Of a DNA stretch of 64,000 bases, positions 1-64,000 are shown one piece after another. A model generated the notes under the pieces. That model was given only the letters and a program-made list of their open reading frames with translations, ran no database searches and was not told where the DNA came from. The number at the start of each line of letters is the position of its first letter. The first letter of the stretch is position 1. Position numbers and translations under genes: made by a program. This stretch comes from Lunularia cruciata. Taxonomy: Eukaryota; Streptophyta; Marchantiopsida; Lunulariales; Lunulariaceae. The DNA is taken from positions 15,600,243-15,664,242 of the forward strand of contig OX419761.1 of the NCBI GenBank assembly GCA_948567375.1. The letters are read 5' to 3'.

Positions 1-439
1 TGTTGATACTGTTTTATTGATTCAATATAATCATAAACTATAAACTACACTCAGAGTATTCCACAAGTTCTTCCACTTAGGAATTCTTTTTTATGAGGAC
101 AATGAGAAATAGCAAATATTGAAGCTCATCGAGTAAATAAAGAGCACATTCATTAGAAAGCAGAGGGGAAAATAGATACATTCCATGATTATTGTCATGC
201 AGTAAAGAAATAATTAGAAACGCTATCTTTCTGGAGAGGTAGCAATAAGTCGTCCAAGGACGATGTTTCAGTATCCGTTGCCAAGAGCAAATCTTGTCAT
301 TCTATCAAGATGTCAAGATGGTATATGCACATCCAGGGAATGAGAAATATATAGTAACTGGAACTATATAGCACCAGAAATTGAAGAACCAAGCCTGAAC
401 TTGACAACGAAAACCTTCGTAGAGAAATTACCTCCTCTA
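1..439. other. AT-rich intergenic DNA, nothing recognised
   Basis: No open reading frame with recognisable protein character and no RNA gene was seen on either strand. It precedes the duplicated block that begins near position 850. Confidence 0.5.
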
Positions 440-660
440 GTGAGATTGAGACCCCGTACTACACGTCTTCCACGCTCGTCCATCAGCCGCAGCGGTAGCA
501 GCTTCGTATTCAAAGTCCCCTATCTTACAGTTCTTTCTTAGTCTTCTCCCACACGGAAGGACTATATTGAGACTCCCGGGGTACACTTCGTCCATGCTCG
601 TTCATCAGCAGCTTCTCTCGTCATAAAATTCCATTGAAGCCTTCTCTCACACCAAAGGTC
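440..660. repeat. imperfect two-unit tandem repeat, period about 117 bp
   Basis: Two adjacent units share the order 'attgaga(c)...gtacac..cgtc..c(c/a)(a/t)gctcgt(c/t)catcag' followed by a cttctc-cacac tract. The first begins near 440 and the second near 561. The units have diverged by substitutions and small gaps. No coding function is apparent. Confidence 0.5.
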
Positions 661-849
661 TCTAGTTTTAGTGAAAGGTTTAAGTTGTTAGTGCATAGGG
701 TATGTCGTTTTAGGGTCTAACTATAAATTATTATTTTTTATCCAAATAATAAAGAAACCTTACTGCATATCTACAACTTCACATCTTTTATTAGACAAAA
801 ATGAAAGACGAGTTGATTGTAATAGAAACGACTATGTGTATTACTATTA

Positions 850-1249
850 TAAGGATTAGCAGAACAATATTCTGTATTGTGTATTTAATTAGCTGAATAA
901 TCATTCTCTGTATATGGCCAAGTCAAACTAGAGATACAAAGGTGAAGGCAGAACATGATCACCATAATTAAGAGACGTGGGTTTATTGCAGTGGACATCC
1001 CACCTTCGAACTCGAAGCCGACAGGTTACTTTGTACATTCTTTGTTTCTTTTTCCACGCTGGGCATTGGTCAATGCCTTTCTTCAGGCCTCTCGGGTCGT
1101 GCTTTTCAGTGACATTTCTTGGTGCGCTTGGATTCCCGTTTTTCTTTTCCTTCAGGGTATATTATTTGGCTTTTTGGTCCGTTTTTAAACACATGATACG
1201 TAGGAAATTTCACGTGTACAAATAGTCAAAAGAGAGAACACGGTGTGAG

Positions 1250-1323
<74 letters not shown>

Positions 1324-2700
1324 ATTGCGCCAGACTGAAGACTTCTTCCCTTCAATTTCAATAGTGCTCTCAATTTTAATTTCTAATTTCAACTTCTTTA
1401 ATTGAGTGCAATTGTGTTTTGGGTCGGATCGAGATCAGTCACCTTCACACCACTTTAGTTGGTAAGAAAGCCCATCCAGTTTGTTCCTAGTGATGCATTA
1501 TACAATTTGGAAAGCGACCAGACCTCCAAAAAGTGAGTCTCTATAGACATAGAATGAAGATGATAACTTTGCTTTTTGTCATTGGTACGGGTTTGATCAA
1601 TCTACATTTTGACGGTCTTCTTAATTTGACTATGATGACCAGTTGGATTGAAGAGTTTCATATTTAATATAGTATAAATAAGCTGATTCGCATCATCTTA
1701 TTACACAATTATTTTATGTCTTATCTTGTAATAGGTATTAGGTAGAATATCATTCTTTGTGAATTGAATTCTGACTTTTTTAATCCATGATTTTCTCTTC
1801 ATTGCACGACATATTCAAACAAACTCAAGAAAGTGCTAAGCTGGTAAATAAAATAATTTATCTACAATAAATATTAGAAGGACTTCTATAATAAAAATCA
1901 TTAATTAATTGAAAAGCATGAAGCTGAACTCATTATCGTAAAAGATAATCTTAACCTCGTTAGACACTAATGTTCCAATAATAACGCTGGAAATATTCTG
2001 ACATGCTATGGTAAACCATGATAAGAATATCCCTCACGCAAAGAAAAAGCATGAGCCATAATTTAACCTAAACTCTCTATAACAGGAAGTTTTAACTTCA
2101 GTAAAAATAAATATACCAATAATAACAATGACAAGGTAGACATATAGATATACACACCAAGATATACTAAAATCTTACTATAACACTTCACTATATGGAT
2201 GATCATATAAGAAAAACAATCAAAAGACTTCAATTCATACAGATATATTATATGCATAATTTAGTGAAAATAATCGTAGAAATATAAATAAATAATGAAA
2301 AACCTATCAAATAACAAATTTTTCTCCAATTTTATAGACCATATTCCCTTATGATTACTGTAAAAAGAAGGATGTATGATTTATATTACTTGATTAGAAA
2401 TATTCGTTCATGCTACTCAAGAGAATCCATAGGCATACGTAACTCTAGCGGCCATTTCGTTTTCCAAATGCTATTATAAACAGATGTATAATGTGACAAG
2501 AAAACATGAGGTAATATGTGGAGAAAATCTAAACACCTCGGCGGAAACATGTTAGTATTCTAATGCTTAAAACCACTACAAGAATCAAATGAAGAGTAAA
2601 AATGTGGAAACCCATAAAATAGGCCCACCAAACTCAAACTCTTACCACATCAGCCCACACACACCAGATATTAAGTTACATGACGGAATTTGTAACCTTT
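850..2700. repeat. direct repeat, copy A of the block start (partner 26330-28270)
   Basis: The stretch aligns along its length with 26330-28270 in the same orientation. Shared landmarks include the 'aactagagatacaaaggtg' tract followed by 'gcagaacatgatcacc' (about 929-965 and 26410-26445), 'attgcgccaga' (about 1324 and 26799) and 'ctctataacag' (about 2075 and 27632). It marks the 5' edge of the duplicated receptor block. The small reading frames inside are not conserved between the copies, so I see no gene here. Confidence 0.75.
1253..1318. repeat. (TA)33 microsatellite
   Basis: Thirty-three uninterrupted TA dinucleotides. The homologous position in copy B (about 26735-26795) is AT-rich but not a pure TA run, so the expansion is specific to copy A. 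Confidence 0.97.
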
Positions 2701-3225
2701 CCTTGTTACTAAAGCAATGTTCGGTGTAACAGCAACGTTGACTTGTGTCTATTTTTCCTACCCATGTCTTGAAGGTACATGTATGAGGAGGCACGTATGA
2801 GGCATATCATCATATGCATTACCATTACTAACCTGTGATGGAGTTGACGTACTCCAGGACAGTAACTTCGAGGAAAACGTTGGTGCGACAATGAACTGGT
2901 TCAGGAGCTCTAATTTCTTCAGTGAATACGGAGCACAAGCTTGTATCAGAATGAAGCGTTGCGAAGAACACGGAATGGATATCGGAGCAGGATTGACCTA
3001 TTTGAAGACTCTGCGGTTCGTTTCTGTCTACACGGTGTTGATCCATCAGTGTATACAGATGGGGAACACAGAGCTCATGCGTGGCGTGATAACAGGAAAT
3101 GACACTTCCGGTTGTCATCAGGCAGAGAAAATGGGTTCTGGTTTGGTTCCTTTTCCACCTAACGCTCCCGAACCGGATGCATTCCGTAATCTTTCAAGTG
3201 CTGCAGTTACCGGTCCATCATAACA

Positions 3226-5690
3226 AACCTGTATCACCATCGTCTGAGGTAGAGATTTTGATGAAGTTCAAGAACTCTACCACGATTCGAATGGAGAACT
3301 CTCAAAATGGGAGGCAGAAGCAAACGAGTCCTTGCTTCTGGACGGGGGATGCAGTGAAAGCTTTCTTCCAGTGAGTTTGGAGCATCAATTTGACTGGCAT
3401 GAAATTGCGTGATGAGCTCCATTCGTCGTTATGCAATCTTCCTTCCCTTCAACTACTAGATCTATCCGACAACTCATTGTCAGGATCTATTCCCAAGTTG
3501 TTATGGAATTGTGTCAAGATGAAAGTACTTGATTTGTCTCAAAACAGCCTGACAGGTCTAATCGCAAAAAGATTGGTCGTATAATAAAGCTGAGAATTTT
3601 GGCGCTATATGGAAATATTCTAAGAGCGGAGATTCCATTTTCTCTGATCAGATGCTCCATGCTGCAGCGCCCTGTTCTAGCCAAAAACTATCCGACCTGG
3701 AAGATACCGCTGGAACTCGAGGAGTTGGCCGAGTTGGAACACTTGTGGTTGGACAGCAATACAGGAGAAATATCCGCCCGCTCCTTTGGGCAATTGCTCC
3801 AGGTTACAATCACTCGCCTTGTTCGAGAACACCTTGACCGGGAGGATACCATCAGAACTAGGAGAATTAGGAGAACTGCAATATTTATACTTGTACGACA
3901 ATGGACTTAAAGGTTTGATTCCCAATGCGTTAAGCAAGTTCTCCAAGTTACTGGAGCTGGATATGTCGGAAAATAGTTTGACGGGAGGAATACCATCGGA
4001 GCTTGGGGATTTAAAACAGGTGCAACACTTCGTTGTTCTTTGACAATGGACTACCGGTACTATTCCCATTTCGTTAGCAAATTGTAGGAGGTTCCAGACA
4101 CTTGATCTGTCTGTAAACAAGCTGAGGGGGAAGGTTCATCTGGAGCCAGGGCAGTTAGAAGACTTGAAGAATCTTATCCTGTATGAGAACGAACTCACCG
4201 GCAGCATTCCAGTTTCCCTAGTAAATTGCTCCGAGCTAGAGCGGCTTGATCTGGCTATAAACAACTTGGCAGGAGAGGTACCGTCAGAGCTGGGGAGATT
4301 GATAGAGTTGCGGTCTATGTACCTGGAGGACAATAGATTTACAGGTACTATCCCCTCATCGTTTGGGCAACGTTGGAGGTTGGTCGCTCTCGGGGTTTCA
4401 AGTAATCGAATCACAGGTTTCATTCCCGGGTCTCTGGGTAATTGCTCGTCATTGGAAACTCTGTATCTCCATCAGAATCTGCTTTCAGGATCTATACCGT
4501 TCAACCTCGGTAGCTTAAAGAACCTGACAACATTGCTGCTGTTTGGAAATCAGCTTTCTGGCACTATTCCTAGAAATTTGGTTTCCTCTCTACATACTCT
4601 GGAAAATCTTGATAATTCTGACAATCAGCTGGAAGGTCATATATCGCATAATGTCGCGATTTATCCTCGTCAGTTCGACTCCGACCTAAACATGATAGAA
4701 CCAATCGACTCCTGCCAAGTAGTGTCGGTCGGGAAGGGAGCTCACTGGAAATTCTCTCAGTTGCAAACAATCTGATCAGCGGTCTAATTCCTGCTTGTTT
4801 AGGTGATTGTAGAAATTTGTCATTGCTCGACTTGAGCAATAACATCAAGTTTACAATATTTAACAAATCACTCCAAGCTCTTCTGGTAGGATCCAACAAC
4901 TTGACGGGTGGATTTCCCAGTTGGATTGCGTCGCTGACCACTCTCCAGGTTCTGGACCTGCCAAACAATAGGTTTCACGGGTCCCCCCAAGAAAGCTTAT
5001 CAAATTTGCAAGGTTTCAATCGCCCAAGTGAAAACAGCATTAGCATGAACAGTGGCGAGGTCCGTAAGGAAAGGTTGGTGGTGTTTGGTAAAGGCCAAGA
5101 TCTCCATCTGGACTACCTGGTATTGCTTCGAGTTTCCTTTGAAATATCCCGAAACCATTTCATCGGTCCCATTCCTGAGCCCTTGGGCAGTCTACGCGAA
5201 TGTTGTACTTGACTCTTTCCGGCAACAGGTTTGAAGGGTCCATACCTTCCAGTCTCTCAAATCTCACCAGGTTGGAATCCTTGGATCTTTCTGACAACGA
5301 CTTGACAAGGTGAATACCAGTAAGCTTTGCGCAGTTTACGACTTTGAGTTTTCTCACTGTGAGCTTCAACTATCTCGAAGGGTCGATTCCTACTTCCATC
5401 CAACTTCAATCGATGAAGACGACAATGTTCGAAGGAAATCCTGGACTGTGCGGTTTGCCCCTGGACCCATGTAGAGAGTCTCCGAAACCAGGGAAAGCCA
5501 ATCCTGCAGCGTCGAGAGCTAAGGATATTAATGACATATTTCCATGGAGGATCAATGAGATGGTCTCCTTATCTGCGGTTTTAGTGCGAGTCGTAGTAGG
5601 CTTTAAGGTCTCAGTAGCGGTCTTCTTTGGTTCAAAGCGATTAAGACGGTTCGTGTTCAACGGATCGCCGAGGCCAAACATTATGGGGTT
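3226..5690 (+). pseudogene. LRR receptor-like protein (RLP) pseudogene, copy A
   Basis: This is a decayed cell-surface LRR receptor-like protein. In order one sees an LRRNT cap (SSEVEILMKFKNS, near 3242), plant extracellular LRRs of the form LxxLxLSxNxLxGxIPxxLG (3390-4980), an island with GKGQDLHLDYL (near 5090), final LRRs, the C-terminal cap GNPGLCGLPLDPC (5431-5470) and a hydrophobic membrane-spanning stretch with a basic end (SKRLRR, near 5633). No kinase domain follows, which places it with RLPs rather than receptor kinases. The reading frame shifts several times: frame 3 at 3390-3584 and 3786-4043, frame 2 at 3599 and 4817-5212, frame 1 from 5344. Stops lie at 3584, 4043 and 5212. The upstream segment 2820-3225 is also shared with copy B but gives no convincing signal peptide. 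In the family, such proteins act in the plasma membrane with kinase co-receptors. This copy is unlikely to make a full protein. Confidence 0.85.
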
Positions 5691-6429
5691 TCTACATATA
5701 GAACGTAAATTTACATTTTTAAGACTGTCAAAGTTCACTATTTTCTTTTACAAATTTGTTTGCATTGAGATATTTGTCCAAATTCCACCGCTGCGGGAAA
5801 ATGAGTTCCAGTTAACTTCCAAAGCATCCATTCACTTAATTGACTTTTTTAACTCATGCATAATACTGATGTCAAATTACTTTTCTTCTTTCTTTGCTAC
5901 GCGGGATGGATGCTTTGCAAGACATTTTATGAGATCAATGAGACGAGTTACTTATGTACTATTGGTTTACTGGAATAGATTCAAGCTATGTTGGTCCCAA
6001 CTTCCTCAGATAATCAGAATATGACACAGATGCTCCAGATCATTCTACTTCATGAGTCACTCTGGTATTTGTTATGATATGATACCCAATTGAGTTAATA
6101 ACTTATTTGTGATCAAGGTGATTACTAAAGGAAATGTCTCTTTGAAACAGGGCATTCTTTACGCGAATTATTCTTTTTGCCCTTACTTTCAAAGGGAATA
6201 ATTCGCATATAAGGACTTTAAACTCCCTAAACATTTCTGAGCTGCAACAAGGACCAATTTCTACCAACACCGAAGGAAGAAATAATATACTCACGTCTTA
6301 TAATCTATAATTTGAAATAATGCAACTGTTTATCATCGTGGCTGATGCTTCTGTTGGTGGAGTATAATTTTGGAACAGGGAGCACATTAAAACGTCGGGC
6401 CGGGAAAACTTAGTCTATGTTATTCGTAG
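5691..6429. other. intergenic DNA partly shared with block B, no gene seen
   Basis: Positions 5720-6060 align with about 31260-31625 downstream of RLP copy B. This confirms that the duplicated block extends past the pseudogene. The open frame running from the RLP tail to about 6024 continues beyond any recognisable domain and is not preserved in copy B. Nothing is recognised at 6060-6429. Confidence 0.55.
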
Positions 6430-6920
6430 GGGTTACGTGACATAGTCACATAGAAAGAGAAAGAGACGGGTGTTACATCGGTGTTTATAACATGTTACAT
6501 GTGTAGATGTCAAATCTCTAGTATCGGCTCCATAGCCAAAATATGAGGCAAGTCCAACCAAATTTGGTTTGAGTTTCAGCATCGTTTGAAATCTGCGACT
6601 TCTGGGCTTCCGTGATCGGAACCAAAGAGTTAACAAAATCCGTTCCCCAAACAGACCACAGCAAAGAATCATAGAGGTTTCCACCATTCTGCATGGCATG
6701 CATTTTCTCTCTTGAGGGTTCCAGGAGCTCATGGTCTCCCGCACTGCCTCCGACGAGCAAGTGCCCGGATTTCGCCAACTCTTGTAATCTCGATCTTCTA
6801 ATGCTCTGGCGATGGCTCTTGAAGGCTTTAGCGACAAGTGGACTGGTTACGGTTCTCATCCACTTTAAGAAATTTGAGCTACTTGTCGGGACATCTTCTT
6901 CTGCTTCATTTGACACCTGT
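6430..6920 (-). repeat. repeat with conserved minus-strand reading frame (copy 1)
   Basis: On the minus strand this reads through about 130 codons, including RSRLQEL, LLEPSREKM, NGGNLYDSLLWSVWGTDF and, after a frame change, LVGLASYFGYGADTRD. The same reading is recognisable at 31640-32160 and 41890-42260; shorter related pieces lie at 11210-11560 and 42290-42720. Stop positions and frames differ between copies, so none looks like an intact gene. I do not recognise the protein. It could be an exon of a decayed gene carried in each block, or part of a mobile element. Confidence 0.5.
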
Positions 6921-9425
6921 CACACGCTTAATTGCGTTTTAGTTGACACTTTTGCGCACTTGGCACTTGCTGTATCCATGATCTGGTTGCATTTTCTTCC
7001 GCTTTAGTGATGACTAAGATGTTATGAAGCTTGGCTCTTTAAGCTAAACAATTAGGACATGATGCATTTAATAAATCTTGCAGGATATCATGCATTTATA
7101 AATATGGAAATATAGAATATATAATTTCAAAACAACAAATATACAAAATTGCTAAAAAGCGCACCACCATTAGGAAACGTTTGTTTGTTTCTCATTTTAA
7201 AACACGTTGTAAAATACCATGATTCTTTATAAAATGCTCTTTTTAATTGTGCGAATAACATGACACAGGGAAAAGAATGATATACAACTCATTGACTGGG
7301 GTATATAAAATAGACTATTGAAGCCGGTTAATACTATTATCAAGATATCCAGTTGCACGAGGCTTCTTCAAGCAATTTGCAAGATGCATTTTCCAATTAT
7401 TTGACTTAGATGAAACAACTGAGCTGCAGTGCAAGTATTGAATACGCATTGATTTGAACACAACGTCTTCAAACTCATGACCAAAATGCTCTCGGTCAGC
7501 CCCTCGCTTTAGACCTTTGCTAGTGATACTTATATTTGACAAAACAAAGAATAATCAATTTGTGGAACAAGCACAATGGTTTGTAGAGAAGCCACCTGGG
7601 TGATTGGGACCTCCAATTATCTTGGTTGACCATGGGCTGTTGGTTCAACAGGCAAGTCTCCTTGGTATCCTTCTCTCTTTATTTTCTATTCTATGCATCA
7701 GACCCAAATTTATCTACAATTATTCATCAAGATGCTACTTTAGTTTTGGACTTGTATAATCTAAACATATGGGTGAGTGCATGTTCTCAATGGGCATAGA
7801 ACTTTTAGAGAGTGATGCAAATGGCCTTTGAAAACTTGGCAATGGCTCAACATATGATATTCTATGTTATGCTACCATTCAAGGAGGAGGTTATGGATCC
7901 TTGATCCCTCAATTTCATGAGGTGATAATGTATATCTACAATAGACAATGTCAACTACACTTGATGTTACTACAGGCTGCAGTATCTTGAGAGTGTGTGA
8001 GGGTTTACTTTTGTTATCCTTGTGTTGGAAGGACACGATGATGGTATTGTTTGGAAGGATCATGTGGGCAATTGTGCACGATGCCACCTCCCAAAGATTG
8101 ATAGCATATGGATCCAAGCTTGGCACTTGTACATGCAAGCTTGTGGTGTATGTTATACTATTCTTTTGGTGGAGCAGCTACTAGGTTGGTGTGTGATAGT
8201 TATTCAAGAGGATGACATATGGCATCTTTGAATCCTCCTCTCATGGTGGGTCCTCAAGGACAATGGTTATGTCTTAAATGTATTTGACCTATAGCTAGTT
8301 CATTGTTTATGTGATATAGATTGCAAACATGCAACTTGTGATGGGGCTTGATAGCACCCGGTCTCTTGATCTTTGCCACCATATGGTATACTATATACTT
8401 GGAAAAGATGGCTATATGGAGTTAGAAGGACCTAATTGCCAACTAGGAGAGCGATTGTGGCACTTTAGACTTCATGTATGACTTATGTGTGAGTTGGGCT
8501 TCTATAGTGTATGATGTTGACAATGATGTATATTATATAGCAATATATATGCAAAACAATTGTCACTACATTTGTAATGCCAAAGCTAGGTTGCTAGGGC
8601 AATGGAGTGGTAGTGTTGGCAATCATAGTTATTTTGGTAGTTACTCATGGACTACTTGTTGGCTATCCAATGTTAGGTTAGGGCTACTAATCACATGGTG
8701 ATTTCCACCATCACTTGCATCATTTGCACTATGAGATATGATGTTAGTGGTGCCATTAGGGCTAGAGATCTAGGTCAAGTAGAGGAGTATACCTTTGATG
8801 TGCAAATCTAAAAAGCTCACTTCTTTGATTTGTTGAGCCTTTGAGTTCTTGGCTATGGTAGATAGAGGCCGACAAGTGTCACTTGGGATCTCTTAGTTAG
8901 AGTTAATGTTGCTTGACTATAATCAATGCACAATTGTAGAGAAATTGTTGAGTGAAAGATTGATTTTGAATGTGAGTTGTGCTTCTATAGTATATGATGT
9001 TGACAACGATGTATATTTTGTAGCAATGTATATATGTACAAAAAACCCTCTAGGAATCAAGTTTTGTTTGGAGCACCTGGGCAATATTGTCTTAGACTCG
9101 TATTCCTCACTAACTGGTAACTGATGATATCTTACTCCAAGATCCAAAGTGAGAAGGCCTTTGTATGCCCAATTGCATCAAAGATCTCCTCTAGTGTAGA
9201 CATGGTATACTTATAAGCTCTAGTTTGTCAATTGAAAGGACAATAATCTTCATACACAAGTGCCTTTCTATGCAATTGTTATGCAAATCCTTCTTGGTTG
9301 GCATCAATATAGCTGAAATATATTTTCCACGTGAAATTTCCACCAAACTAACCTCAAAAAGATCTCTATTTGGGCTCTAAATTAATATTCTGGTATGTCA
9401 TTATATTTACAGGGACATAAAAAAT
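6921..9425. other. degenerate intergenic DNA, probably old transposon debris
   Basis: No convincing gene is visible. A local duplication is present: positions 8487-8556 and 8971-9043 share a core reading GAGTTG(g/t)GCTTCTATAGT followed by TATGATGTTGACAA. Short open frames such as 8474-8701 have no recognisable domain. The 3' neighbour is a retrotransposon fragment, so this stretch may belong to the same old insertion, but that is inference. Confidence 0.4.
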
Positions 9426-9617
9426 TTATGTATCACAAATCAGCTCAATCTGAATATAAGGTTCTTTTAGAGCACCCAAATCATTCATATTGAAAGCAAA
9501 ACAACTTGTGTAACTTCTCAAGAACCTCCAAACTCTTTGTTTTTCCTCTCTTGTAAGCTTGGGTCCAATATTTGGCTCCCAAGTATCCTTTATACTTGAT
9601 GTTGAAATGGAAGACAC
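9426..9617 (-). mobile_element. Ty3/gypsy polyprotein fragment
   Basis: The minus-strand frame contains KLTREEKQRVWRFLRSY, SCFAFNMNDLGAL and YIQIEL. This resembles the segment just before the reverse transcriptase of plant Ty3/gypsy polyproteins, where 'L...L..Y...FA.....L' precedes a short 'I.L' strand. No catalytic reverse-transcriptase motif follows and no LTR was seen nearby, so it is a small decayed fragment. Assignment is by pattern only. Confidence 0.55.
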
Positions 9618-11209
9618 AATGAATGGTTAGTACATGGGGCCTTGGAAGCAATAATGTCATGCCTCCAATCACTAGAGTCCAATGTAGAAAAATAGCAAAG
9701 AAAGAAATGAGTTGAACAAAAGACAGTTGATGTATTGGTTGGTATAGAAAAGCAGTAACGAATTGTAATGTATTCTTCTCTCATAAAAAAGAATCTGGAT
9801 TATCTATGTACACGCGCTCTCTCGCTTTCGCCATTGAACAATGAAAAAAAACGATGATGACAACACGAGACTAGCGTTACATGAAAGCAAAAGGAAAGCT
9901 ATAAAATAAAAAACATAAAATTTAAATGTGAGTTGTTATTTTTAGCTCAACATCGATTACCAGAGATATTAATATACCATTTGTAAGAATCAGCTTACAG
10001 TAATCAAAAAGCAGAAATATACTCGCATCTTTATAGACTGATACCTCCGTTTGAGGAATGAATCCTGGAACAGTGAGCACACCATGAAAGAACTTTGTGC
10101 TCTCACAGGTGTGCTCTCCTGTACATAAAAGTCTTCGCAGAACAAGTCGAAACACTAGGTAGTTTTCGGAGGCTGTTCCACAGAATCTTTTGTGACTTTG
10201 TCCACTCCACTTTTCTGCTCATCGACCTGACCCCTCTATGGTACTATACATGGTGCAAATAAACCCATCAAACCACTCTAGCTATGCTATGAGCTTGACT
10301 ACAATGCTAAAACATGATATAAACAGAATCTTATGACCATGAGCAAGAAGTAACGACCAATTACACAATATCCTTAAATCTGATTGGCTGAAAGTGTTAA
10401 TAGGAGGAGTGAGCTAGATAAGCAGGAAAGGTCAGGCGGGCTTACAATCTCTCATTACAAACCAGTAGCTTTGTCTGTGATCAACGTTAGCTTCGCTTTT
10501 GCTCTGTCTGTTCCTCGAATGATAAGTAGCCCTCCTGTGCATAGGCTTTGTTCACTGCTTAGAAAAAGCCTATCAATAAAGCTGTTTGGAGTCGGCGTAA
10601 TTGAAATTTACATATCAACTTGTCTATTCTTCATAAATGTGATTGTATTTTAAGTTTTAAGAAGTCATGGATTCAAAGAGCCTGATCCTTGTATTCGGTT
10701 ATCCTTGATTCTTAAAAGCCAACAAGAGTAGACCTCTAAGGTTGATTTACTTTCAACGCGCTACTTTATGCAAATGACACATGCACACCGAATTCAATGA
10801 GAAAGCTGTGGACATTAGTTCGGTGGTGGCTTAAATTGCACGATGTTAGTAATCTTGTGACGAAAAGGGAAGGGGCAGAAGGCAGCAAAAAACGTGCAGG
10901 GACCCCCTCACCTGTCTCAACATGAATATGGACTGCTCTTTACTTGTCTGGATGCTATATATTTGTATAATTCCAAGGATCCATTATTCAATAGTTTATA
11001 CTTATTATGTGTAGTTTAGCCCTATCTTTTAAGATGCATGATGTCCTGCTAGAATAACAGTGTAATTCCGAAGTGAAAGAGAGAACATGAAATAAGTAGA
11101 CATTTTTTTCCTATGGTTCATATCAGTACCTCGAAAAAGAGAATTGAACAAAGGAATCAGATAATGAAAAAGAAAGACATAATATACTCCCATCTTAGCA
11201 TTCCTGGAT
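9618..11209. repeat. intergenic DNA with dispersed repeat pieces
   Basis: Positions 9915-10110 align in the same orientation with 49900-50130, sharing 'actgat(a/g)cctccg(t/c)ttg' and 'ggaatgaa(t/c)cc(t/g)ggaaca'. Positions about 11035-11190 align with about 50160-50300 in the opposite orientation, sharing 'tatgaacca' and 'aggacatcatgcatctt' on the complementary strand. An 89-codon open frame at 10384-10653 has no recognisable domain and no repeat partner, so I do not call it. Confidence 0.5.
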
Positions 11210-12035
11210 TCCCACAACTCCTGTAATCTCGATCTTTCAAGGCTCTGGCATCCTTCTGAAGTCCTTAGCGACAGGTGGACTGCTTAGCTGCGGACTGGTT
11301 AGCCCATCTTATCTCTTGTGTCTTTTTCTCGTACGGCTTGATGGGATCTTCCCATCCTTCTTGCGGTCGGCTTTTCTCTCCGTTAGCTCTGCTTTCCCAT
11401 TGTTCCAACTTGGAGCTACTTGTCGGCACTGCTACTTCTACTTCTGGGTTATATGGACAGCTGTCACTCTCGGCACAGATGTTCTTTTTGTACGAGAAAA
11501 AGAGATGCGATACTTGGAGACATAATCGCACGGCGAGTCCTGCAGTTCTTCGCGGTTCACATATAAAAATACCATAATCCGAATAAAATGGAACTTGGTA
11601 GTTTTAAGTATAATAATCAGGACATCATGCAGTTATTGTACCACGCAGGATATCATGCATTTATGAAACATAGCTAAATTAGACATGCTCCAGCAAGCCT
11701 TTTGGAAGCCCCTCACGCAACCAAAATTTGTTTATGAGATTCTTTGATCAATTGAATAAATTATTTCTCTTGCGGGGAATCGAGTTGCGAAACCCGGCAA
11801 TAAGGTTTAGCATAAACTGATCATGAACACTGGAAATATACTATATATAGAGGGCACTACCATACTCGTGTTGTGAGAGGGGAGTGAGTTCCTGCACTTC
11901 TTTTGCACCTCTTCTTTTCCTTCGTAGTAAAAGAGAAACAACGTCACGAGCGGGAAGTGAGTCCTTGCACTTCTTTGCGCCTCTTCATTTCCTTCTTCGT
12001 AGAAAAGAAACAACGTCGTGAGATTTTACGACCAA
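11210..12035. repeat. HNL-upstream repeat, copy A (partner 42290-43105)
   Basis: It aligns over about 800 bp with 42290-43105. Shared tracts are 'tgtaatctcgatctttcaa', 'gatgggatcttcccatcc', 'aagtataataatcaggaca', 'gcaggatatcatgcattta', 'gattctttgatcaattgaa' and 'gagaggggagtgagtt'. In copy A it runs almost straight into the HNL-A upstream block. In copy C the two are separated by about 11 kb of inserted repeats. Confidence 0.75.
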
Positions 12036-12833
12036 GAAACAACGTCATGACTTTTATGAACAAGAAAGTACACCGGCAGGGTATCCAAGGAAAACTGATC
12101 GTCATTTCGGTACGATGGTGTATAACTTCTGGTTCTACCAAATGAGAGAAGCTGGAGAGATTGCATTTCCTGCGAGTCTCATGGCCATGAGCGAGTAAGT
12201 AGTGGCACTGATAATTCTGGGTTTGAGCATAGAAGGAACTCGCTCGCAGAGCTACCTATGTTGAGAATTCTTCATGAGATAATACTGGACGAACTCGCAA
12301 CTCCTCACAGTGTCTCTTGAGAGCATATTTCAGTCGAAACGCTGCAAAACAGCGCAGAAATATCGAAGTGGGAGTTATCTTCCTCGATGGCCCTGAGACC
12401 AGCGCAAGGCAAGTCCAGGCTTCACTTCCCAGCATCTGCTCGTACGGACCTTTTTGGGTTTGTTTCCGATCTGTTGAATGGAAGTTTTGCATTGCTGGGG
12501 AGGAAAACCTGTTCTCAAACGTCAGTCAGTAAAACATTTCTTTCTGCTTGAGACTAGCACTGAGACTGGCATAGTACGACAGCTCTACATTTCGTGAAAT
12601 TGACAACATAACTGAAAACATTGTATTTGTATAGTAGCGTCGGAAAGGCAAAACTCCTACACGTCATTATGCTTTGCGATGCAACGAAAAGAGGGATTGA
12701 ATGTATGGAAACCACAAGAAAACAGAAATTTATAGTAGTTTTTCATGTCTTGTGTCATCAGCTATTATACGTGGTTACTGCATCCACATTTGATCTATTC
12801 CGGGGTGACAATCCACAGCATCCATACGTGACT
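12036..12833 (+). promoter_or_regulatory. conserved upstream block of HNL-A (probable promoter and 5' leader)
   Basis: This block is strongly conserved with 54280-55101 upstream of HNL-C. Near 12050-12199 the plus strand reads ...YNFWFYQMREAGEIAF...SLMAMSE followed by GTAAGT, and the paralogue reads nearly the same. This could be a vestigial exon with a splice donor, or simply conserved leader. From 12621 an open frame stays in phase with the HNL start codon in both copies. It is therefore either 5' leader or an N-terminal extension of roughly 70 residues. No clear TATA box was identified. Confidence 0.45.
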
Positions 12834-15800
12834 ATGGCGGCTTCCAGTTCCGGGTCTGGTTCAGTTCGTGATAGCTATCAACGGGTAAATAATCCATGGT
12901 TGCTTTGCTGTCCATTTCTTTATACACTTATTGCAAAAGCATTTGCAGAGGTTCATGGTCCAATTACGTTTTGTAGTATTGAATAAGAACCTCATTGTCG
13001 GAACTTGCAGGTGAGTGATGCTATTTACGAAATTCACAGACCGGTATCTGGAGAGATCACTATGGAAGTGATATTTTTTCACGGTTATGTGTGGAACGAT
13101 TGCGAAGAGGCACACATCCAAACTTGGATGGTGAGAGACAGCTCAGCGTGTTGGCTCGGCACTTTGCTTGTCCAACAGTTCCCTCAAGCTCGTGTACTCT
13201 CAGTCTCTTACGATTCGAGTCTGAAAGTTTCTCCTTCACACGGAAGAATGGATATGCATCTTACAGGCGAGTATCTTGCTCAATCTCTGATCCATTTTGG
13301 AAACATTGGGCAGCACTGGCCGGTTGTGCTGGTCGGTCACTACGTAGGTGGGCTGGTCATGAAAGAGGTCTGTCTACAAGTGCAACGTCAAGAGCATACA
13401 CAAAGTCTGGAATCCGCGAGTATTCCAATTTTTTGAGAAATTTGAGAGGATTGTTCTCCTACGGGACACCTCAACAAGGATTCAGGATGTGCTTGGGGGG
13501 CTCATCAAAGTCTAGAAATCCCTTACTGGAATATATGGAACTCCTAAGTGCGCAAGGTGCTCGAATCAACGCAGAATTTGCAAAGTTGCGGATCCAATAC
13601 GGTTGGAAGACGTGTGGTGTTATGGAAACGGAAGAAACTCAAGTGCGAAGCCTCAACATCATACGAAACCTGCGCAAGGTAATTCTTATAATTTGCCTTC
13701 TGGTCATTCTTGTACTGTATATCACAGTACTAGTTTTAGTGTTTTTACCGTTACTCTGTATCTAAACAGAAGTTTTGGTATCATAGTAGGCTTCGGCACA
13801 GTTCCTCAATAGAGCTTTACTGCCAAGAGCTTTAGTAATTGAGATCGTCTATGATTTTCATCTATCTGTAGGTATGGGAATGGGTACCGGGATACTTTCC
13901 TCGCGATTCTTTCCAGTTGGTTGAAGAAGCATCTGCCCGACCTGACATGGACGACTTCTATTCAATTCGTGGAGTAAACCATTTTACTATCTGCAAGCCA
14001 GAGGACAAGACGTCAGATAGTTTTCAGCATTTGGTCCGTTTCTTGCAAACTATCTGTCTTGAGGAGGTATGGTCCTAAAATAAGAAAACCAGCAACTTTC
14101 AAGTCAATCCCAATTTGGTCAATGTTATCAATCCTATTGAGCTCTCAAATCTTCTGGAATTTGGGATATTGTGGGAATTCCGTCCGTTTTCTAACATGAC
14201 CTTGCTGTTTTGTCTCGTTGAGCAATTGCGGTTCTTGCTGATTCTTGTGTCTTCTTTCCATTAACCAGGAGTCAAGAAAGGTAGGATTGGAGAACCATCT
14301 TGGACTTCCTGACGGGATAATTGAGTTCGGAGATCGTATTAGGGAATTCATGGAAGTGCTCGAATTGCCAGAGGCAGGACCGAAGCAGATACTACTGGTG
14401 GGGATGGGTGGTTTAGGCAAATCGACACTTGCGAAACAAGTCCTGATGAAAATCCAAAGCCAATTTGACTATGTCTGTTTTGTTGAAATTCTCCAAAAAA
14501 CCCTCAGTCGGACAGACTTCTGGAAAATGGTTGTTGGAAACTTGTACGAAGGCAACGGGAAGCAAGCAAGCGTTGAGGTGCAGGATGAGTGGGGCACATT
14601 GAAACTATTACAGGGAAAGAAACTTCTACTGACTTTGGATGACTGTGATAATGCAGCCGACATGACGAATCACTTGAAAGGACTCTCTTGCGGAGAAGGT
14701 AGTCGTTTGGTAGTAATCTCTCGCATACAAAAGGATAGATGTGGTTTTGTAAAACATGTTCTCCCGTTCCTGTCAGATAATGATGCGCTGACACTATTCA
14801 AAGCTCGGGTTCAAAGTCCCACCTTAGAAGCGATACCCAAGGAGTTGGTGGAACAGATTGTGGGGACGTGCGAAGGGCTACCTCTCACTTTAGATGTGAT
14901 TGGCAGTTCCTTACGTGGACGGAATAATGAAAAGATATGGAGAAGCACTCTTGGTAGGCTATGTGAAGCAGGATGTATAGATGGAACTAAACAGGACAGG
15001 CTGTGGGAAAGACTCAGAGTGAGTTTTGACAGCTTAGGAGATGAAGAGAAAGCCATATTTCTGGACTTGGCTTCATTTGACATGGTACATTGCCAGTATG
15101 ATTTGACGGTGTTTGAGTCTGCGTGGAAAGATAGTGGCGGGGGAATGTCAATAGATTTAAGTTTGACCAATTTAGTGGAGAGGTCTTTCATTCAGATCCG
15201 GATTGTCAAACAGCTACGACGGTACAGCGAAGAAGATTACACAGATCCATATCCCGTAGTTTACATACATCGACAAATGAGGGATATGGGAAAGCGGATC
15301 TCGAGACCACCACAGGGAAATGCAGAGTCATGGAGAGGAGTTTGGCAACCTTACGATGTGCAGGACATTCTGACCATATATAAGGTAAGGTGATCGTTGA
15401 ACCATACTTCTTCGGAGTCACAAAGTCACGGGCACATTCATGGTTGGAAGACTACTTTCGAAATCATGCCTTGATACTTTTTTCTGGACGAGGAAGTTAC
15501 ATATGGATTACTCATTTCTTGTAATTGTACAGGGTAAAGCTGCCAACGGTGAACTCCAAGTACTATCCATGGGCAGATCAGATTCTGTGGCTGTGAATCT
15601 GGGGAGAGCATCGGAATTGCGCAGGAAGAATTCTTCTTGTTTTGACGGGCGTTTATCCAATCTACGAAGTGTACGTCTATTGAGAATGAGTGATCTGAAC
15701 CTGATCGACTCGCATCAAGCATTGCGGTTCCCTTGGCCCCTAAGGGTGCTCCACATGAGCAATTGTTCAAGAGAAGAGAGGAAAGATAGCTGGTTACCAG

Positions 15801-18800
15801 AAGCGAGTTGGCCCATCCGCGAGGAGGATGTAGGAAACCTTCATCGACTTGCTGTTCTCATATTTGATCATTGTTGCTGGGTCACTTTGCCAAGCAACAT
15901 TCACGAATGGGATCATCTCGAGGTTATCATGATTCATGCCACGGACTTGACCAGAATACCGCGGAATTTCGGTCGTCTTCCATGTTTGGAGCGATTGGAT
16001 CTTCAAGATGTACAGATAGCAGAGCTTCCCCTTTCAATTTTGGAGTTGCCATCGTTGCGAGATCTCAGGTTAGTGGACTGCTTGAATTTCAAAAGTTGGC
16101 CCCACAAACCAATACATGTTTCAAATCAACTAAATTCTCTCACTACACTTCACCTGGAAAAACTTCCTGCTCTGTCAAAGTTGCCTGATGGCTTTGGAGC
16201 TTTCGAATCTCTCACAAAATTAACCATGGTAAACCTTCCTGCATTGAGAAAGTTACCGGAGAGCTTCGGGGCTATGCTGTCTCTGCAAACATTAAAGTTA
16301 TTGGAATGTAATGCTCTGAATAGACTGCCCGATCGGTTTGGTGACCTTCGAAGGTTGGAAACCCTACAAATAACTGGGTGCAGGAGGTTGGAGAGTCTAT
16401 GTGAATCATTCGGCGGTCTGCGTGCCCTCAAGGAGCTGTCGTTACAAAACCTTGATGCTTTGGAAGTGCTTCCTCACACGATTGGGCAATTACCATCCCT
16501 TGAGACCGTTCACTTATCCTCTTGTTCTAAACTAACGATGTTGCCGGAGAGTTTTGGTGAGCTCGAATTATTGCGGGAGATATCTGTATACCAGTGCGCT
16601 TCTTTGGTACACTTGTGGGAAGACCCTAAACTGGGGGAATATGGATCCTCCGGCGAACCTAGAAATACGCTTATCAATCTGCACAGATTAACAGTATGGA
16701 TGTGTCCTAGGTTTCAAGCTTTACCACAATCTTTACGACAACTTCCATGTCTGGATTATTTGGAATCAGGGGGATGTGAAACCTTCAAATGGTCACCTTC
16801 TTGGTTAAGGCAACTCAAACGACTGAAACATTTAGGAATGGGAGGTGCGGTTGTTCCTGAAAATGCTGAATGGAAACATGAGCAGACAGAGAACCTAAAG
16901 CCACTAAGTATCGGGGATGACGACGAGTCCCCAGGCGGATCGGATTTATTTCCTGCAAAGCTTGGATGGGTAAGTGGTTCGACCTTTGAGTTTCTCGGAG
17001 ATCTTACTTCCTTGGAACATTTAGAGATAGCTGATTGTAGCTCGGTGGGTAAACTCCCGGAATGTCTTAGTCAACTAATGGTTCTGCGGAGGCTGAAAGT
17101 GCACCAATGTATAAATATTCCCGAGTCTATAGGACTGCTGAAAGCTTTAACAGAATTATCTGTAGAAGGAACTTTTACGAGCCTACCGACAGGGACGGGG
17201 GAGTTGAAATCTCTTGAGTCCTTAAGCTTGACAGGTGGACGCTTTAAGGAGCTTCCTGTTTCCTTGGGACAGCTAGCGGCAATCCGGCGTTTATACTTAA
17301 TTGAGTGTGATTACCTGACTCGTCTGCCTGACTCCTTCGGCCAGCTAACTCGCCTGAAAGATCTGGTAATTTCCCGTTGTAAGTCCCTCGAAAAGTTACC
17401 CGAGTCGTTAGGTCAACTTGCATCTCTTGATTCGTTGCAGATAGACACATGTTTTTCTCTCAAGACTATACCCCACTCGCTTGGACAATTAGCATCGTTA
17501 ACGCAATTGATAATCGACGGTTGTGTATCCCTTGCCAATGACCAGACTAACCCTAATTTTCGAGGACAGCTCAACTCCCTTTGGCGGTTAACCATGAAAA
17601 GTTGTGTGTCACTTCATAGCTTACCTGATTTTCTATTCGATCTTATATCTCTACGAGAGTTAGTCATAGAAGGATGTATGTTTCTCGATATCATACCGGG
17701 TTCCCTAGGACAACTTAAAAGTTTAGAAAGGTTAGTTATAAAGAGATCTTTATCCAATAATCTTGTGGTTGACCCTTTGCAGTATTCGTCTCTTAAACGA
17801 TTAATTATTGAAGATTGTGTATCTGTCAATCTTTTACCAGATTCCATAGGACAGCTCTCATTTCTAGAAATACTGGAGATCAAAGGGTGTGTGTCTATAA
17901 AAGATTTTCCTGACCTTTTACAGGTAACATCTCTTAAATACTAAGGGATAGAGGGGTGTCCATCCCTCGTTGTTCTACCCAACTCCATAGGACAACTCGC
18001 TTCGTTGGTACAATTTACCATAAAAGAGTGCGTATCTCTTATTTCCATCCCCGACCCTCTCCACCTCGTATCTCTTGAATATTTAGCCATAGATGGGTGC
18101 ACCTCTCTCAGGGCCATGCCGAACTCTTTGGGACAACTCAAATCCTTAACAGATTTGATCATAACAGATTGTACAACCATCAGTAGCTTACCAGATTCTC
18201 TCGGGCAACTTGCATCTCTAAAAGTTTTCAACACAAAGGGATGCATATCCCTCGAGAACCTACCGACAAGAATGGCACAGCTGAGATTACTTGAGACATT
18301 ATCCTTATCAGGATGCTTTGAAGATCTTCCCGAATGGTTGGGGCGATTTGTGGCACTTCAGGATTTAGCGGTATGGCATTGTCCCCGATTGAAATATTTA
18401 CCTGAGTCCCTGGGGCAACTCACCGCGCTGAGATGTCTCGAAATAGTCAAATGCGAGGCCCTTGAGAACCTGCCTGATTCTTTAGGGCAACTTGCATCTC
18501 TAAGAGTTTTGGACACAATGGGATGCACATCCATCAGGAACCTACCAGCAAGCATGGGACAGTTGAGATTGCTTGAGACATTGACCTTGTCGGGATGCTT
18601 TGAAGATCTTCCCAAATGGTTGGGGCAATTTGTGGCACTTAATTATTTAGGGGTAAAGCATTGTGACCGACTGAGATATTTACCTGAGTCTCTGGGGCAA
18701 CTCATCGCGCTGAGTGATCTCGAAATAGTCGAATGTAAGGCCCTTGAGAACCTGCCTGATTCTTCAGGGCAACTCACATCTCTCAAGTGGCTGTCCGTAC

Positions 18801-19816
18801 AGGAGTGTGTCTCGCTTAAGACCATACCTGGTACACTAGAGGAACTCAACTCTCTAAAAAGTTCGGTTATTAAAACGTCTGTACCTGAGTCAGTTAATAA
18901 AGTACCCGAGTGTCTTGGACAGCTAGCATGCTCAGAGCTAGGCCCTTTTGCTAGTCTACCAACAAGCCTCAGACAGCTGACAAGTCTAAAGAAGTTAACG
19001 TTGATGGGTGAGAACTTTGCGCATCTCCCCGACTGGCTGTGGCAAATGCCGGCACTAACAGACCTAAAAATACAACAGTGTGATCATTTAAGCCATATGC
19101 CAGACGTGAGATCTCTGGGACAAGCAATTACACTCAAAAGTCTCTTGATAACTGAGTGCAAAGCTCTTAAGAACTTACCCAAATCTATTGGAAACATCGC
19201 AGCTCTAGAGACATTAGTTATAAAAGGATGTATATCGCTCGAGAATATACCTGACTCGTTAGGACAACTCGGACATCTTACCGAGTTACATATTGAAGGG
19301 TGTGTAGGTGTGAAGACCATACCTGACTCTATGAGGCAGCTCCATGATCTAAAATATCTGTATGTGGACGCATATTTGGCGACTCAAGTCACGTCCATTG
19401 CACAACTCAGATCGCTTGAAAGTGTAACAGTGGCAGGTGAGTACTCTGAGGATCTTTTGGGGGCTCTTAAATTGGCACAGTTTCCAGCGCTACATGAGCT
19501 GAGGCTACTACGGTGTGATTATTTCATGCATTTACCTGACTTGCTACGGTCAACCAGCTTGGATGATCTGTTCATAGGAGAGGATCTGCTCATGGAACAT
19601 GATTATCTGCATGATCACTTTGGCTCATCTGAACCTGCTCGACTAGCACGAAAGAAGCTCGGGCCACGGCAGTATCTGGAAATTCACGACTGTACGTCTC
19701 CACGCCAATCTACATACTTTCCAGAGTCTATTGAACAGCTGGTTTCCTTGAAGTATGTTCATGTAAGTGGCCAGACGTCTTTACACGTACTCGAATCTCT
19801 TTGGAGATTGCAGTAG
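12834..19816 (+). pseudogene. HNL-A: alpha/beta-hydrolase-NB-ARC-LRR receptor, nearly intact pseudogene
   Basis: Exons by comparison with HNL-C: 12834-12884, 13011-13678, 13872-14066, 14269-15384 and 15533-19816, all with GT-AG introns. The hydrolase exon is 668 bp against 669 in HNL-C. One base is missing near 13391-13398, which shifts the frame before the GTPQQG motif. The NB-ARC exon is fully open and has GMGGLGKST, kinase-2 LTLDDCD, CEGLPLTL, EEKAIFLDL and IHRQMRDMG. The LRR exon is open to TAA at 17942-17944, where HNL-C has TTA, and then stays open in the same frame to 19816. The nucleophile-elbow residue is Tyr (TAC, 13341-13343). Only two lesions in about 6.4 kb of coding sequence suggests recent inactivation. 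A truncated NB-ARC-LRR product, or an intact allele elsewhere, is possible. The role, if expressed, would be an intracellular immune receptor. Confidence 0.85.
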
Positions 19817-19846
19817 AAGATAATTACATGAAACATGAAATATTAC

Positions 19847-19893
19847 ATGAAATATTGCTCGAAAGCTGAAATAGCTTTCGAGCAATATTTCAT
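19847..19893 (+). other. perfect 21-bp-arm inverted repeat (hairpin) after HNL-A
   Basis: The arms 19847-19867 and 19873-19893 are exact reverse complements with a five-base loop (gaaat). The hairpin starts 30 bases after the HNL-A stop codon. The same region after HNL-C (about 62122-62150) contains only a diverged version of one arm, so the palindrome arose in copy A. It could fold in the 3' UTR. Small-RNA production or 3'-end formation is speculation. Confidence 0.9.
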
Positions 19894-22265
19894 ATCTCGA
19901 ACCCATTCACCGTGAAACATTCCTTTCTTAGTATTCCATGTGTGGCAGCTCACTTCATTTGGAGCACTGACACTAGCCTTCTGGGCATATGGATCTCTCA
20001 CGTGCAATTTACTCACCAGATAATGACTCTGAATAAGAATGCAAGACAGAGAAACGATTTCTAGAAGAATCTCTGCCGGCAGAATGAGTACCCGGAGTAA
20101 GTTAAGTAAATTATTTGACGTATGATACCCAAGGGACGCAGGTGCCCATGACAGTTGAATTCAAATATCCTCAGTTCTTGAAGGGAGGCTGCTGTAGAGA
20201 CTCTTGTAGACGAATAATAGATGTCCACTCACATCTTACGATTGATAATAGTGACGAGGATTTGTCTTGCATATGAGTTCGCGATGATTTCTCGGTAAGT
20301 TTACAGTCCCAGTTTTGCGGTGATGCAAGTTGTCTTGATAGCTTGAACCTGGTTAATGTTCGCGACGTCTATAGATGGAATTTCTCTCATAACTCAAGTA
20401 CACTTGATTGTTGAACTGAGTTTTACTCTCAGGCAATCTAGGATTACGATAACCACCGTGATACACAATGCTGACATCGTAAAAAGCTGCAATTGCCCAA
20501 CCTGTGAACATCAACTGTTGTCGCACAGCTTGAAGGAATACTTAACGATAGATCCCAGAGGTACTCAGATGGCTGAAATGCTCGTAAAAGCTCTCCAACC
20601 TCTTACACGTCTGTATGAGTAAGTTACCCAACCTCCGTATGTACTAAACTTTTAGGATAGTTTCTTCAGAGCACAACATCGTACGGGGGGACCTCAGCCT
20701 CGAAGCTTTGGGGGAACTACCTCGTTAACAGCTCATGCAGGGAGGATCGAAGGTTTAAGCCAGACGGTCGGCCAGGTGCATTGTTGTGAGAAAATTGAGT
20801 TTTTGTAATAATAATTGTCATTGGGGGCCATACTTCGAATGACTTGCATGCCCTTAACGTGAAATGATCCAGTTGAATGTGAAGGCATTCAACATGGGTG
20901 GATTGAAGGCCCTCCAGATCTTCCACTCACGTCGGCCTCAACGTGCTCCAAGGTCTCTATGCGTCTTCCTTCCGAGCATATGATCGTGTTCCGAAAGGGA
21001 ATGACCCCACGTTGGATCAAGCAGAACAGCATTCCAGTGAAGAATGATCTTGGGATAGGTATGTAGGTTATACAAACTTGATGAGATCTTGAGTTATCAT
21101 TCAATCCAGCCAGCTGTTCATGATCTTAACGTTAAACAGACTGGTTAAGGCTTAGATCCACAAAATGTACATTCGCTGCAGGTGATGTTGATATGTCAGC
21201 CGAATCTGAAGTGATCATTAAGTCATAAGTATTGGTGACGCAGATGAAATTGTTTTCTTGTCTTCCTGGCTGTGACGGATGGATGCTGTGCAATGTTCTA
21301 TATCGATGACATGATATATAGATGCAGGAAATGATGGTGTCAGCTTTCACGGATAATCAGATCAGGACATAGTTTCTAGAGTTTGTCATAGATATTTCAT
21401 GAGTCATTATGGTTGTTATGTTCATGATATTCAGTTAGATAAACCGTTTATATTCTGGATCTAGGTGATCCCTACAGGGAGTTCTCTCGTCTACACACAT
21501 GAGACAGTGTAAGTTAAAATTGTTTTTCCTTCACCATTTCTTGTAGATTTTATGTTTCTGCTCTTTCTCATAACTTGCGCAGATTTCAGCTGTTAGAGAA
21601 GCGGTTCTGGATCTAGGTGATTCCTAAGGGGAGTTCTCTCGCCTCGAAACATGTCACAGAGTAAGTTCAAATTGCTTTGCGTTCACCATTTCTTATAAAT
21701 TTTTCTGTTTCTGCTCCTTTTCAAAACTTGCGGCAATTTCAGCTGTTAGACATACGGATCTCATCTACATCTTGAAGCAAGCACCGAGTTCGACATGAAA
21801 TAAGATCGATCTAAAAGGAATGTGAGTATGCTTTAAGACTAGAATATATTACCAGAATTGAGTTGAGTAAGTTATTCTACGTCAGAACAAGAACCACAGC
21901 TGAGAAGGTGCCGACCCAGACCAGCAGGTACCAGAACTCGGGGACTTGGACTTCGTACAAATATATAAATTCTAGCTTCTAATACCTCGTTCACTATGCC
22001 CAATATTCTCCAGTCTGATGTGGGTATCGAACCACACTAACGTACGAGTTCCATATTTCATACCTCAATAAATAAAAATTTACTAGCTTTCCTGACAGGG
22101 TGAAACAGACAGAGTCCGAAGCATTGGCTTTTTGCAGAGAGGCCCTGTTGCTTCAAGTGTACCACTGGGTATTTCCTTCCCTGCAAATTGTTATTTGTAG
22201 CTCAGAAATGGAGATGTATGATAAGGAAGGTTGGGCAGGAGGTACATAAAAAAATGTCTACAGCA
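19894..22265. repeat. conserved HNL-downstream block, copy A
   Basis: It aligns with 38800-41040 and 62125-63880. Conserved pieces include 'gatttgtcttgcatat' (about 20259), 'ccaacctgtgaacatcaac' (about 20498), a segment reading HMIVFRKG..P.WIKQNS (about 20979) and 'tccacaaaatg.acatt' followed by 'gcaggtgatgttgatat' (about 21150). The short reading frames differ in length among the copies, and I recognise none. They may be scattered exons of a decayed gene that was duplicated with the block. Confidence 0.6.
21455..21752. repeat. tandem duplication, period about 152 bp
   Basis: Two units begin with 'ctggatctaggtgat' at 21455 and 21607 and both end near 'tttcagctgttaga'. Block B has a single unit (about 40325-40460). 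The duplication is therefore specific to copy A. Confidence 0.8.
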
Positions 22266-22269
22266 ATAG

Positions 22270-22960
22270 CTAGCTAGGTATAAAGGGCCTGTCCACAGGC
22301 CGTTGAGTGTGGCGATGCTGGTGCATAAGAATCAGATTTGTGTGTCCGCAACTCATATTTAGTACTTTGATGATATGTACATCTTTCCTCACAGCAATGA
22401 CATCGGCATGATGATTGGTACTGAGCCTGTGAGTTACAACCACAGTTGGGCGATCGGAACTTGTTCGGTCCAGAGCTTCCTGTATCAACTCTCGGACTCA
22501 GCATTCAAAGCTCTGGTGGCTTTATTCAGCAGCAGGATCTCTGGGTTTTTATCATAGCTCTGGTGATAGCCACTTGCTGAAAGCTGGCTAATTGTAAAGC
22601 AACGAATGGGAACTCCCATCCAGCCAGAATCGCCCCAAAATTTCCCAGTACACCGTAATACAATTCAGGTTTGTTTGGTTAGGAAACATTCACCGAAGTG
22701 CAGGCCGTGAACATGCATGCTCCGCTGGGGAACAGACCTTTCCTCCTGTACTTCAAGATTGATCTCCGACTCGTTTGAAAGTGTTCTTCATTTCAACTAA
22801 GGATGCTTCTCATGTATGTAATAGTTTCAGGCTGCAAAAGCGGTGGCATTTTCCTTACCGTACAGTAGGCTTTCCCTTGTTCAAGTGACAATCGGTGGAG
22901 GGTCCTGGTTGACGAGTCCTATCTGGCCACTGAGCCATTTTATTTGCAAAGACGCGAGTT
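22270..22960 (-). pseudogene. ABCB (multidrug-resistance type) transporter remnant, copy A
   Basis: On the minus strand, 22881-22960 reads LASLQIKWLSGQIGLVNQDP. This matches the Q-loop region of an ABCB nucleotide-binding domain, which in the family runs 'DIKxLxLKWLRxQIGLVNQEP'. Positions 22370-22505 read ...IQEALDRTSSDRPTVVVTHRLST...HADVIAV, the D-loop to H-loop region, with the H-loop His present. The intervening signature and Walker B pieces are disrupted, frames shift and no transmembrane domain is seen. It lies antisense to HNL-A. It is a fragment that moved with the block, not a functional exporter. Confidence 0.75.
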
Positions 22961-24879
22961 CCCGTATAGCATTGCTCGCTTGCAATTGGGTTCCAAGTGT
23001 TCGAAATCTTGGACGTCCTGGCTTTCTCTCAGAGAACATGGATGGGTGACATGGTCCTTTTTCAGTGTTTTTAAATTTTAAGTTGTCCGGAAAGTACCTC
23101 ATCTAGCGAACGCGTCAATCCGTTTTACACCTGGTACAGAACCTCTAGGTGTAAGACTGGCTACAAGGGCCGTTCCATGACACCGTCTGCAGGCTCTTCA
23201 TTTTAATGGACATATCTGGAACTCTGGTTACGAATAGTATGTTCAATAGCGACCGATTGTCAGACAGGGAATTGCCTACTCTTTACTTAAAGAGTCCACG
23301 GAGACAGAGAGGTCGGAGATTTACATCCACGTTCCTCAAGACTGGGCTACCCAATCCAACAGCGTGCTTCACTTGGTCGCTTCCACATCCTTGGGGATTC
23401 CTCCAGCAAGTATGGTGCTACTCACACAGTCCGCGATATTCTAAATCTCCACTCCGGATCCCAAGCCCATGCTGTAACGAGTGGCAATGCGACTGTTCAG
23501 TTTGAGCTGCTTCAGCTCCAAATATCTTTGCTGAAATGTTTCGAATTCTCGATATGAATCCCGCGTCGAAAGTTGGTCCGCGCACTCATTCAGCTCAATT
23601 TTTTGATTCAATTTCAAATTCTCTACGACCTTGTGAGTAAAGGCAGCACAAATTTTTATCATGATCAAACATCACTGTCTAGTGTAAATCCTTGTCTCCT
23701 GAACCCCCCGTCGAGCTGATGGACGGCGGCACGAAAGGCCTGTACATGGCGGGTTTAGCATGGCACGTGTCAAATATAACGTGGTGAAATGGACTTCACC
23801 GTGTGATTGTTCACTTGGCCAAGAGAAATCCTTTGCTGAAAAAGGGTGTATCTAGGGAATTTTCTCTATGTTCTGGTGTACAAATTCATCAACTTCATGG
23901 TACAGGAGAATCAGTTCTTAAGTATCTAGATAAATACTGACTGTTGCCCGCTTTTTGGCCATCGTTCTACAACTCTTAAAATTCCCTACCTGACACCTAC
24001 TCCCAGCGATGGCATCCTTCCTAGTATACCCTTCGAAACAACCTTTATTAGATTTCCAACCCTTCTAGCACATCAGGTCTCTTCAACGTGTTCAATACAT
24101 ACTATGTACAACTGTATACTTATGTTAAAATCCAAATACCCTAGTGTATTTTGTCTTGTTTTGTTTAAGGCTGCAGAATTATTGTACCAATAGTTTCTTT
24201 GGTGAAGACCAGGAGGCCAGATGGAATATCCCAAAGGAAAACTAGAGAGTACAAAAGCACATATAAGTGCAGATGGAACTACAGAGCTGGAGCCCAAGCC
24301 AGAAAGGCACAAAAGCGGAGGAGAAATAATGGTCAAAACCTTACATGCAAAAATGACCACAGTAATCATAAATTAACCAAAGCAACCCATAAGGTAACCT
24401 GGTCCTCCTGAACTATATTGAATTATATGATGTGGATCTTCCAAAGATATGTCTTATAGATGAGAAGGGAAGTTCCTCTAAATGTGTTGGGGATTCCTAT
24501 TGTTGCTTCTCATTGGTGAAGACCCACTGCTTGTGAATGTTATAGGGTGATGGATACTCACTCCAATAGTAAAATGTGACCATGACTGAAGAGATAGCTT
24601 GTACTCCCCTTTATTGCAGGAACCCTATGTTGCATTGCAAAGAAGACCATCTAAATATTGATGAAGATGGCCCAAAATCTCCATGCCAATTGGACAAAGG
24701 TGAGTCATGGAGTATAGTGGCACTGTTTCCCTTTGGGTGCAATAGTCACAGCAACTCCAATCAATGAACCTACTCTAACCAAAGACTTAGGTTGGAGAGG
24801 GTTTGCGAAAGATATAAGTTAAGCAATCCATGAATGAGACTATATCTACCTTCAACTCCGATGACTACATGGTAACCAT
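22961..24879. other. intergenic DNA, no gene seen
   Basis: The first part (to about 23280) aligns with 41540-41860 of block B, including 'atgttcaatagcga(c/t)(c/a)gattgt'. It is the far edge of the downstream block and may hold further ABCB debris on the minus strand. From about 23500 no repeat partner and no domain were recognised. The open frames at 24199-24411 and 24576-24767 carry no visible family signature. Confidence 0.45.
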
Positions 24880-25480
24880 TCAAACTAGGGGTTTCAAATC
24901 TTCATCTTTCAAGTTAGATTCTCTATGAAATATTCTCTCGTTATGTGGCTGAACATGTGAGCTTCTTTCGCAAGTCTTCTCCGCTTTTTTCCGCTGAGAA
25001 AATCTAAAGCTTAGCAAACCGAAAAGACAAATTCGATAAAGTCTGAAAAAAGAACCATATAACGCAATTTAACCTATAATCACTGGATCTTTCAACAGTA
25101 GAATGAAAATTAAGAACACAAGATGAGAGAGAAAACAGAGCAAATACATAGTATTTGTTTTCTCATTTTAATGTTCACCAACCCGAAACACATTAAGGAT
25201 CTGCAAATCAAATCCTCGGTAATGAAGAAAGTTACTAATGCCGTAATGAAGAACCTTGAGTTAATCGAATCTTGAATGGATGCGGTCAAATCATGAGTAT
25301 CAAAGTTTGTGTTCGATGCGGGTATATCAAATTCCTCTAGAAGCTTACTTTTTAACAATTGGTTTTTCTCGAATATATAGCACTAAAATGTGATGTGGAT
25401 GCATAATAAAACACAATTCAGCTCTATTTTACAGCGTAAAATAGCAAAGTACTGAATACAATAATTGAGAATAGTTTCAC
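24880..25480. repeat. dispersed repeat (partner about 49335-49870)
   Basis: The two stretches share 'tcaaatcttcatctttca', 'tatgtggctgaaca', 'aagtcttct', 'gaaattaagaa' and 'caagatg(a/g)gagagaaaa' in the same order and orientation. No protein-coding signal is evident in either copy. Confidence 0.6.
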
Positions 25481-26329
25481 ATTTGCATTTGTCTCCAATC
25501 TTCCACTGGTACCCGATCAAATCGAACCCAATTACAAGTCTTTATTCAGTGAGATACGATTGTGGATAATCAAACTAAGCTTGAGAATATAGTTAGTGGA
25601 TTATCCGAAGTACTTTACACTTTTGAATCGTTAAATTAAAATGGTGGGATCTAGAAATCAAACATATATAATTTAAACTCAACATTTGGTGTCTGATTTA
25701 AAACCAAACGTATGGTAGAATATCAACTGTATATCGAGTTGGTTGTTTTAGTGCAAGGATTTACTTCAAACAAAACCGGAGCTTAGACCTAATGATACGG
25801 CTACGTACAAACGGCCAGTGCGAATGATTCGGGTCTATTGTTAAGCTAAGCATGGAACTGACACTCATAGTAACAATTGTTACTGCAAGCTTAACTGCAA
25901 CTCGCTCACGCTCAGAAACCAGTTGACATGATCACATATAGTTATCTTTGGGTTCCTCGAGAACAGTCTGGCATTTGATTTATCAAGAAAATAATCGATA
26001 GGGGACTCCATTTTTGTGGTTTCTTTCGTTTCTTCTCCATTTTGTGGTTTCTTTATCCGATTTGAGAATTCAGATAATTTACTCCTAAGTTCATGAGCAA
26101 TGAGGACGTAATATTATCCTGGAGTGAGTAACATTCACAACAGTATATAGTTCGCATGCACTATAATGCAACAATCGCCCTTTTGGAGAAACAACAGATA
26201 AATTTAAGAGAAGATAATGCTCTGAGTCTCCTCGTACTACTTTCTCGAATATCGCGAGGTCTGGGTGCTTCGATTTGGTGCTTTGTATTCATCAATATCG
26301 ATTACATTAGCTTAGGAGAATACTGCTTA
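25481..26329. other. intergenic DNA, nothing recognised
   Basis: AT-rich sequence with short open frames only. It ends where homology to the start of block A begins. Confidence 0.45.
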
Positions 26330-28270
26330 TTTGATACGATTAGCCGAACAACATTCAGTATTGTGTATTTGATAAGCTGAACAATTATTTTCTATAAATG
26401 GCAAGTCAAACTAGAGATACAAAGGTGAAGGCAGAACATGATCACCGTAATTAAGAGACATGTGTTAGTTGCGTTGACATCCTACCTTCGAACTCGAAGC
26501 TGACAGCTTGCTTCGTACATTCTTTGTTTCTTTTTCCACCTGTGCATAGGGCAATGACTTGTTTCTAAGGCCTCTGGGGTCGTGTTTTCCAGTGGCATTT
26601 CTTGTTGCGCTCGTATTCCCGTTTCTCGTTTCCTTTAGGGTATATTATTTGACTTGATGGTCCGTTTCTAAATACATGTTTACGTACGAGATTTCACATG
26701 TAGAAATAGTAAAAAGGAAAGAAAACGATATTCACCACTATATGGATAAAAAATATTTATATAAATATATATCTTTACCTTTATATCTTTTTTATTGTAT
26801 TGCGCCAGATTGAAGACTTTCTTCCTTCAATTTCAATAGTATATTTCTTTAACTACGGTGGAATTGTGCTTTGGGTGGGATCGAGCAGAGCCAACTTCAC
26901 ACCACTTTAGTTGGTAAGAAAGCGCCTCCAATTTGTTCGCTAGTGATGCAATATACAATTTGAAAAGCGACAAAACCTCCAACGAGGAAGTCTACGTAGA
27001 TATAGAATGAAGATGACAATTTTGCCTTTTGTCCTTGGTACGGTTTGATCAATTATACATTTTGATAGTCTTTTTAATTTGACTATGATAACCAGTAGGA
27101 TTGAAGATTATGATGTTTAATATACTATAAAAAATCTGATTCACGTCATCTTATTAAAGAAGTAATCATGTCTTAACTTGTAATAGGTATTAGGTAGAAT
27201 GTCAATTGAATTATGACTTTTTAAAATCCTTGATTTTCTCCTCATTCGACGTCATATTAAGCCTAAGGTCCGTCACTTCCAACTTTGTTAAGTGGCCAGG
27301 ATAAAGATAAATATTAAATGGAGAAGTGTTCAAATCCAGCGTAGTAACTTTTTGGTTCTTTCCAAACAAACCCAAGTAAGTGGTAATCTGGTATATATAA
27401 TATTTTACATAGAAAATTAATTATAAGGAACTTTATAATCAAAATTATTACTTAACTGAAAATTATGAAGCTGAACTCTAGTTTCACTCTCTTTCTGAAG
27501 AGAATCTTGACCTTGTTTGTCACAAATATTTCAATGATAATTCTAGAAAGATTGTGATATGCTATGGTAAATCATGATAAGAATATCCCTCACTCAACTA
27601 CAAAGCATAAGCCAAGATCTAAGCACTGCTCTCTATAACAGAAATTTTAACTTCATTAAATATAATATACCAATAATTACACTAAAAAGCTATACATATA
27701 CATTTACACACCAAGATTTACTAGAAGCTTACTATATATATAATACTATACTTAATATATGGATAATGGTATAAGAAAAAAAATAAAAAGATTGAATATA
27801 TATGTAGCTATATATATATTATGAATAATCTAGGGAAAACATAACCTTTAATGTATTCTAAAAATTAAATAAAATCGTATCAAATAACAAGAATAAGTTT
27901 CCAACGGTATAGGCTATATTCCCTTATGATTACTTTAAAGAGAACGATCTCTATGATTGATATTACTTTATTACAAATATTAGTTCTAACAGCAATTTCA
28001 TTTCCAAAATGCTATTCTAATCAATGTATAATGTCACACGAAAACATGAGGTAATATGTGGAGGAAGATGTACATCTAAGAAGCACTTAGACGGAAACAC
28101 GGGAGTATTCTCATGCTTAAAACCACTACAAAAATCAAATCAAGAGTAAAAACGGTGGAAACCCATAAAATAGACTCGCCAAACTCAAACTCTTACCACA
28201 TCAGCAACATTCACCGGATATTAATTTACATATGGGAATTTGTAACCTTTCCTTGTTACTAAAAGCAATG
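26330..28270. repeat. direct repeat, copy B of the block start (partner 850-2700)
   Basis: It is the second copy of the AT-rich leader of the receptor block. It aligns along its length with 850-2700, including 'aaacatgaggtaatatgtgg' (about 28042 and 2502) and 'cctttccttgttactaaa' (about 28246 and 2697). The TA microsatellite of copy A is absent. A (ta)-rich stretch lies at 26735-26795. Confidence 0.75.
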
Positions 28271-28759
28271 TCCGGTGCAATAGCAAAGTTAACTTATGGC
28301 TATTCTTCGTACCGATATCTTGAAGACACATGTATGAGGAGGCATGTATGAGGCATATGCATTACAAATACTACCTGTGATGGAGTTGATGTACTCCAGA
28401 ATAGTAACGCCGAAGAAGAGGTTGATGCGACAATAAACAGATTCAGGAGCTCTAATTTCTTTAGTGAAGACGCCAAACTTGTATTAGAATGAAGCGTTGC
28501 GAAGCACATGGAATGGCTATCGGAGCAGGATTCATCTATTTGGAGACTCTCCGGTTTGTTTATGTCTATACGGTTTTGATCCATCAGTGTATAAAGATGG
28601 GGAACACAGAGCTCGTGCGCGGCATGATAACAGGAAATGACAGTTTCTATTGTCATGAGGCAGAGAAAATGTTCTGGCATGGTTCCTTTTCCACCTAACT
28701 CTCCTGAATCGAATGCATTCCGTAATCTTGCAAGCGGTGCACTTACCGGCCCATCACCA

Positions 28760-31215
28760 CCACCTATATCAGCATCGTCTGAGGTAGAGATTTTGATGAA
28801 GTTCAAGAATTCTATCAACGATTCGAATGAGGAACTCTCAAATTGGAAGGCAGACCAAACGAGTCCTTGCTTCTCGAAGGGGATATAGTGCAAGGTTTCT
28901 TCCGGTGAAGTTTTGAGTATCAATTTGAGTGGCATGAAATTGCGTGGTGAGCTCCATTCGTGTTGTGCAATCTTCCTCTCCTTCAACTACTAAATCTATT
29001 CAACAACTCATTGTCAGGATCTCTTCCCAAGTCTTTAGGGAATTGTGCCAAGGTGGAAGTACTTGATTTGTCCCAACACAGCCTGACAGGTCTAATCCCA
29101 ACGGAGATTGGTGTTATGATAGAACTGAGAATTTTGGCGCCATATGGAAATATGCTAAGAGGGGAGATTCCACTTTCTCTGATCAGATGTTCCAAGCTGC
29201 AGCGCCTAGTTCTAGCCAAAAAGTACCTGACCGGGAAGATACCCAACGGATCTCGGGGAGTTGGCCGTGTTGCAACGCTTGTGGTCGGACGGCAATACAC
29301 AGACAGGAGAAATACCCGCTTCTTTGGGCAGTTGCTCCAGGTTACAATCACTCGCCTTGTTCGAGAACACCTTGACCTGGAGGATTCCATCAGAACTAGG
29401 AGAATTAGGAGAACTGCAATATTTATACTTGTACGACAATGGACCTAAAGTTTTGATTCCCACTACGTTAAGCAATTGCTCCAAGTTAAGGATTTGTCGG
29501 AAAATAATTTGACGGGAGGGATACCATCAGAGCTTGGGGATTTAAAACAGGTGCAACACTTGTCGTTCTTTGACAATGAACTTACAGGTACTATTCCCAT
29601 CTCATTAGCAAATTGTAGGAGGTTGCAGACACTTGATCTGTGTATAAACAAGCTGAGGGGCAAGGTTCATCTGGAGCTAGGGCAGTTAAAAGGTTTGAAG
29701 AATCTTATCCTTTATGAGAACGAACTCACTGGTAGCATTCCAGTTTCCCTACTAAATTGCTCCGAGCTACAGCGGCTTGATCTGGCTGTAAACAACTTGG
29801 CAGGAGAGATAGCGTCAGAGCTGGGGAGATTGATAGAGTTCCGGTCTATGTACCTGGAGGACAATAGATTTACAGGTACCATCCCCTCATCGTTTGGGCA
29901 ACTTTGGAGGTTGCTCGCTCTCGGGCTGTCAAGTAATCGAATCACAGGTTTCATTCTCGGGTATCTGGGTAATTGCTCGTCATTGGAAACTTTGTATCTC
30001 CATCGAAATCTGCTTTCAGGATCGATACCGTTCAGCCTCGGTAGCTTAAAGAACCTGACATGATTGCTGCTGTTTGGAAATCAGCTTTCTGGCATTATTC
30101 CTAGAAATTTGGGTTCCTCTCTACACGCTCTGGAAAATCTTGAGATGTCCGACAATCAGCTGGAAGGTCATATATCGCATAACGTCGCGATTTATTCTCG
30201 TTAGTTCGACTCGGACTTAGCCATGATAGAATCAATGGACTCCTGCCAAGAAGTGCCGGTGGGGAAGGGAGCTCACTGGAAATTCACGCAGTTGCAAACA
30301 ATCTGATCAGCGGTCCAATTCCTGCTTCCTTAGGTGATTGTAGAAATTTGTCATTGCTCGATTTAGCAATAACGTCAAGTTTACAATATTCAACAAAATC
30401 GCTCCGAGCTCTTCTGGTAGGATCCAACAACTTGACGGGTGGATTTCCCAGTTGGATTGCGTTGCTGACCAATCTCCAGGTTCTGGACCTGTCAAACTAT
30501 AGGTTTTACGGTGCCCCCAAAGAACGCTTATCAAAGTTGCAAGGTTTCACTTATCAGTGAAAAGTGCATTAGCTTCAACAGTGGCGAGGTCCTTAAGGAA
30601 AGGTTGGTGGTGTTTACTGAAGCCCAAGATCTCCACCTGGAGTACCTGATATTGCATCGAACTTCCTTCGAAATATCGCGAAACCATTTCATCGGTCCCA
30701 TTCCTGAGGCCTTGGGCAGTCTACGCAGAATGTTGTACTTGACTCTTTCCGGCAACAGGTTTGAAGGGTCCATACCTTCCAGCCTCTCAAATCTCACCAG
30801 GTTGGAATTCTTGGATCTTTCTGATAGTGACCTGACAGGGTGAATACCGGTAAGCTTTGCGCAGTTTACGAATTTGAGTTAGCTCAATGTGAGCTTCAAC
30901 GATCTCGAAGGGTCGATTCCTACTTCTGCCCAACTTCAATCGATGAAGACGTCAATGTTCGAAGGAAATCCTGGACTCTGCGGTTTGCCCTTGGACCCAT
31001 GTAGAGAGTCTCCGAAACCAGGGAAAGCCAATCCTGCAGCGTCGAGAACTAAGGATATTAATGACATATTGCCACGGAGGATCAATGACCTGGTCTCCTT
31101 TCCTGCAGTTTTAGTGGGAGTCGTAGTAGGCTTTAAGGTCTCAGTGGCGGTCTTCTTTGGTTCAAAACGATTAAGACAGTTCATGTTCAACGGATCGCCG
31201 AGGCCACATATGTAT
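28760..31215 (+). pseudogene. LRR receptor-like protein (RLP) pseudogene, copy B
   Basis: This is the paralogue of 3226-5690 with the same architecture. The LRRNT is better preserved here: ASSEVEILMKFKNSI, LSNWKADQTSPC (28770-28880). LRRs follow (28960-30560), then an island with DLHLEYL (near 30633), late LRRs with GPIPEALGSLRRMLYLTLSG, the cap GNPGLCGLPLDPC (30965-31004) and a single hydrophobic segment with a basic end (SKRLRQ, near 31167). Frame changes near 28960, 29260 and 30350 and stops at 28888, 30063 and 30841-30843 prevent a single product. No kinase follows. The breaks are mostly different from those of copy A, which suggests that each copy decayed after duplication. Confidence 0.85.
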
Positions 31216-31639
31216 GGGGTTTCTATATACATATCCTTTTCAGGACAGTTCAATCTTTTTAAGACTGTCAACAGTTCACTATTTTCTTCTATTTTCTTCT
31301 ACAAATTTGTCTGCATTGAGATATGATGTCCAAATTCCACCGCTGCAGGAAAATGAGTTTCCAGTTAACTTGCAAAGCATCCATTCACTTAATTGACTTT
31401 CTAAACTCATGCATAATATTGATGTCAAATTACATATCTTCTCTCTTTGGTATACGGGATGGATGCTTTGCAAGACATTTATGAGATCAATGCGACGAGT
31501 TACTTATGTACTATTGGTCAACTGGAATAGATGCAAGCTATGTTGGTGCCAACTCCCTCAGATAATCAGAACATGACAGAGATGCTCCAGATCATTCTAC
31601 TTCATGAGTCCCTCTAGTACTTGTTATGAACGTCGGGCC
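31216..31639. other. RLP-downstream sequence shared with block A
   Basis: It aligns with about 5690-6060, including 'ttccaccgctgc(g/a)gg', 'actcatgcataata' and 'gatgctccagatcattctac'. No gene is visible. Confidence 0.6.
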
Positions 31640-32160
31640 GGGAAAACTTAGTCTTATTCGTAGGAGTTACGTGAAATAGTCACATAGGCAATTGAGAAAG
31701 AGACGGGTGTTACAGCGGTGTTTGTAACATGTTCCATGCGTGTAGATGTCAAATCTCTAGTCTCGGCTCCATAGCCAAAATATGAGGCAAGTCCAACCAA
31801 ATCTGGTTCGAGTTTCAGCATCATTTGAAACCTGCGACTTCTGGGCTTCCGTGATCGGAACCAAAGAGTTAACAAAATCCGTTCCGTAAACAGACACAGC
31901 AAAGAATCATACAGATTTCCACCATTCTGCATGGCATTCATCTTCTCTCTCGAGGGTTCCAGGAGCCCGTGGTCTTCCGACCTGTCGCCGACGAGCAAGG
32001 GCCCGGATTTCCCCAACTCTTGTAATCTCGATCTTCTACTGCTCTGGCGATGGCTCCTGCAGGCTTTAGCGACAAGTGGACTGGTAACGGTTTTCATCCA
32101 CTTACAGAACTTCGAGCTACTTGTCTGGACAGCTTCTTCTTCTGCGTCATTTCGACACCT
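31640..32160 (-). repeat. repeat with conserved minus-strand reading frame (copy 2)
   Basis: This is the second copy of the 6430-6920 unit. The minus strand reads SPLVAKACRSHRQSSRRSRL, LLEPSREKM, NGGNLYDSLL and, in the same uninterrupted frame, LVGLASYFGYGAETRD, giving a 147-codon open frame (31654-32097). This is the longest intact reading of the family in the window. I recognise no domain in it. Confidence 0.5.
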
Positions 32161-33654
32161 CTCACACGCTTAGTTGAGTTTTAGTTGACGCTTTTACGTC
32201 ACTTGGCACTTCATGTATCCATGTTCTCGTTGCATTCTTCCGCTTTAATGTGATAACTCAGATGTTATGAAACTTGGCTCTTTAAGTATAACAATTAGGA
32301 CATGATGCATTTAATAAATCTTGCAGGATATCAGCATTTATAATACGGAGATATAGAATATATAAATACAGACAACAAATATACAAAATTGCTGAAAAGA
32401 GCACCATCATATTCATGTTATGGGGAGTTGAGTGAGTCCCTGCACTTCTTTTGCGCCTCTCCTTGTAAAAAGAAACAACGTCGTTAAATTTCAAGCCACT
32501 ACCGAACAAGCCTAAACATCTCACTCAACGTGTCTTTCGCATAAAGCAGCAAGGAAAGATACGTAGCCCTTCGAGACCTTTTTACAGGCTTACTTTTGTG
32601 GACATTATAATTATTAGTCGAAGTCAAGAATCGAACTCCACAACCAGACCTGTTGATTCTTTTAAAGTAATTGCATGTGTGAAATTTAAATAACGCTGAT
32701 TCCAACCAACTTTGTAGACACGCTGTTTTGTAAGAAGTGATAGATCCTGTGCACACTTGATATTACGCACAGAAACAGAAAGGTGAGGCAAACGTAGTGA
32801 CAGACAACGCTACAGTTTTGTAATTCAAGGCTACAGGCAGAGTCTGCCCAACAACGTCCGAAGACTTTTGCACCTATCTCTATCTCTACTGTTGCTTCCA
32901 CTCACTCTTTGAACACTTTTATGACCAGGAGAATTTACTCTTCTTCTCGGCAGGCGATGCTGGTGTTAAGCTCTTCGGAACTTGAGGGTTTTCCGCTTCC
33001 ATCATTTGTTTGCATGTCATCCGCGCAATACAAAATAATATCGCAATAGAAATAGAAAATCCGAACCTTCTTACCGGTTTTACCGGGACGATTATATGGA
33101 ACTCGTGAAGTTACTAATTCCGATCCTCTGATCAGAATCATCTTCCGCGATTGGTTCACGGACGTAACCAGGGTAATTTGAAACTTCATTTCTCTGTATC
33201 CGCTAGTACAAACATCCAAAATTTGGGAACGTAGTCTCTAAATGCTTTCATATTTTAATTGGTCGTTTTGTATAAGTCGGATTCAATTGCACCATCAAAA
33301 TGTGCGTATGTTTGTGTTGTCGAGTGTTCCTGTTCCATGTTTGTCACCCTGTGAGCTTGATGCCCCCCCTCAGTGTACGATTACCATCCTGTCACGTAAA
33401 CGTTTACACTAGCATTGGATTAGTACGTGCAGTGCGATTATCATCACAGCTTCTGAAACTCACAACAGCGTTCAATTTGTTGCTTTTGGACAGTCTGGTG
33501 AAAATAGGTTAGATTTCAGGAATTCTACTTGCAATGGACGTGAGAGGAGGAACTAAAAGCTTTTGGAACATAGATTGTGATACATATCAGCTCACGATAT
33601 TGCGATAGGCCACAGACAATTTTGGACAGTCGGAACTGAACGACAGCACTGTCA
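32161..33654. repeat. HNL-B upstream region with a copy of the dispersed HNL-upstream repeat
   Basis: Positions 32390-32900 resemble the repeat at 43925-44690, 47335-47990 and 50300-51185. Shared tracts include 'tgattccaacca.ctttgta', 'agaagtgataga', 'gctacagttttgtaattca' and 'gcccaacaac.tccgaagac'. A minus-strand 71-codon open frame (32686-32901) lies in the shared part but is interrupted in the other copies. Nothing else is recognised up to the HNL-B start. Confidence 0.5.
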
Positions 33655-36600
33655 ATGGCGACCTCAAGTTCTAGGCCCATGACACCAGTTATCCTTTTCG
33701 CAAACGGGCTGGTTAATCCAACCCGAAAAAGGAAAGGGTTCACTGTGTATGTAATCTCTCATAACCAAATCGGCTGTTCAAATTCGAGTTCGGCGCAATC
33801 TCTTTGATCATTACAGCACCTGTTCGGTTCGAGTTTCTTTGCTAACAATGAAAGTTTGCTGGGTTTGCAGTTGGGTTTTGATGCGGTTTATGAATTATAC
33901 ACACCTGCAGTCGGACCGACTACCCTGGAAATAATATTCTTCCATGGTCATTCACGGGGAGATTGTGAAGATGCGTTCATCCCAACGTCGATGCCCCTAG
34001 ACAACTCAGCATGGCTATACATGGCTTGTGCAGCATTACCCTCAAGCTCGCATTCTCTCAGGATTCCAGTCTCCAAACTTCTGCTTCACGTGGAAGCATG
34101 GATATGTATGGCACGGGGGAATTCCTTGCCCGATCTCTGATCGAATTTGGAAAGGTTGGTCAGAAATGTCCAGTTGTTTTAGTCGGTCACTGTTTGGGTG
34201 GAGTGGTGATGAAAAAGATATGCCTGAGAGCGAGCGCAATCGCAATCTCTGGAATCGGTGGATATCTCAATTTCTTGAGAAATGGACGAGGACTGTTCTT
34301 TTACGGGGTTGCTCAATCGGGTTCAAGAATGCGCTTGGAGTCCTCCACAAAGCGAAAATAACTTTTACTCGAGTACATGGAGCTCCTAGAGTGAATGAGG
34401 ATTTTACAAAGTTGCGGAATCAATATGACTGGAAGACATACGGCATTCTGGAAGCGGATGAGTCTCAACTCCCAACTGGACCGGGAGTACTCAGCAGATT
34501 ATCCAAGGTAATCGTTCTTGTACTTATCGTGGGAAGCTATTTCGAAGCAGGTAGGCATTGTTATCGATATTGTGTGTATGTAAACATGTGAGAATTGTCA
34601 TATACACCAATGGTGTTTATTTTGTGTCGATTACTCGTGTAGATAATTTTGAGAGAATACATGCTACGCGGGGAATTTCTTTTGGTCATTACTCTTAAGC
34701 ACCTTTCTCTGATCAGTCGACCTCATTTGACAGTAAAATTGGGCCCACCACTAGGCCTAGGAGTAAAAAATATGAGGTACTTAAGGACTTCTTCTAGTCA
34801 CTGACTCACACATCGGGTTTGCTCTGACATCGGGTCTCCTGTAAGAGTGCTGATGCTCCTAAAAAAGTTTAATATTTTCCTTGGTTTCTGCTTCGAATAC
34901 CGTATTGTTTCGTTGCTGTTATGCAATATTTCCGAGCTATTAAGCACATAGGTGAAATCCTTAAGTAATGGTTTCTTATCCGGATACGCTAACAAAGACC
35001 ACTCAGTATACCATTCTTAAATGTGTCTACCTTCCATTCTCTACTTGTTTTACTGCTTTCAGTTTAAAGATAAAAAATCCCAAGTATGTTCTCGCCTTTT
35101 CTGCCCCTTCCACCATATATTTGCTGCTCTGCTGCACCGTTTTATCAATCTCTCCAACATTACCTCTTGCTGCCTCCTCACTGTTACTGTTTAAGAATCA
35201 TTTGGAACGATAGGAATGCGAAATAATAAGGGAAGGTCAGAACTATACTTTGCCTCCCCTTCCCCCTCCGTCCCATAGAGCAAACCCTTCGTAGGAATTA
35301 ACCGAGTTTGCCCTGGTACACTCATTGAGCAGACAGAACTTCGGTACGTAGAGTTTTTGAAACTACTACCCTACCCCGATTTCTGGAGACGATAGGGGGC
35401 ACTGACGAGGTCATTCCTATTCCGTGCGGAATTCTTACGAAACTTTTGCTACTTCCTTTTGGTGTTAAGTGTTGATAGACTCATGTTGATATAGAACAAG
35501 CCGGGGTAAACTTAGTACTCATAAACAGTTCTTTGAGGGTTAAGGAAGCTTGGGACAACTTCTTTTTTACACTTACCCGCGCTATGACATCAATATTGAT
35601 CAAATCTATTCTACTCTGAGTAATCAATGACGGTACTTTTGGTAGATTAATAGTCGCTTGCAGATGCAAACTAACCTGAGAGCTTGCTCACCACTATGTG
35701 TGAATAATGGTTGTGAGGGATTTACTTCTCGTACCTGGTTCATTATCTCATGTCTTCTCCAGTCTCACGGGTCTTACGATTACTGGTTTGTTTACTACGG
35801 GCCCTGTATTCCGTTCTACAATATGTCAGGCTTCGCTCCGACGAGGCCAAGAGACCATCCACTTCTCTCCCTCCATCCATCCTAAACGAAAGCACCGTCT
35901 TTTGCTCCTTGCTCGATGTTTCTCTGTTTGATGGTCTTTCCCGGCTTACAATTTCAGATGCTTAATCAGTTATGTTTTGGTTGTTATTATATGATGAATG
36001 CTAGTTCTTTGTAGGTACTATCTATGAGATGTATCAATTATGCCTTTACTTCTTCTTACCTTCATAGCCTTAGATTCTTTAAATTCCATTCCTTAGATAG
36101 ATGCAATTCATTTTGATTTACACAGGTTCATGCTTACGTTTCATACCCACTTTCTCGGTTCCATACTTAGTGGGTTCTGGATCCCTCGTTCGAAGCTTCT
36201 GCTCCCCTTTTCTCAATGATGTCACACTTCGGGCCAACCAGCCAAGATACCAATCCACTCCTCTCGTACTTCGCTCCATCCCACCGATCGTCCACTAAAG
36301 CTATGTTTGTCCCATTCGCTCTATGTTTCGCTATGCTTCCGACTGGATCTTCATATTTGCTTGATAACTCAACTCTGTTGTCAGTTTGAGATACAATGTT
36401 GCTGTTCCAACAGGTTGTATTCTTTTGATTCGATGATGTATACTAGTTCTGTGCAGGTACTTTTTTATGAAATGTATCAATTCTGTTCCTGCTTTCCATC
36501 ATTTCCACTTATTTCATTATGTTATTTCCTTGCTTAGATTAGCTTGAATTCAGTTTGCAAACCTTCATGCTTGCACTTCGTATGCACGTTCTCGGTTCCC

Positions 36601-38790
36601 TACTAAGTGGGTACTGGATCCGCTCTTTGAACGGCATTTGCTCTCATTTCTGAAATAGGTGGAACTTCCGAAAATAACTTTCACTAAACAAGATGGTCGG
36701 TGTCCTCATTTGTCGTAGATATGGAAAGTCATCCCGGCATCTCCCATTGGGGCTCTTTACAGTTGGTTGAAGAGGCATCTGCTCGTGTTGATATGGATTA
36801 TTTTTTCATGATTCAAGGAGTAGATCATTTTACTATCCGCAAGCCAGCGGATAAAACATCTGACAGTTTCCAACATCTGGTTAATTTCCTGAAAACTATC
36901 AGTGAGGATGAGGTATGGTGTGAAATATGATAACTTGCATCTTTCAAGTGCTGAACGTTGTCAGTATTCTCAATCAAATTCAGTAGTCAGATATTAAGGA
37001 ATTTGTAATATTGAGGAAATTTTCAGGGATTCTGTGGGTTTGCCAACAAACGCATATCCTTGGTATTTATATTTTCCCTCATCTGTCCTAGTTCTCTTTT
37101 CTTTTTTCCACAAACCGGGAGTCCAGAAAAGTATCATTACTGCATCATCTTGGACTTCCTCATGGGATAAACAAGTGCGGAGATCATATCAGCGACTTCA
37201 TGAAAGTGCTCAAGTTGCCAGAGGCAGGACCAAAGAGGATACTGCTTGTAGGAATGGGTGGTTTAGGAAAATCGACACTTGCGAAACAAGTTCTGATGAA
37301 AGTCCAAAGCCAGCTATACTATGTCTGTTTTATTGAAATTCTTCAACAAACTCAGACTGAGAAAGATTTCTGGGATCTGGTTGTTGAAAACTTGTACGAA
37401 GGCAACGGGAAGCAAGTCAGCGTTGAGTGCAGGATGAGTGAGCGACATTGAAACTATTACCGAGAAAGAAAGTCCTACTGATGCTGGGTGATTATGATGA
37501 TGCAACCGATCTGATGTATCGCTTGAAAGTACTGTCTTACAGAGAAGGTAGTCGTTTGATAGTAATCTCTCGAATTCACAAGATAGAAGTGGTTTCGTCG
37601 AACATGTTCTCCCTTCCTGTTACATAAGCATGCGCTGACACAATTCAAAGCTCGTGTTCAAAATCCCAACTCAGAATACATACCCAAGGAGTTGGTAGAA
37701 CAGATTGTGAAGACCTGCGAAAGGTTCCGTCTCATTTTACATGTGATTGCCAGTTCCTTACGTGGACGAAACCATGAAAAGATTTGGACAGGCACTCTTG
37801 GTAGGATGTTTGAAGCAGGATGTATAGATGGAAGTAAACCGGACAGGTTGTGGGAAAACTCAGAGTGAGCTTTAACAGCTTAGGAGATGAAGGGAAAGCC
37901 ATATTCCTGGACTTGGCTTCATTTGACATGGTGCATCGCCAGTATGATTTGACTGTCTGTGAATCTGCGGGGAAACAGAGCACCGTGGAATGTCAATACA
38001 GTTAAGTTTGACCAATTTAGTGGAGAGGTCTCTCATTTAAATCCGGATTGTCAAATAGCTACAACCATACCCCTTAGCGTACATTCATCGACAACTGAGG
38101 GCTATGGGGACGATGATCTCGAGACCACAACAAGGAAATGTAGAGTCAAGGAGAGGAGTTTGGCAGCCACGCGATGTCGAGGATATTCTGGCCGAATACA
38201 AGGTAAGATGAATATTGAACCTACCAACAAGCATGGGACAGTTGAGTTTGCCTGCGACATTGTCCTTATCGGGATGCTTTGAAGATCTCCCCGACTCGTT
38301 GGGGCAATGTGTGGCACATAAGGATTTAAAGGTAAAAACTTGTATCATTAAAAGATCTGTTTCTGAGTCAGTTGATAAAGTACCTGAATGTCTTGGACAA
38401 CTCGCATGTTCAGAGCTAGAGTCTTTCGCTAGTCTACCAAGAAGTCTCAGACAGCTTGACATGCCCAGACAAGTCGACGAAGATGGCTGAAAACTTTGCG
38501 CATCTCCCCGACTGGCTTTAATATAAACTCCAAGAGACAAATAATTAAACTCCAACTTCTCGCAATAGTCTCAGATATCTTCGGTGTTTAACAGTCGCAA
38601 ATGAATTCTGTGAGGATCGTATGGAGTGCCTAAAATTGGGCCAGTGCCAGCGCGTTACAAGCTAAGTGTACTACGGTATGATTATTTCATGCAGCTGATG
38701 TCGAAATATGTTTATGTAACTGGCCAGACATCTTCACGAATAACTGGAATCTCTTTCGAGATTGCAGTCGAAGATAATTAGCTGTTGAAA
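33655..38790 (+). pseudogene. HNL-B: heavily decayed alpha/beta-hydrolase-NB-ARC-LRR pseudogene
   Basis: A possible first exon starts MATSSSRP at 33655. The hydrolase exon is 33871-34507 (637 bp, frame broken) and keeps IIFFHG and the elbow GHCLGG with Cys (TGT, 34191-34193). Exon 3 (about 36719-36912) keeps VDHFTIRKP, with the catalytic-type His. NB-ARC spans about 37119-38202, with GMGGLGKSTLAKQV intact. Frameshifts and stops follow from about 37430, and the intron acceptor before it reads 'ccgg' where the paralogues have 'ccagg'. The LRR exon is reduced to about 0.3 kb (38215-38500, GCFEDLPDSLGQ, KVPECLGQLACSELESFASLP) plus a short 3' end near 38700-38780. The deletion joins intron 4 directly to a mid-LRR sequence. 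The intron after the hydrolase exon has grown to about 2.2 kb. No functional product is expected. Confidence 0.85.
34620..36700. repeat. inserted DNA inside HNL-B with about 430-bp imperfect tandem units
   Basis: The corresponding introns of HNL-A and HNL-C are about 0.2 kb, so most of this is insertion. Within it, about 35740-36130, 36130-36560 and 36560-36690 show repeated landmarks: 'tctcggttcc.tact(t/a)agtgggt', 'ctggatcc', 'atgatg(a/t)at.ctagttct' and 'atgtatcaatt'. Short open frames such as 35658-35885 are not conserved among units. No transposase or other protein domain was recognised. Confidence 0.55.
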
Positions 38791-41040
38791 TATCTCTCCA
38801 GAATTCTTTATGTTTTGAAGCCACTCTCTCTGAAACATTCTACCTTAGTATTCCATGTGTGGCACTTCATCGTTTGGAGCATGTCGCTAGACTTCTGATA
38901 TCTCTTGAGAATCTACTCTCCTTCTGATGCGTAATGCAGTGCATATGGATATCTCAATTGCAATTTACTCACCAAATAGTGACAATATCTGAACATGAAG
39001 GCAAGTTAGCGAATTGATTCTAGAATCTCTGCCTGCAGAATGAGTACCCGTAGTAAGTTCATTTGATGTATGATACCCAAGAGATGCAGGTGCTCATGAC
39101 AGTTGAATTCAAATATCCTCAGTTCTTGAATGGATGCTCTTGATCTAGAGGCTCTGGTGGACAGATGACAGATGCGCACTCACATCTTACGAATTGTAAG
39201 AGTGACGAGGATTTGTCTTGCATATTAGGTCGCGGGGATTTCTAGATAAATTTACAGTCACAATTTTGCGGTGATGTATATTGTTTTTAGAGCTTGAGCT
39301 TGGGTCATGTTTGCGACATATATAGATCGAATTTCCTCCATAACTCAATCACACTTGATGGTTGAAACTGACTTTAACCCAGGCAATCTAGGACAAGGAT
39401 AACCACTGTGATACAGAATGTTGACATCGAAAGAAACCACAACTGCCCAACTTGTGAACATCAACTATTGTCGCAAAGCTTGGAAGGAATCTAAACGACA
39501 GATACTTGGAGGTACTCAGATGGCTAAAGCGCTCATGGAAGCTCTCCAACCTCTGTACTCAACCTCCGCATGTCCTAAACTTTCAGGATAGTTTCTTCAT
39601 AGCATAACATCTTTTTGTGGGACCTCAACCCCGAAGATTGTGGCGAACCGCTCTGTGAACGGCTCAAGCTGAGAGGGTCAGTTGGATGTGAAAGAATTCA
39701 ACATGGGGGGATAGGAGGGCTTCCAGATCTTCCACTCACGTCCGCCTCAACGTCCTACAAATTCCCTATGTGTCTTTCTTTCTACCATATGATCGTGTTC
39801 CGAAAGGGAGAGACCCCAGGTTGGACTAAGCAGAACAGCATTCCACCGAAGAAAGATCTCGAAATAGGTAATAAGTTGAACTGATCAGATGCCGACATTG
39901 GTTAAAATTCTTTTTGATGGAGGTATCCCTCCTGATTAGAGTACACGAACTTGATGAGGTTTTCAGTTATCAGTTCAAAATATCCAGCTTTTCATGGTCT
40001 TAATGTTAAATCAGACTGGTCAAGGTTTAGATCCACAAAATGGACATTAGCTGCAGGTGATGTTGATATCCCAGGCGAATCTGAAGTGATAATTAAGTCA
40101 GTAAGTGTCGGTGACACAGTTGAGGGAATTGTTTTCTTGTCTTCCTGGCTCTGACAGACGGATCCTTTGCAGTGTTCTATGAGATCGCCGACATGATATA
40201 CAGATAGACGTAATGATGGTGCCAGCTTCCACAGATAATCAGATAGGAAATAGATGTTCGGGTTTGTTCGGGTTATGATATTGTTATGCACATGATACTC
40301 AGTTGGATAAACCGGTAATATTTATGGGTCTAGGTGATTCCTACAGGGAGTTCTCTCGTTTAGAAACATATCATAGAGAGTTGAAATTGATTTTCGCTCA
40401 TTATTTCTTGTGAATTTGTCTATTTCTGTTCTTTCTTATAACTTGCGTCCTAGATACGAATTTTATCTATGACCTGATGCAAGAACCACGTTCTACACGA
40501 AACAAGATCGATCTAAACAGAATGTGAGTATGCTTTAAGACTGGAATATGCTTGAACTAAATAAGTTATTCTATGTTAAAACAAGAACCACCGCTGAGAA
40601 GGGACCCAACCCAAACCAACAGGTACCAGAACTCGGAGCATTGGATTTCGTAGACATATTTGAAATTCTAGCTTCTAATACCTCGTTCACTATGTCCAGT
40701 CTTGTCCAGTCTTACGTGGGTATAGATGAATGCTAACGAACGGGTTCCATATTCATCACTCAATCTATGAAATTTACTAGCTTTACTGTACAGGGTGAAA
40801 CAGACAAGAGTGTCCGAAGCATTGGCTTACAGGTCCTGTTGATTGAAGTGTAGAACTCGGTATTTCCTTCACGACAAATTGTTATTTGTAGCTGAGAAAT
40901 GGAGATGCATACTATGCGAGGTTGGGAAGGAGGGACATATACAGCAATGTCTAAAGCAACAGCTTAGCTAGGTACCTGTCTACAAAGGACCTCTCTACAG
41001 GCAGTTGGGGGTGGCGATGTTCTCGCAACAGAATCAGATT
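38791..41040. repeat. conserved HNL-downstream block, copy B
   Basis: This is the second copy of the sequence after the HNL gene (partners 19894-22265 and 62125-63880). It contains the HMIVFRKG.TPGWTKQNS reading (39786-39840) and a 67-codon frame (39951-40154) ending GDTVEGIVFLSSWL. In block A the equivalent of the latter is interrupted. I do not recognise these readings. The retained frame suggests a former exon. Confidence 0.55.
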
Positions 41041-41049
41041 CGCGTGTAC

Positions 41050-41530
41050 TCAGCTCATATTTAGAAGTTCCCTATGGATGCCCTGTTCGATGATTTGTCC
41101 ATTTCTCATCACAGCAATTACATCGGCATGACGAATGGTACTGAACCTGTAAGCTACCACCACAGTTGTACCATTGGAGCTTATTGTGTCCAGTGCTTCC
41201 TGCACCAACCTCTTGGACTCAGCATTCAAAGCTCTGGTGGCGTCATCCAACACCATGATCTCTGGGTTTTTCATTACAGCTCTGGCAATAGCCAGTCCCT
41301 AGAATAATACGCCATAATACGATTCAAGTCTGTTCTAAGGTAACATTCGCCAGGCTGCGAACATGCCTTCTCCGCTGGGGAGCAGACCTTTCGTCTGTAC
41401 TTCATGATTCATCTCTGACTCGTTTGAAAGTATTCTCCGTTTCAACCAGGGATGCTTCCCTCGAATCGATCCTGGTTGACAAGTCCTAACATTTGGGCTC
41501 TGAACCATTTTATTTCCAGAGACGTGAGTT
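41050..41530 (-). pseudogene. ABCB transporter remnant, copy B
   Basis: The minus strand at 41050-41274 reads MKNPEIMVLDDATRALNAES (Walker B / D-loop region), VQEALDTISSNGTTVVVAYR, STIRHADVIAV and GQIIEQGIHRELL. This is the C-terminal part of an ABCB nucleotide-binding domain. The H-loop reads AYRFST, with Tyr where the family and copy A have His. A Q-loop piece, LTSLEIKWFRAQMLGLVNQD, lies at about 41471-41530. The Walker A part and the transmembrane domains are missing. Family members are ATP-driven exporters in membranes; this fragment cannot be one. Confidence 0.8.
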
Positions 41531-41889
41531 CCGACCAGGCATTGCTTCGCTTGCAAACTGGTTCCAGATGTTCGAAATCTTGAACGTTCTGGGTTTCTCT
41601 GAGAATTAGGTAAAGCTGACACGGTCTTTGTTCAGTTCTATTTTTGAATCTAAGTTCTCTGGAGTCGCGGAAGGTACTCCATCTAGCGAACACGTCTATC
41701 CGTTTCACATCTGACACACAATCTCCAGATGTAAAACTGGTTACAAGGGTTGTCCTATGACACTCTCGGCAGAAAACCCCCTTTGATGCCTATCTCTGGA
41801 ACTGTGGTTAGGAGTAACATGTTCAATAGCGATAGATTGTTAGACAAAGATATGTCTACTCTTCGTTGAGAAGAGAAAGAGAACGTTGG
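41531..41889. other. edge of the block B downstream region
   Basis: It aligns with about 22970-23280 and then ends. The minus strand may carry more ABCB debris, but no diagnostic motif is visible. Confidence 0.45.
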
Positions 41890-42289
41890 GCAGCGAAAAC
41901 AGAGCATCTGTCATTCGTAGGGGATACTTGAAATACTCACAGAGGTAACTGAGAAAGAGACCGGTGCTTGTTCTCAGAGACCAAAACTGGTGTTAGGGAC
42001 CAAACTGTGTGTACATCGGTGATCGGACATGTTCCATCTGTAGTTGTCCAATCCCTAGTATCAGCTCCATAGCCAAAATGTGACGCAAGTCCAACCAAAT
42101 CTGCTGCAAAATCCAGCATCACATGAAATCTGCGACTTCTTGGCTTCCGTGATCAGAACCAAACAGTTGGCAACCTCCATACCCCAAACAGACCACAACA
42201 AAGAATCACACCACATTTCCACCATTCTGCATGGTGGAAATGTGACAACCTCTCTCGAGGGTCATCGTCTTCCGCCTGGATTTCCAAAA
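41890..42289 (-). repeat. repeat with conserved minus-strand reading frame (copy 3)
   Basis: The minus strand again reads DSLLWSVWG, LITEAKKSQIS and, in another frame, DLVGLASHFGYGADTRD. It is equivalent to 6430-6920 and 31640-32160 but more diverged, with insertions near 41970-42010. It opens block C. No RLP precedes it, unlike in blocks A and B. Confidence 0.5.
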
Positions 42290-43105
42290 CTCCTGTAATC
42301 TCGATCTTTCAAGGCTTTGGCAATCCTTCTGAGGTTCTTAGCGACAAGTAGACTGCTTAGCGGTGTTCGTCCACACGGAGTCCACAACTCATGTAATCTC
42401 GATCTTTCAAGGCTCTGGCATTGCCTTTTGCAGGATGTAAGGACAAGCGGACTGGTTAGCCCATTTTACCTCTTGTGTCTTTTCCTTGTACGGCTTGATG
42501 GGATCTTCCCATCCTTCTTGTTATCCTGCACGGTCAGCCTTTCTCTCCGTTAGCTATGTTTTCCCGTTGGTCCAACTTGGAGCTACTTGTCGGCACCGCT
42601 AATTCTAGGTCTGGGTTATATGACCAGCTGTCACTTTCAGCAGAGGTCTTCTTTCAGTAAGAGAAAAAGACATGCGATACTCGGAGATATTCTCGCACGG
42701 CGATTCCCGCATTGTCTTCGTGGTTAACATATGAAAATACCATAATCCGGAAAGAATGGAACTTAGCAAATTTAAGTATAATAATCAGGACAGCATGCAG
42801 TTATTAAACCACGCAGGATATCATGCATTTATGAAACAGAGCTAAATTAGACATGCTTTAGCAAGCCTCTGGAGGCCCCTCACGCAACCAAGTTTTTGTT
42901 TATGGGATTCTTTGATCAATTGAATAAATTATTTCTCTTGCGGGTAACAGAGTTGCGAAACCCCACAATAAGGCTTAGCATAAACTGGTTAATGAGCCCT
43001 GGAAATATGCTATATATAAATTCAAGGAAAGGGCACCACCGTATTCATGTTGTGAGAGGGGAGTGAGTTTTGCGCCTTTTCCGTACCTTCTTCGTAAAAC
43101 ATCGT
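42290..43105. repeat. HNL-upstream repeat, copy C (partner 11210-12035)
   Basis: It aligns with 11210-12035 almost throughout. An internal duplication of 'gtaatctcgatctttcaagg' (42296 and 42394) is present here. Homology stops near 43105, where copy A continues into the HNL-A upstream block. This is the left edge of the 11-kb expansion of block C. Confidence 0.7.
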
Positions 43106-43924
43106 GAGAACTTAAACTTTTATAAACCCAAATTGTAAGAATATATCTTTGGTGTATTTACATCTTTCTGGCAATAAAATAGATAAAAGTCCTAAAGGAT
43201 GTTGCTTTTAATTTTCTGGCTTGAAATATTAAGCCAAAACCACTAAGTTTTTTTTTGGAACAGATAATAATCCAAAAATATCATTCAAAAATGGCAATCA
43301 AATATAATTTAATATCTATACATCTGTACAAATAAAAACCGCTAACTGAAACAAAACTGCAACTCCGAAACTACGCATCTTTATACCACTTATGGAGTAA
43401 CTAAAGACTCAATAGGTTTTGCATTAAGCTTCCATGGAGTGGATTACCATGGAGTGGATAAAACATAACAATGTTTTATCCTTCTGCATTTTGACATGTC
43501 TTCCCGTCCTTTTTGTTATCATGCGAGGTTGCCTTGTTCCTTAAAGAGGATTAAGCCAAAACCATTTAAGGTCTTGAAACCTATCTTTAGGTCATGAATC
43601 ATTTAAAGAATAGATATTAACATAAATAATTATAGAAAAATAAATTTAGAATAGATATAGGAATTTATTTTTTAAAATAAGCTTGAACGGAAAAAAAATA
43701 AAACAAGTTTCAATCTCTCTATAATTTGGAATCTTTAATGTTTATAAAACCACCGTCAAAATCCATTACAAACCTTTTGGAGATAAATAGATACTTTATA
43801 AAGCTCATCGCCCGAGACCGCTGCAAAGTGACCAACACTCTATCTAAGGTAGGAAGTGAGCATGGCTTAGGAGACGGCCATAGCTCCGCTCTCAATAAGT
43901 AGGGCAAAAGTACACTGGTTAGAA
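43106..43924. other. AT-rich intergenic DNA, no gene seen
   Basis: It contains poly-A-like tracts (for example 43682-43702) and a small direct repeat 'catggagtggat' (43433 and 43448). No coding signal was found. Confidence 0.45.
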
Positions 43925-44690
43925 AATAGGGCTAAAAATACAGCAAGTCTGTCCAGGTCCTTCACACTACCAGATTCTGTTTATAAAATTCCTATTATCA
44001 TTTGAGGAATTATCTCTCTGTTGCGTAAAAATGAGTTGCAGACAAGGAGATAAGCATAAACTATTGCATCATGAATCCTTGGGAACATAGGAAACATCCA
44101 AACAAAGGAAAACACCACCATATTCAAGTCGCAAGATGTGAGTGAGTCCGCCTATGTACATTGAGCCTTGAGCCTTGAGCATATGTATTATCACAAAGAA
44201 TATAAAAGTTGTGAAATTTTAAGCTGCTACCAAACTTATTTCAAAACTTTCTCTCTGAATAGTGTGCAGACGCATCGTCCGCACAAAGCAGCGCGTGTGA
44301 AATATACAAACCAGGAGAATTGACATGTTAAGAATCAGCGCAATACAAGGATCAAACTCTTTGAACCCATAGCTTCTAGTAACTTAAAGTAGTGTCGCCT
44401 CAAATGAATAACACAAGTTGATACTTCAGAATAATGAATTTATGAACTTTAAATAACTCTGATTCCAACCAGCTTTATAGCTAGGCGTTTCTTAACAAGT
44501 GATAAAGCGGCTACTTCCCATCCTAATTTCGAGGAACAAACACATAAAAGAGAAGCTAACGTAATCACATACAAAGTTACAGTTTTGTAATTTAGGGCAA
44601 CAGACAGATTTCACCCAACAACCTCCGAAGATTAGTAACGTTGCCCGCAAAGTACCAGCGAGATTTTCTCCGATCTCAACCTGAAACCTG
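43925..44690. repeat. dispersed HNL-upstream repeat, unit R2
   Basis: It shares long tracts with 47335-47990 (R3) and 50300-51185 (R4), and partly with 32390-32900. Examples are 'gagttgcagacaaggagata', 'ctctgattccaaccagcttt', 'cctaatttcgaggaacaaa' and 'agtaacgttgcccgcaaagt'. R2 and R3 lie on either side of the retrotransposon fragment. No protein is recognised. Confidence 0.75.
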
Positions 44691-45929
44691 AGATTGGATG
44701 AAGAACATGATTATGAATTATTTCTTTGCAAGCGTTTGGTCAATTTGGATGGGAGTTATGATCACGGATTATTTCATTAGAAAAATTTATTCAATCTGTC
44801 TGAGTGCTGCATGTAATGCGGGCAAGGCATATACAATTGCATTGCAACCGACGTTGCGATCGATTCTCGTTAGCGGTCATAAGTCATACAGTGAAAAAAT
44901 ATTAAACAATCATATGAAGAAATTCAAGCAAACAATATCATATTGTGAAATTTCTCTAAAAATTAAGAGGATAAACTAGTGTTAAACCCAAGGAGAAAGA
45001 GACCGTAGAGAATAACAAGGAGGATGGGAAGATCTATCAGACCTTGCAAAGACGTGAATAACTATATCGGGAGGAGGTATCGGGAGGAGGAGTACGGGAG
45101 AGTAGAGGGAGAGAAGTAAGAGGGAAGATTTATATTTTTTAGGGTTCTCTAGCATATAGTGAGTGAATAGCCTATTATGTTTGTATTTTAATTTTGGATC
45201 CATTGGAATTAGATTGAAGACAACGGAGAATTGAGTAGAGAGTTATGTAGATTGTTAGATTTTTTTAGGGTTTAGAGTGATTATTACATTTTGAGAGTGA
45301 TAGGTATAGAATTTTCATTTTTAATTTGTTTGTTTTCATGATTAAATTTTCACTGTAATTTAATTAAAAAAATTTAGATATGGAAATTGAAAATTATGAG
45401 AATTTATAGCTTTTAAGGTTTGGAGAGATTATATTTTCTTGTGTGAGAGGTGGTGGTTTTGGAGGTATGGGGAGATATAGAGAGGAGTATCATGTGTTAC
45501 TATCTTTATTCTTGCGGTAGCCATGGCTATACCTTCCCATGTGTGGTTGGTTGCCTAAAGCGTCTCATGATACACCATGCTTAGTGGATCCTTGATACTT
45601 TACCTTGCAAGGGATAAAGACCCATGTGTGAAAGATGCACAAGGATTATGATTGGACCACTTGGGATATCCACGTGAAGCGAGTGATCACATCAATAGCA
45701 ATGACACTCGGGTTACACACACTTCTTCTATCCCTTTGTTGATTGTTCTAGGGATATTGATCGAGTCATGGGAGTGGTTAGCTTCTCAAGCGGGTTGCAT
45801 TTTGGGATTATTTGAGACTAGTTTTCCATATCCTCTACTATTAATAGGCTACATTGCACACTCCATGATGAGACTAGACAGGGTTTTTGTCTACCACTCG
45901 ATTGATTGGCACATGATCCCTTGGACGAG
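44691..45929. other. intergenic DNA between repeat R2 and the LTR
   Basis: A 93-codon frame at 44698-44979 and a 101-codon frame at 45652-45957 have no recognisable domain. The second runs into the LTR, so it is unlikely to be a gene. The segment 45010-45130 is purine-rich. Nothing else is visible. Confidence 0.45.
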
Positions 45930-46352
45930 TGTAACAATATGGAGTTTAGCGACGTAGTTAATAAAGCTAACAAAATAGAAAATAAGCCAAATTAACCTAG
46001 AATATTCCAAAAGCATCTAAGAAGCTTCTTGGGAAACTTCCCGACTAGTTAACTTGCACCCCAAGCAGGTAGCTTCTAGAAGGAAGCTTCTAGAAGCTTC
46101 TAACTAGCTTAGCTTACATGCCAAGTAGGCGGCTTCTAGAAGGAAGCTTCTTGAGAAGCTTCCTGGTTAACTTGGCTTGCACTCTAAGAACGGCTCAAGG
46201 AAGCTTCTTGAGAAGTTTCTCAAGGGCCTTGTATGCTACCTATAAATACCAAAGCTGAAACTCATGCTAGGCATTTGGATTTTTTCCACATTCAAGTGTC
46301 CCAATGTGAACTTCTATTCTCCTATTTCTCTCCTCGGTTTTGGTCTTTTACA
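45930..46352 (+). mobile_element. solitary 5' LTR of a Ty3/gypsy-like retrotransposon
   Basis: The 423-bp LTR is bounded by TGTAA (45930) and TTACA (ending 46352) and is followed one base later by an initiator-tRNA-Met primer site. It contains a TATA box (tataaata, 46241-46248) about 110 bp from its end, so transcription would start near 46270. Upstream of the TATA box lies a dense array of inverted GAA/TTC pairs (separate entry). No matching 3' LTR was found in the window, so a target-site duplication cannot be tested. The 5' boundary is inferred from the TGTAA/TTACA pair. Confidence 0.7.
46021..46219. promoter_or_regulatory. heat-shock-element array in the LTR U3 region
   Basis: A heat-shock factor trimer binds alternating nGAAn and nTTCn units spaced five bases apart. 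Positions 46083-46100 read GAAgcTTCtaGAAgcTTC, four perfect units. Further pairs are at 46021-46028, 46033-46040, 46074-46081, 46134-46141, 46143-46150, 46155-46162, 46200-46207 and 46212-46219. All lie within 220 bp upstream of the TATA box at 46241, as expected for a heat-responsive promoter. Function is inferred from motif density. Confidence 0.7.
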
Positions 46353-46353
46353 T

Positions 46354-46365
46354 TGGTATCAGAGC
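46354..46365 (+). other. retrotransposon primer-binding site (initiator tRNA-Met)
   Basis: TGGTATCAGAGC is the standard plant LTR-retrotransposon primer site, complementary to the 3' end of initiator tRNA-Met. It lies one base after the proposed LTR end and fixes the element's orientation as plus. Confidence 0.9.
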
Positions 46366-46623
46366 AGAAATGAGATACATGGAATTTATAGACCACAAAA
46401 TCCACTTCCACCAAACCATTGGGATTTTTGTGTCCAAGAACTACCCAAGCATTGTTTCATACAATTCATCACCTCGCACTTTGGACAAGATTTCCTATAT
46501 ATGTTCACCATATTTGAGGAACCCTTGGTACTTCCAGCGGTAACTTATGGAGAACGGTGGACGTGTTGTTTCTATGTGTTAATAAATTAGATGGATTAGG
46601 GGTGGTGTGATAAAGTAGCAACC

Positions 46624-47334
46624 ATGGCGGCAATACCCGATGCTATCCTTTCTATGTAGCAACAAATAGAGCACCTCACTTGATTGTTGGATGAACTAGA
46701 TCTTTGACAACAAGAGCATGAAGAGAGAGTACCAATTTGAGAAGGAGAAGATTGGATCAAATTCCCTAAACCCAAGGTATTTGAAGGTAAGAATCTCTCG
46801 AGTGTAGTGGAGAATTTTATGTTTGACTGCAAACGTTATTTTGAAGCTACCAATCTACAAGACGAGCAAAATAGATTCTCTTGGCTTCTAGCCAATTGGA
46901 TGGAGTAGTGGAGCGAGCTGACTGAAAAATTGTTGTACCAATCTTGACATGGGTAAAATTCAAGAGCGCAATAGTTAGTTTATTCTAAGCTATAAATACC
47001 ACATGAGCTGCAGAGGATAAGTTGGCAGAGTTGAAATAGATTGGCTCTGTAAGAAGTTACATCACGTAGTTCCAAAACACCATCATGGAAATTCCATGTA
47101 TATTGGTAGGTGAAGTTGTGGATCGATTGTGAGGGGCTTGAAGGCAAAAACCAAATTAGAGGTAACTATGCGAGAACCACAAAACTTGGAGGAAGTCATG
47201 TGGTTGGTCGATTGTTTTGATTCCTTGGTGGTAACAACTTCATATCGACTTCGACCTCGACCTCCATAGAGCCTACTAATACACTACACACGAGTGGAGG
47301 AACCAGCACCAATGGAGATTGATACAATTCTCTC
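46624..47334 (+). pseudogene. degenerate Ty3/gypsy gag
   Basis: From ATG at 46624 the frame reads through several stops into WIKFPKPKVFEGKNLSSVVE and FMFDCKRYFEATNLQDEQ (about 46749-46870), the usual gag pattern 'P..F.GK......W.....YFEA'. A later part reads GSVRSYIT.FQNTIMEIP (about 47046), REPQNLEEVMW (about 47170) and PMEIDTI (about 47308), which matches the C-terminal part of plant gag before the zinc knuckle. Several TGA stops could come from CGA by deamination of methylated CpG. The sequence ends abruptly at repeat R3. No protease, reverse transcriptase or integrase is present. Confidence 0.75.
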
Positions 47335-48000
47335 TTGAGAAAAAAAGAGTTGCAGACAAGGAGATAAGCATGAACCATTGCATCATGAATCATTGGAAAC
47401 ATCGGAAACACCCAAACAAAGGAAAAACACCACCATATTCATGTTGCAATATGTGAGTGAGTCCGTATGTATCTTGAGCCTTTTCCCTCTCCCTGCTCAT
47501 CACAACAATATAAAAATTGTGAGATTTTAAGCTGCTACCAAACTTATTTCAAAACTTTCTCACTGAATGGTGTGCGCACTGATCGTCCGCACAAAGCAGC
47601 GCGTGTGAAATATTCAGATCAGGAGACTCGTACAAGCATACTCTAATTGACATGTTAAGAATCAGCGCAATACAAGGATCAAACACTTTAAACCCATAGC
47701 TTGTAGTCACCTCAAATGAATAGACAAGTTGATACTTCAGAATAATGAATATATGAACTTTAAATGACTCTGATTCCAACCAGCTTTATAGATAGGCGTT
47801 TCTTAACAAGTGATAAAGCGGCTACTTCCCATCCTAATTTCGAGGAACAAACACATAGAAGAGAAGCTAACGTAATCATATACAAAGCTACAGTTTTGTG
47901 ATTCAGGGCAACAGACAGATTTTACGCAACAACCTCCGAAGACTAGTAACGTTGCCCGCAAAGTAACAGCGAGATTTTCTCATACTCGTGAATAACTGAC
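47335..48000. repeat. dispersed HNL-upstream repeat, unit R3
   Basis: It is nearly colinear with R2 (44020-44690), from 'gagttgcagacaaggagata' to 'gcgagattttctc'. It restarts exactly where the retrotransposon remnant stops. Confidence 0.8.
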
Positions 48001-48900
48001 ATGACGCAAGATTAAACGAGGGAATTAAATTAGGGTCAAACTCATGGCTGCGATGGGTATATTTAAGAGAAAATGCGATATTTAATGATAGATCATAAAA
48101 TACGGACGGCGTGGACCATTTTGCTCTCGATCGGAAATCCCCTTGAGGATAATGAATTTCCTGTGCAAACTCTCTTTAAATTCTCAAGAGGGTCATTTTC
48201 GTTGTCTGTGAGATTTGTGAAACTCGCGAAATAACAAAATATGATTCACCCCTAACGCGAGTTAAGTTGTATTTAGGGACTTTGCGGATAACGTTACTAA
48301 CGTCGCCCGCAAGGTGTTTCCAAGGAAACACCTTGTGGGCAACTTGGTTTTATTTATTCGTGGACGACTTTTCTGACCCGTAGAGCATACCTGCGAAACC
48401 GCACTCTTCTCCCCGGCCGGCTATGGTGGTCCTTCGAACTTGGTTCGCTCTTATCCAGGTCGTTGTGTTCCCCCGTCCATGTGCATGTCACGAGTGCAAT
48501 AGCTAATTCCCATGCGTGAACACGACAAAAACTGGCAGAGCCACCGAGAGATTGTAACGGGATGATAATGATGGACGCTACTCCATCCGTTTCGCTGATC
48601 CTCATCCTCTTCAGCGAGCAGACCATGAAAACAACAACTATGATTGGATATTATTTGTGATTAATCACATCCAATGTGCATCTTAAAATTGAAGTCCAAT
48701 ATGAACCTTCTGGATTATCCTCTAATGGAACAAAATTCAAATGAGTACATCCGCACTGCTCTATGTTCTCAATTCAACAATGAAGACAATAAGCTCCATA
48801 TTGATGATACAAAGGTACCAGAAGAAAAGAAAAGGAAATTAATGGATAATGGTCCCCTTCGCTTCTTGCGGGTGCTGAGCTCCGAGTAGTTAAGGATGTT
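48001..48900. other. intergenic DNA, R3 extension homologous to about 51200-51660
   Basis: Positions 48360-48830 resemble 51210-51660, sharing 'tctcc.c(a/g)gccggc(t/a)atg', 'gtgaacac', 'acatcc' and 'ctcaattcaacaatgaagaca' or its close variant. R3 and R4 are therefore longer than their first part suggests. An open minus-strand frame at 48354-48626 is not kept in the other copy, so it is not called. Confidence 0.5.
48305..48340. repeat. short inverted repeat, 17-bp arms
   Basis: The arms 48305-48321 and 48324-48340 are reverse complements except for one G:T wobble and are separated by two bases. The sequence just before the first arm (gttactaacgtcgcccgcaa) resembles the terminal tract of R2 and R3. 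Confidence 0.85.
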
Positions 48901-49334
48901 TGTAGGTGGGCTTTTGGCGTTTACGCTTGCCTCTCCAGTTCTTCTTCTTTATTTTGGCCTCTGGCCACCAACGTTTTAGCTTTATTGGCTTCTCACTACT
49001 ATAAGGGTCTTCGGGCTCCGTCCCACTAGTAAAAAGTACTTTAGATAAACGTTCTTAAATATCTTAAATGAACTCTAGCCGTGATATTGATCTCACCTCT
49101 ACAAAGTTCATGGGACTCCGTCCTCTTCAAAAGAATGTTCGAAAGAATAAGTTCTTAAATATCTTAATGCTCTGCGGTTGAAAAAATTGTCTATAGGAGC
49201 TGTTTTCTATAGGCCAGCGTTCTGTTATTATGTAGGAGCTGTTTTCTATAGGCCAGCGTACTCTAGGCGCAGAGTGCAAGTCCGCCCACAAAGTGCGTAG
49301 AAAAAACCATTCCTATAACTGGAGAACCAACACC
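48901..49334. other. intergenic DNA with a short tandem repeat
   Basis: The unit 'taggagctgttttctatagg' followed by 'ccagcgt' occurs at about 49194 and again at about 49231. The remainder (48901-49190) is C/T-rich and has no coding signal. It may be the tail of an unidentified element. Confidence 0.5.
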
Positions 49335-50299
49335 AGGGATGTCAAATCTTCATCTTTCATTATGTGGCTGAACAGGCCAGTTTCAATGGTAAGTCTTCTT
49401 CGTTTCCTTCCGTTGAGAAGATTGAAAGTTAACAAATCGGAGAAAACATATTTGGTAAAGTTCGAAAATATATGTAGCATGTAATCACCGGAGATTGGAA
49501 ATTAAGAAGACAAGATGGGAGAGAAAATATCGCCAATACAGATCATTTGTCTTGTCATTTTAATATTCAACAACTGGATACATATCAGGTATTTTGCAAA
49601 TAAAGTCATCGGTAATGAAGACAGTTATTATGTCGTAATAAAAGACCTTCTGCTGACAAAATCCTAAAATCATGAGTATCAATGTATGTATTCAAAAAGC
49701 GTATATCGGATTCATCTTAAATTCACTATTTACAATTGCTTTTACAGAAAAATATATCATTAAATTTGAGTTGTTTGCATGAAACATAATCTAGCTTCAT
49801 TTTACGGCGTAAAGTATAAAAGCACCGAATTGAATATTTATGAATTGTTTCGCGTTTGAACATGTAAGTGACGGTTGGTGTATCTAGTATTCCGGAAAAG
49901 TATATTCAACTAAATATAAATGTTCATGTAAGATATTATTTTTCAGCTCAAACTTAAATTCCAGAGATAATTATGTGCCATTTGTACCAATCAGCTAATA
50001 CTACCCTAAAGGAAAAAAATATTCACATCTAGCATTTTGAAGGATGAAACTGTTCATTATCTGCTTTTCGTTCATGGACTGATGCCTCCGCTTGTGGAAT
50101 GAACCCGGGAACAGGGGAGCACACTATCAAAGAAGAACCTAAGGCCAATATGATTGTGTATCCTCTGGTCTTTCTCTTTCCTCATCTAATTCCTTCGTTC
50201 AATTCTCTTATTCGATGTAGTTATATGAACCATATGACTAATTCTTCTTTCTCTTCGGAATCAGACTTTTATGCTAGCAGGACATCATGCATCTTTAAA
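49335..50299. repeat. dispersed repeats (partners 24880-25480 and 9915-11190)
   Basis: Positions 49335-49870 pair with 24880-25480. Positions 49900-50130 pair with 9915-10110 in the same orientation. Positions 50160-50300 pair with about 11035-11190 in inverted orientation. The 89-codon frame at 50099-50368 lies across these repeats and is not conserved. Confidence 0.55.
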
Positions 50300-51185
50300 A
50301 TAGGGCTGAACTACACACGATATCCAGCAATCCGGTCGAGGCTCTTCACTACCAGATTCTGTTTATAAACTTCTTAATATTAACTGAGAGAGTACTTCTC
50401 TCTCGCGATAAAAAGGAGTTGTGAAACAAGGAGATAAACATTAACTATTGAATCATGATTCCCTGGAAATCTACAAATATATAACATCCACACAAGTAAA
50501 AAGCACCATCATATTCATGTGACATCTCTCATATAGACTCTATTGGGGCTTAGCCCCACTTTACCTTTTTCATCTTTCCCTTGTGAGGGCTTGATGGGGG
50601 TCTTCCCATCCTTTATTTTTCTTTCCCTACGCGGTCGTCCTTCATATATTCATGTTGTGAGAAGTGAGTGGGTTCCCGCACGGCTTTGACCCTTTTTCCT
50701 CTCCCTTTTCGTCACAAGAGAACAACATCGTGAAATTTAAAGCCGCCACCGAACTGCTGTCCAAAACGTTCTCATTGAATTCGGTGTCCTTCGAATATAG
50801 CAGGGGTTGAAAACATATCAACCTTAGAGGCTTTTACACGCTTACTTTTTGTGACATGTTGAAGATCAACCGAGTACAAGGACAAGACTCTTTGAATCCA
50901 AACTTCTAGTAACTTAAAAAAAGTTCAATCACTTCAAATGAATAGACAAGTGACACTTCACAACTAGTGATATCTAAATTTAAAATAAAATGATTCCCTA
51001 ACCATCTTTATAGATAGGTTTTCTCCTAAGAAGTGATAAAGCCTATGTACAGTGGGGCTACCTACCATTCTAAGTTCGAGGAACAGACACACAGAAAAGA
51101 GAAGCAAACGTAATCACAGACAAAGCTACAGTTTTGTAGCTCAGGGCTACAAACAGTGACTGCCCAACAACCTCCGAAGACTAGT
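50300..51185. repeat. dispersed HNL-upstream repeat, unit R4
   Basis: This is the third copy of the R2/R3 unit, interrupted near 50535-50640 by the left arm of the candidate inverted-repeat element. It resumes with 'catgttgtgagaagtgagtg' and ends 'ccgaagactagtggtgtcac'. Confidence 0.7.
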
Positions 51186-51857
51186 GGTGTCACTTGCTTT
51201 TGAAGACTTTTTATGCAGGAGAGCGCACACGCGAAGCGGTGCTCTTCTCCTCAGCCGGCAATGCCTTCCGCGCAATAGGAAATTTCGTGGTGTGAACACG
51301 GAAAGAACTTGGAAAGTTATTTACCGTTGGGGCTCAATTCCCCCCCTGAAGTTTTATTCTTGTTGGCTTGACGTGGTGTTCTCACCCTTCTTATTAGATC
51401 CCAGTCTTAACAGGTTGTATATGGACTATCATTGATGGAAGGTCCTCCAGGCGTTACGCTGATCGAATCTTCTTCCGCGAGGGGTCAGCGGACATACCTT
51501 TAACGATGTTATTGTTTGATTAATTACATTCAAATATGCATCTCAGAATCAAAGTCCAACGTGAACCATCTGCATTGTTTTTTGATACAGGAAAATCCAA
51601 ACAAGTACATCCGGAATGCTCCCATGTTCTCAGTTCAACAATGAAGACATCTAATATTCATAAGATGAAATGGGTGTCCTCATGACTTACTAGGAAAGTT
51701 CACATTCATCTCTATCAAATCTCATCGTCATATAAGTATATTTATATTCAATAAGAAAAAGGGTGATAGTGTAGAAAACGAGAAGGACGAGAAGACCCCA
51801 TCAAACCATACAAAGGAGAGACGAAAAAGGAAAATGAGACTAAACCCCAATAGAGTC
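50536..51857. mobile_element. candidate nonautonomous element with about 95-bp terminal inverted repeats
   Basis: The left end 50536-50640 starts GACTCTATTGGGG and contains 'gagggcttgatgggggtctt'. The right end 51764-51857 is its imperfect reverse complement and ends CCCCAATAGAGTC. The outer flanks both show TATA, which may be a 4-bp target duplication or part of the palindrome. No transposase is encoded. The interior includes R4 sequence, so the two arms could instead be independent copies of a dispersed module in opposite orientation. Confidence 0.5.
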
Positions 51858-53880
51858 TATACAAGACTTGATACGAGAAATCCGCCTTGCCACACCTAAG
51901 ACATGTGGACTATCCCATGCATGCGGTTTACAAACAACTAGAGTATCGAAAAAACATAACCTAATGTGATTGTTCTCTTATTGATTACCCAGCGATTATC
52001 TTTTGTAGAACAATAGATACACATTATCTAAAATATATTGCAAGATATGAAAATGAAAATTATACTCTATAGCATCTAACATGATAAGTTTCACACCTTC
52101 TCATAATAATAAATAGAATGTCGTGTCCATAGTTCCATATATCTCCAAGATTAGAGAAACAAAGAGATGATCTCACTGTGTACCTTTATACCTGGAGACC
52201 TTGCTAACTTTTATATTATTTAATTTATATTTAATTATGTCTCTACTAACAGATCCAAGTTCTAGTCAAGTATTTCGGTCACCGTGTTCACAATAAGACA
52301 AGAGTCAAGAGGAGAACTCTCCCCACCGGAATACCGACGTCTACGTTCCTAAGGTTCCCACGTGTAGGTTTTATGGTGACTACCCATTGATTTGTTATAT
52401 CCAATGTAATTCGAAGAACCGCATAGCATAGATTGGTAAGACATCCCTCGAGTTAATCGCTGAAATTCCGACCTTGAGATTGAGAGGTCACGTTACGTTG
52501 AACAAAGTGACCCACGAAGGGTTCTTTAAAACATTACAATATACTGCAAAAGTACAGTGAAGAGTGGGAAACCTCGTCACTGAAGGCGGGCAATCTTGAG
52601 AAGGTGGAGAAGATATGACTGCTGATACGAAATCCTGGGGAAACTAGGCAGTAATAAACTTTCGTAAAAAGGTAGACACGACAATCCGTATTGACATCCA
52701 ATTGCTCCAACTCTTCAGAAGTACCATGTAAAATTGTATATTTTAGCTCTGGGCATTCTCGTCGGAATTGGAATTACAATTTCAAGGGCGGCTCCATTTC
52801 GCCTCCTTGGAGATTGAATTGAGTATTCTAATTTTTAAAAAGTTGTTATATGTTATTACTTTTCTAGACAACGTATTTGAACATTTTTAGTTCTTCTTGT
52901 GACCTGGTTCAAGGTGTTTGATGGCACCGTTCCAAATTTGAAAGAGAGATACTCATAATATGTCGCTTTTGCTTTTTATACTTATTCTTATATAAGATTG
53001 GTGCTGTGTTTTCATAGATCATATGTGTTTTATAACATATGGATTTGGAAAAGTTCAGTTTAATTGACGTGGAACCGAGCTAGGACGCCTACCTCCACGG
53101 AACTATTTTCATTCTTTGCTTTTTAGCTCAATCTCTAGCCTTTAAGTAGCGACTTGTATATAAATTTTGAAGCATTCTATAACTGTCCTTTATATAAACG
53201 GAATGATGATCCAATTCTTAAACTTTCATAAAAGTAGGTAACATTATCTCTTTATCATATCAAGCTGTGATGATATTAGCTCAAAATTAGTTAAAGCAAC
53301 GTTGATAATCTTGTTCACACATATCTCAGAGGTGACGTATATTTTCATACATACTCTGAAGTAATGTGGGCATGTCTTATAAATTTTATTTCTTATTCCA
53401 AAACTTTCAACTTTGTAATGCAGATCCGATATTCATCCGCTATATGATGTTTGTATACCGTCATTGTAATTGTAATTGTAAGCATCGCCATATTGCAGAA
53501 AGCCTGTGGTACTTACACCTATTAACAATTACATCTCTATATTTGCGTATGAGATCACACAACCTCCATCATGATAGCCCAGTCCAGTTTATATAGGTAT
53601 TCATTCAGTATATTCAAATTCTCTGCATGAAGGTGAGTTGAGATGGAAAGCAATGGTCTCCTGGACACAAAAAGTCGTTGATATAGTGTTCGTCTTTAAG
53701 TCTAGAAACTGGTCTTTAAACACAACATACTCGTTAATGTCTTTGGTAATTGAAGAGCAATCACAAAGAGATCTAGAGCTCCGACACATCTCTCACATTA
53801 CACAAGGGTGTTCAAATACCTTCTAATTGATACATACGCAGATACAATAAATAATCAATTATATCAATTCAATGAAAAGT
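51858..53880. other. AT-rich intergenic DNA, nothing recognised
   Basis: A less AT-rich patch (52250-52650) stands out but has no open frame or known RNA pattern that I can identify. The open frames at 53366-53596 and 53638-53826 have no domain signature and no copies elsewhere in the window. Confidence 0.45.
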
Positions 53881-54030
53881 TGATTCATATTTTGCGAGAG
53901 GGCGACCGCGTAGAAAACTCGAAGGATGGGAAGACTCCATCCAGCCCGTACAAGGGTTAGACAAAATAGATAAAATAGGGTTGAATAAAATAGGCAAAAA
54001 TAGGTAAAAAACCCCAATATTCATATCACC
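53881..54030 (-). repeat. dispersed module, inverted copy
   Basis: On the minus strand it reads AATATTGGGG..., CTTGTACGGGCTGGATGGAG, TCTTCCCATCC and GCGGTCGCCC. This matches the modules at 50536-50640 (plus), 51764-51857 (minus) and, in part, 11310-11390 and 42475-42550 (plus). Confidence 0.65.
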
Positions 54031-55101
54031 AACACGTTTATCCACATTTAAGAACTTCTATTGAGAACCACCACACCGTAACTGAATTCTCGCCACATAC
54101 GTATGTAAGGTATTGTGTGGACATTTAATATAAAAGAGTATGTCTAATTGTACTGCTCTGTCAAAAGGAATTTAGTGCGATTTCACACGGAAAATGGTAA
54201 GAAATTGTGCTACAGAAAGACCTTCTCCCGAAGACTTCTGCACTCATTTCCATACTGTACACGCTTTCACCGACTCTGCGATGACTTTTTTGACCAAGAA
54301 AGTACACCGGCAGGGTATCGAAGGAAAACTGATCGCCATTTCGGTATGGTGTTGTATAACTTCTGGTTCTACCAAATGAGAGAAGCTGGAGATATTGCAT
54401 TTTCTGCAAGTCTTATGGCCATGAACGAGTAAGTACTGCAACTGATAGTTCTGGATTTGAGCTTGGAAGGAACTCGCTCGCAGAGCTACCTATGTTGAGA
54501 ATTCTTCCTGAGAGAATACTGGACGAACTCGCAACTCCTCACAGTGTCGCTTGAGAGCATATTTCACTCGAAACGCTGCAAGACAGTGCTATTGACAGAA
54601 ATATCGAAGTGAGAGTTATCTTCCTCGATGGACCTGAGAAGAGGGCAAGGCAAGTCCACACTCCTTACCAGCATCTGCTCGTACAGACATTTTTGAGTTT
54701 GTTTCCGATCTGTTGAGTGGAAGTTTTTGCATTGCTCGGGTTCAGTTCGGGTTCGTTCCTCATGTTTGAGGAAAACCTGTGCTCAAACGTCAGTCAGTCA
54801 AACTTTTCTTTCTGCTTGAGACTAGCATTGAGACTGGTATAGTACGACAGCTTTACATTTCATGAAATTGACAACACATGTCAAAACATTGTATTTGTAT
54901 AGTAGCCTCGGAAAGGCAAAACTCCTACACGTCATTATGCTTTGCGATGAAACAGAAAGAGGGATTGAATGTATGGAAACCACAGAAAAAAAGGAAATGA
55001 TAGTAGTTTTTCATGTCTTGTGTCATCAGCTATTATACGTGGTTGCTGCATCCACATTTGATCTATTCCGGGGCGACAATCCACAGCATCCATACGTGAC
55101 T
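54031..55101 (+). promoter_or_regulatory. conserved upstream block of HNL-C (probable promoter and 5' leader)
   Basis: Positions 54280-55101 align with 12040-12833. Near 54345-54432 the plus strand reads YNFWFYQMREAGDIAF, then SLMAMNE followed by GTAAGT. The same reading with few changes occurs upstream of HNL-A. An in-phase open frame starts at 54862 and runs into the HNL-C ATG. I therefore cannot exclude an N-terminal extension of about 80 residues, although the ATGGCG context at 55102 is the better start. Confidence 0.45.
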
Positions 55102-58100
55102 ATGGCGGCTTCCAGTTCTGGGTCTGGTTCAGTTTGTGGTAGCTATCAGCAGGTATTGCTCTAATCCATGATTGCTTCGCTGCTCAATTCTTTATACATT
55201 AACTGTAAAAGCATTTGCAGGGGTTCATGGGTCCAATTACGTTTTGTAGTATCGAATAAGAACCCTCATTGTTGGAACTTGCAGGTGAGTGATGCTATTT
55301 ACGAAATTCACAGACCGGTATCTGGAGAGATCACTATGGAAGTGATATTCTTTCACGGTTATGCGTGGAACGATTGCGAAGAGGCACACATCCAAACTTG
55401 GATGCTGAGAGACAACTCAGCGTGTTGGCTCGGCACTTTGCTTGTCCAACAGTTCCCTCAAGCTCGTGTACTCTCAGTCTCTTACGATTCGAGTCTGAAA
55501 GTTTCTCCTTCACACGGAAGAATGGATATGCATCTTACAGGCGAGTATCTTGCTCAATCTCTGATCCATTGTAGAAACATTGGCCAGCACTGGCCGGTTG
55601 TTCTGGTCGGTCACTGTGTAGGTGGGCTGGTCATGAAAGAGGTCTGTCTACACATGCAACGTCAAAGTGCAAGCACAAAGTCTGGAATCCGCGAGTATTC
55701 CAATTTTTTGAGAAATTTGAGAGGATTGTTCTTCTACGGGACACCTCAACAAGGATCCAGGATGTGCTTGTGGGGTTCATCAAAGTCTAGAAATCCCTTA
55801 CGGGAATATATGGAACTCCTAAGTACGGAGAGTGCTAGAATCAACGCAGAATTTGCAAAGTCGCGGATCCAATACGGTTGGAAGACGTGTGGTGTTATGG
55901 AAACGGATGAAACTCAAGTGCGAAGTCTCTCCATCATACGAAACCTGCGGAAGGTAATTCTTGTAATTTTGCCTTTTGGTCATTCTTGTATTGTATATCA
56001 CAACACTAGTTTTAGTATTTTTACCATTACTCTGTATCTAAACAGAAGTTTTCGTATCATAGTGGGCTTCGGCACAGTTCTTCAGTAGAGCTTTACTGCC
56101 AAGAGTTTTAGTGATTTAGATGGTCTATGATTTTCATCTGTCTGTAGGTATGGGAATGGGTATCGGGATACTCTCCTCGCGATTCTTTCCAGTTGGTTGA
56201 AGAAGCATCTGCCCGACCTGACATGGACGACTTCTGTGCAATTCGTGGAGTAGACCATTTTACTATCTGCAAGCCAGTGGACAAGACCTCAGATAGTTTT
56301 CAGCATTTGGTCCATTTCTTGCAAACTATCTGTCTCGAGGAGGTATGGTCTAAAATAAGAAAACCAGTAACTTTCAAGTCAATCCCAATTTCGTCGGTTT
56401 TCTAAGATGACCTTGGTGTTTTGTCTCCTTGAGGAATTGCGGTTCTTTGCTGATTCTTGTTTCTTCTTTCCGTCAACCAGGAGTCAAGAAAAGTAGGATT
56501 AGAGAACCATCTTGGACTTCCTGACTGGATAATCGAGTTCGGAGATCGTATCAGCGAATTCATGGAAGCGCTCAAATTGTCAGAGGAAGGATCGAAGCAG
56601 ATACTGCTGGTGGGAATGAGTGGTTTAGGCAAATCGACACTTGCGAAACAAGTTCTGATGAAAATCCAAAGCCAATTTGACTATGTCTGTTTTGTTGAAA
56701 TTCTTCAACAAAATCTTAGTAGGAAAGATTTTTGGAAACTGGTTGTTGGGAACTTGTACGAAGGCAACGGGAAGCAAGTCAGCGTTGAGCTCCAGGATGA
56801 GTGGGGCACATTGAAACTATTACAGGGAAAGAAAGTTCTAATGATGTTGGATGATTGTGATGATGCAACCGATATGACGAATCACTTGAAAGGACTCTCT
56901 TACGGAGAAGGTAGTCGTTTGATAGTAATCTCTCGGATTCAAAAGGATAGAAGTGGTTTCGTCAAACATGTTCTCCCGTTCCTGTCACATGACCATGCGC
57001 TGACACTATTCAAAGCCCGTGTGCAAGGTTCCACCTTAAAAGCAATATCCAAGGAGTCGGTGGAACAGATTGTGAAGACGTGCGAAGGGCTACCTTTGAC
57101 TTTAGGTGTGATTGGTGCATACTTACGTGGACGGAACGATGAGAAGATTTGGGAGAGCACTCTCGGTAGGTTGCGTGAAGCAGGATGCATAGATGGAAGT
57201 AAACAGGACAGGTTGTGGGGAAAACTCAGAGTGAGTTTTGACAGCTTAGGAGATGAAGAGAAAGCCATATTTCTGGACTTGGCTTCATTTGACATGGTGC
57301 ATCGCCACTATGATTTGACTGTGTTTGAATCTGCGTGGAAAGCGAGTGGCTGGGGAACGTCAATATATTCAAGTTTGACCAATTTAGTGGAGAGGTCTTT
57401 CATTCAGATCCGGATTGTCAAACAGCAATATCCATACCCCGTAGCTTACATACATCGACAAATGAGGGATATGGGAAAGCGGATCTCGAGACCGCCACAG
57501 GAAAATACAGAGTCATGGAGAGGAGTTTGGCAACCAAGCGATGTGCAGGACATTCTGACCATATACAAGGTAAGGGGATCGTTGAACCATACTTCTTCGG
57601 AGCCACAAAGTCACGGGCACATTCATGGTTGGAAGACTACATTCGAAATCATGCCTTGATACTTTCTTCTGTACGAGAAATGTCCATGTGGATTACTCAT
57701 TTCTTGTAATTGTGCAGGGTACAGCTACCAACGGTGAACTCCAAGTACTATCCATGGGCAGATCAGATTCTGTGGGTGTGAATCTGGGGATAGCATCGGA
57801 ATTGCGCAGGAAGAATTCTTCTTGTTTTGACGGGCGTTTATTTAATCTACGAAGTTTACGTCTATTGAGAATGAGTGATCTGAACCTGATAGACTCGCAT
57901 CAAGCATTGCGGTTCCCTTGGCGGCTCAGCATGCTCCACATGAACAATTGTTCCAGAGGAGAGGGGAAAGATAGCTGGTTAGCGGAAGCGTGTTGGCCCA
58001 TCCGAGAGGAGGACGTCGGGAACCTTCCTCGACTTGCTGTTCTCATCTTTGATCATTGTTGCTCGGTCACTTTGCCAAGCAACATTCAGGAATGGAATCA

Positions 58101-61100
58101 TCTCAAGGTTATCATGATTCATGCCACGGACTTGACAAGATTACCGCGGAATTTCGGTCATCTTCCATGTTTGGAGCGATTGGACCTTCAAGATGTACAG
58201 ATAGCAGAGCTTCCACTTTCAATTTTGGAGTTGGCATCGTTGCGAGACCTCAGGTTAGTGGACTGCTTGAATTTCAAAAGTTGGCCCCAAAAGTCAATAC
58301 ACGCTTCAAATCAACTAAATTCTCTCACAACACTTCACCTGGAAAACCTTCCTGCTCTATCAGAGTTGCCCGATGGCTTTGGAGCTTTCGAATCTCTCAC
58401 AAAATTAACCATGGTAAACCTTCCCGCATTGAGAAAGTTACCGGACAGCTTCGGGGCTATGTCTTCTCTCCAAACATTGATGTTAAAGAAATGTAATGTT
58501 CTGAGGAGACTGCCTGATCGATTTGGTGACCTCCGACGGTTGGAAACCCTAGATATAGGTTCGTGTCCGAGTTTGGAGAGCCTAGGGGAGTCGTTCGGCG
58601 GTCTGCATGCCCTCAAGAATTTGTCGTTACGTTACCTTGATGCTTTGGAAATGCTGCCTCACACGATTGGGCAATTGGCATCCCTTGAGAGGTTTTCTTT
58701 AATGTCGTGTGGTAAACTAACGATGTTGCAGGAGAGTTTTGGTGAGCTCGAATTATTGCGGGAAATACTTGTATATAATTGCTGTTCTTTGAAATACTTG
58801 TGGGAAGACCCTAAACTGGGGGAATATGCATCCTCCGGCGAACCGGGAAATACGCTTATCAATCTGCAGAGATTAACAGTAGGGATGTGTCCTAGGTTTC
58901 AAGCTTTACCACAATCGTTTGGACAACTTCCATGTCTGGATTATTTGGAATTAGGGGGATGTGAAACCCTTAAATGGTCACCTTCGTTGTTAAGGCAACT
59001 CACACGACTGAAACATTTAAGAATTGGAGGTGCGGTTGTTCCTGAAGATACTAAATGGAAACATGGGCAGACAGAGAACCCCGAACCACAAAGGATCGGG
59101 GATGACGACGAGTCCCAAGGCGGAACGGATTTATTTCCTGCAAACCTTGGAGGGGTAAGTGGTTCGACCTTTGAGTTTCCCGGAGATCTTACTTCTTTGG
59201 AATATTTAGAGATAGAGGATTATAGCTCCGTGGGGAAACTCCCGGAATGTCTAAGTCGACTAATGGTTCTGCGGACGCTGATCGTGCGCAAATGTATAAA
59301 TATTCCCGAGTCTATAGGACTGCTGAAAGCTTTAACAGAATTATCTGTAGAAGGGACTTTTACGAGGCTACCGACAGGAATGGGGAACTTGAAATCCCTC
59401 GAGTCCTTAACCTTGACAGGTGGACGCTTTAAGGAGCTTCCTGTTTCCTTGGGACAGCTAGCGGCACTCCGGACATTTGTATTACGACAATGTGATTACC
59501 TGACTCATCTGCCTGACTCCTTGGGCCAACTCACTAGTCTGCGAGATCTGGTAATTAGCAATTGTAAGTCTCTCGAAAAGTTACCCGAGTCGCTGGGTAA
59601 ACTCGCATCTCTTGATACGTTGCTTATCGAAGGATGTGTTTCTCTCAAGACTATACCCCACTCGCTTGGACAATTAACATCGTTAGCACGATTGATAATC
59701 GACGGTTGCGTATCCCTCGTCAATGACCAGGCTAACACCAATTCTCGAGGACAGCTCAAGTCCCTTCAGTACTTAACCATAAAAGGTTGTGTGTCACTTC
59801 ATAGCTTACCTGAATTTCTTTTCGATCTTATACCTCTACGAGACTTAGTGATAGAAGGATGTATGTTTCCTGATATAATACCGGGTTCCCTAGGACAGCT
59901 TATAAATTTAGAACAGTTAGTTATAAAGAGATCTTTATCCAATAATCTTGTGGTTGACCCTTTGCAGTATTCGTCTTTTGAAACATTAATTATTGAAGAT
60001 TGTGTTTCTGTCAATATTTTACCAGATTCCATAGGACAGCTCTCATTTCTAAAAAGACTAGCGATCAAAGGGTGTGTGTCTATAGGAGATTTTCCTGACC
60101 TTTTACAGGTAACATCTCTTAAATATTTACGGATAGAGGGGTGTCCATCCCTCGTCGTTCTACCCCGCTCCATAGGACAACTCGCTTCTCTGGAAGAATT
60201 TACCATAAAAGAGTGTGCATCTCTTGTAACCATTCCTGACCCTCTCCACCTCGTATCACTTCAAGTTTTAGTCATAGAGGGTTGTACCTCTCTCCGGGCC
60301 ATCCCTGACTCGCTGGGACAACTCGCATCTCTGGGATGGTTGACCATAAAAGAGTGCGCATCTCTCATTTCCATCCCTGACCCTCTCCACCTCGTATCTC
60401 TTCAACGTTTAGTCATAGAGGGTTGCACTTCTCTACAGACCATCCCTGACTCGCTGGGACAACTCGCATCTCTGAGACAGTTGACCATAAAAGAGTGCGC
60501 ATCTCTCATTTCCATCCCTGACTCGCTGGGACAACTCAAATCCTTAACAGATTTGACCCTAGAAGGTTGTACAACCATCAGTAGTTTGCCAGATTCTCTA
60601 GGGGAACTTGCATCTCTAGAAGTTTTGAACACAGACGGATGCATATCCCTCAAGGACCTACCAAGGAGCATGGGACAGTTGAGATTGCTTGAGAAATTGT
60701 CTTTGTCTGGATGCTTCGAAGATCTCCCCGAATGGTTGGGGCAATTTGTGGCACTTTATTATTTGCAGGTACGGCATTGTCCCCGATTGAAATATTTACC
60801 TGAGTCCCTGGGGCAACTCACCGCGCTGAGATATCTCCAAATAGTCAAATGTGAGGCCCTTGAGAACCTGCCTGATTCTTTAGGGCAACTTGCATCTCTA
60901 AGAGTTTTGAACACAATGGGATGCACATCTATCAAGAACCTACCATCAAGCATGGGACAGTTGAGATTGCTTGAGACATTGACCTTATCGGGATGCTTTG
61001 AGGATCTCGAAATAGTGGAATGTAAGGCCCTTGAGAACCTACCTGATTCTTTAGGGCAACTCACATCTCTCAAGTGGCTTTCCGTAAAGGAGAGTGTCTC

Positions 61101-62121
61101 GCTTCAGCCTATACCTGATAGACTAGAGGAAGTCAACTCTCTAAAAAGTTTGGTTATTAAAAGGTCTGTACCTGAGTCAGTTAATAAAGTACCCGAGTGT
61201 CTTGGACAGCTGGCATGTTCAGAGATAGGGCCTTTTGCTAGTCTACCAACAAGCCTCAGACAGCTGACATGTCTAAAGAAGTTAACGTTGATGGGTGAGA
61301 ACGTTGAGTATCTCCCCGACTGGCTGTGGCAAATGCCGGCACTAACAGACCTAACAATACAACAGTGTGATCATTTAAGCCATATGCCAGACGTGAGCTC
61401 TTCAGGACAAGTAATTACACTGGAACGCCTCGCGATAGTTGAGTGCAAAGCTCTCAAGAACTTACCCGAATCTATTGGAAACATCGCAGCTCTGGAGAGA
61501 TTAGTTATAAAAGGATGTATATCGCTCGAGAATATACCTGACTCTTTAGGACAACTCGCACATCTTACCCGCTTACATATTGAAGGGTGTGTAGGTGTGA
61601 AGACCATACCTGACTCTCTGAGGCAGCTCCATGATCTAGAATATTTGTATGCGGACTCATATTTGGTCATGTCCGTCGCACCACTCAGATCTCTTAAAAG
61701 AATAACAGTGGCAGGTGAGTACTCTGAGGATCTTTTGGGGGCTCTTCAATTGGCACAATTTCCAGCGCTGAATGAGCTGAGGCTACTACGGTGTGATTAT
61801 CTCATGCATTTACCTGACTTGCTACGGTCAACCAGCTTGAATGATCTGTTCATAGGAGATGTTCTGTTCATGGATCCTCATTATCTGGATGATGATTTTG
61901 GGTCAAATGAATCTACTGGACGAGCACAAAATGCACGAAAGAAACTCGGGCCACGGCAGTATCTGGAAATTCACGACGATGAGCTTCGACGACAATCTAC
62001 ATATTTTCCAGTGTCTATGGAACAGCTGATGTCCTTGAAGTATGTTCATGTTACTGGCCAGACGTCTTTACGCGTACTCGAATCTCTTTGGAGATTGCAG
62101 TCTAAGATAATTACCTGTTGA
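55102..62121 (+). CDS. HNL-C: alpha/beta-hydrolase-NB-ARC-LRR immune receptor (intact)
   Basis: Five exons with GT-AG phase-0 introns: 55102-55152, 55285-55953, 56148-56342, 56481-57569 and 57718-62121, giving 2135 residues. Residues 18-305 form an alpha/beta-hydrolase domain: FFHG at 39-42, elbow GHCVGG with Cys128 in place of the usual Ser, FFYGTPQQGS, and a candidate catalytic His277 in VDHFTICKP. Residues 306-668 are NB-ARC: P-loop GMSGLGKST (Lys356), kinase-2 LMMLDDCDD (Asp429-430), GLPL at 508-511, EEKAIFLDL at 564-572 and an MHD-equivalent IHRQMRDMG at 629. From 669 on there are several tens of LRRs of the LPDSLGQLxSLxxLxIxxC type, then a short tail. The final Asp of kinase-2 and the EEKAIFLDL motif resemble TIR-NLRs, but no TIR is present. 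There is no signal peptide or membrane segment, so a cytoplasmic receptor is expected. The ATG at 55102 was chosen for its context (ATGGCG) and because all HNL copies have M-A-(A/T)-S-S-S. It is the only undamaged copy here. Confidence 0.92.
60202..60530 (+). repeat. 141-bp tandem LRR units inside HNL-C
   Basis: The reading TIKECASL..IPDPLHLVSL begins at 60202 and 60343 and, in part, at 60484, exactly 141 bp (47 residues, two LRRs) apart. HNL-A has one unit at the same place (from about 18017). The amplification keeps the reading frame. Confidence 0.9.
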
Positions 62122-63880
62122 AATAGCTTTCGAGAAATTCTTCATGTCTCGAACCTACTCACCGTGAAACATCCTTCCTTTGTATTCCATGTGTGGCAGC
62201 TCACTTCATTTGGAGCACTGTCGCTAGACTTCTGACAACCTCTTGAGAATCTTTTCTCGTTCTGATGCTTAATGCTGGGCATATGGATCTCTCACGTGCA
62301 ATTTACTCACCAGATAATGACAATTTCTGAATATGAAGGCAAGTTAGCGAAATGATTTCTAGAATCTTTGCCGGCAGAATGAGTACCCGTAGTAAGTTTA
62401 TTTGGTGTATGATACCCAAGAGACGCAGGTGCTCATGGCCGTTGAATTCAAATATCCTTCAGTTCTTAAAGGGATGTGCACTCACATCTTACTGAGTGAT
62501 AATAGTGACAAGGATTTGTCTTGCATATTAGTTCGCGGTGATTTCTAGGTAAGTTTATATTCCCAGTTTTTCGGTGATGCAAGTTGTCTTTAGAGCTTGA
62601 GCTTGGGTCATGTTCGCGACTTATATAGATTGGAATTTCTCCGATAACTCAAATAGACTTGATGATTGAAACTGACTTCAACTCTCAGGCAATCTAGGAT
62701 TAAGATAACCACTGTGATACACAATGTTGACATGGAAAAAAACTGGAATTGCTCAACTTGTGAACATCAAGAATTGTCACCAAGCTTGAAGAGAAACTAA
62801 ACGACAGATCTCAGAGGTACTCAGATGGCTAAAGTGCTCTTACAGCTCTCCAAACTCTTGCACGTTTGTATGAGTAGAGTAATCAACCTCCGCATGTCCT
62901 GAACTTTTAGGATAGTTTCTTCAGAGCACTACATCTTACTCTTACTGAGGGACCTCAGCCCCGAAGCTTTACGAGAACTGCTCTGTTTAACGGGTCAAGC
63001 AGGGAGGGTCAAAGATTTAAACCAAACGGTCGGCCAGGTGCAATGTTGTGAGAAAATTGAGCTTTTTGGAGTAATAATTATGATTGTGGGCCATGCTTTG
63101 AATGCCTTGCATCCACTTAACGTGAAATGATACAGTTGAATGTGTGGATCGGAGGCCTTCTAGATCTTTCTCTCACGTCCGCCTCAACGTGCTCCAAGGT
63201 CTCTGTGTGTCTTCCTTCCGAACATATGATAGTGTTCCGAAAGGGAGGGACCCCAGGTGGGATCAAGGAGAACAGCATTCCACCAAAGAATGATCTGGGA
63301 GTAGGTATGTAGGTTGAACAAATCAGATGCCGACATTTGTTTTAATTCCTTTTCGAGACATTGCTTAGACTCTCATATTATCCGGGTTTGAGTATACGAA
63401 TTTGATGAGATCTCTAGTTATTAATTCAATCCATTTAGTTGTTCATGACAACAGGTACCAGAACTCGGAGCATTGGATTTCATAAACATATAATTTGAAA
63501 TTGTAGCTTCTAATACCCCGTTCACTATGTCCAGTCTTGTCCAGTCTTACGTGGGTATAGAACAATGCTAACTAATGGGTTCCATATTCATCACTCAATA
63601 TATGAAATATATTAGCTTAACAGTACAGGGTGAAACAGACAAGGTTGTCCGCATTGGCTTATTGCAGACAGGTCCTGTTGCTTGAAGTGTAGAACTGGAT
63701 ATTTCCTTCCCGACAAATTGTTATTTGTAGCTGAGAAATGCAGATGCATAATACATATACAACAATGTCTAAAGCAACAGCTAGCTAGGTACCTGTCTAC
63801 AAAGGACCTCTTTACAGGCAGTTGGGTGTGGCGATGCTGTTGCAACAGAATCAGATTCGCGTGTACTCAACTCATATTTA
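62122..63880. repeat. conserved HNL-downstream block, copy C
   Basis: This is the third copy of the sequence following the HNL genes (partners 19894-22265 and 38791-41040). The HMIVFRKGGTPGGIKENS reading is at 63223-63277. About 0.6 kb present in the other two copies (after 63420) is missing here, including the GDVDI reading. No gene is recognised. Confidence 0.6.
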
Positions 63881-63889
63881 GAAGTTCTC

Positions 63890-64000
63890 TATTGACGCCC
63901 TGTTCGATGATTTTTCCATCTTTCATCACAGATTACATCGGCATGACGAATGGTACTGAGCCTGTAAGATACCACTGTTGTGCCATTGGAGCTTATTGTG
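63890..64000 (-). pseudogene. ABCB transporter remnant, copy C (runs off the window)
   Basis: The minus strand reads TISSNGTTVVSYRLSTIRHA followed by DVI, the segment around the H-loop of an ABCB nucleotide-binding domain, again with Tyr at the H-loop His position. A short deletion then shifts the frame. The part towards Walker B lies beyond position 64000. Confidence 0.7.

Follow-up and report, generated by a model that had tools for sequence, protein, structure and literature searches.

The N-terminal alpha/beta-hydrolase domain of the predicted NLR gene HNL-C from Lunularia cruciata carries a cysteine where its relatives among the esterases carry the nucleophilic serine. Judged by comparison of sequences, this Cys is the derived state of a large clade of the HNL family, so it is more than a local peculiarity, yet it is not the ancestral state of HNLs. 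The gene lies in a stretch of 64,000 nucleotides, hereafter the window, that also holds HNL-A and HNL-B; both of these are broken, and HNL-C is the sole intact one of the three. The most far-reaching interpretation, a tentative one to which we give clearly less than even credence, is that single-base changes have moved the nucleophile of a large NLR hydrolase family in this one genome back and forth between Ser (AGY) and Cys (TGY), the acid and the base being mostly kept. Sister receptors may accordingly run two acyl chemistries, hydrolysis versus thio-acyl transfer, and a sub-branch with Tyr in the place of the base would be a constrained pseudo-enzyme.

HNL-C was predicted as an intact gene of five exons encoding 2135 residues in the order hydrolase, NB-ARC, LRR, with zero internal stops and with every exon length divisible by three; the splice sites are predictions from the sequence (Table 1). 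The NB-ARC domain matched its Pfam model with an E value of 2.6e-26 (scan of the open reading frame 56454-57659) and the C-terminal LRR matched LRR_14 with 5.6e-97. Thus, HNL-C has the features of the HNL class, that is, an N-terminal alpha/beta-hydrolase (from the model and fold comparison), an NB-ARC, an LRR and three predicted introns, all of phase 0, located inside the hydrolase, between the hydrolase and the NBS, and after the NBS. An extra phase-0 intron is predicted behind the short first exon. A 100% identical copy of the 669-nt exon 2 was found elsewhere in the genome (contig C11:15806424). Contig C11 holds 25 HNL-type hydrolase-exon places within ~1 Mb (15296308-16256392), some of them 100% identical, and we interpret this cluster as a recent tandem expansion.

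Table 1. Features of the three HNL copies, in coordinates of the window.
Feature	Position	Strand	Remark
HNL-A hydrolase exons 2-3	13008..14066	+	1 nt missing relative to HNL-C past ~13391
HNL-A Tyr codon TAC at elbow	13341..13343	+	nearest copies have TGC
HNL-A in-frame TAA within LRR	17942..17944	+	
HNL-B hydrolase remains	33880..36912	+	exon 2 split over three frames; exon 3 ~2.2 kb downstream
HNL-B Cys codon TGT at elbow	34191..34193	+	broken copy
HNL-C exon 1, start codon, 17 residues	55102..55152	+	phase 0, GT donor; predicted
HNL-C exon 2, bulk of alpha/beta-hydrolase domain	55285..55953	+	669 nt; predicted
HNL-C Cys128, nucleophile elbow, codon TGT	55615..55617	+	flanked by strand 105-110 and helix 112-130 in model
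HNL-C Glu223, proposed triad acid	55900..55902	+	end of strand 200-206 in model
HNL-C exon 3, end of hydrolase domain	56148..56342	+	intron within hydrolase domain, phase 0; predicted
HNL-C His277, proposed triad base	56256..56258	+	after strand 251-255 in model
HNL-C exon 4, NB-ARC domain	56481..57569	+	PF00931
HNL-C exon 5, LRR domain and stop codon	57718..62121	+	PF23598 LRR_14

The structure model of HNL-C (mean pLDDT 79.7) exhibited the layout of the alpha/beta-hydrolase fold, with a nucleophile elbow, an acid after a strand and a His after the last strand. Cys128 was placed at the nucleophile elbow, and Glu223 and His277 in the places of the acid and the base, in agreement with the assumption of the earlier note that the residue is at the active site. 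A single-sequence model reached a pLDDT of 32.5 and was set aside. The elbow residues, which that note had read as Cys in HNL-C and HNL-B and as Tyr in HNL-A, were indeed found at the positions it gave, encoded by TGT, TGT and TAC, respectively, and in each case within the motif VGH-x-[VL]-GG. The match to an elbow is not a chance one, since an identical copy of the exon exists elsewhere and since the DNA pattern VGH-C-x-GG occurred at 145 places in the whole genome versus 2 in the reversed control, a count that is inflated by at least 20 places in two tandem arrays. In these arrays (C8:4512623-4514440 and C7:69077138-69078198, with at least 13 and at least 7 places), VGHC.GG recurs mostly at 129-base and 149-base spacing, and they are probably tandem repeats rather than genes.

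Profile searches with the HNL-C domain returned little. The Pfam scan (limit E 10) gave three sub-threshold matches, the best being Thioesterase at 0.0071, below its cut-off; of the NCBIfam and PADLOC scans, one was without a match and the other reached at best DUF626_VIII at 0.0056; and phmmer against the PDB gave no match. No SERAC1 structure was among the best 50 rows listed by Foldseek and VIA for the HNL-C model, a result that we do not count as evidence.

As regards the two broken copies, HNL-A shows a 1-nt deletion relative to HNL-C, about 50 nt downstream of the elbow, and exon 2 of HNL-B could be aligned only as three pieces in three frames. Exon 2 of HNL-A is 99.55% identical to those of L032 and L033, which are both open in this exon and carry TGC at the elbow; the Tyr therefore goes back to a single recent G-to-A mutation in a copy that is broken. 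The earlier note had proposed that this Tyr came later than Cys, and so it did, but in a broken copy. Being there, and one base from Cys-bearing sisters, the Tyr is uninformative on function, and we do not regard it as a natural functional variant. A two-base change from TGT to TAC, as a direct comparison of HNL-C with HNL-A would have it, was dropped in view of the TGC in the copies closest to HNL-A. Ahead of HNL-A and HNL-B, two stretches of the window (2444-6077 and 27985-31629) are 88% identical to each other and show LRR receptor-like open pieces in several frames, within large repeated blocks.

A search of the 566 Mb genome with exon 2 of HNL-C yielded 575 candidates, 150 of which were scored, all with E values of 5.6e-32 or better. 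The nearest matches, minus the HNL-A piece only, made up a set of 68 loci (L025-L092), in which the elbow residue was Cys in 59, Ser in seven, Gly in one and Asp in one; this tally is biased because the set consists of nearest matches. Clustering at 95% identity left 39 clusters, with Cys in 34, Ser in three, and Gly and Asp in one each. The matched exon stretch was stop-free in 65 of the 68 loci, and a P-loop motif was present, in some frame, in 58 of the 68 fetched stretches. Column 128 was 87% Cys, to be compared with 66% for the median column, and V125, G126, H127, G130 and G131, all above column 128 in conservation, were invariant. A second Cys ten residues past the elbow (residue 138, window 55645-55647) was also invariant, and C64 was 97% conserved.

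Cys was, however, not the state of the family as a whole. Pattern scans of the whole genome found VGH-S-x-GG with an AGY codon at 159 places (control, 3) and with a TCN codon at 38 places (control, 18). Because these scans gave Ser in distant paralogues, the notion of Cys as an HNL-wide state, drawn from the 68 nearest loci, was dropped. Of the VGH-C-x-GG and VGH-S(AGY)-x-GG matches, the first 100 places each were listed, and we then tallied 92 exon-2 places on those contigs for which the lists were complete (C1, C2, C6, C7, and C8 below 2.95 Mb), places which are part of the family only, as they come from two exon searches with 150 scored of 575 and of 570 candidates: 43 had Ser-AGY, 30 had Cys, none had Ser-TCN, and 19 matched none of the three patterns. 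On these counts, Ser is at least as frequent as Cys in the wider HNL set. Six distant exons were read individually, with Ser in L093, L095 and L097 and Cys in L094, L096 and L098. The earlier note had considered that Ser in most other HNLs would make Cys a local change; Ser does lead in the tally, yet Cys is no local change. Many near-identical VGHSFGG elbow copies, mostly tens of kilobases apart, were noticed at C1:12654025-13457382, C2:74138405-75734960 and C7:63817082-65504587. Some of them lie within hydrolase exons that we found, which indicates that the Ser branch underwent large expansions of its own.

The direction of the change was approached with a rooted tree of 68 rows, comprising 52 open exons left from the first set after removal of redundancy, the six distant exons and, as a root, 10 microbial sequences. 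The HNL exons formed a single group (100/100), of which the Ser-bearing L097 was the first branch (98/85), and the 52 first-set exons formed one clade (98/99) with Cys in 46. The fewest changes of elbow state on this tree were seven. Four lay within the 52-exon clade, where Cys gave way to Ser on two occasions and to Gly and Asp on one each, and the same four were recovered in a second tree; the remaining three fell among uncertain deep forks where long branches meet, as the program warned. From these trees, we count one to three gains of Cys and at least two reversions, and an early gain followed by losses may be an alternative history. The deeper HNL ancestor most likely had Ser. The codons leave a short path, Ser AGY and Cys TGY being one base apart. 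Among the HNL exons read, Ser was encoded by AGT in L035-L037, L081 and L082, by TCT in L085 and by TCC in L092, and by AGY at all 43 Ser places of the tally.

Microbial relatives were collected as an outside reference, 24 in all, several of them mutually close: nine bacterial loci, three loci on viral contigs and 12 of 23 plasmid matches. The bacterial loci came from a probe alignment that included two self-made rows, with patterns that avoided the elbow and the His motif, and were confirmed by tblastn with HNL-C itself; the probe alignment found no relative in viral contigs. The plasmid relatives were found with the Ser-type L006 as a query. With the HNL-C protein alone as a query, no relative was found in bacterial genomes, viral contigs or plasmids. 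The elbow residue was Ser, with an AGY codon, in 24 of 24, and His occupied the base place in 24 of 24, the three viral-contig loci being biased in this respect since their two search patterns were HSLGG and the His motif themselves. In the acid column, Glu was present in 20 of the 22 with a residue there and Leu in the other two; two had a gap. The claim that the ancestral state is Cys was thus supported by the trees for the clade to which the window belongs, but not for HNLs overall, given Ser in many distant exons and in each of the 24 microbial relatives.

DUF676 scored above its curated cut-off in four of the five bacterial proteins scanned (L001, L004, L005 and L006); in the fifth, L002, WD40-type models occupy the matches listed. 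Fusions to NTPases were observed with AAA_16 in L004, with AAA_35 in L014, and with NB-ARC, by annotation of the record, together with WD40 repeats in L013. In L013 (203-4438) and L004 (2944-4602), the N-terminal hydrolase is followed by the NB-ARC and the AAA_16 NTPase, respectively, a bacterial counterpart of the HNL layout. Other Ser-type relatives belong to bacterial ABC-three-component (ABC-3C) systems, namely L005 and L006, with CTD9 by Pfam, and, by annotation, L016 and L017 on conjugative plasmids.

The two other members of the proposed triad were kept, the His for the most part. Glu occupied the acid place in 67 of the 68 HNL loci, and the base place, found in 64 loci, held His in 56, Tyr in six (L055, L068, L069, L071, L083 and L089) and Asn in two (L050 and L051). 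Elbow and base were paired as Cys/His in 49 loci, Ser/His in six, Cys/Tyr in five, Cys/Asn in two, Gly/Tyr in one and Asp/His in one, meaning that seven of the eight loci without His at the base had kept the elbow Cys and one had Gly. Loci of this kind are possible candidates for constrained pseudo-enzymes. We computed dN/dS on 13 hand-chosen pairs of exon 2. Values were 0.16-0.55 in the nine pairs with dS above 0.1 and 0.62-1.03 in the four most recent pairs (dS below 0.07); the L068-L055 pair, with Tyr for His in both, gave 0.24. These ratios show purifying selection on the hydrolase domain, also where the proposed base is missing, and the latter counts against catalysis as its sole role.

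We regard it as close to an even prospect that the HNL-C domain is a Cys-Glu-His hydrolase or acyl-transferase acting as the output domain of an NLR. Its serious rival is a non-catalytic scaffold: a pseudo-hydrolase, comparable to the lipase-like EDS1, whose role is to bind a lipid or a partner or to oligomerise and in which the Cys is tolerated or structural; we hold this to be a real possibility, though one on the doubtful side. The same observations speak against the enzyme and for the scaffold: Tyr or Asn in place of the base in eight of 64 loci with Cys retained in seven of them, constraint on the Tyr/Tyr pair, Gly and Asp elbows in one locus each, and, from work on engineered hydrolases, a general loss of activity on exchanging Ser for Cys unless further changes are made (PMC6642262). 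What a scaffold does not readily account for is the retention of Glu and, in most loci, of His, and of either Cys or Ser in 66 of 68, since it has no need of the usual pair of nucleophiles. This argument is weakened by the Ser/Cys exchange being the easiest mutation, a single base, a fact that counts against the enzyme as well.

The high ratios of the four most recent pairs are a further point against a Cys enzyme, and they would be expected under neutral drift, in which the domain is decaying in a fast-expanding NLR family and the elbow residue is meaningless. The broken state of HNL-A and HNL-B would fit too. Yet nearly all exon stretches are free of stops, the nine other pairs are constrained, and the five residues around the elbow are invariant in all 68 loci, so that we find drift unlikely. 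Still less likely, in our estimation, is that Cys128 is a regulated thiol rather than a nucleophile, subject to disulfide formation, S-acylation or attack by NO. The invariant C138 and the conserved C64 could serve as partner thiols, but Ser at the elbow of seven of 68 near loci and 43 of 92 wider places makes a thiol switch impossible in those copies.

We take the N-terminal domain of HNL-C to be an alpha/beta hydrolase akin to the DUF676 Ser esterases; in the large HNL clade, Cys took the place of the most likely ancestral Ser, with the acid Glu kept and the base His mostly kept. Should HNL-C be a Cys enzyme, activation of the NB-ARC/LRR part may join or uncover the hydrolase domains, and the Cys-Glu-His triad would then attack an acyl (thio)ester via a covalent thio-acyl intermediate. 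The target may be a lipid or an acylated protein, whose hydrolysis or acyl transfer would start the immune output, and Ser-bearing paralogues would perform the oxyester version of the reaction.

If sister receptors do run two acyl chemistries, the family amounts to a natural experiment on a replacement that, in engineered hydrolases, is mostly fatal to activity. It is an open question how the hydrolase type of NLR sets off immunity in bryophytes (PMC11218826 and PMC10952240), and the presence of Cys throughout a clade suggests an altered chemistry for switching immunity on. Cys, Ser and broken-triad versions within one genome are ready natural variants for deciding whether the domain is an enzyme or not. 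If the Cys forms work, they would provide a natural route for exchanging Ser for Cys, and would suggest that the immune output is acyl transfer or thioester chemistry. The HNL class itself was already known; among the papers that we found in the open-licence PMC literature, none named the HNL nucleophile, and to that extent it is new to see Ser and Cys nucleophiles side by side within a single NLR family of one genome.

The HNL class was described by Xue et al. (2012) as an alpha/beta-hydrolase, an NB-ARC and an LRR in one gene with phase-0 introns (PMC3352924), and HNL-C has the same domain order and intron plan. Its accessible part does not give the nucleophile residue, and the words "serine" and "catalytic" are absent from that paper; here, the HNLs of one genome are divided between a large clade with Cys and other branches with Ser. 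Bryophytes are known to have hydrolase-NLRs (PMC11218826, PMC12512272), and their hydrolase has been called sesB-related, the sesB-type lipase domain being present also in human SERAC1 (PMC4986451). A comparison of hydrolase NLRs with the lipase-like EDS1 has been raised (PMC10952240). Two hydrolase domains of M. polymorpha elicited HR-like responses in N. benthamiana, and the accessible part of that report describes no active-site mutant of the hydrolase (PMC11218826).

With the DUF676 (PF05057, putative serine esterase) and SERAC1/sesB-like proteins, the elbow and the His motif are common to HNL-C and the 24 microbial relatives, as is, in most of the latter, the Glu; HNL-C differs in having Cys rather than Ser as the nucleophile. 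No DUF676 match was listed for HNL-C in the Pfam scan up to E 10 and we do not claim membership, while its distant paralogue L097 scored 21.9 versus a cut-off of 20.3. A Cys nucleophile at the elbow is found in some natural alpha/beta hydrolases, dienelactone hydrolase among them. HNL-C is like dienelactone hydrolase in this Cys and unlike it in having Glu as the acid and in the location of the domain inside an NLR; the family profile was not among the three Pfam matches of HNL-C up to E 10, a search in which weak matches are mostly removed by the filters of HMMER. The title of PMC9853848 names an alpha/beta hydrolase with a Cys-His-Asp triad. The bacterial fusions of Gloeothece (L013), Nostoc (L014) and Acidobacteria (L004) to STAND or NB-ARC-type ATPases share with HNL-C the same kind of N-terminal hydrolase followed by an NTPase, but use a Ser nucleophile, and L013 has WD40 repeats instead of LRR. 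Lastly, those fungal NLRs that carry a lipase domain of the sesB-like or patatin kind resemble HNL-C, by their description, in deploying a hydrolase as the N-terminal effector (PMC4986451).
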